Positions 1-43,368 of a DNA stretch of 43,368 nt are shown in pieces. The DNA lies in contig PLBE01000195.1 in the NCBI GenBank assembly GCA_003134435.1, positions 28,317 through 71,684 on the forward strand. The letters are read 5' to 3'. Below the pieces are notes generated by a model. That model saw nothing but the letters and a program-made list of their open reading frames with translations. It did not search any database and was not told the DNA's origin. The translations under genes were made by a program, and so were the position numbers. How positions within the stretch are numbered: position 1 is the first letter of the stretch; the number at the start of each line of letters is the position of its first letter. Source of the stretch: Acidobacteriaceae bacterium. Its GTDB lineage: Bacteria; Acidobacteriota; Terriglobia; Terriglobales; Acidobacteriaceae.

Positions 1-302
1 GAATACGCGTTGCCCATCCAGAACCAGTAGATGCGCACCAGAAAGCTCACCGTGAAAATCATGGCGGCGGCAAAGTGAATCTGGCGTGCCCGGCCCATCA
101 CGAAGTGGCGCACCGCTTCGCCGCTGGGAGCGAGCAGCGGATGCGAGATGTAGAGTCCGGTAAGAAACAGCACCGTCAGGCAAGCGGCATTGACCCAGTG
201 CGTGATGCGCACCGGCAGTTGCCACACATACTGGCGGCGAAAATACTCGTCCGGGTGCAGCGCCATTTCGCGCGGATCGAATTCATGAACGGAACTCGCC
301 AT
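1..302 (-). CDS. hyaC: Ni/Fe-hydrogenase b-type cytochrome subunit, 3' part missing
   Basis: This is the N-terminal 100 residues of a membrane diheme cytochrome b that passes electrons from the hydrogenase small subunit to the quinone pool. The rest lies beyond the left edge. The translation begins MASSVHEFDPREMALHPDEY. It then has an RITHWVN segment with His35, a probable heme ligand at the start of the first membrane helix (about residues 36-55), and a second helix starting near QIH (His76). This is the usual pattern of the HyaC/CybH b561-like family. The ATG at 300-302 has a strong Shine-Dalgarno (AGGAGG, read on the minus strand) about five bases upstream. It follows the large-subunit gene by 25 bases on the same strand, giving the usual order small-large-cytochrome. 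Family assignment is firm; the missing C terminus cannot be judged. Confidence 0.9.
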   Translation of the reverse strand, partial: MASSVHEFDPREMALHPDEYFRRQYVWQLPVRITHWVNAACLTVLFLTGLYISHPLLAPSGEAVRHFVMGRARQIHFAAAMIFTVSFLVRIYWFWMGNAY

Positions 303-327
303 AGGGTCCTCCTGACTTCAGGTTCGG

Positions 328-2049
328 CTACCGCACTTTAATCTCCGCCAGCTTCTCTCCGTTTGGCCCGAACACGTGCGAAGCACATGCCAGGCAGGGA
401 TCGAAGGAATGGATGGTGCGGAGGATTTCGAGTGGCCGCTTCGGATCGGCCATAGACGTATTCAGCAGCGCCGATTCGTACGCCCCGTGCTGTCCTTTGC
501 TGTCTTTCGGCGAGGCGTTCCAGGTGGAAGGCACGACGATCTGATAGTTTTCGATCCTCGTGTCTTTGATGTGTATCCAATGCGCCAGCGCGCCGCGCGG
601 CGCCTCGGTAAAGCCGTAGCCCTTAGCTTCCGCCGGCCAACTGGAGGGTTCCCAGCGCGATGTGTCCGCCGTTGCCGAGTCTCCCGCTTTCAGATTCGCG
701 ATCAACTTGTCGTACTCGGCCATCAGCCAGTGCACGCACAGTTTGGTTTCAAGTCCTCGCGCCGCAGTTCGGCCAAGCGTCGAGAACAGTGCGGTGGCGG
801 GAACCTTCAGCGCGCCCAGTGCCTCGGTCACTACTTCCTTATGGTCGGTGCTGCCGCTGGCAAAACCGACGAGCATCCGGGCCAGCGGTCCCACCTCCAT
901 GGCATTCCCCTTCCAGCGCGGCGACTTGAGCCATGAATATTTCGCGTTTTCATCCAACTGTTTGTAGGGCGGCTTCGGCCCGCTGTACTTGGGATCGGTG
1001 ATTCCATCCCATGGATGCAGCGCGGTCTTCCCCTCCGGATACTGGTACCACGAGTGCGAAACTTCTTCCTGCACCTGCCCCGCGTCGGTCAAATCGAGCG
1101 GAAGCACATCGCTCAGGTTCTTGTTGAGAATGACGCCGCGCGGCATGCGGAACTGGCTCACGTCGCCAATGCCATTTTGCGGCACATCGCCGTAGACCAT
1201 GTAGTTCCCTAGGCCGCCGCCGATTGCCGCCCACTCCGTATAGAACGAGGCCACCGCCAGCAGGTCGGGAATGTACATGTTCTCCACCACCTGCATTGCG
1301 TCCTGGATCAGAGTCTTCACATAGTCCAATCGTTCCATGTTGATGGCGTTGTCGCCTTGCATGGAAATCGCCGACGCCATGCCGCCAACCAGATAATTGG
1401 GGTGCGGATTCTTTCCACCAAAAATGGTGTGGATCTTGATGATCTCTTTCTGCCACTTCAGCGCTTCCAGATAATGCGCCACCGCCATCAGGTTGGCTTC
1501 CGGCGGCAGCTTATATGCCGGATGGCCCCAGTAACCGTTCTGGAACAGGCCCAGTTGACCCGAGTCCACAAATTTCTTGAGCGTGCCCGCGAGATCCTTG
1601 AAGTAGCCAGTGCTCGCCAGCGGCCAGGAGGGCGAGACCTTCTGAGCCAGCGCCGATGTGGCTGCTGGATCCGCTTTCAATGCCGAAACAATATCTACCC
1701 AGTCGAGCGCGTGCAGATGATAAAAGTGGATGACGTGGTCCTGCACCTGCTGCGTCAGGAACATTATGTTGCGAATGATCTCGGCGTTCGGCGGAACCTT
1801 GACGTTCAAAGCGTTCTCCACCGCTCGCACTGAGGCGAGCGCGTGGACCGTGGTGCACACACCGCAGATGCGTTCGCAAAACGCCCAGGCATCGCGCGGA
1901 TCGCGACCTTTCAGGATCACCTCCAAGCCGCGCCACATGGTTCCAGAAGACATGGCGTCTTTGATGACGCCGCGTTCGTCGAGCATCGCTTCCACCCGGA
2001 GGTGGCCCTCGATGCGAGTGACCGGATCAACCACCACACGAGTCGCCAT
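328..2049 (-). CDS. hyaB: [NiFe]-hydrogenase large subunit
   Basis: This is the catalytic subunit of a membrane-bound uptake hydrogenase, which splits H2 at a Ni-Fe(CN)2CO centre. The 573-residue protein has all family landmarks: [11 protein letters not shown] near the N terminus, the first nickel-binding motif [10 protein letters not shown] (Cys62, Cys65) and the second motif DPCLACASH (Cys552, Cys555). A 15-residue tail follows His558. A maturation protease normally removes such a tail once nickel is in place, so the enzyme depends on Hyp/HyaD-type factors not seen in this window. It lies three bases after the small-subunit stop, so the two are probably translationally coupled. The closest recalled relatives are the HyaB/HoxG (group 1d) subunits. 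The start ATG at 2047-2049 fits both the spacing and the conserved N terminus. Confidence 0.97.
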
Positions 2050-2052
2050 GCC

Positions 2053-3165
2053 TTACCTTCCTTCTTCCTTTGCAGGAGTCTCATCTTTCTCTTGCTTTTG
2101 CGCGGCTTGCCGCACCACTGAAGATATGAAGTGCGCTCCAACACCGATGACGGCGGCGCCCGCCGCCACTTTTCCAATGGCGTCGGGCGTGGATTCAATG
2201 CCCGGCACCGGAATCGACGCGAGCCGCTCGTAAAAGGGTCCGTTGTCCCAGAAATTCTCTTCGCTGCAGCCGATGCATCCGTGGCCCGAGCCGATCGGGT
2301 AGGACACGCCGTTGTTCCACTTAAAGGTCGAACACGAGTTGTAAGTGCTCGGTCCGCGGCAGCCCATCTTGTAGAGGCACCAACCCTTCTTCGCCCCGTC
2401 GTCGTCCCAGGACTCGACAAACTGCCCGGCATCGAAAAACGCTCGCCGATAGCACTTGTCGTGAATGCGCTGGCCATAGAACATTTTGGGACGGCCGTAG
2501 CGATCGAGTTCCGGCAGCGCGCCAAAGGTCAGGATGTAAGTCAGAACGCCCGTCATCACCTCAGCGATCGGCGGACATCCGGGCACATTGACAATGGCCT
2601 TGTGGGAAATCAATTTGCGCACTGGCTTGGCGCCGGTCGGATTCGGACTGGCCGCCTGTACGCATCCATTCGACGCGCACGAACCCCAGGCGATCACCGC
2701 TTTAGCATTCGCGGTGGTCTCCTCCAGAATGCTCAGGAACGTCTCCCCGCCAACCGTGCAGTACACGCCGCCATCGGCGGTGGGTGCGTTCCCCTCGACC
2801 GCCACCACGTACTGGCCAGCGTAATCTTTCATGATGCGTTTCCGATTCTCCTCGGCCTGAAAGCCGGCGGCCGCCATCAGGGTGTCGTCGTAGTCGAGCG
2901 AGATCATGTTCAGAATGACATCCTGCGCGATGGGGTGTGAGGAGCGAATAAAAGACTCGCTGCAGCAGGTGCACTCCAGGCCATGCAGCCAGATCACGGG
3001 CAGACGCGGCTTGGTCTCCAGCGCCTCCACGATTTGCGGAACAACCGTCGCTTCCAGTCCGAGGGCGCCCGCCATCATGGTGCAGAACTTCACAAACTGG
3101 CGGCGATCGATGCCATGCTCTCGCAACACATCGTAGGTAGTGGCTTTGCGTAGGAGACTCTCCAT
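2053..3165 (-). CDS. hyaA: [NiFe]-hydrogenase small subunit, six-Cys proximal cluster type
   Basis: This electron-transfer subunit carries three Fe-S clusters from the active site towards cytochrome b. A Tat signal (RRQFVKFC, Arg21-Arg22) precedes a hydrophobic stretch. The mature part starts with the proximal-cluster segment LECTCCSES (Cys65, Cys67, Cys68). GSCASNGC (Cys163, Cys168) and PGCPP (Cys197) follow. Having six cysteines here, with the extra ones at Cys67 and Cys168, is the signature of the [4Fe-3S] cluster of oxygen-tolerant hydrogenases such as E. coli Hya and Ralstonia HoxK. Medial and distal cluster ligands follow ([20 protein letters not shown]). A C-terminal hydrophobic helix (about 325-345) anchors the protein in the membrane. 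The ATG at 3163-3165 has GAGG six bases upstream. It is the first gene of the operon. Confidence 0.97.
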
Positions 3166-3198
3166 AGATTGCCTCGAGTCAATCGAAGATCGAAATGC

Positions 3199-3227
3199 TT
3201 AATACCGAAAATGTAACGCCGTGTCGC
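3199..3227 (-). promoter_or_regulatory. possible sigma-70 type promoter of the hydrogenase operon
   Basis: Read on the minus strand, GCGACA (3222-3227) and TATTAA (3199-3204) are separated by 17 bases and lie 34 bases upstream of the hyaA start. The match is moderate (four of six in the -35), so this is a candidate only. Confidence 0.35.
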
Positions 3228-3274
3228 TGGCGGCGGATGTTAGTACAGCTGATTTGCTTAAAGCAGTGAGAATT

Positions 3275-3292
3275 GTCACAGACCGATGTGAC
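3275..3292. promoter_or_regulatory. inverted repeat in the hydrogenase/methyltransferase intergenic region
   Basis: GTCACA and TGTGAC are separated by six bases, a perfect 6+6 inverted repeat between two divergent operons. The half-sites face the opposite way to a CRP site (TGTGA-N6-TCACA), so it is not simply a CRP box. It could be an operator for either operon. Confidence 0.4.
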
Positions 3293-3456
3293 GTGAGAGG
3301 GACCTTTGCAATACCCCTGTTTCCGTGCTGCGAAACAAGCGCCGTGGCGTGCGCAAACGACGATGTGCGGCAAGTCACTGTGAGATAGCTTCCTGCCGGA
3401 GTACAATCACCGCCTTGATTGGCGTGATCGTAAAGCCGATCTCCGTGGGAGGCTCT

Positions 3457-4119
3457 TTGTCGGATCAAATCTTCCAGGCGATGCGCCAAAGCATCATCGA
3501 TGGCACGCCGGATAAGGCAACGGAATTGGCGCGGGAGGCGGTGGCGATCGGCCTCGATCCCCTCGAAGCCGTGAATCTGGGTTTCGCCGCGGGCATCAAG
3601 TTTGCCGGCGATCAATTCGGTTGCGGAGAGATGTTCCTGCCCGATCTGCTGGCGTCGGCGGAGGCGATGAAGGCCGCCATCAAGATTCTGGAACCGGAGA
3701 TGCTGAAGCGCGGCTCCGAACGGGAGACGCTGGGTAAGATCGTCCTCGGGACTGCGCGAGGCGACATTCACGATATCGGCAAGAATCTCGTCGCTACCAT
3801 TCTTTCGGCAAGCGGGTTTCAGATCTTTGATCTTGGCACCAGCGTGACTCCCGAGCAGTTCGTCGCCAAGGCCAGGGAAGTTGATGCCGACATCGTCGGC
3901 ATTTCTGCTCTGCTGACGACGACTATGGCTGGCCAAAAAGCCGTGATCGACGCGCTTGATCGGAGCGGACTGCGGCCGCGCGTAAAAGCCATTATTGGGG
4001 GCGCCGCGGTCACTTCGAAGTGGGCGGCGGAAATCGGAGCGGATGGTTTTTCGCGCAACGCCATCGATGCACTGGAACTGGCGAGGAATCTGATGGGCAA
4101 AGGACCGGCTTCGGCATGA
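3457..4119 (+). CDS. corrinoid (B12-binding) methyl-carrier protein
   Basis: This is a cobalamin-binding carrier of the MtbC/MttC/MtgC type. It accepts a methyl group from a partner methyltransferase and hands it to a second one, usually on tetrahydrofolate or coenzyme M. The N-terminal helical cap domain occupies about residues 1-90. The Rossmann-like B12 domain begins with the base-off motif GDIHDIGKN, in which His105 would be the lower axial ligand to cobalt. The frame is open back to 3325, but the upstream residues do not look like this family. I place the start at TTG 3457 because GGGAGG lies four to five bases before it and the product then begins MSDQIFQAMRQSIIDG, as in the family (220 residues). 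ATG 3481 is the fallback. The stop overlaps the next gene's start codon (ATGA), so the two are coupled. Confidence 0.9.
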   Translation: MSDQIFQAMRQSIIDGTPDKATELAREAVAIGLDPLEAVNLGFAAGIKFAGDQFGCGEMFLPDLLASAEAMKAAIKILEPEMLKRGSERETLGKIVLGTARGDIHDIGKNLVATILSASGFQIFDLGTSVTPEQFVAKAREVDADIVGISALLTTTMAGQKAVIDALDRSGLRPRVKAIIGGAAVTSKWAAEIGADGFSRNAIDALELARNLMGKGPASA

Positions 4120-5561
4120 GACCTGGAATTCAACTGTTAGATCCAGACCTCATGGGGCGCATTCTGCGGGAAGCATTCGAACTCCTCACGAATCCGGGAG
4201 TGCGAGTTGGTTCGGCGGTGGTCGAGGTCCTGAGTTCGTCCGGCGTTGAGGTACATGACGGAGTGGCGCGGATTCCGGAAGCGCTCGTGCGGCAGTGCCT
4301 GGAATCGGCCCCGCGCGACTTCTACCTGTACAACCGTCAGGGAGAAAGAGTCGTTCATTATGGCGCTGACGACGTGCAGTTTGATCCCGGTTCTTGCTGC
4401 GTTCAAATGCTGGATCCGGACACGATGGAAGCGCGTCCGTCGGAAACTCGCGACCTGGTGCGCTTGGTTCAGGTCGCGGAGATGTTGCCGCAGTTTGCCG
4501 CGCAATCCACCGCCGTGGTATGCAGTGATGCGCCCAGCGCGATCGGCGATCTCTATCGCTTGTTCGTAGTCCTCCAGCATTCGGACAAGCCCGTCATTAC
4601 GGGCTCCTTCTCGGCCGCAGGTCTTGCTGGCATGATCGACCTGCTGGTTGCCGACAGCGGCAGTCGCGACCAGTTGCGCCGACAACCGCGCGCGGTTTTT
4701 GATGTGTGTCCCTCGCCGCCTTTGAACTGGTCGGAGTTCGGATCGCACAACCTGCTCGATCTGGCTCGCGCCGGTGTGCCCGCGGAAATCGTCTCCATGC
4801 CGCTGGCTGGCGGTACCGCGCCCGTAACGCTGGCTGGTTCGGTGACGCAACATGCTGCCGAAGCGCTGGCCGGCATCACGTTGCATCAACTGGCTGGACC
4901 GGGTTCACCCATTGTTTGGGGTGGCGCTCCCGCGATTTTCGATATGCGTACCGGCGGAGCGCCGATGGGTGCGGTGGAGACGGCGATGCTCAACATGGCA
5001 TGCGCTGAGGTCGGCAAGCATCTGAGCCTGCCAACCCACGGCTATCTGGTGGCCACCGATTCCAAGTTTGTCGATGCCCAGGCCGGCGCCGAAAGTGCGC
5101 GCTCCGCGATGCTCGGAGCGCTGGCCGGGATCAACATGATTTCCGGAGCGGGTATGCTCGAATCGCTGGCCTGCCACAGCGTGGAAAAACTGGTGATTGA
5201 CGCCGAGTCGATCGCCTCGGCGCAGCGGTTGACGCGAGGCATTGAAATTCGCGACGACGAAGCTGCCGATGGGACTCTTGCCACTGCCATGTTCGCGCAA
5301 ACCGGGCTCTCGGGAGAGTTTCTCAAGTTGAAGGAAACGCGCGCGCTTTTCCGGCGGGAGCAGTATCTTCCCTCTCCCGTGATCGATCGCAGCGCGCGGG
5401 GCTCGGAGCCGCCGAGCGACGTTTTCACGCGCGCCCGTGCTCGGGTCGACGAACTCCTGAGCAAGTATCGGAAGCCATCCCTCTCCGAAAATGTGCTGCG
5501 CAAGTTCCAGGCCATTGTCGAGCGTGAAGCCAACCCGGCATGCATCGTTCCGTGTGGCTGA
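4116..5561 (+). CDS. MttB-family methyltransferase, non-pyrrolysine type
   Basis: This is a trimethylamine methyltransferase (MttB) superfamily protein, 481 residues. It would demethylate a quaternary or tertiary amine and methylate the corrinoid protein encoded just upstream. The ORF is open throughout with no internal TAG, so it belongs to the non-pyrrolysine branch. Characterised members of that branch (for example MtgB) act on glycine betaine, proline betaine or carnitine rather than trimethylamine. Conserved family stretches include PIVWGGAPAIFDMRTGGAP, ATDSKFVDAQAG and GINMISGAGMLE. The start ATG 4116 overlaps the preceding stop as ATGA. An in-frame extension to 4020 would run inside the corrinoid gene and is rejected. 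The methyl acceptor-side methyltransferase and a reductive activase are not in the window, so the final acceptor and substrate are unknown. Confidence 0.9.
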   Translation: MRPGIQLLDPDLMGRILREAFELLTNPGVRVGSAVVEVLSSSGVEVHDGVARIPEALVRQCLESAPRDFYLYNRQGERVVHYGADDVQFDPGSCCVQMLDPDTMEARPSETRDLVRLVQVAEMLPQFAAQSTAVVCSDAPSAIGDLYRLFVVLQHSDKPVITGSFSAAGLAGMIDLLVADSGSRDQLRRQPRAVFDVCPSPPLNWSEFGSHNLLDLARAGVPAEIVSMPLAGGTAPVTLAGSVTQHAAEALAGITLHQLAGPGSPIVWGGAPAIFDMRTGGAPMGAVETAMLNMACAEVGKHLSLPTHGYLVATDSKFVDAQAGAESARSAMLGALAGINMISGAGMLESLACHSVEKLVIDAESIASAQRLTRGIEIRDDEAADGTLATAMFAQTGLSGEFLKLKETRALFRREQYLPSPVIDRSARGSEPPSDVFTRARARVDELLSKYRKPSLSENVLRKFQAIVEREANPACIVPCG

Positions 5562-5587
5562 TACAGCCGCGAGTTCTTGTTCAGAGG

Positions 5588-8572
5588 TTACTGGCTTTCG
5601 TGAACTTCGGGCTTGAAGATCACGCCCTGACTGGTGCGGCTGTTCATGACTACGCGGATCGGATCGGCGAACTGCAGGTGGCGGACACAGCCCTCCTCTT
5701 TCATCGCGGCTTGCTCCGTCAACCACTGCCAATCAACTGAGCCTTCGCCGGCGTCTGGATTGACGGTGAAGTAGCCGATTTGAAAAGCCGTGAGATTCTG
5801 AAAGAAGTGGCTGCCTTGCGATGGGGTTACGCGAAAATCGCGAAAGCCGGCTTCGACAATCACGCGCGCACCCGAGATCTCATCCCACTCGACCGGGATG
5901 CCCAACCACGGTTCGGTCGATCCCCACCGCCCCACGCCAATCAGCAGATACGGTCGATTTTCGTCGTTGAGCAAGCGGTTGAATCGCGCCACCGCTTGAG
6001 CGACTTCCTGACTCTGTCCGCGTTCGAAGCGCTGCGAATCGACGACCACGATATCGTGAAGATTGTCGATGCGGCCGTTGCCCAGAACCTTGCTGCTCTG
6101 GCAGATCAACTGTTCCGCCTGCACATCGTCGAGCGCTAAGTCTTCGCTGTCGCTGGCCAGCGTGAGTGGACGTATCTGCAGAAAACCAAACTCCGCCGCC
6201 GGTCCAGCCGGCTGCGGCAGACGCACCGCGAACTCAATCTCCACGGGATTTCCCAACGCATCTTCTCCTGCCCGCACCAGATCGTCGAGAATCTCCGCGA
6301 GCGGGAAGGTGCCGTGCTTGAGGATGGGGGCGAAGGTCACAATCCGCGGTCCCGGCCGACTCACCCCATCGTAGACGGCGTGGTTATCTCTCGAATAAGT
6401 TGACGCCACCGCTCGCAATGTACCGTCGCTCTGCGCCGCCTCCAGGCCAAACCGCCGCTCCTGCCAATGTCCGGGATAGCCTTCCGAATCGCCTTGCAAA
6501 TCGAGCGCCCAGAATTCTTTCTGGGAGTTCGACAGGATGTCTTCGACCGAGGAAAACTGCACCAGGTTGCGAGGGTACCGCGGGCAAAAGGTCAAACACT
6601 TCCCTCCATCGACCACCGCCCGGCCGAGGCCCAGAGCGACCGCCGCGATGCCATCCTCGAAAGTCATCGGCGGCACCGGATAAAAATTGCGCGAGCGCAC
6701 CACGCCTGAGAAATCCGGATAAAAACGCTCGCTGTGACGCGTCCCCACAACCTGCTGGAGAATTACCGCCATCTTCTCTTCTTCCAGACGGTAGGGCGTA
6801 GCGCGCACGTAGGCTTTGGCGTGGCGGCTGAACGTGGAGGCGTAAACGCGCCGGATCGCGTCGCTCAACGCCGTCAGCCGCTGGTCGAGCTCGGGTTGCT
6901 GATTGCCCAGCATGAAAGTCTCATAGACGCCGGTGAAAGGCTGGTACTGCGAATCCTCCAGCAGGCTTGAGGAGCGTACCGCCAAAGGATGCTTCACCTC
7001 GGCCAGGTAGGCTTTCAGGTTTTCGCTGAGCGTGTCGGATAGCGGCGCCGCCGCGAACCTGCCCTGAATCTCGGCGTCATCTTCACAATGCAAGGCAAAG
7101 TCCAGCAGGTTGTTCGCCGCTAGGAATTGATCGAAGACATCCGTGGCCAGAACCACGGCAGGAGGCACCGAGATCCGGACCCCGGGAAAGCGGCGCGTGA
7201 TCCGGCTTTTACGCAACAGGTGGCGCACGAAAGCGAGACCGCGGGCTTTACCTCCCAGCGAACCGGAGCCGATTCGCAGAAAATGCGATTCCGAAGCTTT
7301 GAATGTATCGGGCTTGAAATCGCCGATCAGCACTTCGTTCTGTTCGCGGCGATACTCGTTGATCGACTCAATCAGGTCCCGCCGCAGATGTTCAGGCCCG
7401 GCGAAATCGGAAACGCGGCGGGGTCGAAGCTTGGCCGCCAGTGCGAACTCCGTGCGCGCCATCAGCCAATGCGAGAAATGATTGCTCTGGGAGTGAAAGA
7501 CGAGGCTTTCGCCGGGGACGGTTTGCAGTTGCTCTTCCAGTTCGTTCAAGTCTTTCGCTCGTCCCACTTCGCTCGCATTGGGCAGCCGAAATACAAAATC
7601 GCCGAAGCCAAATTGCTCGGTTAATATCTGGCGCAAGTCTTTCAGCAGCGTTGGAGAACGCTTGCGCAGAAACGAATAGCCCTCGGCGTGCGCCCGCGGG
7701 CGAAACTCGGTGCGACTGGTTTGCAGCACCACGGGCACGTCCGGTACCAGGGCCTTTACCATGCGCGCCAGTTCAAAGCCCGCTTCGGGATTCAGTTTGC
7801 CGTCCCAGGGAAATTCCACGTCCGAGACCAGCCCGATCAGGTAATTTCGATACTCCTGCACCAAACCGGCCGCGTCTTCGAAATTCGAGCTCAACAAAAT
7901 TCTGGGGCGGGCCTGCATGCGGACCAATTTGTGCGCGGCGTTGATGCCTTCCTGGATCACGCGCCGCGATTGCTTGATCAGTTCGGTATAAATCACGGGC
8001 AGAAACGACGAGTAGTAACGGATGTTGTCTTCCACCACCAGCAGCACGGGCACGCCGATGGCTTGGGTGTCGTGGGCCACATTGCGTCGATCTTCGATGT
8101 ACTTCACGATTGCGATCAGGATGCGGGCGTTGCCTTGCCACAGGAAAATGCGATCAATGTCGGTGACGGGATTGCGCGCCACGAAATTCTTGACCTCACG
8201 ATAGTCGTAAGCCAGCACGACGACCGGAACATCGAGTCCAGCCTGCTTCAACTCTCGCGCCAACTGCGCTGCGTCCATGTCTCCCACCGCGAGGTTGGTG
8301 ACGATCAGGTTGAACTGGGGGCGCGCCCGGGCCAGCGCCGCCGCTTCAGCGCAAGAAGAAACGTGCGTGATTCCCGGAATCTGCTGCAGGTTCAGTTCGA
8401 GCGATTCGTCGATCAGCAGTTCGTTCAGTCGGCCGTCTTCGCGGAGAATGAAAGAATCGTAGAGGCTGGAGACTAGGAGAATATTCTGCACCTTGAACGG
8501 CATCAGATTTTCAAAGCCTTCAAAGCGCTCTTCGGCGTCCAGAACTGAACCGGCGATGTGAGGGAGGCTCAT
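5588..8572 (-). CDS. receiver-like domains fused to a PPDK/PEP-synthase ATP-grasp domain
   Basis: This is a 994-residue cytoplasmic protein. The first about 330 residues look like two response-regulator-type folds. The first has Asn in place of the phospho-acceptor (VTNLAVGDMDA). The second keeps an acidic pair (VVEDN), an Asp (LVSDVEF), a Thr/Ser (LQTS) and a Lys (RKRS). From about residue 430 comes a pyruvate-phosphate-dikinase N-terminal ATP-grasp domain: GSGSLGGKARGL (Lys about 442), then AVRSSSLLEDSQYQPFTGVY (Arg about 532) and EIEFAVRLP. I see no phosphohistidine swivelling domain and no PEP-binding barrel, so it cannot be a full PEP synthase; dikinase-like phosphotransfer is inference only. 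The frame is open to 8668, but that extension translates tRNA-Cys. ATG 8572 is the first sensible start and has only a weak AGGA before it. Confidence 0.8.
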   Translation of the reverse strand: MSLPHIAGSVLDAEERFEGFENLMPFKVQNILLVSSLYDSFILREDGRLNELLIDESLELNLQQIPGITHVSSCAEAAALARARPQFNLIVTNLAVGDMDAAQLARELKQAGLDVPVVVLAYDYREVKNFVARNPVTDIDRIFLWQGNARILIAIVKYIEDRRNVAHDTQAIGVPVLLVVEDNIRYYSSFLPVIYTELIKQSRRVIQEGINAAHKLVRMQARPRILLSSNFEDAAGLVQEYRNYLIGLVSDVEFPWDGKLNPEAGFELARMVKALVPDVPVVLQTSRTEFRPRAHAEGYSFLRKRSPTLLKDLRQILTEQFGFGDFVFRLPNASEVGRAKDLNELEEQLQTVPGESLVFHSQSNHFSHWLMARTEFALAAKLRPRRVSDFAGPEHLRRDLIESINEYRREQNEVLIGDFKPDTFKASESHFLRIGSGSLGGKARGLAFVRHLLRKSRITRRFPGVRISVPPAVVLATDVFDQFLAANNLLDFALHCEDDAEIQGRFAAAPLSDTLSENLKAYLAEVKHPLAVRSSSLLEDSQYQPFTGVYETFMLGNQQPELDQRLTALSDAIRRVYASTFSRHAKAYVRATPYRLEEEKMAVILQQVVGTRHSERFYPDFSGVVRSRNFYPVPPMTFEDGIAAVALGLGRAVVDGGKCLTFCPRYPRNLVQFSSVEDILSNSQKEFWALDLQGDSEGYPGHWQERRFGLEAAQSDGTLRAVASTYSRDNHAVYDGVSRPGPRIVTFAPILKHGTFPLAEILDDLVRAGEDALGNPVEIEFAVRLPQPAGPAAEFGFLQIRPLTLASDSEDLALDDVQAEQLICQSSKVLGNGRIDNLHDIVVVDSQRFERGQSQEVAQAVARFNRLLNDENRPYLLIGVGRWGSTEPWLGIPVEWDEISGARVIVEAGFRDFRVTPSQGSHFFQNLTAFQIGYFTVNPDAGEGSVDWQWLTEQAAMKEEGCVRHLQFADPIRVVMNSRTSQGVIFKPEVHESQ

Positions 8573-8607
8573 GAGGAGATCCTGGTCCGGATTCTCGGCC
8601 AGGAGAC

Positions 8608-8682
8608 TGGAGGCGCGGGTGAGAATCGAACTCACGTATAAAGGTTTTGCAGACCTCTCCCTTACCACTTGGGTACCGCGCC
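8608..8682 (-). tRNA. tRNA-Cys (anticodon GCA)
   Basis: A full cloverleaf can be drawn on the minus strand. The acceptor stem is GGCGCGG/CCGCGCC, the D-arm CCC/GGG and the anticodon stem GAGGT/ACCTT around loop CTGCAAA (anticodon GCA). The T-arm is GTGAG-TTCGATT-CTCAC. The discriminator is T (U73), as expected for Cys, and CCA is encoded at 8608-8610. It lies 35 bases upstream of the ATP-grasp protein gene on the same strand. Confidence 0.97.
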
Positions 8683-8691
8683 AGCCCTTTC

Positions 8692-8721
8692 ACAGTAGAA
8701 CCTGACGCGTGAGTTTGTCCA
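8692..8721 (-). promoter_or_regulatory. promoter of tRNA-Cys
   Basis: On the minus strand TGGACA (8716-8721) and TACTGT (8692-8697) are 18 bases apart. The -10 ends nine bases before the tRNA 5' end. It probably drives both the tRNA and the downstream protein gene, since no separate promoter fits in the 35-base gap. Confidence 0.5.
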
Positions 8722-8810
8722 GAAGAAGGCGCGTCCGCGCCTGGTTTGCAAGTGGGTGGGATTCAACCTGAGTATTTTCTCGCGCGGCATTCCGTGCTAC
8801 AACACCAGGC

Positions 8811-8999
8811 ATGGGTTCCATTCCCGCGCTTGCTCCGATGGCGTCGAAAACAGAGGCGGTTTCCAATCTCGCGTCCACGCATCCGGAAAAGGACGCTTCC
8901 TCGATCTGTCCCAACTGCTCCAGCGAATTGCGCCGGCACCGCTGCAAGGTGATCTGCGGGCAATGCGGCTTCTATTTGAGCTGTTCTGATTTTTACTGA
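8811..8999 (+). CDS. small cysteine-rich zinc-ribbon-like protein
   Basis: This is a 62-residue protein with a disordered N-terminal half and a compact cysteine cluster: CPNC (33, 36), Cys45, CGQC (49, 52) and Cys58 just before the C-terminal SCSDFY. Two CxxC knuckles 12 residues apart suggest one zinc ribbon. The pattern resembles small conserved proteins I recall from acidobacterial genomes, but I assign no function. The start is uncertain: ATG 8811 gives 62 residues and ATG 8838 gives 53; neither has a clear Shine-Dalgarno. It is transcribed away from tRNA-Cys and lies 77 bases before the OsmC gene on the same strand. It could be involved in nucleic-acid binding or metal handling. Confidence 0.7.
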
Positions 9000-9076
9000 G
9001 CCGCGCCCGCGCGATTTCCTCCCTGAGCTGTTTACAATAGAGTCCGGCTTCGTTTTACCTCACTTCAGGAGATCGT

Positions 9077-9499
9077 ATGCAACGCAAAGCAAGCGCAGTG
9101 TGGAAGGGTGGTCTTAAGGACGGGCAAGGAACCGTTTCGTCCGCCAGCGGTATTCTCTCAAACACCAAGTATTCCTTTACCACCCGGTTTGAAAATGCCC
9201 CCGGGACAAACCCGGAAGAACTGATTGCAGCGGCCCACGCGGCGTGCTTTTCGATGGCTCTGTCGGCGCAATTGGGAGGCGCGAACCTGACGCCGGAGAG
9301 TATCAGCACTTCGGCCACCCTTACCATGGAGAAGCTCGAGGCGGGCTGGACCATTACCGCCGTCCACCTCGACGTGATCGGCAAGGTGCCGGGCGCAAGC
9401 GCGGAAGCCTTCAGTACAGCGGCGCAAAATGCGAAAGCCGGTTGCCCGGTGTCAAAAGTGCTCAACGCAACCATCACCATGGATGCGAAGTTAGGGTAG
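9077..9499 (+). CDS. OsmC-family peroxiredoxin
   Basis: This is a cytoplasmic thiol peroxidase of the OsmC/Ohr superfamily that reduces organic hydroperoxides, 140 residues, the normal length. It has the two redox cysteines in family contexts: AAHAACFSMALS (Cys57, peroxidatic) and AKAGCPVSKVL (Cys123, resolving). The N-terminal RKASAVWKGGLKDGQGTV segment matches the OsmC (rather than Ohr) subgroup. The ATG has AGGAG five to six bases upstream. It stands alone: the next gene faces it on the other strand. A hairpin and a short tandem repeat follow the stop. Confidence 0.95.
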   Translation: MQRKASAVWKGGLKDGQGTVSSASGILSNTKYSFTTRFENAPGTNPEELIAAAHAACFSMALSAQLGGANLTPESISTSATLTMEKLEAGWTITAVHLDVIGKVPGASAEAFSTAAQNAKAGCPVSKVLNATITMDAKLG

Positions 9500-9546
9500 C
9501 AAGGCTGATTTGTTTCGACGCGATTCGTTTCTAGGATGCGCGGCTT

Positions 9547-9562
9547 GGCGCGTCTTCGCGCC
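9547..9562. terminator. GC-rich hairpin after osmC, possible terminator
   Basis: GGCGCG-TCTT-CGCGCC is a perfect six-base-pair stem with a four-base loop, 47 bases after the osmC stop. No T-run follows, so intrinsic termination is uncertain. Confidence 0.35.
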
Positions 9563-9570
9563 CGTTCGCT

Positions 9571-9600
9571 GACTCGCGGCGACTCGCGGTGACTCGCCAC
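9571..9600. repeat. three 10-base direct repeats
   Basis: The unit GACTCGCGGC is followed by GACTCGCGGT and GACTCGCCAC, three consecutive 10-mers that end just before the stop codon of the minus-strand gene at 9603. Confidence 0.7.
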
Positions 9601-9602
9601 GG

Positions 9603-9830
9603 CTAGCTCTGCGAACGCAGTATTTGTCGCAGCTTCTGGTTGACTTTTACCGCTTCCTGCGAGGCTTGGTCGATGAGTTCGACCCAGCGGCGTGAACTTT
9701 CCGGCGGCCCGGCTTGCGAAACCAGGTACGTCGCTTGCACGATGGTTTCAAGCGCATTGCTGAGGTCATGTGCCAGGGTGCGAAGCTCCCTGGCGAGTTC
9801 AGCGGGGATTTTATCGCTCGTGTTTCCCAT
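9603..9830 (-). CDS. small DHp-like protein (histidine-kinase dimerisation motif)
   Basis: This 75-residue protein begins MGNTSDKIPAELARELRTLA. It contains a sequence like the H-box of histidine kinases, LAHDLSNALETIVQATYLV, followed by a second helical segment (RRWVELIDQASQEAVKVNQKL). That is what a stand-alone two-helix DHp hairpin would look like, with no ATPase domain. The His followed by Asp-Leu-Ser-Asn resembles HDLNN-type boxes of hybrid kinases. The frame is open to 10001, but that part overlaps tRNA-Leu and its promoter, so ATG 9828-9830 is preferred. No strong Shine-Dalgarno is seen. It could be a phosphotransfer or decoy domain, or the remnant of a kinase. The first reading is inference. 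Confidence 0.6.
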   Translation of the reverse strand: MGNTSDKIPAELARELRTLAHDLSNALETIVQATYLVSQAGPPESSRRWVELIDQASQEAVKVNQKLRQILRSQS

Positions 9831-9873
9831 GGACTTAGATGATATGGTCCTTTGCCAATCGCGCCGCGCTGGT

Positions 9874-9901
9874 TTGACAGGCGGACGGCAGCCAGTAGAT
9901 A
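9874..9901 (+). promoter_or_regulatory. promoter of tRNA-Leu
   Basis: A perfect TTGACA (9874-9879) and TAGATA (9896-9901) are 16 bases apart, about 47 bases before the tRNA 5' end. The leader contains a CCCTT-GAT-AAGGG hairpin (9915-9927). Confidence 0.55.
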
Positions 9902-9948
9902 GTAGTGTAGTCGCCCCTTGATAAGGGCCCTGCGGATTTTTCTTAAAT

Positions 9949-10035
9949 GCGGATATGGCGGAACTGGCAGACGCGCTAGGTTCAGGTCCTAGTGGCCGCA
10001 AGGTCGTGGAGGTTCGAGTCCTCTTATCCGCACCA
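9949..10035 (+). tRNA. tRNA-Leu (anticodon CAG)
   Basis: This is a class II tRNA of 87 bases including an encoded CCA. The acceptor is GCGGATA/TATCCGC, the anticodon stem CTAGG/CCTAG around loop TTCAGGT (anticodon CAG), and a long variable arm follows. The T-arm contains GTTCGAGTC. The discriminator is A at 10032. Confidence 0.97.
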
Positions 10036-10052
10036 AATCCAGTTGACCCATA

Positions 10053-11474
10053 TCAAGCGCCGGCCGATAAACGGTGCGTGCTGCGGGTTTGCGCGATGCC
10101 GTATTGCCGGATTTTATAGAGCAGAGCTTTATAGCTGATCTTTAGCAGCACTGCGGCTTGTTTGCGATTCCAGTTGGTTTCCTCGAGCGCGCGCGCGATG
10201 GCCTCGGCCTCAGCCTCGTCTTTGGCATTCCGCGAAAGGGATTTCAACCCGCCTTCAGACTCGCCGCCTCCCTGGCCTCTGCCCGCTACCTCGCTGTGCA
10301 CCCCGCCACCGCCATCCGAACGGGGTTGTAACTCGGATGCCGCGAGCGTTTCATCTCCCAGCACCAGGTAACGTTTGATGAAGTTGCTCAGTTCGCGCAG
10401 GTTTCCTGGCCATGAGTGCCGCAGGCATGCTTCCATCAACGGGCCCGACAGTGGCAACGGCGCGCGCGCGTACGATTCCGACATTCGCGACATGAAGTGC
10501 TTCAGCAGAATCGGAATCTCTTCCTTGCGGTCGCGCAACGGAGGCAGCGACATGGTGAAAGCGTTCAGCCGATAGTAAAGATCCTCGCGCAGCCTCTTGT
10601 TGGCAAGCGCTTCCGGAATATTGATGTTGGTCGCGGCCAGGATGCGCACGTCAACCTTGACCAAGGTGCGGCTGCCCAGCCGGGAAAAGGTCTGGTCCTG
10701 CAGCACATGCAGCAGTTTGGCCTGCAGCAGCGGCGGCATTTCGCCGATTTCATCGAGCAGGATGGTGCCTTTATTGCAGAGCTCAAACTTGCCCGGCTTG
10801 GGATGCGTCGCGCCGGTGAAGGCTCCCGCTTCATATCCGAATAATTCGCTTTCAAGCAGGTCCGCGGGCACCGCGGCGCAGTTCACTTTCAGAAAAGTAC
10901 GGTGCGCGCGCGGAGAAAGTTTGTGGATCAGGCGGGCCAGCACTTCTTTGCCGGTTCCACTTTCCCCCAGCAGCAGAACCGGGATGTCGACGTTCGCGAC
11001 CAGCGCAGCCTGGGAACGGATCTTCTTCATCGCCGGGCTGGCCGCCACGAAGAACACGTCATCGCAAAGCTCTTCGATGTCGCTGGCGTAGCTTTCACTT
11101 TTGGCGGTGCCGACGCACATTCCGATGACGGCGTCGAGTTCGGCTTTCTGAAAGGGCTTGGTCAGGTAATCCATGGCGCCCAGGCGCATCGCCTGCACCA
11201 CCTTGCGCGTGTCGTTCACGCAGGACAGCATGACCACTTTCAATCCCGGACGGAGATGCCGGAGTTGTTCGAGCGTCTGCAGGCCATCGATGCCGGGCAT
11301 GAGCAGATCCAGCAATACCAGGTCGGGCTGCGCTCCTTTTTTGACACACTCGACCGCTTCTTCGCCAGTGCTGGCGGTTTGTACTTTGTGCTCATCCACC
11401 TCCAGCAAGGTGCGGATGTAACGCAGCATTCCCGGTTCGTCATCCACCAGCAGGATGTTGGCCGCTTCGCTCAT
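10053..11474 (-). CDS. NtrC-family sigma-54 response regulator
   Basis: This is a 473-residue transcription activator with the classic three-part layout. The receiver (1-125) has the acidic pair Asp11/Asp12, phospho-acceptor Asp56, Ser84 and Lys106. The AAA+ domain (about 140-375) has Walker A GESGTGKE (170-177), the sigma-54 contact loop GAFTGA (217-222) and Walker B ILLDE (238-242). A C-terminal Fis-type helix-turn-helix ends ISYKALLYKIRQYGI. It would be phosphorylated by the kinase encoded upstream and then remodel sigma-54 RNA polymerase. The start is ATG 11472-11474, which overlaps the kinase stop as ATGA; the longer open frame lies inside the kinase gene. tRNA-Leu ends 17 bases beyond the stop on the other strand. 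Confidence 0.95.
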   Translation of the reverse strand: MSEAANILLVDDEPGMLRYIRTLLEVDEHKVQTASTGEEAVECVKKGAQPDLVLLDLLMPGIDGLQTLEQLRHLRPGLKVVMLSCVNDTRKVVQAMRLGAMDYLTKPFQKAELDAVIGMCVGTAKSESYASDIEELCDDVFFVAASPAMKKIRSQAALVANVDIPVLLLGESGTGKEVLARLIHKLSPRAHRTFLKVNCAAVPADLLESELFGYEAGAFTGATHPKPGKFELCNKGTILLDEIGEMPPLLQAKLLHVLQDQTFSRLGSRTLVKVDVRILAATNINIPEALANKRLREDLYYRLNAFTMSLPPLRDRKEEIPILLKHFMSRMSESYARAPLPLSGPLMEACLRHSWPGNLRELSNFIKRYLVLGDETLAASELQPRSDGGGGVHSEVAGRGQGGGESEGGLKSLSRNAKDEAEAEAIARALEETNWNRKQAAVLLKISYKALLYKIRQYGIAQTRSTHRLSAGA

Positions 11475-12391
11475 TTGATTCCTCGTGGCGGACTGCTCAG
11501 AATTGGTCTCAAGGGGATGAGAAAGGAAAACTTGGCGCCCGCGCCCGGTTCGCTTTCCACCCAGATCTTGCCGCTCATGCCCTGCAGCAGCCGGCGGGCA
11601 ATGGCGAGCCCCAGCCCCATGCCCTCGGCTGATTCGCTGCCCGGCAGGCGGAAGAAATCGTCGAAGATTTCCAGGTGAAACTCCGGCCGGATTCCCGGCC
11701 CGGTATCCGCAACGCTCACCTTGACCGAGTTCGGCTGCGTGGTCGACTGACGGCGGCGGTCGCCATTGATCTTCTTGCTGATCCCGCGGCGCTCCCACAT
11801 GTGCGGTTCGGCGTGCAGCCAGACCGTGCCGCCCTCGGGCGTGTATTTCGAAGCGTTTTCCAGAAGATTGGAAATCACGCGCTGGATCTTGGGCGCATCA
11901 AATGCAAAGGGCGTCAGTTTATCGTTGGCCAGAAAATAAAGTGCAAGACCCCGCGCCTGAAAGCGGCTCGACCAGAGCCGGCAAACTTCCGAGAGGCAGG
12001 CGTTCATGTCGCCTTCAACGTACTGCATTCGCAGTTCGCCGGTCTCGAGCACGCTGAAGGTCAGGAAGTCCTGAATGAATTGCTGCAAGCGCTGTCCGCT
12101 CGAAAACATGTCGTCCATCACTTCCCGCTGGCGATCATTGAGGGGGCCGAGTTTCTGACTCTGCAGCAGCTCAATGTACCCGTTGAGAATGGCCAAAGGC
12201 GTTTTGAGGTCGTGGGCGGCGGAGGCCAGTGCGTTCGTGGTCTTGCGAAAACGGTCACGCAGTTGTTCGAGTTCGCCTGCTATGTCGTTTGCAGACCGGG
12301 GCACTGAAACTCCGGCCGGGGCCGCAGGTCCATTCTTAGTACTCGCGCCAATGGAAGCAGCGCCGGGGCTTTTGTCGGACGTGGAAGCCAT
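11471..12391 (-). CDS. soluble sensor histidine kinase
   Basis: This is a 306-residue kinase without membrane segments. After a disordered Ala/Ser-rich start comes a DHp domain with the H-box SAAHDLKTPLAILNGYIELL (His60 as phospho-site). An HATPase_c domain follows, with N-box NLLENASKYTPEGG, G1 box VADTGPGI and G2 box GMGLGLAIA. The absence of a recognisable sensory domain means the signal is unknown; it may be cytoplasmic or come through a partner. It is the first gene of a pair with the sigma-54 response regulator, its obvious cognate, with overlapping stop and start. A Lys/Arg-rich insert (about 203-215, ISKKINGDRRRQ) sits between the N and G1 boxes. Confidence 0.93.
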   Translation of the reverse strand: MASTSDKSPGAASIGASTKNGPAAPAGVSVPRSANDIAGELEQLRDRFRKTTNALASAAHDLKTPLAILNGYIELLQSQKLGPLNDRQREVMDDMFSSGQRLQQFIQDFLTFSVLETGELRMQYVEGDMNACLSEVCRLWSSRFQARGLALYFLANDKLTPFAFDAPKIQRVISNLLENASKYTPEGGTVWLHAEPHMWERRGISKKINGDRRRQSTTQPNSVKVSVADTGPGIRPEFHLEIFDDFFRLPGSESAEGMGLGLAIARRLLQGMSGKIWVESEPGAGAKFSFLIPLRPILSSPPRGIK

Positions 12392-12536
12392 GGGAAACCA
12401 ATAACGACGGTTGTAGGGGAGGGAATCTGATTACTAACTCACAGAACGTGGGGATAGTGTGATGCTATGTCAGGTACATCGGCCTGTCAATTGGAAACGG
12501 GACCCCAAAGTCACCGAAGCGAAAAATGTTGCAGCT

Positions 12537-12565
12537 TTTATATGTGACTAATAGTCATTTATAAT
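12537..12565 (+). promoter_or_regulatory. promoter with internal palindrome upstream of the PilZ-like gene
   Basis: A perfect -10 TATAAT (12560-12565) is preceded at 17 bases by a weak -35, TTTATA. A 13-base palindrome, TGACTAATAGTCA (12545-12557), lies in the spacer where a repressor could block polymerase. Confidence 0.5.
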
Positions 12566-12664
12566 CTGTATGTACTGACGCCACTTCGGTAATCCGCCTG
12601 TTGGGTGCGAGCTTTGAGGCGATTGCCGGTACTCTTCCGTTCCTCTCATGGTTTGGCCCATGAG

Positions 12665-13096
12665 ATGCGGTATTTTAGAGATGTTAAGACCTTTCTATGG
12701 TGGATCAATAACGTGCCTCGTACCTTATTGAAGAAAGAAGAACGCAAGTGGGCACGGTTGCAGCTCGCCATTCCTGTTTTTGTCCGCACCAACGACGGAA
12801 GCGGTAAGGAGTCCCTGGAGTTTGCCACCGCCATTAACATCTCTCCCGGCGGCGCTTTGGTCGTAGTTCGTCGTTCCTTGCCTAAATCGTCCCTCGTTTC
12901 TCTGGAAATTCCCAGCGCGCCGATCGGACCGATCAATGGCCTGAAGACACCTTCCCGCATCATGCAAGCCAAAGCAGTATGGGTTACCCATCTTGATGAC
13001 TACCATCTCCTAGGTCTGAGGTTCTCGCGCCCGCTAAGCACAGATTCGACGGCCGCTTCCGGCAGGCAATTGAGGAAAGCCGGTTCTGCAGTGTGA
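12665..13096 (+). CDS. PilZ-like domain protein
   Basis: This is a protein of about 143 residues whose central part reads as a PilZ-type beta barrel: RLQLAIPVFVR, then FATAINISPGGALVVVRR, and finally YHLLGLRFSRPL. PilZ domains often bind cyclic di-GMP through an RxxxR plus (D/N)xSxxG pair. Here NISPGG fits the second part and the Lys/Arg-rich KKEERKWAR segment may supply the first, but the exact arginine spacing is not canonical, so ligand binding is not assured. Possible starts are 12605, 12647 and 12665 (all in frame). I list ATG 12665 because the more upstream residues look non-coding; no start has a good Shine-Dalgarno. It is a single gene downstream of a strong -10 box. Confidence 0.75.
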   Translation: MRYFRDVKTFLWWINNVPRTLLKKEERKWARLQLAIPVFVRTNDGSGKESLEFATAINISPGGALVVVRRSLPKSSLVSLEIPSAPIGPINGLKTPSRIMQAKAVWVTHLDDYHLLGLRFSRPLSTDSTAASGRQLRKAGSAV

Positions 13097-13192
13097 ACTA
13101 TTTTTCCCTTCTTCGGCCCATCTCGTACTAGCACCTCGGTGCCATGACGCCGCCCGTCCTTTGTGGCGTATCATCTCCCTAAGCCATTCATT

Positions 13193-13231
13193 AGTTGAGC
13201 GTTTAGTGAACGTCCTCCCGGTCGCTCAACT
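13193..13231 (+). promoter_or_regulatory. 9+9 inverted repeat in the leader of the sigma-54 activator
   Basis: AGTTGAGCG (13193-13201) and CGCTCAACT (13223-13231) are perfect complements with a 21-base loop. A smaller hairpin TGCAC-TTTTA-GTGCA lies at 13256-13270. Both precede the activator gene. They could be an operator or RNA structure; neither is followed by a T-run. Confidence 0.45.
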
Positions 13232-13308
13232 CTCCCCCTGGTTTGGTGCTTGAGGTGCACTTTTAGTGCATGCGGGGGAACATTCACCCCCTGGGGCATT
13301 CGGGTCAT

Positions 13309-14388
13309 ATGAATTCACTTTCGGTTAGTTATCTGGCGCAGTCGCTTGGCGAAGTTCCCCCTGACAATATTATCTTTGGCCACTCCGAGGTCATGCAGGC
13401 GGTGCGTTCGCGACTCGGCAAGGTAGCTTCCGCCAACGTCCCCGTCCTCATCACCGGCGAGAGTGGCACCGGAAAAGACATCATTGCGCGCTTGATCCAT
13501 GGCCTTTCTCCCTGGAAAACCGGCCCCTACGTCAAGGTAAACTGTCCCGCCATTCCCGGGACGCTTCTGGAAAGCGAACTCTTCGGCTACGAGAGAGGCG
13601 CTTTTACGGGCGCGGTCGGCTCCAAGCCAGGGCGCGTTGAAATGGCGCATCGCGGCACCTTATTCCTGGACGAAATTTCCGAACTCGATCCCTCGCTGCA
13701 ATCCAAGCTTCTGCAGCTTTTGCAGGATGGCCAGTTCTGTCGCATCGGCGCCCAGGAAGACAAGAAAGTTGAAGTGCGGGTCGTATGCGCGACCAACCGG
13801 GCGCTGGAAGCGGAAATTGAATCGGGAACCTTCCGCCAGGATCTTTACTACCGCATCAACGTGGTGAATCTGCGCATGCCGGCGCTGCGCGAGCGCCGCG
13901 GAGACATTGCCGATCTCTGCGCCTACTTCCTCGAGTACTACAACCGCAAGTTCAACTGCCGGGCACGGACGTTGTCCAGTGAGACCCTCGCGGTCTTGCA
14001 GAAATATCACTGGCCGGGAAACATTCGCGAACTGGAGAACCTGGTCAAGCGCTACGTGATTCTCGGCCATGAAGAAGTGATCACCAACGACCTGGTGGCC
14101 CGCGAACCGGATTTTTTCAATACCGAGATCTCCCTGGATGGGCCCATCTCGCTGAAAAAGCTTACCCGCCAGTGCGTGCGCGAGTTGGAGCGCAAGGTGA
14201 TCCTGAAAGTGCTGCAACAGCACCACTGGAATCGGAAGCAGGCAGCACGCACATTAGGCATCAGCTACCGCGCCTTGCTTTACAAAATCCGCGACGCCGG
14301 TTTGCCCTCGAACCGCGCCTTGCGCCTGCAACAGGCGGAGAAAGACGGCAAAGACGACAATTCCAAAAGCGGCGCCGCCGCCGACTAA
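13309..14388 (+). CDS. sigma-54 dependent activator without a sensory domain
   Basis: This is a 359-residue enhancer-binding protein made of an AAA+ domain and a Fis-type helix-turn-helix. Only about 20 residues precede the AAA+ part, so it lacks a receiver, PAS or GAF domain. Walker A is GESGTGKD (50-57), the sigma-54 loop is GAFTGA (97-102) and Walker B is LFLDE (118-122). The DNA-binding end reads ISYRALLYKIRDAGL. Single-output activators of this PspF-like layout are usually controlled by a partner protein or by their own amount. The frame is open to ATG 13270. I choose ATG 13309 because the sequence from MNSLSVSYLAQSL on looks like coding sequence and the upstream part overlaps a hairpin. 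The tail after the HTH (from NRALRLQQ) is charged and probably disordered. Confidence 0.92.
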   Translation: MNSLSVSYLAQSLGEVPPDNIIFGHSEVMQAVRSRLGKVASANVPVLITGESGTGKDIIARLIHGLSPWKTGPYVKVNCPAIPGTLLESELFGYERGAFTGAVGSKPGRVEMAHRGTLFLDEISELDPSLQSKLLQLLQDGQFCRIGAQEDKKVEVRVVCATNRALEAEIESGTFRQDLYYRINVVNLRMPALRERRGDIADLCAYFLEYYNRKFNCRARTLSSETLAVLQKYHWPGNIRELENLVKRYVILGHEEVITNDLVAREPDFFNTEISLDGPISLKKLTRQCVRELERKVILKVLQQHHWNRKQAARTLGISYRALLYKIRDAGLPSNRALRLQQAEKDGKDDNSKSGAAAD

Positions 14389-14705
14389 ATCAAGAGGCCA
14401 AAGGTTTGAGGTCAGATCAAAGCGGTAAAGCTCGCTCGCGGACTGACCTCATACTTCTGACATAGCCTTACCCACTGAATCTTCCCTCCAGTTCGCGACC
14501 GCGCTCGACCGGTTGAGACCCTCGGCCTGGAAACACACTGATTTACTAGCGAAGCAAACGGATTGTGGAGACGTGGGCATCGTTGCGATTTTTCGCCAGT
14601 TGACTCCAACGAGCACCGCCATGCGAGCGTAAGCAAGTCGTGTGCTTGCGCCCGCAACGATATCAGAGCAGCTATTCCCATCGGTCTCGGAACGACTCCA
14701 CTGGC
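14389..14705. other. 317-base stretch without a convincing gene
   Basis: The stretch lies between two convergent genes. It begins with an 8+8 inverted repeat, GAGGTCAG (14408-14415) and CTGACCTC (14443-14450), with a 27-base loop, which could end the activator transcript but has no T-run. The small open frames in it show no start signals or recognisable protein sequence. I see nothing else. Confidence 0.5.
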
Positions 14706-15161
14706 TCACTGAACTGACGTCATCTGCATCTCCAAGCCCCTGGGAGAAACGAAAGTTCTCGGTTTTTCGGAGCCTCCCTGGGTTGTCAGGAGTGCGAACT
14801 TTCGCAGGCCTGCCGCATTCAAAGAGTCCAGAATGCTAACGACGGTGGAATAGGGAGCGCGGGCGTCGGCTTTGATGAAAAGAACCTCCGCACTTCTGGA
14901 GAGGGTACTCTTGATCCTCTTGGGCAGGGCGGCGACACCTGTTCGATCAGTACCGAGAAATATGTCGCCGTTGCCGGTCACAACCACCACGATGGCTTCT
15001 TCTTTGTCAGCCTCGGGTATCGCAACGGCACTATGAGTCACCGGTAAATCGACAGAAATTCCTCTTTGTAAAGGGACCTCCGCCGGAGCTTGCCCGACAG
15101 CCGAAGGGGTGAGACTAGCGAGGGTTAATGCCACGAGACACACTTCAAGTATGTGTTTCAT
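14706..15161 (-). CDS. exported ExbD/TolR-like periplasmic domain protein
   Basis: This 151-residue protein starts with a typical signal peptide (MKHILEVCLVALTLASLTPS, cleavage probably after SAVGQA). Its remainder reads like the periplasmic part of ExbD/TolR: GISVDLPVTHSAVAI, then IVVVVTGNGDIFLGTDRTGV, VLFIKADARAPYSTVVSILDSL and KFALLTTQ. True ExbD/TolR proteins keep an uncleaved N-terminal helix with an essential Asp that forms part of the proton-driven motor. That Asp-bearing helix is absent, so this protein cannot be an ordinary motor subunit. AAAGGAG lies seven bases before the ATG. It follows the slipin gene by 36 bases and is probably in the GntR-slipin operon. The role is unknown. Confidence 0.8.
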   Translation of the reverse strand: MKHILEVCLVALTLASLTPSAVGQAPAEVPLQRGISVDLPVTHSAVAIPEADKEEAIVVVVTGNGDIFLGTDRTGVAALPKRIKSTLSRSAEVLFIKADARAPYSTVVSILDSLNAAGLRKFALLTTQGGSEKPRTFVSPRGLEMQMTSVQ

Positions 15162-15197
15162 ATGTGTTGCTCCTTTCGATCGATTGAGATGGATTTG

Positions 15198-16076
15198 TTA
15201 GGGCTTTGCTCCCCCGAGCGAGGCAGTCGCTAGGGTTCCGCCGAGGCCCATAGTTTCTACCGCCGACGAAGGGACGATCACCATGGAACCCTTTTCCTTG
15301 ATGGCTTCGTAGAGCATGTTCATGGCGCGTAAATGCAGTGCCACCGGATTTTCGGCGTATGAAGCCGCGGCCTGCACAAAACTGTCGGCGATTTCTTTTT
15401 CAGCCTGGCCTAGAATGATTCGGGCCTGCCGCTCACGTTCCGCCTGGGCTTGCCGGGACATGGCATCTTCTAGACCCTGTGGTATCCGCACGTCTCTAAC
15501 CTCAACGGACTGGACAGTTATTCCCCATGGATTTGTTTTCTCGTCAAGAATGCGCTGCAGTTCGCGGCCCAGTGTTTCGCGTTCGGTGATCATTTGTGCC
15601 AGTTCGTGCCGGCCGATCGACTCCCGCAGCGCGGTCTGCGCACTCAAGTTGATTGCGTCGAGGAAGTTTTCGACTTCAAGGATTGCCTTTTCGGCGTTCC
15701 ACACGAGCCAGAAGACAATGGCGTCGACGTTCACCGGCACCGTATCGCGAGTGAGAGTGGATTCCGCCGTTACGTTGGCCACACGAACGCGTTGATCCAC
15801 GAAGGGACTAAGCGTCTCCACGACAGGAATAATGTGAAAAATCCCGGGGCCGCGAAGGCCAACATAACGGCCGAGGCGCAGGAGCGCGACCTTCTCCCAC
15901 TGTCGGATGACCTTGATGGCAAACAACAGGTAGAAGCCCAGCAGTGCTCCCATCATGATGGGCGCCAGATTATGGATCAGCTCGGTGACCGACGCACCGA
16001 TAATCAAGCAGACGACGAATGCTCCGACGGCTACTCCATTCAGCTGTGTGATATCAATTTTTCTGCTCATGCTCAT
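15198..16076 (-). CDS. slipin (stomatin/band 7, SPFH family)
   Basis: This is a 292-residue membrane protein of the SPFH superfamily, which forms oligomeric scaffolds in lipid microdomains. Two hydrophobic segments (about 13-31 and 36-56) precede the SPFH domain (QWEKVALLRLGRYVGLRGPG, VNVDAIVFWLV, WGITVQSVEVRDVRIPQGLEDAM). A charged coiled-coil stretch (AQAERERQARIILGQAEKEI) and a Gly/Ala-rich tail follow. The ATG at 16074-16076 overlaps the GntR stop as ATGA. The ATG two codons later (16070) has better spacing (six bases) from the GAGGAG, so either may be used. No NfeD partner gene is next to it, unlike many prokaryotic slipins; the exported ExbD-like protein occupies that position. Confidence 0.93.
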   Translation of the reverse strand: MSMSRKIDITQLNGVAVGAFVVCLIIGASVTELIHNLAPIMMGALLGFYLLFAIKVIRQWEKVALLRLGRYVGLRGPGIFHIIPVVETLSPFVDQRVRVANVTAESTLTRDTVPVNVDAIVFWLVWNAEKAILEVENFLDAINLSAQTALRESIGRHELAQMITERETLGRELQRILDEKTNPWGITVQSVEVRDVRIPQGLEDAMSRQAQAERERQARIILGQAEKEIADSFVQAAASYAENPVALHLRAMNMLYEAIKEKGSMVIVPSSAVETMGLGGTLATASLGGAKP

Positions 16077-16480
16077 CTCCTCTGATGCCGTTCGGCGATC
16101 AACTCGCGTAACTGTTCGATTAGATTCTCGACTGTAAAACCTGCCGCTCCAGCGCGAGACACGCAGTCCCCCACAATCTGGGTCAATTGCCGCTCGCGTT
16201 CCGCTCCTCCGCTTTTTGGCTTTTGGGCGCTAATAAATGTGCCCGTGCCTTGATGAGTCTCCAACAGTCCCCCCAGTTCGAGTTCGCGATAGGCGCGGAC
16301 GACGGTGTTGGGATTGATGGACAAATCGACCGCAAGCTGACGCACGGTTGGGAGTTGGTCGCCGATTTCGAGTGCGCCGGATGCGATGCCACCGCGCACT
16401 TGGTCGATGATTTGCCGATAGACCGGCACCCCACTCTGGAGGTCGAGGCGAAACCGATGAATGCGGCGACGCAGTGTCAT
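16073..16480 (-). CDS. GntR-family repressor, YtrA subfamily
   Basis: This is a 135-residue regulator. An N-terminal winged helix-turn-helix (about 12-80: PVYRQIIDQVRGGIASGAL, LPTVRQLAVDLSINPNTVVR, LLETHQGTGTFI) is followed by a short helical tail (VENLIEQLRELIAER). This layout, without a large effector domain, is that of the YtrA subfamily, whose members usually repress operons for membrane proteins encoded beside them. Here the coupled neighbour is a slipin. The start ATG 16478-16480 lies only seven bases from a perfect 26-base palindrome that spans its own promoter, so autorepression is very likely. The stop overlaps the slipin start. Confidence 0.95.
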   Translation of the reverse strand: MTLRRRIHRFRLDLQSGVPVYRQIIDQVRGGIASGALEIGDQLPTVRQLAVDLSINPNTVVRAYRELELGGLLETHQGTGTFISAQKPKSGGAERERQLTQIVGDCVSRAGAAGFTVENLIEQLRELIAERHQRR

Positions 16481-16487
16481 CGCCGCT

Positions 16488-16513
16488 CAATGTACTAGTA
16501 TACTAGTACATTG
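16488..16513. promoter_or_regulatory. perfect palindromic operator of the GntR operon
   Basis: A perfect 26-base palindrome has half-site CAATGTACTAGTA, centred between 16500 and 16501. It covers the -10 and the spacer of the promoter below. The size and position suit a dimeric YtrA-type repressor. Confidence 0.85.
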
Positions 16514-16517
16514 TCAA
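16489..16517 (-). promoter_or_regulatory. promoter of the gntR-slipin operon
   Basis: On the minus strand a perfect TTGACA (16512-16517) and TACATT (16489-16494) are 17 bases apart. The expected transcription start (about 16482) is only a few bases before the gntR ATG at 16480, so the message may be leaderless or nearly so. The operator overlaps both promoter elements. Confidence 0.7.
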
Positions 16518-16637
16518 GAACATTTGCGCGCTCTAGCGTCAGCAAGGCGACTTCGCTCACGAACAGGACTGGCTGGCTTCAGGCTTCCGTCCGATCGCCC
16601 TGATTCCGAAGGAATTCTGCCTCCCCATCTCGATCCT

Positions 16638-18185
16638 TCACGCCCAATACGTCCGATCCAGCGTCCGGTACTGAATCGCCTCGGCGATGTGTTTCGGTTC
16701 CAGCTGTGGCATTCCGTCGAGGTCGGCCACCGTGCGCGCCACTTTCAGAATGCGGTCATGGGCGCGGGCGCTTAGCCCTTGCTGCGCCATGGCGCGTTCC
16801 AGCAGGCGTTCGCAATCGGCGGAGAGTTCGCAGAACTTCCGAATCAGCTGCGTCGGCATTTGAGCGTTGCAGTACACCTTTTCCCGGGCGCAGGAAAACC
16901 GCTTCAACTGCACTTCGCGCGCCCCGATCACGCGCTCCAGAATGCTCGCGGAACTTTCCGACTCCTTCGTACTGCGCAGCTCTTTGTAGTTCACCGCCGG
17001 AACGTCGATATGAATGTCAATGCGATCGAGTAGAGGCCCCGAGATCTTCGACATGTAGCGTTGAATCATAGGCGGAGTGCAGTGGCATTCGCGGGTGCGG
17101 TCGTTGTGAAATCCGCAGGGACAGGGATTCATGGCCGCCGCCAGCATGAAGCGCGCCGGGAAAGTCAGCGACATGGCGGCGCGCGCGATACAAACGGTCC
17201 CGTCCTCGAGCGGCTGCCGCATGACATCGAGAACGTTGCGGGGAAATTCGGGGAATTCGTCGAGAAACAGAACCCCATTGTGAGCCAGCGAAACTTCCCC
17301 CGGCCGCGGAATCGCCCCGCCGCCGATCAGACCCGCGTCCGAGATCGTGTGATGCGGAGCGCGAAAGGGGCGCACGCCAACCAGCCCTGAGTGCGCATCG
17401 AGCACCCCCGCCACGCTGTGAATCTTGGTGGTCTCGAGCGCTTCTTCGAAAGTGAAGGGCGGGAGGATGGTCGGCATGCGTTTTGCCAGCATGGTCTTCC
17501 CGGATCCGGGCGGCCCGATCATCAGAATGTTATGACCGCCGGCGCAGGCGATTTCGAGGGCGCGCTTGGCGGTTTGCTGGCCGCGTACGTCTTTGAAATC
17601 CACGTGAAATTGCTGCGCCTGGGTCAGCAGTTGATCGGTATCAACCTGCAATCGCGAGACCCCATTGCCGGAGTTAATCAGGTGAATCACTTCCAGCAGT
17701 GACTTCACCGGATAGACCTCAACATCACCAACCATGGCGGCCTCGCGGGCGTTGACTTCGGGCACGATCAGGCGTTTCACCTTGGTTCGACGAGCCTCGA
17801 TCGCGATCGGCAAAGCGCCTCGCACTCCACGCACTCTGCCGTCGAGCGAAAGTTCGCCGACAAATAGCGCGTCCGGAACCTCCTTCTTATTGAGACCGCC
17901 GTAGGCACCGAGAATGCCTAGCGCCATGGGCAGATCGAAGCCGGAACCCTCTTTGCGAATGTCGGCAGGCGCCAGATTAATCGTGATCTGGGTGGGCGGA
18001 ATATCGTAGCCGCAATTTTTCAGCGCCGAGCGCACCCGGTCGCGGCTTTCTCGCACCGCGGCATCGGGCAAGCCCACCGTATGGAAGTGGTCTTCCGTCA
18101 TTTTGACGCCGGAAACGTCCACTTCAACCTCGATTATGTTGGCGTCAATACCGTAAACAGCGGCGCTCAGGGTCTTATAAAGCAT
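16638..18185 (-). CDS. comM: ComM/YifB family AAA+ ATPase (Mg-chelatase-like)
   Basis: This is a 515-residue protein with the YifB layout. The N-terminal Lon-protease-like fold domain comprises [40 protein letters not shown] and [20 protein letters not shown]. The AAA+ domain has Walker A GPPGSGKT and Walker B VLFLDE, with [20 protein letters not shown] between. The C-terminal Mg-chelatase-type lid contains [12 protein letters not shown] and [18 protein letters not shown]. In Vibrio, ComM is a hexameric helicase that promotes branch migration during natural transformation; in other bacteria the role is less clear. The frame extends to a GTG at 18203, but ATG 18185 gives the conserved start [12 protein letters not shown]. 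No other competence gene is nearby. Confidence 0.95.
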
Positions 18186-18427
18186 GGGGGCACCAGTGGG
18201 CACACGAAGGGGCTAACGCGGATGGGAGATTCCTATTGCCACGATAGCGGACGGCAATGCGCCCCGCTGTGATGGCAATCACCCCGTTACCGTGATGGAA
18301 CGCGAGTCAACGTTATCTCGTGGAAGGTCGTTTTCGGTGCTACGCTAGGGGCAATCTGGCGGAGTGTCGCACGATTCAGCCGGATGGCGACTGAGAACTT
18401 GTATTCTCGCGCCGGCGGAGTTCCACC

Positions 18428-20554
18428 ATGCTCGACGAAGGTCCCACTTCAAACCGTGCCGATCCGGTCTCGAACCGGCTGGAACGCGAAGAAAGCCAGT
18501 TGTGGCGTTGGGCGCTGGGCCTGCTCGTCTTATTCGCGGCGGCCGTGGCGGCTTTGTCGTGGCAGGAACTGAAAGACCTTCCTTACCGCCTGTGGGCGAT
18601 TCCCGCCGGCCTCTTCATGCTTGCCGTCTTGTTTGCCACCTATGCCTTCGGGCGCAAGCGCGAGGTTTCCGAACTCAAACAGATTCTTAAGGGCTTTCAG
18701 AATCAGGCAGGCGTAACTCCTTCGGAAGAGCAACTCGATCAGTTAGGCCAATTGATCATGCGTTCCCAGCGTAACTTCAAGGACCTGATCGATTCCCTGG
18801 ACGACGTGGCGCTCGCCATCTCGCTCGATGGTACTCTGCGCACGGTCAACCGGCGCACCACCGAGCTTCTCGGCATTCCCTATGCCCAACTGGTTGGCCA
18901 CAAACTCGAAGACTTTCTGGGCGCGCCGCTACGCCCGGAGGGTTCCTCCAGCCTGACCCGGTTTCTGGAGAAGCGGAACTGGTCGGGTGTGGTCGAAGTT
19001 CATCTTAAGGACAACTCGCGGCGCTTCTATGACTGCGTCGTCAATGCCATCGTCAAAGGCGGCGATGTCACCGGCGCCAGTGTGTTGGCCCGCGATGTCA
19101 CCAGACACCGCGAGAAGGAACAACGCTTTACGCAGCTGTTCGAATCCCTGCGGGAGGGCGTCTACATCAGCAATCCGGAAGGCAAACTGCTCGAAGTCAA
19201 CCCCGCCCTGGTGTCGATTCTAGGTTACGACTGCAAGGAAGATTTATTGAACCTGCCGCCCGAGCAACTGAGTCCTAATGGCGCCGAGCCGGTGCTGGGA
19301 CGCACCGGCAGCCAGAGCGGCACCACTCGCATCCGCGAGGTTCGACTGCGCAGAAAAGACGGCGGCGTCGCCGTCTGCGTCGACACCTCGACCGGCGTGA
19401 TCGAATCGGGCCGCGTGATTCGCTACCAGGGCACGCTGGTAGACGTCACCGAGAAGCGCGCCATGGAGCGACAGTTGCACCGTCAGGAAGAGTTCCGGCA
19501 ACACCTGCTGGAGAGCTTTCCCGATCTGATTCTTGTCCTCGATTTGAAGGGCCAGTACACCTTCGTGAGCGCCCGCATCGGCGAACTTCTCGGCTACGGG
19601 CCCGAACATCTCATGGGCAAGAGTGTCGAGGATGCGGAGAGCACGTCGCCGGAACTGGCCGCCCTTTACCGCACCGTCGCCACCGGCCAGAGTTCGCTGA
19701 CCTCGCGCGAATACGGCTCCCGTCACCGCGACGGTAGTTGGCGCACGATGCTCGGCATGGCCAGTCCTCTGCTGGATGCCGAAGGCAAACCGGCGGGCGT
19801 AATCATCTCCGTGCGCGATGTCACCATGGAGAAGAAGCTGGAGCAGCAGATCATTCAAAGCGAACGCCTCGCTGCCATGGGGCAGATGATCGGCGGCTTC
19901 GCCCACGAACTCAATAATCCGCTGACCAGCATTCTGGGCATGGCGGAACTGCTGCAGGAAGGCGAGGTTAGCGAGGCGGCCCGCAAACAACTCGTAATCT
20001 TGCATAAAGAAGCGCGCCGGGCGGCCGAGATTGTACAGAACCTGCAATACTTTGCCCGCCCACCGGCTCCGGGAAAAAGTCCGGTCGATCTGAATGAACT
20101 GGTGCAGCGCACCTTGCAGATGCAAGCGTATCCGCTGCGCAAGAGCAACATCACGGTCGACTTTCTGCCCGAACCGGCCATCCCCGCGATCGTCGCCGAT
20201 CCCAATCAACTGATGCAGGTCTTTTTAAACCTCGTACTGAATGCAGAACAGGCCATCCGAGAAAACCGCGAGAAAGGCACGATCCGGGTGCGCATTGGAC
20301 GCAAACCCGACTCCGTATGGCTTATGTTTCAGGACGACGGCCCCGGAATCGCCCCCGACAACCTTACCCACATCTTCGATCCATTCTTCACCACCAAGCG
20401 TCCCGGCCGCGGCACCGGCCTCGGACTCAGCATCTGCAAGACCGTGCTCCGCGAACACGGCGGAAATATCGAAGCCGCCTCGGCGCCCGATGGAGGCGCC
20501 GTCTTCACCATCACCCTGCCCGTGCCGGCGAAAGTGGACGCCGCCACGAAGTAA
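18428..20554 (+). CDS. membrane PAS-domain sensor histidine kinase
   Basis: This is a 708-residue kinase. Two membrane helices near the N terminus (about 27-45 and 56-75) have almost no periplasmic loop between them, so sensing is probably cytoplasmic or within the membrane. A short coiled coil precedes three PAS domains (about 113-230, 235-345 and 355-465), each ending in the familiar VRDVT or VDVTEK sequence. The HisKA H-box is GGFAHELNNPLTSILGMAEL (His493). HATPase_c has NLVLNAEQAI, DDGPGIAPDNL and GRGTGLGLSICK. The box resembles NtrB-type kinases, which normally pair with sigma-54 response regulators. It has no adjacent response regulator, so it is an orphan here. GGAG lies about eight bases before the ATG. 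Confidence 0.94.
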   Translation: MLDEGPTSNRADPVSNRLEREESQLWRWALGLLVLFAAAVAALSWQELKDLPYRLWAIPAGLFMLAVLFATYAFGRKREVSELKQILKGFQNQAGVTPSEEQLDQLGQLIMRSQRNFKDLIDSLDDVALAISLDGTLRTVNRRTTELLGIPYAQLVGHKLEDFLGAPLRPEGSSSLTRFLEKRNWSGVVEVHLKDNSRRFYDCVVNAIVKGGDVTGASVLARDVTRHREKEQRFTQLFESLREGVYISNPEGKLLEVNPALVSILGYDCKEDLLNLPPEQLSPNGAEPVLGRTGSQSGTTRIREVRLRRKDGGVAVCVDTSTGVIESGRVIRYQGTLVDVTEKRAMERQLHRQEEFRQHLLESFPDLILVLDLKGQYTFVSARIGELLGYGPEHLMGKSVEDAESTSPELAALYRTVATGQSSLTSREYGSRHRDGSWRTMLGMASPLLDAEGKPAGVIISVRDVTMEKKLEQQIIQSERLAAMGQMIGGFAHELNNPLTSILGMAELLQEGEVSEAARKQLVILHKEARRAAEIVQNLQYFARPPAPGKSPVDLNELVQRTLQMQAYPLRKSNITVDFLPEPAIPAIVADPNQLMQVFLNLVLNAEQAIRENREKGTIRVRIGRKPDSVWLMFQDDGPGIAPDNLTHIFDPFFTTKRPGRGTGLGLSICKTVLREHGGNIEAASAPDGGAVFTITLPVPAKVDAATK

Positions 20555-20575
20555 GTCGGGGTAGTTTGTGTAGCG

Positions 20576-20594
20576 ACGGGCCGCCCTCGCCCGT
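20576..20594. repeat. ACGGGC hairpin in a convergent gap, possible REP-like unit
   Basis: ACGGGC-N7-GCCCGT forms a six-base-pair stem between the kinase and thiolase stops. The context (gtagcgacgggccgccctcg) resembles short dispersed repeats I recall from acidobacteria. No second copy was found in the window. Confidence 0.35.
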
Positions 20595-20696
20595 GCAAGC
20601 CGAGCAAAGCTCGCCCCGCTGGCGTGCTAACTCGTAAATCTCGGAGATTCGCGCGCGCAAGATCCCGACTACTCTTGCAACCGCGTCCAGATCGCC

Positions 20697-21890
20697 CTAC
20701 CGCTCCACCGCCATCGCCACCGCATTCCCCCCGCCCAGACACAGCGCCGCGACCCCGCGGTGCACATCGCGCCGCATCATTTCGTAAATCAAGGTAACCA
20801 GCACGCGCGCGCCACTCGCGCCAATGGGATGGCCCAGAGCCACCGCCCCTCCGTTTACGTTCACGCGGTTCATGTCGAGGCCCAGCTCGCGAATCACGCC
20901 TAGCGCCTGCACGGAAAACGCCTCATTCAGCTCATAGAGATCGACATCGTCCTTCTTCCAGCCCGTCTTCTCCCATATTTTCTGCACCGCTCCAACCGGA
21001 GCCATCATCACCCACTTGGGCTCGACTCCGCTGGTCGCCTGCGCCACGATGCGGACCATCGCCGTCACGCCCAGTTCTCTGGCGCGCACGGCGCTGGTCA
21101 CAACCACGCCTGCCGCTCCATCGTTAACCCCGGGAGCATTGCCGGCGGTGACCGTGCCATCTTTTTTGAACGCGGGCTTGAGGGCGCGCAAGGCTTCAAT
21201 CGTCGTGTCTTCGCGCGGGCCTTCGTCTTTGTCGAAGATCACGGGCGGCTGGCCTTTCTTCTTGTTGGGGATTTCTACCGGAACAATTTGCGCCTTGAAG
21301 CGGCATTCCTTTTGCGCGGCGATGGCTTTGCCATGGGAGCTCACCGCGAACTCGTCCTGCTCTTCGCGAGTGATCCCGTATTTCTCCGCGACGTTCTCGC
21401 CGGTCAGCCCCATGTGATAGTCGTTGTAAATGTCCCACAGCCCATCGTGCACCATGGAGTCGACCAACTGTCCGTTGCCCAGGCGATATCCCTTGCGCGC
21501 ATTGGGCAAAAGATACGGCGCGTTGGTCATCGACTCCATGCCCCCGGCGACCACGATCGAACTGTTGCCGGTCTCGATGGCCTGCGCTGCGAGCGCGACT
21601 GCCTTCAATCCCGACCCGCATACCTTGTTTATGGTCATGGCGCCTACTTCCGGTGCAAGACCGCCGAATAGCGCTGCTTGTCGCGCCGGATTCTGACCGA
21701 GTCCGGCCGACACGACATTGCCCATGATGCACTCGTCGACTTGCTGCGGTTGCAGCTTCGCCCGCTTGACCGCTTCGCGCACGGCGACCGCTCCCAGTTG
21801 TGGAGCAGTCATCTCGCTCAGACTTCCCTGAAATTTTCCGATCGGGGTTCGGCATCCCGCAATGATTACAACTTCATTCGAACCGGCCAT
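20697..21890 (-). CDS. acetyl-CoA acetyltransferase (thiolase)
   Basis: This is a 397-residue biosynthetic-type thiolase. It condenses two acetyl-CoA to acetoacetyl-CoA or does the reverse, in the cytoplasm. Catalytic residues are all present: nucleophile Cys91 in [12 protein letters not shown], His354 in [14 protein letters not shown] and Cys384 in ALCLGGGNA. Other marks are [18 protein letters not shown] at the start and [13 protein letters not shown] in the middle. The start is ATG 21888-21890, with GAAGGAG eight bases upstream. The open frame continues to 22223, but that part is not thiolase-like and contains the promoter. It stands alone, without hydroxyacyl-CoA dehydrogenase or PHB genes beside it. 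Confidence 0.95.
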
Positions 21891-21977
21891 AATTGCGCTC
21901 CTTCGACGCCCTTCGCGACTGCCCTCCGCGCACTCTGTGCGCTCTCGTAAGCGACGCATCGCGCGAAAATCGTCTTC

Positions 21978-21983
21978 ATTATA
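21978..21983 (-). promoter_or_regulatory. -10 box for the thiolase gene
   Basis: A perfect TATAAT on the minus strand lies 87 bases upstream of the thiolase ATG. No good -35 is visible at 16-18 bases, so an activator or extended element may be needed. Confidence 0.4.
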
Positions 21984-22193
21984 GATGGAGGCAGGCTTCG
22001 GAAAGGCTCGCGACCGGCAATCAGGCCGCATTTTCAGCGCAGAGTATTTGCAAAGCCAGAAGCAGTGCGAACGCAACGCGCCGGCAGAACAATTGAGAAT
22101 GAGTGGCGATGTCACGCAAACTTTTCTGCGCGCGCGCATCGCGCATGTGACTTTGGTACAGCGTTGCATGCGACCGTTTCGATCATTTTTCTC

Positions 22194-22222
22194 TTGACTT
22201 CGTTTCGCGTTGACTCTATACA
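22194..22222 (+). promoter_or_regulatory. strong promoter of the micro-ORF/sRNA unit
   Basis: TTGACT (22194-22199) and TATACA (22217-22222) are exactly 17 bases apart, ten of twelve matching the sigma-70 consensus. Transcription would start near 22229. The remaining upstream part of this gap (21984-22193) shows nothing else I can support. Confidence 0.75.
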
Positions 22223-22287
22223 TTCAACTAGTTGCAACAATTCATCGTTGCGAAATTCCATGAAGAATGGAAAGGGAGAATAGATCC

Positions 22288-22335
22288 ATGGCAACCAAAA
22301 AGAAAGCAAAGAAGAAAAGCAGCAAGAAGCACTAA
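22288..22335 (+). CDS. 15-residue lysine-rich micropeptide
   Basis: The ORF reads MATKKKAKKKSSKKH and stops with TAA. Nine of fifteen residues are Lys, and there is no acidic residue. It has a convincing Shine-Dalgarno, GGGAG (22274-22278), nine bases before the ATG. It is the only ORF in a unit bounded by a strong promoter and a rho-independent terminator, so translation is likely although it is far too short for gene finders. Its composition resembles the tails of histone H1-like or HU-like proteins, suggesting nucleic-acid or ribosome binding, but this is inference. Alternatively the codons may only be part of a regulatory RNA. Confidence 0.6.
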   Translation: MATKKKAKKKSSKKH

Positions 22336-22359
22336 GAACCTGCAACAGGCAACGACAAA

Positions 22360-22390
22360 GGGGACGCGATGAGCGTCCCCAAAGTTTTTT
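22360..22390 (+). terminator. rho-independent terminator
   Basis: The stem GGGGACGC (22360-22367) pairs with GCGTCCCC (22373-22380) around a five-base loop. AAAG and six T follow. It ends the micro-ORF unit. On the other strand only three T follow the stem, so it is at most weakly bidirectional for the helicase gene. Confidence 0.92.
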
Positions 22391-22461
22391 GCGGTGATTT
22401 CTGATGGAGCCCCGGTCGCAAACACTAAAATGGGCGAGACGCAGTAATTCCCCGAGCCGCT

Positions 22462-25452
22462 CTACTGTTCGACCCGAGACGCCGATTTCTTTTGCGCAGC
22501 CACCACTCTCTCGGTGGCCGGACAAAGATTCCGATACGGGCAAAACACGCAATGATATTTAGGCTTAGGAGGAAACTTCCCCTCAGCGATTGCCTCCGCC
22601 ACCTTTTTAACCTTCAGTTCCGCCGCTTCCAGTTCGGCGTCCGTCCGCTCCGTGGACACCGCTGTGTTGTTCTCCAGGTTATAGAAAATCAGGCGCTCGG
22701 CGCGCTTTCCCCACACCTCCTTAGCGGCGAGCGCGTACAACGACAGTTGCAGGCTGTCGTCCGCATCCTCCTGCGACTTCGGCTTCCCCGTCTTGTAATC
22801 AACAATGGCCACGGTGTCTGGACCAGTGCAATCCATGCGATCCACCCGTCCCGCCACCTTCGACGATCCTACCTGGAGTTCAAATCTGCATTCGGTATCG
22901 ACGACCTCGGGCTGCGGCCCGCGGCGCGCACACTCAAGAAACTGCCGCAATTGTTCCATCCCCTGCCGCAGATACAGCTCATACTGGTAACGGTCGGCGA
23001 TCCCCGCGGTCGCCAGGGCCGAGCGGAATTGTTCCAGCAAATCGTCGTCACTGATCTCCCGCTGATAGCGCTGCGCGTCGTAAAACGTGCGCAGTACCCC
23101 GTGCATCGCCGCTCCATAGTGCAACGAGGCGGACACATCGCGCGGCAGGTTCCACTCCCTTTCGAGCTTGAAGCGCAATGGGCACTGTTCGTAGATTTCA
23201 ACCGCCGAAGCGCTCAGCCCAGTCACAAAGTTCGCGGACGGCGGCAGCAGCAGCCAAGCGGAAACATTGGATTGCTCCAATGCGATTCGCTCATCCTGTT
23301 CGGCGAACAGAGTATCCTGCACCGCCGCCGCTGAGCGCGTGCTCCAGAACTTCCTGTAGGCGGGGTGAACCATGAATTCGCGCAGGAACTTCGTCGGCTT
23401 CGGATCTTTCTTGGCCGTTCCCTGGTTGGCGTAGATCGCCAGCGTGTCCTGGGCGCGGGTCATGGCTACGTAAAAAAGGCGGCGCTCCTCTTCTTCGTGC
23501 AACGTCTTATCGTCCGCCGATGCCGCGTCCGACCGGCGCAACTCGGACGGAAAAGCGATGAGCGGTTCGTGATAGGTCGTCGGAAACGAAGTCGACGAAC
23601 CGCGCACGATGGCCACATGCCGGTACTCCAGTCCCTTGGCCGCATGCGCCGTCAGCAACTGCACCGCATCTTCGGTGCTGCGCGGAAGCGGAATTCCGCC
23701 GCGCGCTTGCGCAAAATAATCGAGATACTCCAGAAATTCCGAAGGACTGCCAGTTTCAGTAGTGGCCTTGGTGCGCCACGCTTCTACAAACTTCACGAAC
23801 GCTTCGATCGGAATCGACCGCTTCAGATCGAAGTGCCGGACCACGGAGTTCACCGCTTGGTCCGCGCGAACTCCGTCCCGCGACACTTCCCTGTGCGCCT
23901 CTTCGATGCTCTCCAGCACCATCGCGCCCTTCGGCAATTTTCCCAGTACCGTGCGCAGATCGAGATCCTGTCGTCGCACCGCCCTCATCGCAGCTCGCAG
24001 CTCGATGGGGTCGATGCTGAATTGCGGCAGCGCGGTCACGCGAAACAAACTGGCGGCATCGTTAGGAGACACCGCAGCGGTCAGGCAGGCGACGACATCC
24101 CTTACCTCGGGCGTGTCGAGAACGTCCAATCCTTCGATGGCAAACGGGATGCCCCGCTCGGCAAATTCATGCACCAACTCGTCACGATGGTTATGCTGCC
24201 GATAAAGCACCGCGAAATCGCTCCACCGGCAGCGCTCGCTCTTGCGCTTCTTCTGGATGCGGCGAGCCAGGTCGGCGGCTTCAACCTCTTTATCCCGCCA
24301 CGTGACAATTTCGACCAGCGGAGCAGCCAGCGTCTCGCCTCGTTGCTTCGCTTCCTCGTCGCGCAATGATTCCAGGGGCGTCCGCTGATAACAAAGCTGA
24401 CTGGGACTGGAAGTTCCTTTTAGCGGGAACTTCCGCGAGAACACCGGCGGGTTATCTTTTACGATTCCAAAAGCGCAACCGAGGATGGGCGAAAGCGAAC
24501 GCCGATTCTTTCCCAGTACCACCATCGCCGCCTCGGGAAACTTCTTCGCGAACAGATTGAATGCTTCACTCGACGCGCCCCGGAACTGGTAGATCGCCTG
24601 ATCGGGATCGCCCACCGCAAAAACGTTGGCCTCCGCTCCGGCCAGCAACGACAGCAGTTCGATCTGGGCAAAATTCGCATCCTGGAATTCATCCACCAGC
24701 AGAAAACGGGTGCGACGCCTCTCTTCTTCCAGCAACGCAGGGTCGTCCTTCAGCAACTGGTAGGCCCTGGTGATCATGTGTCCGAACGTTCCCAGGTGAC
24801 TGTCGCGAAGCATGTTTTCCACGGTCTCGAACACGCGAGCGATTTCCTGGCAGCGCTCGATGACTTCCGCCTTATCCAAATCGCCCTGATGCTTTGTCTT
24901 CGCAACCCGGGGAACCACCACCTCGCCGCGCTGCAGGCGCTCGCAGTACTGCGCGTATTCCGCCGCGCCGACCAGTTCGTCCTGGCAACGACGCATGAAA
25001 TCCAGCAGGCTGTCCAGGAACTGTCCAACGTTCGCGGCCCGTACGAAGTGCTTCAAATGCAAATCGCGAATGCGGCGGCGCAAGTAGACCCAGAGATCCT
25101 TGTCGTCGAGCACGCCGAAATTCGCGCCGCGTCGATGCAGGAGTCCGTTACACCACGCATGAAAGGTGCAGGCCTGCAGGCCGTCGAGAGCGGTACCTCG
25201 CAGTTGCTCGCGGACGCGCGCCGTCATTTCCGCGGCGGCATTCTCCGTGTAAGTCAGTGCTATCAGCTCTTCCGGACGAGCGTGGCCCTCGCGGATGAGA
25301 TTCGCGGCGCGCTGGGTAAGGACGGTAGTCTTTCCCGTACCCGCCCCGGCGACCACCAGCATGGGACCGCGCAGGTGCGCAATGGCCTGCTGCTGGCGCT
25401 CGTCGGGGACGATCTTGATCGCGGGTGAGGGAGCCGAATTCACGGAATGCAT
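22462..25452 (-). CDS. UvrD/AddA-like helicase fused to an Fe-S PD-(D/E)XK nuclease
   Basis: This 996-residue protein combines a superfamily 1A helicase and a RecB-type nuclease. Helicase motifs in order are DERQQQAI (Q motif), VAGAGTGKT (Lys41), LLVDEFQDAN, AVGDPDQAIYQFRGA, LTAHAAKGLEYRHVAIV and FYVAMTRAQD. From about residue 745 the nuclease starts with YEQCPLRF (Cys about 757) and continues with GRVDRMD and VDYKTGK (Asp about 884). It ends with CVFCPYRNLC (Cys968, 971, 977). One early and three late cysteines are the AddB/Cas4-type [4Fe-4S] staple. It is probably involved in double-strand break end processing. The first in-frame codon is GTG 25455; I take the ATG immediately after it. It follows rsmE by 81 bases and may share its transcript. 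Confidence 0.92.
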   Translation of the reverse strand: MHSVNSAPSPAIKIVPDERQQQAIAHLRGPMLVVAGAGTGKTTVLTQRAANLIREGHARPEELIALTYTENAAAEMTARVREQLRGTALDGLQACTFHAWCNGLLHRRGANFGVLDDKDLWVYLRRRIRDLHLKHFVRAANVGQFLDSLLDFMRRCQDELVGAAEYAQYCERLQRGEVVVPRVAKTKHQGDLDKAEVIERCQEIARVFETVENMLRDSHLGTFGHMITRAYQLLKDDPALLEEERRRTRFLLVDEFQDANFAQIELLSLLAGAEANVFAVGDPDQAIYQFRGASSEAFNLFAKKFPEAAMVVLGKNRRSLSPILGCAFGIVKDNPPVFSRKFPLKGTSSPSQLCYQRTPLESLRDEEAKQRGETLAAPLVEIVTWRDKEVEAADLARRIQKKRKSERCRWSDFAVLYRQHNHRDELVHEFAERGIPFAIEGLDVLDTPEVRDVVACLTAAVSPNDAASLFRVTALPQFSIDPIELRAAMRAVRRQDLDLRTVLGKLPKGAMVLESIEEAHREVSRDGVRADQAVNSVVRHFDLKRSIPIEAFVKFVEAWRTKATTETGSPSEFLEYLDYFAQARGGIPLPRSTEDAVQLLTAHAAKGLEYRHVAIVRGSSTSFPTTYHEPLIAFPSELRRSDAASADDKTLHEEEERRLFYVAMTRAQDTLAIYANQGTAKKDPKPTKFLREFMVHPAYRKFWSTRSAAAVQDTLFAEQDERIALEQSNVSAWLLLPPSANFVTGLSASAVEIYEQCPLRFKLEREWNLPRDVSASLHYGAAMHGVLRTFYDAQRYQREISDDDLLEQFRSALATAGIADRYQYELYLRQGMEQLRQFLECARRGPQPEVVDTECRFELQVGSSKVAGRVDRMDCTGPDTVAIVDYKTGKPKSQEDADDSLQLSLYALAAKEVWGKRAERLIFYNLENNTAVSTERTDAELEAAELKVKKVAEAIAEGKFPPKPKYHCVFCPYRNLCPATERVVAAQKKSASRVEQ

Positions 25453-25533
25453 CACGAGAGAACCACTTGCCGGAGAATATCAGAGCTGGTTGTGGAAGAC
25501 TCTGCCAGGCTTCCGCAATTCCTGCCGGCACAT

Positions 25534-26277
25534 TCACCGCAGCGCTTCTAAAGCCAGCGCTGTGGCGACAATCGCCGCCGTTTCGGCGCGCAGAATGGTG
25601 TCGCCAAGCGAACCCGCGGCCCATCCCGTCTCGTAAAACCACGCCAGTTCTCCGCCGGCCCATCCGCCTTCAGGACCCACCGCCAGCACTGCCTCGTCTC
25701 TCGCGAACTCGGATCGCAGAACTTCTCCCAGGCGTTTGTTTTCTGCCCCCTCGGCCTGCGACTCGTCAAGCACCACCCGAGGCAGAGAATCCGCCCCCAG
25801 CGTGTCCTCAAGATCCTTCAGTTTGACCGGAATCGAAATCTCGGGCGGCGCCGGCCTCCGCGATTGTTCCGCCGCCTGCCGAACGATACGCCGCCAGCGT
25901 TCGTGGCGCTTCACCGCCGCTGCCGCCAGATGAGCATCGGTCCGCCGCGCAATCACCGGGACGATGCGAGCGACCCCGATCTCGGTGCACTTCTCGATCG
26001 CCCATTCCATCCGATCGAACTTGAACACGGCTAGGACCAGCGTGATCGAAGTCAACCGCCCGGACCTTGAACTCCGGCAGTGCGGACCGAGTGTGAACTC
26101 AACGCGGTCATTGGAGATCGTGGTAATGGTTCCGCGCCGAACTTCTTCTCCCGTCGCGATGTCGAACTCCTGTCCAACTTCGGCGCGTAATACCCGCGCC
26201 AGATGCGCCGCGTGTTCGCCGACCAGCGCAGCCGTGTCTCCACTTACTTCGTCCGCAATCCAGCGACGACGTGTCAT
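25534..26277 (-). CDS. rsmE: 16S rRNA m3U1498 methyltransferase RsmE
   Basis: This is a 247-residue SPOUT-class enzyme that methylates N3 of U1498 in 16S rRNA using S-adenosylmethionine. The N-terminal PUA-like part (RRRWIADEVSG, HLARVLRAEVGQEFDIATG) precedes the methyltransferase domain. The trefoil-knot signatures are VGPEGGWAGGELAWF and LGDTILRAETAAIVATALAL, as expected for RsmE. The length is normal. It lies between dnaJ and the helicase gene on the same strand. The dnaJ-rsmE order is common in many bacteria and supports both calls. The gap from dnaJ is 110 bases and contains a repeat. Confidence 0.95.
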   Translation of the reverse strand: MTRRRWIADEVSGDTAALVGEHAAHLARVLRAEVGQEFDIATGEEVRRGTITTISNDRVEFTLGPHCRSSRSGRLTSITLVLAVFKFDRMEWAIEKCTEIGVARIVPVIARRTDAHLAAAAVKRHERWRRIVRQAAEQSRRPAPPEISIPVKLKDLEDTLGADSLPRVVLDESQAEGAENKRLGEVLRSEFARDEAVLAVGPEGGWAGGELAWFYETGWAAGSLGDTILRAETAAIVATALALEALR

Positions 26278-26279
26278 CC

Positions 26280-26385
26280 GTCAGTTCTCGGTTGCCAGTT
26301 TTCGCCTCTCAGACTCACGCTACGGACTCCTATCATTCATTACGCCAGCCTTAACTGAGAACTGAGAACCGGGAACTGAAAACTC
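26280..26385. repeat. degenerate repeat of AGAACTGAGAACTG type between dnaJ and rsmE
   Basis: The left end reads cagttctcggttgccagttttc and the right end gagaactgagaaccgggaactgaaaact, which are imperfect inverted copies of one another. A related snippet (gaactgggaactgttct) occurs at 31389-31405 after sppA. It looks like a dispersed intergenic element rather than coding DNA. Confidence 0.45.
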
Positions 26386-26387
26386 CC

Positions 26388-27530
26388 CTACGCGAACATG
26401 TCCTTCACACGTCCCAACAGCGAGCGGTGCTGCGGTTTATTTTCGACGGGAGACAGTTCTCCCAGCTCCGCCAACAGCTCGCGCTGGCGCTTATTCAATT
26501 TTCCCGGTGTCTGGATTCGCATCTCGACGTGGAGATCGCCTTTGCCGTGGCCATTCAGCACCGGCACACCCTTGCCGCGGATGCGAAACGTGGTTCCCGA
26601 CTGCGTGCCTTCGGGAACTTTCAGTTTGTGATCTCCCTCCAGCGTCGGAACCATGATTTCGGTGCCCAGTGCTGCTTGCGCGAATGAGATCGGAACCACA
26701 CAGTGAAGGTCATTCCCCTCGCGTTCAAAGAACGCGTGTTCCTTTACGTGCAGGACAACATATAAATCGCCGCCTGGTCCGCCGAACGCGCCCGCTTCCC
26801 CGAGTCCGGTGAAGCGAATTCGAGTGCCGTCCTCAACACCCGCTGGTACCTGGGCTTCCACCACTCTTTCGCGCACCAGACGGCCTTCGCCCTTGCACTT
26901 CGGACACGGATCGCTGATTACGCTGCCCGCCCCCTGGCACGTCGGACAGGTTCGGGCGATGCTGAAGAAGCCCTGCTGATACCGGACCTGACCCCGCCCA
27001 TTACAGGATTTGCACGTGACCGGCGCTTTCCCGGGAGCCGCGCCGCTGCCACGGCATGCGTCGCAGGTTTCATGACGCCGCACCGTCACTTGCTTCTCGG
27101 TCCCGAACACCGCTTCGTTAAATTCCAGATGCAAGTCTTCGCGAAGATCGGCTCCGCGCTGAGCCCGGCTGCGACGCCGGCTGCCCTGCCCGAACATGTC
27201 GCCAAATCCGAAGATATCGCCGAAGATGTCGCCGAAATCCTGGAAGATCGCCGGATCGAATCCGGCCGCGCCTCCACCACTGCTCCCCAAACCCGCGTGC
27301 CCGAAACGATCGTACAAAGATCTCTTCTCGCTGTCGGCGAGGATCGCGTAAGCTTCCGTTATCTCCTTGAATTTCTCCTCCGCCTCCGGATTGTTCGGAT
27401 TGCGGTCAGGATGGTGCGTCATCGCCAGCTTGCGGTAGGCGCTCTTGATTTCTACATCGGTCGACGCGCGGGTCACACCCAGCACTTCGTAATAATCGCG
27501 TTTTGTGTTGGCCGCCAGAAACTCCCCCAC
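26388..27530 (-). CDS. dnaJ: chaperone DnaJ
   Basis: This is a 380-residue type I Hsp40 co-chaperone that delivers unfolded proteins to DnaK and stimulates its ATPase. The J domain contains HPD (40-42), and a G/F-rich linker (DPAIFQDFGDIFGDIFGFG) follows. Four zinc-binding repeats are intact (CDACRGSG, CKSCNGRG, CPTCQGAG, CPKCKGEG). The two C-terminal beta domains follow (VPAGVEDGTRIRFTGLGEAG). The start is GTG 27530, since the sequence KRDYYEVLGV follows after a short extension; AGAAGA lies close upstream. It is the third gene of the hrcA-grpE-dnaJ group; dnaK is not in the window. Confidence 0.97.
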   Translation of the reverse strand: MGEFLAANTKRDYYEVLGVTRASTDVEIKSAYRKLAMTHHPDRNPNNPEAEEKFKEITEAYAILADSEKRSLYDRFGHAGLGSSGGGAAGFDPAIFQDFGDIFGDIFGFGDMFGQGSRRRSRAQRGADLREDLHLEFNEAVFGTEKQVTVRRHETCDACRGSGAAPGKAPVTCKSCNGRGQVRYQQGFFSIARTCPTCQGAGSVISDPCPKCKGEGRLVRERVVEAQVPAGVEDGTRIRFTGLGEAGAFGGPGGDLYVVLHVKEHAFFEREGNDLHCVVPISFAQAALGTEIMVPTLEGDHKLKVPEGTQSGTTFRIRGKGVPVLNGHGKGDLHVEMRIQTPGKLNKRQRELLAELGELSPVENKPQHRSLLGRVKDMFA

Positions 27531-27675
27531 TCTTCTTTTCTTGTAGACAAAGGGCTAGCCCCGTCCCAAGCTTTAAGCAATCAAGTTAAGCGAATCGGGC
27601 ACAGCAGGCCCTTGTAACATCATATCGGTTCCGCCGTTGGGTGGCGTAGCGGGCAGAGCCCGAAACCCGCCTGCT

Positions 27676-28266
27676 CTATCCCCGCCCATTGCGCGCGACC
27701 CGCACCATCGCGGGGCGCAGCAACCGGTCCTTGTACTTGTAGCCGCGCTGCAGTTCGTCGACCACATGCTGGTCCGGGACACCGGTTGTGTCCACCATTT
27801 CCACCGCCTCGTGAACTCGCGGGTCGAAAACCTGCCCCACCGCTGCAATCGGTTGTACTCCGCTTTTCTGCAACGCATCCTGAAACTGACGGTAAATGAG
27901 ATCGACTCCGTTGCGAAAGTCCGTGGCGTCCCCGGCCGACTTCAATGCCCGCTCGAAACTGTCAAGCGCTGGCAGAAAGTTCTTGATGACATCCGCCGCC
28001 GCAAACTCGCGAAAATCCTGCTGTTCACGCGCCGCCCGCTTACGGGCATTGTCGAACTCCGCCTGCAGACGAGCCAGGCGGTCGAGCAGCGCATCGCGCT
28101 CCGCCTTCAGCTTTTCTGCTTCCGATGCCGCGCCCACTTCCGGCGGGTTGGCCGCACTCGACTGCAACCCTGACTCGTCCAGCGTCTCCGCCGCCGGCAG
28201 TTCGTGCTCCAGATCTTCGTGTTTCAGGCCAAGATGCCCGTCCGTTTTTCCGTTTGCTTTAGCCAT
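27676..28266 (-). CDS. grpE: nucleotide exchange factor GrpE
   Basis: This is a 196-residue protein that releases ADP from DnaK. A disordered, charged N terminus is followed by a long coiled coil (about 50-105, EAEKLKAERDALLDRLARLQ). The C-terminal beta domain has the family signature FDPRVHEAVEMVDTTGVPDQ and ends DELQRGYKYKDRLLRPAMVRV. The start ATG 28264-28266 lies nine bases after the hrcA stop, with GGAGTAAGG upstream. It is separated from dnaJ by 145 bases in which I see only a short palindrome, GGGCTAGCCC. Confidence 0.97.
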   Translation of the reverse strand: MAKANGKTDGHLGLKHEDLEHELPAAETLDESGLQSSAANPPEVGAASEAEKLKAERDALLDRLARLQAEFDNARKRAAREQQDFREFAAADVIKNFLPALDSFERALKSAGDATDFRNGVDLIYRQFQDALQKSGVQPIAAVGQVFDPRVHEAVEMVDTTGVPDQHVVDELQRGYKYKDRLLRPAMVRVARNGRG

Positions 28267-28275
28267 ACGACTGCC

Positions 28276-29313
28276 TTACTCCGCTTCGTTCAAAAGTTTG
28301 TCGAACAGGCGAGCGATATAGGACACCGCCGACATCGTGTGTTGATAGTCAAGCCGGGTCGGCCCAATCACCGCCAGCGATCCCATCACTTCCCCGCCCA
28401 CCCGCGCCGGCGCCCCAATCAGAACGAAATTCTGCATCGACGGCAGCGCCTCATCCAGTCCGATCACCACCCGTACCGCTTCCTGCCGCGTGTCCAGATA
28501 CGCACTCAGCAGCTTCACCACTTTTTCTTTCTCCTCGAGTGTCCGCAGCATCTCCTGCAGGCGCGAACGATCTTCCTGCCCCGTCACCAGATTCGCCGCG
28601 CCTTCCACGAACACTGCCTGCGTATCGTCCGTCGCAGCCAGCGCCCCTTGTTGGCAAAGCTGCTCGATCGACTTCATCAGCCGGTCGTACTCACTGCGTT
28701 CCTGTTCCAGGCGCCGGGCCAACTCGGCCCGCGTGTCGCCCATCGTCCAGCCCCGAAAATTGTCATTGATGTAGCGTGCCGCCAGATCCAGATCAGCCTG
28801 CGGAATATCCAGCCGAAGAACCCGGTCGCGCACCACTCCCGATCGCGTGACCACCACAGCCAGCACCTTCTGATCGCTGAGGCGGGAAAAGTAAACGTGC
28901 TCCAGCGCATTCCGCGGACCGCTCGTCGCCACTGTCACTCCCACGCTGTGCGAAATCAGGGAGAGCACATGCGAAGTCCGCTCCATGAACTCCTCAACGT
29001 CGGTGACGCCCGTCAGAGTGTCCTGAATAATGCTCTGATTCTCGTGCGAGAGATGCGCCTCGCCACTCAGTTGCTCGACATAATAACGATACGCCTCCGC
29101 CGTGGGCACGCGCCCCGCCGAAGCATGCGGCTGCTCTAGAAAGCCCGCATCGGCCAGGTCCGCCATCACATTGCGAATCGTAGCCGCACTTAGACCCTCG
29201 CGACTCGCGCGCGCAAGCGTGCGCGACCCCACCGGCTCTCCGCTGGCAATGAAGGTTTCGACAATGGCAGTCAGGATTTCGCGTTCCCGTCCGCCGGTTG
29301 GCCCAGGTGGCAT
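28276..29313 (-). CDS. hrcA: heat-shock repressor HrcA
   Basis: This is a 345-residue repressor of class I heat-shock genes, kept active by GroEL. The N-terminal winged helix reads ILTAIVETFIASGEPVGSRT and ATIRNVMADLADAGFLEQPH. The typical start of the dimerisation domain follows as SAGRVPTAEAYRYYVEQL. The C-terminal part, with LIGAPARVGGEVMGSLAVIGPTR, is complete. It is first in the operon with grpE and dnaJ, so it should regulate its own synthesis, but the classical CIRCE sequence (TTAGCACTC-N9-GAGTGCTAA) is not present upstream. A different inverted repeat takes its place at the predicted transcription start. Confidence 0.96.
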   Translation of the reverse strand: MPPGPTGGREREILTAIVETFIASGEPVGSRTLARASREGLSAATIRNVMADLADAGFLEQPHASAGRVPTAEAYRYYVEQLSGEAHLSHENQSIIQDTLTGVTDVEEFMERTSHVLSLISHSVGVTVATSGPRNALEHVYFSRLSDQKVLAVVVTRSGVVRDRVLRLDIPQADLDLAARYINDNFRGWTMGDTRAELARRLEQERSEYDRLMKSIEQLCQQGALAATDDTQAVFVEGAANLVTGQEDRSRLQEMLRTLEEKEKVVKLLSAYLDTRQEAVRVVIGLDEALPSMQNFVLIGAPARVGGEVMGSLAVIGPTRLDYQHTMSAVSYIARLFDKLLNEAE

Positions 29314-29350
29314 ATCGGTGCTTGTCCGAATCTAGGAGCAGAATCGCCCC

Positions 29351-29365
29351 TCTAAATTCTTTAGA
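29351..29365. repeat. short palindrome in the hrcA leader
   Basis: TCTAAA-TTC-TTTAGA is a perfect inverted repeat in the untranslated leader of hrcA, 38 bases before the start codon. It could be a weak RNA hairpin or a protein site. Confidence 0.35.
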
Positions 29366-29378
29366 TGCAGTGGCTTAG

Positions 29379-29402
29379 ATTAGGATTCCGCCTCTGCCTA
29401 AT
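29379..29402. promoter_or_regulatory. candidate HrcA operator (not canonical CIRCE)
   Basis: ATTAGG and CCTAAT form a perfect 6+6 inverted repeat with a 12-base spacer, centred close to the predicted hrcA transcription start (about 29399). Its outer TTAG/CTAA agrees with the ends of CIRCE, but the inner sequence and the total length (24 rather than 27 bases) do not. Confidence 0.45.
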
Positions 29403-29405
29403 GGA

Positions 29406-29434
29406 ATTCTAGGGAGCATGGGCTAGGGTGTCAA
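29406..29434 (-). promoter_or_regulatory. promoter of hrcA-grpE-dnaJ
   Basis: On the minus strand a perfect TTGACA (29429-29434) and TAGAAT (29406-29411) are 17 bases apart, eleven of twelve consensus bases. This is a vegetative-sigma promoter that would need a repressor for heat control. Confidence 0.75.
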
Positions 29435-29617
29435 GGATGGGTTAGGGCGCACTCTCTGGGAAAAATTCAGCCACTCCTGGGTAGGTCCCGAGGAGCGATC
29501 CGCTCCCCTGCTCGGCGGCAGGCAATCCTCCCACGATACCGTACTTCACCCTCGGTCCCTATGGCGCCCAGAGTCGCCCTTGGTTAGACTTGCCTTTCTG
29601 ACCACAAGGAGCAGTCC

Positions 29618-31390
29618 ATGTCCAAGGCTATCGTTCGTTTTCTCGCCATCCTCGGCGCTCTCTGGCTAATCGGAATGGTCATCGTGCTCGTGGCCGTCAT
29701 CGGCGTGAAAGGGAAAGTTCCCTCCAAAACGATTCTCGAAGCCAATTTCGAAGAGGCGTTCCTGGAGGACGTGCCCGACACGCCCTCGGCGCAATTGATC
29801 CTGACTCAAAAACAAACTCTGCGCGACGTGGTGGATGCCATCGATCGCGGAGCAAGTGACGATCGCGTCGTCGGCCTGATTGCGAAAATCGGCGCCGCCC
29901 CAATGGGCATGGCGCAGACCCAGGAAATTCGTGATGCGGTCCAGAGATTTCGCGCCCACAAGAAATTTGCCGTCGCCTACTCGGAAACCTTTGGCGAGTT
30001 TGGCCCAGGCAACGGCGCTTATTACCTCGCGACCGCCTTCGACCATATCTACCTGCAGCCCTCGGGAGACGTGGGCCTCACCGGCATCATCATGGAATCG
30101 CCATTCGTCAAAGGGACGCTTTCCAAGCTGGGCATCACCTTTCACGGCGACCATCGCTATGAATACAAGAACGCCCTCAACTTCTTCACCGAAACAAAGT
30201 ACACCGGCCCGCACAAGGAAGCGATGACCGCGATTATGAATTCCTGGTTCAACCAGATGAAAGACGGCATCTGCCAGGCGCGGCAGATTGCGCCCGAAAA
30301 ATTTCAGGCGCTCGTGGATGCGGGTCCTTATCTGGGCAAAGAGGCCGTAGCTGCCAAACTGGTGGACGCGGTTGCCTATCGCGATGAGGTCTACACCGAC
30401 GTCAAGAGCAAGGCCGGAGAGGGCGCGGAACTACTCTTCCTGGACAAATATTTACGCCGCGCCGGCCGTCCGCATGATCGCGGCAAGACGGTGGCCCTGG
30501 TGTTCGGCGTCGGCGCCGTGACCCGCGGCAAGAGCGATTACGATCCCGTGCAAGGCAGCCAGAATATGGGCTCCGACACGGTGGCCGGCGCGATTCGAGC
30601 CGCCGCGGAAGACAAAGACGTAAAGGCAATCCTATTTCGCGTGGACAGTCCCGGTGGTTCATATGTGGCCTCCGATTCCATCTGGCGGGAAGTAGTGCGG
30701 GCGCGCCAGGCGGGCAAACCGGTGATCGTTTCCATGGGGAATCTGGCGGGGTCCGGCGGATATTTCGTAGCGATGGCAGCCGACAAGATCGTCGCCGAGC
30801 CCGGAACCATCACCGCCTCCATCGGCGTGCTCGGCGGAAAGATGCTGACCAATGGACTGTGGGATAAAGTCGGACTTTCCTGGGATGAAGTGCATCAGGG
30901 CGAAAACGCCACTATGTTCACGGGAACGCACGATTACACGCCCGCGGAGTGGGGACGATTCCAGGCGTGGCTGGATCGAGTGTATTTGGACTTCACCGGC
31001 AAGGTCGCGGACGGCCGCAAACTGCCTAAGGAAAAAGTGCTGGAGATCGCCAAGGGACGGATTTGGTCGGGGCTGGACGCAAAGAACCTCGGCCTGGTGG
31101 ATGAGCTCGGGGGCTACGACACCGCATTGAATCTGGCGAAAAAAGCGGCGGGGGTTCCGCGAGGCGACGAGGTCAAGATCGTAGTCTTTCCCCGGCCCAA
31201 GACGCTTCTCGAGAGCCTCTTGGATCGCCGCGGTCCCGAAAACAGCGACAAAGAGGCGGTTGGCCAAACCCTGGCGAGGATTCTTCAAATAGTACAGCCC
31301 GCTGCGCGTCAACTTGATGCGGTCGGAATCAAGTCTCACGATGGGGATCAGGACGATGTGCTCAGAATGCCTGCAGTACCGAATCGTTAG
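29618..31390 (+). CDS. sppA: signal peptide peptidase SppA, long form
   Basis: This is a 590-residue membrane-anchored serine protease of family S49 that degrades cleaved signal peptides on the outer face of the membrane. One N-terminal helix (about 7-30) anchors it. As in E. coli SppA, two S49 domains are joined in one chain. The catalytic Lys is in the first (YEYKNALNFF, Lys184) and the Ser is in the second (NLAGSGGYFVAMAAD, Ser379). FRVDSPGGSYVASDSIWREV is the usual preceding motif. AAGGAG lies seven bases before the ATG. It is transcribed divergently from hrcA and ends 15 bases from the convergent DUF507 genes. In the 304-base gap to hrcA I see only the hrcA promoter and leader and no clear sppA promoter. 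Confidence 0.96.
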   Translation: MSKAIVRFLAILGALWLIGMVIVLVAVIGVKGKVPSKTILEANFEEAFLEDVPDTPSAQLILTQKQTLRDVVDAIDRGASDDRVVGLIAKIGAAPMGMAQTQEIRDAVQRFRAHKKFAVAYSETFGEFGPGNGAYYLATAFDHIYLQPSGDVGLTGIIMESPFVKGTLSKLGITFHGDHRYEYKNALNFFTETKYTGPHKEAMTAIMNSWFNQMKDGICQARQIAPEKFQALVDAGPYLGKEAVAAKLVDAVAYRDEVYTDVKSKAGEGAELLFLDKYLRRAGRPHDRGKTVALVFGVGAVTRGKSDYDPVQGSQNMGSDTVAGAIRAAAEDKDVKAILFRVDSPGGSYVASDSIWREVVRARQAGKPVIVSMGNLAGSGGYFVAMAADKIVAEPGTITASIGVLGGKMLTNGLWDKVGLSWDEVHQGENATMFTGTHDYTPAEWGRFQAWLDRVYLDFTGKVADGRKLPKEKVLEIAKGRIWSGLDAKNLGLVDELGGYDTALNLAKKAAGVPRGDEVKIVVFPRPKTLLESLLDRRGPENSDKEAVGQTLARILQIVQPAARQLDAVGIKSHDGDQDDVLRMPAVPNR

Positions 31391-31405
31391 AACTGGGAAC
31401 TGTTC

Positions 31406-31681
31406 TTATACGCCCAGCTTCTTCACTTCATCGTTGTAGTACTTGCGGTACAGAATGGACCATTCCTCCGAGCCTTCGATGATGGTTTTACGCTGGCTCT
31501 CGATCTTCTGACGGGCAGCCTGGTCGATGCGGGCTTCCTGCATAAAAAGTTCTTCCAGAATCTTCCGGACCTCGAGGCGGATGGTGTTGCGGTCTTCAAT
31601 GAATTCGACCTCATCCAGTTCGGCGACGGCATCGGTCACGGTGTGGGCGAGTTTGTTGACTTTATCGCGGCTCAATCGCAC
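31406..31681 (-). CDS. DUF507 family protein, copy 2
   Basis: This is a 91-residue, highly charged, mostly helical protein (MRLSRDKVNKLAHTVTDAVA, then KILEELFMQEARIDQAARQK and SEEWSILYRKYYNDEVKKLG). DUF507 proteins occur in acidobacteria, aquificales and deltaproteobacteria, usually as adjacent pairs, and have no known function. The start is GTG 31681; an ATG upstream is out of frame. It lies 27 bases after the first copy and is probably cotranscribed. The two copies share the same general pattern (short N-terminal basic stretch, DELxxEDRI or DEVEFIEDRN, and a C-terminal KK), so they are ancient duplicates and may form a heterodimer. Confidence 0.88.
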   Translation of the reverse strand: MRLSRDKVNKLAHTVTDAVAELDEVEFIEDRNTIRLEVRKILEELFMQEARIDQAARQKIESQRKTIIEGSEEWSILYRKYYNDEVKKLGV

Positions 31682-31708
31682 GGCAGGGGCGCCCTCATAC
31701 TTTCAACA

Positions 31709-31987
31709 TTAAAGAACAGCCTTGTATTTCTTTACCAGTTCCGTCTTTACCTTGCGGAACATTTCCTGGTAGTTGGCGCCGCTCTTCTGCATCTCTTCGG
31801 AATAAGCTTCGAGGATGACGCGCACTTCGTCGTTAATCCGGTCTTCAAGGGCTAGTTCATCGAGCAGCGCGGCATGCACTCTCTCGTTCAGAGCAGGCAT
31901 GGCCTTGGTCTCAATCAGACCGCTCGCCACCAGTTTTTTGGAAACTTCGCGGGCTAGATAGCCCACATATTCTTTGGAAAAGAGCAT
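31709..31987 (-). CDS. DUF507 family protein, copy 1
   Basis: This is a 92-residue helical protein (MLFSKEYVGYLAREVSKKLV, then ALLDELALEDRINDEVRVIL and NYQEMFRKVKTELVKKYKAV) of the DUF507 family, first of a tandem pair. There is no signal peptide or membrane segment, so it is cytoplasmic. ATG 31985-31987 is the start; no clear Shine-Dalgarno is seen. Its function is unknown. Confidence 0.88.
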   Translation of the reverse strand: MLFSKEYVGYLAREVSKKLVASGLIETKAMPALNERVHAALLDELALEDRINDEVRVILEAYSEEMQKSGANYQEMFRKVKTELVKKYKAVL

Positions 31988-32051
31988 GATGGAAACGCTG
32001 TTTTGTAAGCAGAAAGTTTAACACACGCGTGGCAGTGTCGGAACGGATCGA

Positions 32052-32080
32052 CCCCCGTGGTCCACCGCGCCCCCGTGGTC
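32052..32080. repeat. 11-base direct repeat
   Basis: CCCCCGTGGTC occurs at 32052-32062 and again at 32070-32080 in the gap before the DUF4010 gene. I see nothing else in the 245-base gap (31988-32232) that I can name. Confidence 0.4.
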
Positions 32081-32232
32081 AAAAGTCCTTGACTTCCTCG
32101 TCAGACGCCCAAAATTCGTCTCGGATCGAGGATAAACTCCCACCACCCTAGCTCTCCATTGGATTTCCCGCATCCCGCATTCACCGATTTGTGACAAAAT
32201 GCCAGCGGGCTTAACTTAGGAGACATCTTCGA

Positions 32233-33492
32233 TTGGAACTCTATCGCTGGTTGCCGCCGGAAGCGGTCAAGATCCTTTTGGTCCTGTTCCTGTCCTTTCT
32301 TATCGGACTCGAGCGCGAAGAGCACAAATCCGAAGGCAAGTACTTCGGCTTCGGAGGAGTGCGCACATTCCCGCTCATTGGCTTGATCGGCTACTCCATC
32401 GCGCTCTTGTCGGGCACGCAGCTCCTCCCCCTGACACTCGGCTTCCTCGTGGTTGGTGGCTTTCTCGCCCTGTCCTACTGGCACAAGCTCTCGACCGTCG
32501 AGGCTCCCGGCGTCACCTCCGAGATGTCGGGCCTTACCACTTACCTGGTTGGCGCGCTGGTTTATTACGAGCATTTCTGGATTGCCACCACCTTGTGCGT
32601 GGCCAGCCTATTGCTCCTGGAACTCAAAACCGCGCTGGAGAAACTCGCCACCCGCACCGCGCCCGGAGAGATCCTCACCGTCGCCAAGTTTCTTCTGCTC
32701 TCCGCTGTCATCCTGCCCATTCTGCCCAACCAGGCCTTTGGACCGTTTCACATCAATCCCTTTAAGACTTGGCTCGTCGTCGTCGCAGTCAGTACGATTT
32801 CCTACGGCAGTTACATTCTGCAAAAGGTTACCAGGCAGCAGGGTGGAGTCGTGCTCGCAGCTTTGCTCGGTGGAGCATACTCGTCGACCTTGACCACCGT
32901 CGTCATCTCCCGAAGAGCCGCTCATGAGGATCATCCCCATCTCTTCGCTGGCGGCATCCTCATCGCGTCGGGAGTGATGTATATCCGCCTCGCTGGCCTC
33001 CTCGCCCTTTTCAATCGTCAATTGATGTCTGTGCTGGCGTCTCCTTTCTTAATCCTCGCGGGCATGGCCATCGCGATCGGTTGGATTTGGTCGCGCCGTC
33101 CAGATGCCAACGTGGATGAGGTCAAGCGCCAGTATGAACCCAACAACCCCCTCGAACTCATGGCCGCATTTCTCTTTGCGCTTCTCTTCCTGGCCATGAT
33201 CGTCGCTACACAGTTGGCCGTCACTTACCTGGGAAGGGCGGGAGTCAACATCCTCGCCGCAGTCATGGGAGTCACCGACGTCGATCCTTTTATTATGGGT
33301 ATGACGCAGGCAGCCGGTTCGCTCACGCCTCTGAAGGTTGCGGCCGCGGCGGTCCTGATCGCGGCCGCCAGCAATAACCTCATGAAGGGAATTTACGCTT
33401 TCAGCCTGGCGGATCGAAAAACCGGCAGACAAGCCCTTTTCCTCTTAGCCGCTCTCGCCGCACTCGGCCTTGTTCCCTTGTTTTGGTTGTGA
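32233..33492 (+). CDS. MgtC/DUF4010 family membrane protein
   Basis: This is a 419-residue polytopic membrane protein with about 11-12 hydrophobic segments. The N-terminal third resembles MgtC/SapB (LFLSFLIGLEREEHKSEGKY, GGVRTFPLIGLIGYSIALL). The C-terminal two thirds read as DUF4010 (GGAYSSTLTTVVISRRAA, GVTDVDPFIMGMTQAAGSLT, AASNNLMKGIYAFSLADRKT). The family is suspected to handle divalent cations, but no substrate is proven. I find no ATG near the conserved start, so TTG 32233 is used; AGGAG lies ten bases before it. It is a single gene with no obvious partner. Confidence 0.88.
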   Translation: MELYRWLPPEAVKILLVLFLSFLIGLEREEHKSEGKYFGFGGVRTFPLIGLIGYSIALLSGTQLLPLTLGFLVVGGFLALSYWHKLSTVEAPGVTSEMSGLTTYLVGALVYYEHFWIATTLCVASLLLLELKTALEKLATRTAPGEILTVAKFLLLSAVILPILPNQAFGPFHINPFKTWLVVVAVSTISYGSYILQKVTRQQGGVVLAALLGGAYSSTLTTVVISRRAAHEDHPHLFAGGILIASGVMYIRLAGLLALFNRQLMSVLASPFLILAGMAIAIGWIWSRRPDANVDEVKRQYEPNNPLELMAAFLFALLFLAMIVATQLAVTYLGRAGVNILAAVMGVTDVDPFIMGMTQAAGSLTPLKVAAAAVLIAAASNNLMKGIYAFSLADRKTGRQALFLLAALAALGLVPLFWL

Positions 33493-33579
33493 CTACTTGC
33501 CACCACAGGCGGCGCTCCTCGCCCCGCCCTCTGCCGCAATAAGCCAAGCCGCAACCACCGCGAACTGTCAACCTCACAG

Positions 33580-33605
33580 CACGCTGTGATCTACATCACA
33601 GCGTG
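33580..33605. promoter_or_regulatory. CRP/FNR-type palindrome upstream of the aroF-propeller operon
   Basis: CACGCTGTGAT and ATCACAGCGTG form a perfect 11+11 inverted repeat around CTAC. The core TGTGA-TCTACA-TCACA differs by one base from the ideal E. coli CRP site. It lies 77 bases before the aroF ATG. As RNA it would also form a strong hairpin. Confidence 0.75.
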
Positions 33606-33681
33606 AAGTTATTTGTGAACTTAGTACTTTCCTAGTAATGAATCCTCCTTCCCATCTCCGTAGAATTGCGCGTTGCCACTT

Positions 33682-34566
33682 ATGAATCCTAAATGGAATG
33701 GCCAGTTCTCCTGCTTCGACCTCGTCGCCAAAACCGATGAGCACGTGCGCAGTATCGTTTGCGCCGGCGATGTTGAGATCGGTGGGCACGATTTTGTCGT
33801 GATGGCCGGACCATGCGCCGTCGAATCCGAACGGCAACTATTGCAGACTGCGGAAGCCGTGGCCGCGGCGGGCGCCCGCATCCTCCGCGGCGGCGCCTAT
33901 AAGCCACGCTCTTCGCCCTATGCCTTTCAGGGCCTGGGCGTCGAAGGCCTGAAGATCCTGCGCAAAGCGCGGGAAGAAACCGGGCTCGCCATCGTCACCG
34001 AAGTGATGAGCGAGCAGGACGTCGACCTGATCGCGGAGTATGCCGACATGATGCAGGTGGGCACCCGCAGCATGGAGAACTACGCCCTGCTGGAAAAACT
34101 TGGCGGCTGTGGTCGACCAGTATTGCTCAAGCGGGGCATGACGGCCACGCTCGAAGAGTTGCTGCGCTCCGCCCAAGTCATCGCTATGAACGGCAATCCG
34201 CACATCGTTCTCTGCGAGCGCGGCATCCGCACCTTTGAGACCGCGACCCGCAATACGTTAGACATCGCCGCCGTCCCGGTCCTGAAAACGGTTTCTCACC
34301 TGCCTGTCATCGTCGATCCCAGTCACGCTGCCGGAGTCCGCAGCCTGGTCCCTGTCCTGGCGCGGGCCGCAGCGGTCGTTGGCGCCGACGGCCTGCTGGT
34401 CGAAGTCCATCCCTCGCCCGATCAGGCCATGAGCGACGGCGCGCAGTCGCTTACTTTTGGCGGCTTCAGCGAGATGATGGACGATCTCCAGCCCTATCTC
34501 GCCATTCGCGCTGCCGGCCAGCCACGATTCGGTCCGCGCCTGGTCGCGGTCGGAGGACCAGGCTAG
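33682..34566 (+). CDS. aroF: 3-deoxy-7-phosphoheptulonate (DAHP) synthase, short type I-beta
   Basis: This is a 294-residue enzyme for the first step of the shikimate pathway, condensing phosphoenolpyruvate and erythrose 4-phosphate. The barrel motifs are clear: [12 protein letters not shown] (metal-binding Cys45), [47 protein letters not shown], and [12 protein letters not shown] near the end. Only about 35 residues precede the barrel. It therefore lacks the ferredoxin-like domain of Thermotoga DAHP synthase and the chorismate-mutase domain of Bacillus, so it is probably not feedback-inhibited in the same way. The open frame starts at TTG 33673; ATG 33682 is preferred. Its stop shares one base with the next gene's GTG, which is unexpected because that gene encodes an exported heme protein. 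Confidence 0.95.
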
Positions 34567-35951
34567 TGCGAGCGCCATCCCTAATGATAATGATCATGAT
34601 CGGGTGCTTCGTCCTGGTAGCGCTTGCTCCCGTGCAATCCGGTTTCGCACAGCCTACTCCCTCGGAACCTCCGGCATTTCTATTCACCGCTGCGAAACAC
34701 TACCAGGCGCTGGCATGGATGCATGGCGCCGATCGATTCAGTTCCGACGCCATCATATTCCTTCAAGACGCGAACGGCCGCCATCCGCTCGTCCCGGGCT
34801 TTGCCGCTTCTGCCGATCCTGATGTTTCATTCGACGGCAAGAAAGTCCTCTTCGCCGGCAAGCGCAAGCCTCAGGACCATTGGCAGATATGGGAAGTTGA
34901 ATTAGATGGCGGCGCGGTTCGGCGAGTAACTTCGTGCTCGGATAACTGTGTTCGTCCTTTCTACCTGCCTGGCGACCGCGTCGTATACGCGAAGAAGGCA
35001 GGCGCACGCTTTGTCCTTGAGGCCGCAGCCACCAACCTGACGCCAGGCGATCCACACCACTTGACCGTCCAATTGACTTACGGTCCGGCTAGCTTTCTGC
35101 CAACCGATGTGTTGCGCGACGGCCGCATCTTGTTTGCCGCAACTTATCCCTTCGGAAGCAATGGCACACCCGAGCTCTATACCGTTTATTCCGATGGCAG
35201 CGGAGTCGAATCCTATCGTTGCGATCATGGCCGGGCACGCCACTCCGGCAAGCAACTTGCCTCGGGAGACATCGTCTTCACATCTCAGCAAGGCCTGGCG
35301 CGGTTTACCTCTGCCCGAGCGGAAGAAGTTCGCATCGTGGCCCCAACTGGAGAATACGCCGGAGACATCGCCGAAACCCCGTACGGCGACTGGCTGGTCG
35401 TCTGGAGCGATGGGAAGTCTCCATTTCAATTGCGCTGGTGGAAACCCGGCACCGATCTCTCGCGGCCAGCCGCGGCCGACTCACTCGCCAACCTGCTCCA
35501 GCCGGCGCTGGTCGCCGAACGGGCGATTCCAAATCGGCATCCTTCCGGCTTGCATGACTGGCCGAACGCCAACCTTCTATGCTTGAATGCTTACACCTCA
35601 CAATACAAGTTCGTCGCCGGATCGATTCACTCCGTTCGAGTCTACACGCGGGATAACTCCGGAATAGTAAAGCTGCTGGGGTCCGCCCCGGTGGAACGCG
35701 ACGGATCGTTCTTCGTTCAACTCCCGACCGAACATCCATTGCAAATTGAGTTGCTCGATGCTTCCGGCACAACCCTGAAGCGGCAAGCGGGATGGTTCTG
35801 GATGCGACGTGGCGAACAACGGGCTTGCGTGGGATGCCATGCCGGACCGGAAACAGCTCCCGAGAACGCCGTGCCCTTGATTCTGCTCAAGTCTACGACT
35901 CCTGCTGATTTGACAGGCGCGGCCCCGCATACTCCGTCAGGAGGCCAGTAA
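34566..35951 (+). CDS. exported one-heme protein with TolB-like propeller, resembling hydrazine synthase alpha
   Basis: This 461-residue protein has a signal peptide (hydrophobic LMIMIMIGCFVLVALAP, cleavage near GFA). A PD40/TolB-type beta-propeller follows, with repeats such as PDVSFDGKKVLFAGKRKPQD. After it comes a region ending GWFWMRRGEQRACVGCHAGP, in which CVGCH (421-425) should bind a covalent heme c. A propeller followed by this type of single-CxxCH segment recalls the middle and C-terminal parts of hydrazine synthase alpha and related proteins of unknown function in non-anammox bacteria. I do not claim hydrazine synthesis. The start is GTG 34566 in TAGTG, overlapping the aroF stop. 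The next gene begins two bases after its stop, so it is clearly part of the run. Confidence 0.78.
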   Translation: MRAPSLMIMIMIGCFVLVALAPVQSGFAQPTPSEPPAFLFTAAKHYQALAWMHGADRFSSDAIIFLQDANGRHPLVPGFAASADPDVSFDGKKVLFAGKRKPQDHWQIWEVELDGGAVRRVTSCSDNCVRPFYLPGDRVVYAKKAGARFVLEAAATNLTPGDPHHLTVQLTYGPASFLPTDVLRDGRILFAATYPFGSNGTPELYTVYSDGSGVESYRCDHGRARHSGKQLASGDIVFTSQQGLARFTSARAEEVRIVAPTGEYAGDIAETPYGDWLVVWSDGKSPFQLRWWKPGTDLSRPAAADSLANLLQPALVAERAIPNRHPSGLHDWPNANLLCLNAYTSQYKFVAGSIHSVRVYTRDNSGIVKLLGSAPVERDGSFFVQLPTEHPLQIELLDASGTTLKRQAGWFWMRRGEQRACVGCHAGPETAPENAVPLILLKSTTPADLTGAAPHTPSGGQ

Positions 35952-35953
35952 CA

Positions 35954-37618
35954 ATGGCGAAGTCGTGGACGCAGAGTCTTTCATATCTTTTCTTCTTATT
36001 GTTACTAACTTGCTTCTCGCAAGCGCAATCGCCAGCGGCGAACTTACCGGGCCCGATTCGGTTCGATGACGTGACCGCTAAGTCGGGCATTCAATTTACA
36101 CACAGCTTCGGCGCCCAGCAACTTGGCTCGCTCCTCGAAAGCACCGGCGCAGGCTGTGTCTGGTTCGACTACAACAACGACGGACTGCCCGACCTCTACG
36201 TCGTCAGCGGCAAGCCGCTCGACGAGGGAATGCATCCCTATCCGCTGAAGCAGCCCCCGGCGGTCGCGCCCCACAACCATCTCTACCGAAATGACGGCGA
36301 TGGCACGTTCACCGATGTCACCGATCAAGCTGGCGTTGCCGCCAACCTTTACGGCATGGCCGCGATTGCCGCCGATTTCGACAACGATGGCTTCGTCGAT
36401 CTCTTCGTGACCGGATACGGCCGCGCAATTCTCTACCGGAACAAAGGTGATGGCACCTTCGAAGATGTGACTGCGAAAGCCGGCATCAAGGTTGATGGTT
36501 GGTCGATCGGCGCTGCGTGGCTCGACTATGATCGCGACGGTTGCGTCGACTTATTCGTCGGCCGCTACGTCAAGTTTGACCCCAGGTATCGGAACTACTA
36601 CCCGGCCGACAACTATCCTGGACCGCTCGACTATGCCGGCGACACCAACCGATTATTTCATAATAACTGCAATGGAACATTTACCGACGTGACCGACAAG
36701 TCGGGAATTGGCGCCTACAAAGGCCGGACCATGGGCGTCACGGCTGCCGATTTTGACGGCGACGGCTATCCCGATATCTATGTCGCGAACGACAAGACGG
36801 AGAACTTTCTCTTCCATAACAAACACGATGGCACCTTTGAAGAGATCGCTGCCGATCTTGGCGTGGCGTATGGCCAGAACGGAGAGAACACTTCCGCGAT
36901 GGGTCCGGTGTTTGCCGACATCGACGGCGATGGCCGTGTGGATCTTTGGGTAACGGATTCGAAGTACAACCGCCTGATGCGGAACACGTCCACCGCCGGC
37001 GGTCAAATGGCGTTCGAAGACATCGGGCCCAGTTCTGGAATCTCTCAAGCCACCGCGCAGTACACCAGTTGGGGTACGGGCGTTTACGACTTCGATAACG
37101 ACGGCTGGCTCGACATTCTCATCTTCCACGGCGGATTGATTCACCTCGTTCCACAGGAGCAGTCGTTGTTTCGCGGCCTCGGAAACGGCAGATTCGCCGA
37201 TGTTTCGCGGGACGCAGGTCCGGCGCTCGACGTGAAGACCGTCTCCCGCGGCGCCTGTTTCGCCGACTACGACAACGATGGCAAGATCGATGCCTTCGTA
37301 GTGAATTTGGGCGCGCCCGCCACCCTGCTCCACAACGTTACCCAAAACAGCAATCACTGGCTCACTGTGAAGTTGAAAGGCAAGAAAAGCAATCGCGATG
37401 GCATCGGGGCCCACCTCGAATTACTTACCGGCGGACGAAAGCAGATCGCTGAGCGCATCGCGGGATCGGGATATCTTTCGCAGGACGACGGCCGCGTTCA
37501 TTTCGGCATGGGCAGCGCAACCAAAGCCGACAGGCTCACCATTCACTGGCCCAGCGGACAAGACCAAGTCTTGGAACATCTGGCCGTCGATCGCGTGCTG
37601 ACAGTGGAGGAACCATAA
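35954..37618 (+). CDS. exported FG-GAP repeat protein with ASPIC/UnbV domain (CRTAC1-like)
   Basis: This 554-residue protein has a signal peptide (LSYLFFLLLLTCFSQA). Seven calcium-binding-type motifs follow: DYNNDGLPD, DFDNDGFVD, DYDRDGCVD, DFDGDGYPD, DIDGDGRVD, DFDNDGWLD and DYDNDGKID. They imply a seven-bladed integrin-like beta-propeller. The C-terminal about 90 residues match the ASPIC/UnbV domain (NRDGIGAHLELLTGGRKQIA, ERIAGSGYLSQDD, LTIHWPSGQDQVLEHL). Such proteins are common in acidobacteria and planctomycetes, are extracytoplasmic, and have no established reaction. It starts two bases after the heme protein and its TAA abuts the ATG of the next gene, so the order is fixed in one transcript. 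Confidence 0.92.
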   Translation: MAKSWTQSLSYLFFLLLLTCFSQAQSPAANLPGPIRFDDVTAKSGIQFTHSFGAQQLGSLLESTGAGCVWFDYNNDGLPDLYVVSGKPLDEGMHPYPLKQPPAVAPHNHLYRNDGDGTFTDVTDQAGVAANLYGMAAIAADFDNDGFVDLFVTGYGRAILYRNKGDGTFEDVTAKAGIKVDGWSIGAAWLDYDRDGCVDLFVGRYVKFDPRYRNYYPADNYPGPLDYAGDTNRLFHNNCNGTFTDVTDKSGIGAYKGRTMGVTAADFDGDGYPDIYVANDKTENFLFHNKHDGTFEEIAADLGVAYGQNGENTSAMGPVFADIDGDGRVDLWVTDSKYNRLMRNTSTAGGQMAFEDIGPSSGISQATAQYTSWGTGVYDFDNDGWLDILIFHGGLIHLVPQEQSLFRGLGNGRFADVSRDAGPALDVKTVSRGACFADYDNDGKIDAFVVNLGAPATLLHNVTQNSNHWLTVKLKGKKSNRDGIGAHLELLTGGRKQIAERIAGSGYLSQDDGRVHFGMGSATKADRLTIHWPSGQDQVLEHLAVDRVLTVEEP

Positions 37619-39553
37619 ATGCGGCTGGACACTTCATGGCGCAACGGAGCTAAATTGCTCGCGCTCATGCGTCCCTCGTTGGCACTAACGAGCCTTATAA
37701 CTATCGCCCTGACGCTAACGCCGATATTACTCGTTCCCGCCTCCACTACTGCGGCACCGGGGCCTGGCTCTAGTAATGAAACCAGAGAGCGGTATCTATC
37801 TCCCATCGAGATGTCGCTTTCGCCGGATGGCCGTCAGATCTATGTCGTTTGCCAGGGGAGCGATGAATTGCGGGTTGTGGATATCGAATCCGGCAAGGTC
37901 TTGACTGCCGTTTCCGTAGGACGCGCGCCACGCGGCATCACGCTCTCACCCGATGGCGCTCAAATCTATGTCACCAATTCCACGGATGACACCGTCTCCG
38001 TGATCGACGCCGCCGCGTTGAGAGTAACGCGCACTCTACCCACTGGATTCGAGCCCGCCGGCATCGTATCTGACAAGTTGGGTAAGACTCTTTACGTTGC
38101 CAACCGCCTTAGTGGCGACATTTCCGTGATTGACTTGACTACGGGACAGGAAGCGAAGCGCCTGCTGGCTGGCCGCGGAGCAAGCTATTTGGAACGATCC
38201 CCGGATGGCAAGTTCATTTATGGCACACACATCTACCCTAACCCCGGAGCATTTCGCACTTCACCGAACTCGGAGATAACCGTCATCGACACTGCGCGCC
38301 AAACCGTCGTCGAACGTAAGTCGCTGCACAACGTGGCCGGTGTATTTCACCTCGCCCTGTCGGCGGACGGCAAGTTAGGAGTGGTAACCCAACTTCGCCC
38401 CAAGAATCTCGTTCCGCTGGCTCACGTTGAACACGGCTGGGCGTTCGGCAATTCCCTTAGTCTGTTCGGCGAGGACGTAGGTGGAACCGTTCAGGTTCCG
38501 CTTGATGAACTCGACCGCTATTACTCGCTCCCCTGGGGCGTCGTTATCTCGCCCGATAAGTCAAGGATGTTTGTAACCACTGCCGCATCCGAGAGCGTCA
38601 CCGTCATCGATGTTTCCAGGCTGCTCGACTTCACACGTTCCCGGCGCGAGCCCTTCGTCAACGACCTCTCGGCTTCGGCTAACTATGTTGTGGCCAGAAT
38701 TCCAGTGGGTCACAATCCCCGCGGAGTGTTGCTGTCAAAGGATGCTGCGCGTCTCTACGTGGCCAACCGCCTCGACGATAATATCACCGTCATCGACACC
38801 AGAACTAACCAGGTCGTCCGCACTATCGACCTTGATGGCCCCAGGACAATCAATCCAATCCGGCGAGGCGAGCGCATTTTCTTCACCGCCGACTACGCCT
38901 TCCAGGGCCAGTTTGGCTGCTCCAATTGCCATCTCGACGCGACCATTGACGGCCTGCAATGGGATCTCGAACCCGATGGCTTCGGCAAGGACATCGTTGA
39001 CAATCGCTCGCTCGAAGATCTGGCCGGCACCGAACCCTTCAAGTGGAATGGCGGCAATCCCGACATGCCCACCGAATGTGGCCCGCGTACGGAGAAATAT
39101 TTCTTCCGCTCGCAGAGTTTCGGCGAACGGGAACTTACCGACCTGGTGACTTTTGTTTACTCGCTGCCTTACCGCCCAAATCGCTACCGCTCGCCGAATG
39201 GCGAACTGACCCCGGCGCAAGAGCGCGGTAAGGCTATTTTTGAGCGAACCAAATATAAGAATGGCAATCCGATCCCCGAAAGGAACCAGTGCGCCTACTG
39301 TCACAGCGGGCCTAAGTTCACTAACAACCGGCAGGTCGATGTTGGCACGGGCAAGTCCACCGATCGTTCGCCTTTGATTGATGTGCCGCAACTTCGCAAT
39401 ATCGCGTATTCCGCTCCCTATTTGCACGACGGCTCGGCGCGCTCTCTCGAAGAAATCTGGACTGTGTTCAACCCAAAAGACCTGCACGGCGTGAGTAACG
39501 ATCTCCGGAAAGAAGAACTGAACGATCTCGTGGAATACCTGAAAACATTATGA
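37619..39553 (+). CDS. YVTN beta-propeller fused to a diheme cytochrome c peroxidase/MauG-like domain
   Basis: This is a 644-residue exported protein. A signal-type hydrophobic segment (about 20-45) precedes six or seven YVTN-type repeats (GRQIYVVCQGSDELRVVDIE, AQIYVTNSTDDTVSVID, KTLYVANRLSGDISVIDL, ARLYVANRLDDNITVIDT). From about residue 425 a MauG/CCP-type domain has two heme c motifs, CSNCH (434-438) and CAYCH (558-562), 124 residues apart. It then has the family's APYLHDGSARSLEEIW near the end. MauG-family enzymes oxidise protein side chains or reduce peroxide; the propeller presumably binds the partner protein. The ATG directly follows the preceding TAA and its stop overlaps the next ATG (ATGA). 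Confidence 0.9.
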   Translation: MRLDTSWRNGAKLLALMRPSLALTSLITIALTLTPILLVPASTTAAPGPGSSNETRERYLSPIEMSLSPDGRQIYVVCQGSDELRVVDIESGKVLTAVSVGRAPRGITLSPDGAQIYVTNSTDDTVSVIDAAALRVTRTLPTGFEPAGIVSDKLGKTLYVANRLSGDISVIDLTTGQEAKRLLAGRGASYLERSPDGKFIYGTHIYPNPGAFRTSPNSEITVIDTARQTVVERKSLHNVAGVFHLALSADGKLGVVTQLRPKNLVPLAHVEHGWAFGNSLSLFGEDVGGTVQVPLDELDRYYSLPWGVVISPDKSRMFVTTAASESVTVIDVSRLLDFTRSRREPFVNDLSASANYVVARIPVGHNPRGVLLSKDAARLYVANRLDDNITVIDTRTNQVVRTIDLDGPRTINPIRRGERIFFTADYAFQGQFGCSNCHLDATIDGLQWDLEPDGFGKDIVDNRSLEDLAGTEPFKWNGGNPDMPTECGPRTEKYFFRSQSFGERELTDLVTFVYSLPYRPNRYRSPNGELTPAQERGKAIFERTKYKNGNPIPERNQCAYCHSGPKFTNNRQVDVGTGKSTDRSPLIDVPQLRNIAYSAPYLHDGSARSLEEIWTVFNPKDLHGVSNDLRKEELNDLVEYLKTL

Positions 39554-40659
39554 GGATAAAAGCGATAACCTCGCTCGCGATACTGGCGGCGGCCATCTTA
39601 GTCTCATTTGCACCCTCCCTGACTCCTCTTGCTACAGCCCAGGAGATGCCCCGCTTCCGCTGGGAGAACTTCACCACCGCCAACGGCCTCCCCGACAATC
39701 ACGTCTTCTGCGTGCTGGTCGACGGCAATCGCATCTGGGCCGGCACCGAGAATGGCCTGGGACGCTACGAAAACGGCGCATGGAAAATCTATCGTCCCGT
39801 CGATGGCTTGGCTCACCAGGCCGTGCTTTCGCTCGCTCTCGATAAACGTACCGGCGATCTCTGGGTGGGTACGATGAGTGGACTCAGCCGCCTCTCCGCC
39901 GGGCGCATCGATAACTTTACCCAGCTCAATTCCGGCTTGAGCAACGACGTCGTCTATGGCGTCGGAGTGCAGGGAGATTTTCTCTGGGTCGCGACCGCTG
40001 CCGGCGCCAGTCGCCTCAATACACGTACCAGCCAGTGGGCGCTCTTCAATGAACGCAACACTCCCATGTACGAGATCTGGACCTATGCTGTCAGCCCCGC
40101 CGAAGACAAGGTTTACTACGCGGTGTGGGGCGGCGGCGTGCTCGAATATAACGTCAAAACCGAGCGTTGGAAAGAATACGACGATCCCGACGGCGAAACC
40201 CAACTCGTATTGATGAAAGACCAGGGATTGATTCATGAAATTACGACCTCGGTCAGTTATGTCGATAACATCCTCTGGGTCGCGACTTACTTCGGCGCGA
40301 GCCGTTACGATGGCCGCTACTGGCATAACTTCCTGCAAAAGGACAGCGGCTTGCCCAGCAACTTCATAAGTCAGGTCAAAGCAGTCGACGCCAACCGCGC
40401 ATGGTTTTCGACCGACAAAGGACTTGCTTATTACGACGGCGCTAACTGGGCCGTCTATACCCCGGCGCTCGACACCCATAAACCGGAAATGCTGGTGCGC
40501 AATGCGGCTGGTACAGTGACGCAGATCGACGTGCAAACAGCGCCCGCGCACAACTACATTCTCGGAGTCGATTTTCAGGGCGACGATCTTTGGGTGGCTA
40601 CCGCCAAAGGCTTGAGCCACGGCATTCGAGAACATGATTCAAAAACCGGCATCAAGTAA
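39550..40659 (+). CDS. exported reg_prop-type beta-propeller protein
   Basis: This 369-residue protein has a signal peptide (AITSLAILAAAILVSFAPSL, cleavage near ATA-QEM). Repeats of the two-component-regulator-propeller type follow: TTANGLPDNHVFCVLVDG, NRIWAGTENGLGRYENGAW, DLWVGTMSGLSRLSAGRI, FLWVATAAGASRLNTRT, ILWVATYFGASRYDGRYWHN and LWVATAKGLSHG. Such repeats normally form the sensor part of hybrid kinases, but here there is no kinase: the protein ends after the propeller. It may be a free-standing binding or scaffold protein. The ATG overlaps the stop of the MauG fusion gene by four bases. The Rid gene follows after 45 bases. Confidence 0.85.
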   Translation: MRIKAITSLAILAAAILVSFAPSLTPLATAQEMPRFRWENFTTANGLPDNHVFCVLVDGNRIWAGTENGLGRYENGAWKIYRPVDGLAHQAVLSLALDKRTGDLWVGTMSGLSRLSAGRIDNFTQLNSGLSNDVVYGVGVQGDFLWVATAAGASRLNTRTSQWALFNERNTPMYEIWTYAVSPAEDKVYYAVWGGGVLEYNVKTERWKEYDDPDGETQLVLMKDQGLIHEITTSVSYVDNILWVATYFGASRYDGRYWHNFLQKDSGLPSNFISQVKAVDANRAWFSTDKGLAYYDGANWAVYTPALDTHKPEMLVRNAAGTVTQIDVQTAPAHNYILGVDFQGDDLWVATAKGLSHGIREHDSKTGIK

Positions 40660-40704
40660 TGGTGACTCATTACCAGAGAAGTGAATCCTAAGGGAGTCTT
40701 ACCA

Positions 40705-41187
40705 ATGAATGTTCAAGAACTACTCGCGGAAGTTACCACGGCGCCCGTAGTGAAGCGCGCTATCACTAATCACTCAGTTCTCAATGAAGCCTACGCTTAT
40801 GGCAGCGCGTTCGCGCGCGGCATGCGCATCGACTTGAATGGCTTGACCATTCTGCTGATCTCCGGTACCGCCAGCATCGACGAGATGGGCAAAACCGTTC
40901 ACGTGGGCGATCTTCGCGCCCAGACTCGCCGCACCTTCGAGAACATCACCGCCCTGCTCGCTTCGGAAGGTGCTACGTGGCACGACATCGTGCGAACCAC
41001 CTGCTACCTCCGCGATATAGAACGCGACTACCAGGCGTTTAACGAGGAGCGCACCGCATTTTACCGGGAGCAGAAACTCGACCCTCTGCCGGCATCGACC
41101 GGCATTCAGGTGATTCTATGCCGGCCCGATCTGCTGGTTGAGATTGAGGCGATCGCCATGTTTCGCCGCGAACCGCCCACCGAATAA
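40705..41187 (+). CDS. Rid family (YjgF/YER057c/UK114) protein
   Basis: This 160-residue protein reads as a Rid-family trimer subunit. The familiar segments are LLISGTASIDEMGKTVHVGD, then AQTRRTFENITALLASEGAT, DIVRTTCYLRDIERDYQAF, and a C-terminal PASTGIQVILCRPDLLVEIE with the equivalent of the family's GVxxL/ExE residues. RidA proper hydrolyses reactive enamines and imines. Whether this copy keeps the active-site Arg cannot be told safely by eye, since the usual RVEI motif reads LVEI here. It lacks a signal peptide, so it is the only probable cytoplasmic member of the second half of the operon. ATG 40705 is chosen over GTG 40681 because AAGGGAG lies eight bases before it. Confidence 0.88.
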   Translation: MNVQELLAEVTTAPVVKRAITNHSVLNEAYAYGSAFARGMRIDLNGLTILLISGTASIDEMGKTVHVGDLRAQTRRTFENITALLASEGATWHDIVRTTCYLRDIERDYQAFNEERTAFYREQKLDPLPASTGIQVILCRPDLLVEIEAIAMFRREPPTE

Positions 41188-41214
41188 AAAGTGCGCATGA
41201 AGGGAGTACCGCTG

Positions 41215-43200
41215 ATGCGTCGCGTCCTGCTCTATGTTACCGCCGCCATGCTGCTTTCCGCCGCATGGGCCCAGAACTCCTCGTCGTGTTCGTGCGGCAG
41301 CAATCCCCCGGGCCGCCCTGCTCCTCGTTCCCTGAAGCCCTATACCGGCGCGCCTGACGACTTGCAGCCTTTCTCCAAATTTACAACTCCCTACTTCGAG
41401 TACTATCAGGATCTCGTCGAATATAATGGGGCCGCTCGCGACATTCCCGACCCCAACCTCAACGACTTAAACGAGATTCGTATAGGATTTCTCGCGCCCC
41501 TCTACGACCACCCCGAGCAAGTATTCGGCAATCGCATGCTCGACGGCGCACAAATGGCCATCGATGAGGCCAATCGGGCCGGAGGTTATTGCGGCAAGCC
41601 CTTCCGCCTCGTGCTTCACAACGACTATAACAACTGGCAGAACAGCAGCGCTGTCGCGGCCGGCGTCTCAAGAGATTCCGCCATCTGGGGCGCCGCCTCC
41701 AACGATGCGGTCAGGATGATCTACGACGACAAGGTTTGGGCTATGTTCGGCTCCATCAGTTCGGAGTCAACCCATATCGCCCTTCGCCTGACATTGAAAG
41801 CCGAAACTCCGCTGGTCATCAGCGCCTCCACCGACCCGACCATTCCCGAAACCATCATCCCGTGGTCTTTGATTTCGATTCAGGATGACCGGGAGCAGGG
41901 CTATACCCTGGCACGCCACATCTATACGGAACTGGGTCTGAAGCGAGTCGCCCTGCTGCGCGTGAATGACCGCTACGGCCGCTTCGGCGTCCTCAAGTTC
42001 CGCGACGCATCGCGCCGTCTCGGCCACCCCTTGGTGATCGAGCAGAAATTCCGCCCCGGCGACACCGATTTCCGCCACCAGCTTCAGGTGATCGAAGATT
42101 CACGGGTCGACGCAATCGTACTTTGGACCGACGTTGCCTCCGCTGCCGCCATCCTGAAACAAATGCAAGAACTCGGCATGAAGCAGCGCGTCTTCGGCAG
42201 CCATCGCACCATCAGCGGCACCGGCGGCGGAACCGGCGGCGACGACCTCGTCAAGCTTGCTGGAGCAGCCGCCGAAGGCTTCGAGGCTGTTTTTCCCTAC
42301 GATCCCACTCGCTCCGATCCACGCTGGCTCGATTTCAACGCCCGTTATCAGGCGCGCTTCCACGAGAAACCCGACCATTTCGCCGCGCTGTCCTACGATG
42401 CCATGCAGATCCTTCTTAATGCGATCTGCCGCGCCGGACTCAACCGCGGCCGAATCCGTGACGCCCTTACCGGAGTCGAAAACTATAAAGGTGTGACCGG
42501 CGACATGGTCTTCGATCCAAACTGCAAGAACATCGCGCCCCTTTTCCTCGCCCGCGTCCACAATGGAAACATCGACTACCGCCGCATCACCATGGAAAAA
42601 CCATATGCTCGCGTCGGCGAAAACGGAGTGCAGTACCACGGACCGACCCTCGCCAATGAGAAAATCGCCAGCCTGCAGATTGGCGTCTTCGGTCCCCACG
42701 CGGATCAAATCGTCCACTCCCCTGAAGTAACCCGTCTGCTGCGTGAGATCAACGCCCAGGCCCCCGGCGCTACTGGTCAAGACGTGTCCGGCAAGAGCAT
42801 ATCTTTGATTGCAATTCCCTCGCAGCTTTCCTGGGGAAAAGCTTCCGACGAACTGGTGCACTCAATTTATGAAGGGCACGCCTTGGCCTTGATTGCGCTC
42901 GACCGCGCTTCGAGTCACTTGGCGGAGCAGATCGCCGTGAAATCCTTCATCCCCGTCGTCGCCATCTCGTCCGACCGCACGCTCACTGCGACCAACATTC
43001 CATGGATATTTCGCCTGCCCGAAGGTACGCCGGTCGCCACAGCGCTGCGCAGCCTGGCCGAAGCCATCGACCGCGCCGGCCCTAACCGGGAGAAGATTCG
43101 TGACCTGCTCGCTTCGGGCAACCCCATGAGCGGAGTGAGTTTCGAATCCACCGGTGAGTTGCGATCCCAGGGCAGCTTACTCTCCAATACCTTACACTAG
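41215..43200 (+). CDS. exported solute-binding protein with duplicated type-1 periplasmic-binding regions
   Basis: This 661-residue protein has a signal peptide (MRRVLLYVTAAMLLSAAWAQ) followed by a Ser/Cys/Gly/Pro stretch (SSSCSCGSNPPGRPAPRS). The first module (about 90-440) is a complete Leu/Ile/Val-type binding protein: IRIGFLAPLYDHPEQVFGNR, MLDGAQMAIDEANRAGG, VWAMFGSISSESTHI, KRVALLRVNDRYGRFGVLKF and AAEGFEAVFPYDP. The last about 190 residues look like part of a second such fold (LQIGVFGPHADQIV to the C terminus). No permease or ATPase gene is adjacent. AAGGGAG lies eight bases before ATG 41215, the same arrangement as the Rid gene, so this start is preferred over GTG 41191. It is the last gene visible in the run. 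Confidence 0.88.
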   Translation: MRRVLLYVTAAMLLSAAWAQNSSSCSCGSNPPGRPAPRSLKPYTGAPDDLQPFSKFTTPYFEYYQDLVEYNGAARDIPDPNLNDLNEIRIGFLAPLYDHPEQVFGNRMLDGAQMAIDEANRAGGYCGKPFRLVLHNDYNNWQNSSAVAAGVSRDSAIWGAASNDAVRMIYDDKVWAMFGSISSESTHIALRLTLKAETPLVISASTDPTIPETIIPWSLISIQDDREQGYTLARHIYTELGLKRVALLRVNDRYGRFGVLKFRDASRRLGHPLVIEQKFRPGDTDFRHQLQVIEDSRVDAIVLWTDVASAAAILKQMQELGMKQRVFGSHRTISGTGGGTGGDDLVKLAGAAAEGFEAVFPYDPTRSDPRWLDFNARYQARFHEKPDHFAALSYDAMQILLNAICRAGLNRGRIRDALTGVENYKGVTGDMVFDPNCKNIAPLFLARVHNGNIDYRRITMEKPYARVGENGVQYHGPTLANEKIASLQIGVFGPHADQIVHSPEVTRLLREINAQAPGATGQDVSGKSISLIAIPSQLSWGKASDELVHSIYEGHALALIALDRASSHLAEQIAVKSFIPVVAISSDRTLTATNIPWIFRLPEGTPVATALRSLAEAIDRAGPNREKIRDLLASGNPMSGVSFESTGELRSQGSLLSNTLH

Positions 43201-43267
43201 CGCCTTACACCCTTATTACTGAGTTGTTATACAGACAGTAGCGCAGCGCTGAAACTGCCGCGTTTGG

Positions 43268-43352
43268 TGGTATGATGCTGCCCTCCCTTTCGCCCTATCG
43301 ATTCCGGCGAGAGCGGTCCTGAGCCATCTCGCAGTGGCGGAGGGCTCACAGC
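43268..43352 (+). other. structured leader-like segment at the right edge
   Basis: No gene is seen after 43200. Near the end a seven-base stem TCGATTC/GAATCGA encloses a second stem TGAGCC/GGCTCA, and GCC-ATCTCGCAGT-GGC is an alternative pairing. It could be the leader of an unseen downstream gene. I could not match it to a known riboswitch class. Confidence 0.3.
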
Positions 43353-43368
43353 GAATCGACACGGCACC

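Follow-up and report, generated by a model that had tools for sequence, protein, structure and literature searches.

What kind of gene, if any, occupies some 200 bases beside a thiolase-like gene in an Acidobacteriaceae genome, and would its function lie in a very short lysine-rich peptide, in the RNA or in both? The whole stretch of DNA analysed (hereafter, the window) comprises 43,368 nucleotides, and an earlier note on it had described a real gene too short to be annotated. Window positions 22185-22390 of the plus strand hold a promoter and a terminator that enclose two leader hairpins, a ribosome site and an ORF of 15 codons, flanked by one divergent gene and one convergent gene:

20697..21890 (-), divergent neighbour, which we take to be a thiolase-like acetyl-CoA acetyltransferase gene (start re-read at 21890)
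22185..22199 (+), T-tract and -35 element, ATTTTTCTC TTGACT, with TTGACT at 22194-22199
22217..22222 (+), -10 element TATACA
22232..22253 (+), leader hairpin 1 (from the fold and compensatory changes)
22256..22272 (+), leader hairpin 2, TTCCAT-GAAGA-ATGGAA, directly 5' of the ribosome site (from the fold)
22274..22283 (+), Shine-Dalgarno GGGAG (22274-22278) followed by conserved AATAG (from conservation)
22288..22335 (+), micro-ORF for MATKKKAKKKSSKKH, 15 aa with 8 Lys and zero acidic residues (from coding-type substitution)
22348..22352 (+), GGCAA motif of the 3' region, enriched in loci of the window's family
22360..22390 (+), intrinsic terminator GGGGACGC-GATGA-GCGTCCCC, AAAG, T6 (stem 22360-22380, T tail 22385-22390)
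22462..25455 (-), convergent neighbour, presumably a UvrD/AddA-type helicase gene

The micro-ORF opens with ATG at 22288 and closes with TAA, a 17-base spacer separates TTGACT (22194-22199) from TATACA (22217-22222), and transcription would be expected to start near 22229. The promoter elements and their spacing, the Shine-Dalgarno sequence and the terminator, claimed before to fit into about 200 bases, are all found in place; the promoter counts 9 of 12 rather than the 10 of 12 given, the peptide is acid-free as described with 8 rather than 9 lysines among its 15 residues, and two of the three leader inverted repeats reported are supported as hairpins, the third not. A scan of the region yielded one promoter-like site against 0.6 in shuffled sequence (that is, no excess) and two terminator-like sites against 3.1, both of them one hairpin read on each strand; the unit's own promoter was not listed because the scan demands T at position 6 of the -10 element. 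The fold of the 164-nt RNA beats 200 of 200 shuffles (z = -4.9). What goes far beyond chance is conservation, not the signals in a single sequence.

With 216 bases of the unit as the query, blastn matched 33 of 61 relatives: 22 of 24 genomes of the genus (the source genome included), 11 of 13 from the family's other genera and none of 24 further genomes. The conserved block runs from the T-tract before the -35 element to the terminator tail, with flanks that diverge except for one upstream box, and class-wide comparison places the T-tract and CTTGAC among the most conserved stretches. A covariance model of the promoter, leader and first codons (R1) matched 163 of 399 class genomes, and a model built from 49 class-wide loci (R2), many rows of which come from the genomes searched, matched 257 of the 399, not every match being read. 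In the window's family (f1), R2 matched all but 5 of 110 genomes by row count; one of these five (G316) holds a form without the ORF, and no unit was found in four of the 110 (three of genus g39 and G432 of genus g31). Outside the class, 8 of 349 phylum genomes matched R2 at E <= 0.01 (best 2e-7), and six of these eight were read. Two of them carry Lys-rich ORFs (29 and 26 aa) and a third one of 14 aa; in a fourth, a Lys/Arg-rich frame runs for 145 codons or more and is still open where the retrieved sequence stops, a fifth has a gene not rich in Lys, and the sixth has no such ORF. A degenerate pattern scan returned 87 contig stretches; 79 of the 80 listed are acidobacterial by title, with titles among the matches listed such as Acidobacteriaceae, Terriglobia, Candidatus Sulfotelmatobacter and similar. 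One betaproteobacterial pattern match (L081) belongs to a longer protein, presumably with a SWIB-like domain, and was set aside as a coincidence unrelated to the unit. A phylum-wide promoter-plus-Shine-Dalgarno pattern, present in 86 of 396 genomes, had no acid-free Lys-rich micro-ORF downstream in the 30 loci read. Rfam yielded no family in the region, with the whole window searched at gathering scores and 22100-22460 at E up to 1, and there was no covariance-model match in the region to families including Acido-1 and Acido-Lenti-1.

Substitutions within the micro-ORF are of the kind expected of translated sequence. Across eight alignable codons of 29 complete near loci (the truncated L023 being dropped), 38 of 44 base changes fall at the third codon position, and 34 of the 39 codons that changed still specify the same residue, against an expected synonymous fraction of 0.167, the loci being related and the changes not independent events. 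The near peptides measure 13-17 aa and vary in length in frame, whereas the distance from stop codon to terminator is free of the frame, spread 15/8/6 over the residues modulo 3 in the 29 loci. A Lys-rich peptide of 11-32 aa with zero Asp or Glu is encoded in 37 of the 40 distant loci read, all three exceptions belonging to genus g35; few residues other than K, A, T, S, P, R, H, N and G occur in these peptides, and the Ala, Thr and Pro codons of the distant relatives vary in their third base. Judged by these patterns, the ORF is coding. The terminator forms a strong stem in all 66 coding loci read.

The source genome encodes a peptide of this kind at another place as well:

G000:C181:34362-34612, unit B, on another contig of the source genome (L252 / L254), encoding the peptide MATKKKAAKKKKH

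The promoter and leader of unit B are unrelated to those of the unit in the window (unit A), and its leader and terminator are conserved. Full-length copies occur in 22 of 24 genus genomes, all with the identical peptide, and related copies with slightly different peptides occur in G029, G033 and G027; in G272, whose genome is a single contig, some 0.8 Mb separate unit A from another Lys-rich micro-ORF. Two leaders are joined to one kind of peptide, which is the best evidence that the peptide is a selected product. The claim of a real gene too short to be annotated thus gains support from coding-type substitution, in-frame length changes, class-wide conservation and this second locus. The same observations bear on the alternative that the locus makes a small regulatory RNA and nothing else, the Lys-rich ORF arising incidentally from an unstructured stretch rich in A and G, such as an ARN tract that binds Hfq. 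AAR codons are indeed ARN triplets, the stretch 3' of the ORF is U-poor in f1, orthologues without the ORF exist (see below), and Hfq is encoded in 40 of 41 relatives, making an Hfq-linked small RNA possible; yet this alternative would leave unexplained the third-position bias, the conserved start codon and Shine-Dalgarno sequence, the Ala, Thr and Pro codons of distant relatives, which are not ARN triplets and vary in the third base, and the pairing of a different leader with the same kind of peptide in unit B, and we regard it as improbable. Up to three Hfq-profile matches per genome were seen in many genus members, most of the extra ones weak.

The RNA has a conserved structure as well. In 49 sequences, 88% of the cells of hairpin 1 pair and six of its seven pairs show changes on both sides. 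Cells changed on both sides number 50, where shuffles give 22 +/- 4 and slid controls never exceed 11; for further pair types, the weakest of the covariation measures, 29 of 500 shuffles did as well. On this covariation, leader hairpin 1 is conserved by compensatory change. Hairpin 2 varies little in the near set, and several other genera carry a second hairpin of different sequence at its position (for example, L168, L171 and L178). Among 86 leaders (that is, 96 loci minus two without a recognisable -10 element and eight repeat leaders), the mean fold z is -2.7, with 74 below -1 and two above 0; the group lacking the ORF folds weakest (mean z -1.5). The comparison of peptide against RNA pairing across acidobacterial genomes that the earlier note had proposed finds both the ORF and hairpin 1 conserved.

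Promoter, hairpin and terminator are nevertheless kept without the ORF in genera g33 and g35 and in one g31 species (G185). The Lys-rich ORF is missing from the unit in all eight g33 genomes examined and in 19 of 19 from g35 (10 located with R1 at E up to 1 and 9 read upstream of rsmE); no ATG/GTG/TTG ORF of at least eight codons with 25% Lys is present in the g33 and g35 units, and the same check is positive in 29 of 30 near coding loci, the exception being the truncated L023, with no closing stop. A replacement micropeptide was sought by one pattern for other Lys-rich starts in 15 g33/g35 genomes and none was found, the Lys-rich starts in eight of the 15 being N-termini of longer proteins. 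The existence of lineages without the ORF implies that the peptide is dispensable there. Separately, L288, L289, L291, L301 and L302 (from g31, g33 and g35) encode longer proteins with Lys/Ala-rich N-termini and a shared C-terminal KLKSG..VTNPKQAIAI, a possible source or relative of the Lys-rich peptides.

Are these ORF-less copies relics of a plain micropeptide gene, either decaying or turned into a promoter and 5' leader for rsmE? Such a reading would accommodate the coding selection and the second locus with its different leader, and rsmE does lie just downstream on the same strand in g33 and g35, so that the conservation of the ORF-less unit could partly reflect a promoter or leader role for this gene; we consider a role as rsmE leader the chief rival for the ORF-less copies. 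Set against decay, the identity of leader and linker is 0.82 in g33 and 0.67 in g35b (14 loci), exceeding that of the flanks (upstream 0.37 and 0.28, downstream 0.53 and 0.18, respectively), and because it exceeds the upstream flank in both groups these RNAs are not simply decaying; the four sequences of g35a are uninformative because their flanks are nearly as conserved as the RNA. The linker and terminator of g33 and g35b likewise exceed their flanks in conservation, and terminator stems compensate between g33 species (AACGC/GCGTT, GACGC/GCGTC and AGCGC/GCGCT), a strong terminator before rsmE being ill-suited to a plain promoter. On the other side, the T tails are weaker in these ORF-less units (18 of 25 with five or more T in 12), and identity in the downstream flank of g33 is itself 0.53. 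In the RsmE tree, g31, g33 and g35 group together, poorly resolved, with three g31 loci yielding no RsmE sequence. A further argument against a plain micropeptide gene is the enrichment of GGCAA, of which 65 copies stand in 25 ORF-less linkers against 4.7 expected from shuffles that ignore relatedness (L235, in which no stem was found, being left out). The motif also occurs in the 3' region of f1 coding loci (23 of 29 near, 16 of 18 distant) and in none of 19 loci of other families, so that any such RNA role is not class-wide; the U content of this region is 6-9% in f1 and 28% elsewhere. A long-range pairing between GGCAAC and GUUGC of the leader was weighed but forms no part of our claims. 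On this evidence we regard the plain micropeptide reading as unlikely, if more credible than an RNA without a peptide. The conserved ORF-less orthologues suggest that the RNA has a role of its own, and in them the dual-function RNA raised by the earlier note finds support of an indirect kind.

Gene order speaks to a further proposal, namely an attenuator-like device reacting to lysine. A short Lys-rich ORF does precede a terminator here, as it would in a leader peptide or attenuator responding to lysyl-tRNA; the neighbours nonetheless do not support the proposal. In the window the gene that follows is convergent and not a co-directional biosynthetic one, and across 70 loci the next ORF downstream was called in 67, of which 52 have it convergent and 15 co-directional (3 not called). 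The neighbours also change between loci (helicase, rsmE and others). We reject the lysine attenuator because of this gene order and consider it very improbable. Neighbours were called crudely by longest ORF, and downstream neighbours were compared with the genes of the window only; by these calls, 24 of the 30 near loci and 6 of the 40 distant ones have a helicase relative close to the unit, five of those six being among the 19 loci from families other than f1 (f5, f10 and f12); a thiolase relative is found in 21 of 30 near and 10 of 40 distant loci, and rsmE in 9 of 40 distant ones. Given that helicase, thiolase and rsmE recur beside the unit, part of the class keeps it in place.

Two further elements of the window are recorded here in their own right. 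Most aligned loci of the genus conserve the sequence GTGACTTTGGTAC at 22147-22159, which stands upstream of the promoter of the unit, between it and the divergent thiolase gene, and is possibly an operator of the thiolase promoter. At 16489-16517 (-), just upstream of a 135-aa ORF (16073-16480, -), stands a promoter-like TTGACA-17-TACATT. Its final 24 bases, AATGTACTAGTATACTAGTACATT, are perfectly palindromic across spacer and -10 element and look like an operator for a repressor.

What might such a peptide do? A 15-mer with a charge near +8 would be unlikely to fold and would be expected to bind polyanions, and no hydrophobic membrane segment of the type I toxin kind was found. The composition is that of histone H1-like proteins (that is, Lys/Ala-rich and acid-free, with 37 of 37 distant peptides having no Asp or Glu), and longer forms exist, of 52 aa in G191 (same class) and at least 145 aa in G476. 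Against H1-like models, the 52-mer scores 26 (cutoff 40) and 26.9 (cutoff 80), with E of 1.2e-5 and 5.1e-6, and a 32-mer scores 19.2 bits (cutoff 40) and 14.7 (cutoff 80). No profile match to PF07382, NF038053 or NF038052 rose above its curated cutoff, and the other seven proteins tested gave no H1-like match; Pfam returned nothing for five of the first six peptides tested, and Pfam and NCBIfam returned nothing for the G476 long form or the 29-mer. The 52-mer also matches unrelated low-complexity models (extensin and a valine--tRNA ligase tail), and its PDB matches are weak and to sigma factors only. In another class of the phylum, L322 (G476) has an ORF of Lys/Arg/Thr repeats, 145 codons or longer, preceded by a promoter resembling that of the unit (T-tract and CTTGACA). 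Small basic ribosomal proteins such as Thx are likewise very short and basic; no ribosomal protein operon was noticed beside the unit within the window. The putative nucleoid or ribosome-associated role raised by the earlier note fits the composition and the weak, below-cutoff H1-like resemblance of the longer members. H1-like proteins (chlamydial Hc2, PF07382; Burkholderia-type hist_H1_lk, NF038053; and AlgP of Pseudomonas) are also Lys/Ala/Pro-rich, acid-free, repetitive and presumably disordered. The peptides differ from them in scoring under the curated cutoffs, in having their own conserved promoter-leader-terminator unit and in size, at 11-32 aa in the loci read closely and not the 165-237 aa given for Hc2 (PMC2848022).

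We therefore consider it probable that the unit is a monocistronic gene, that its micropeptide resembles an H1 tail and binds nucleic acid, and that in f1 its RNA acquired a separate function. Under this hypothetical scenario, a strong housekeeping-type promoter would give a transcript of about 160 nt, probably stabilised by its 5'-end hairpin; the ribosome site between hairpin 2 and the start codon would drive translation, and the intrinsic terminator would end the transcript. The product, 11-32 aa long in the loci examined closely, would be highly basic and disordered, and given its charge and H1-like resemblance its likeliest action is to coat DNA or RNA (ribosomal or other) in the manner of a histone H1 tail without the rest of the protein. 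In f1, the same RNA would on balance have taken on an additional role as RNA, one residing in the leader hairpins and the U-poor, GGCAA-containing 3' region, and this role may have outlived the ORF in g33 and g35. We advance more tentatively, as somewhat short of an even prospect, the broader proposal of an ancient class-wide dual-function gene in which both the peptide, a minimal likeness of a histone tail, and the mRNA that encodes it have functions, that of the RNA having arisen in one family and some genera having shed the peptide and kept the RNA with several GGCAA copies.

SgrS, VcdRP and B. subtilis SR1 act as dual-function small RNAs. Like them, the unit would be a short RNA with its own promoter and terminator, a small ORF and an apparent RNA role; at the sequence level it has its own promoter and terminator, a short predicted transcript and an ORF under coding selection. 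It differs from them in its Lys-rich oligomer, its class-wide conservation and the loss of the ORF with the RNA kept (two genera and one species). The cyanobacterial Downstream-peptide motif / yfr6 also has a conserved 5' leader RNA before a short ORF with in-frame indels (PMC2864571); the unit differs in having no Rfam match and simple hairpins, in suggesting no ligand, and in conserving both leader and peptide. The kinds of element are known (that is, small-protein genes and dual-function RNAs), and what sets this one apart is the extreme peptide, the class-wide depth, the second locus with a different leader and the ORF loss with the RNA kept. No paper on this gene was found in the open-access literature, judged by title and the opening of the abstract.

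In summary, the gene is conserved over much of the class, at least one genus has two loci for this kind of peptide, and most pipelines would miss such genes; to our knowledge, genes of 11-32 codons fall below the usual annotation limits. Should it bind DNA or ribosomes, the peptide would rank with the smallest factors of the nucleoid or ribosome. Orthologues lacking the ORF offer a natural means of telling apart the contributions of the parts of a dual-function RNA, in a class that has cultured members (for example, Acidobacterium capsulatum). If the dual-function reading is true, a peptide gene and a non-coding RNA could be compared as orthologues in living genera.
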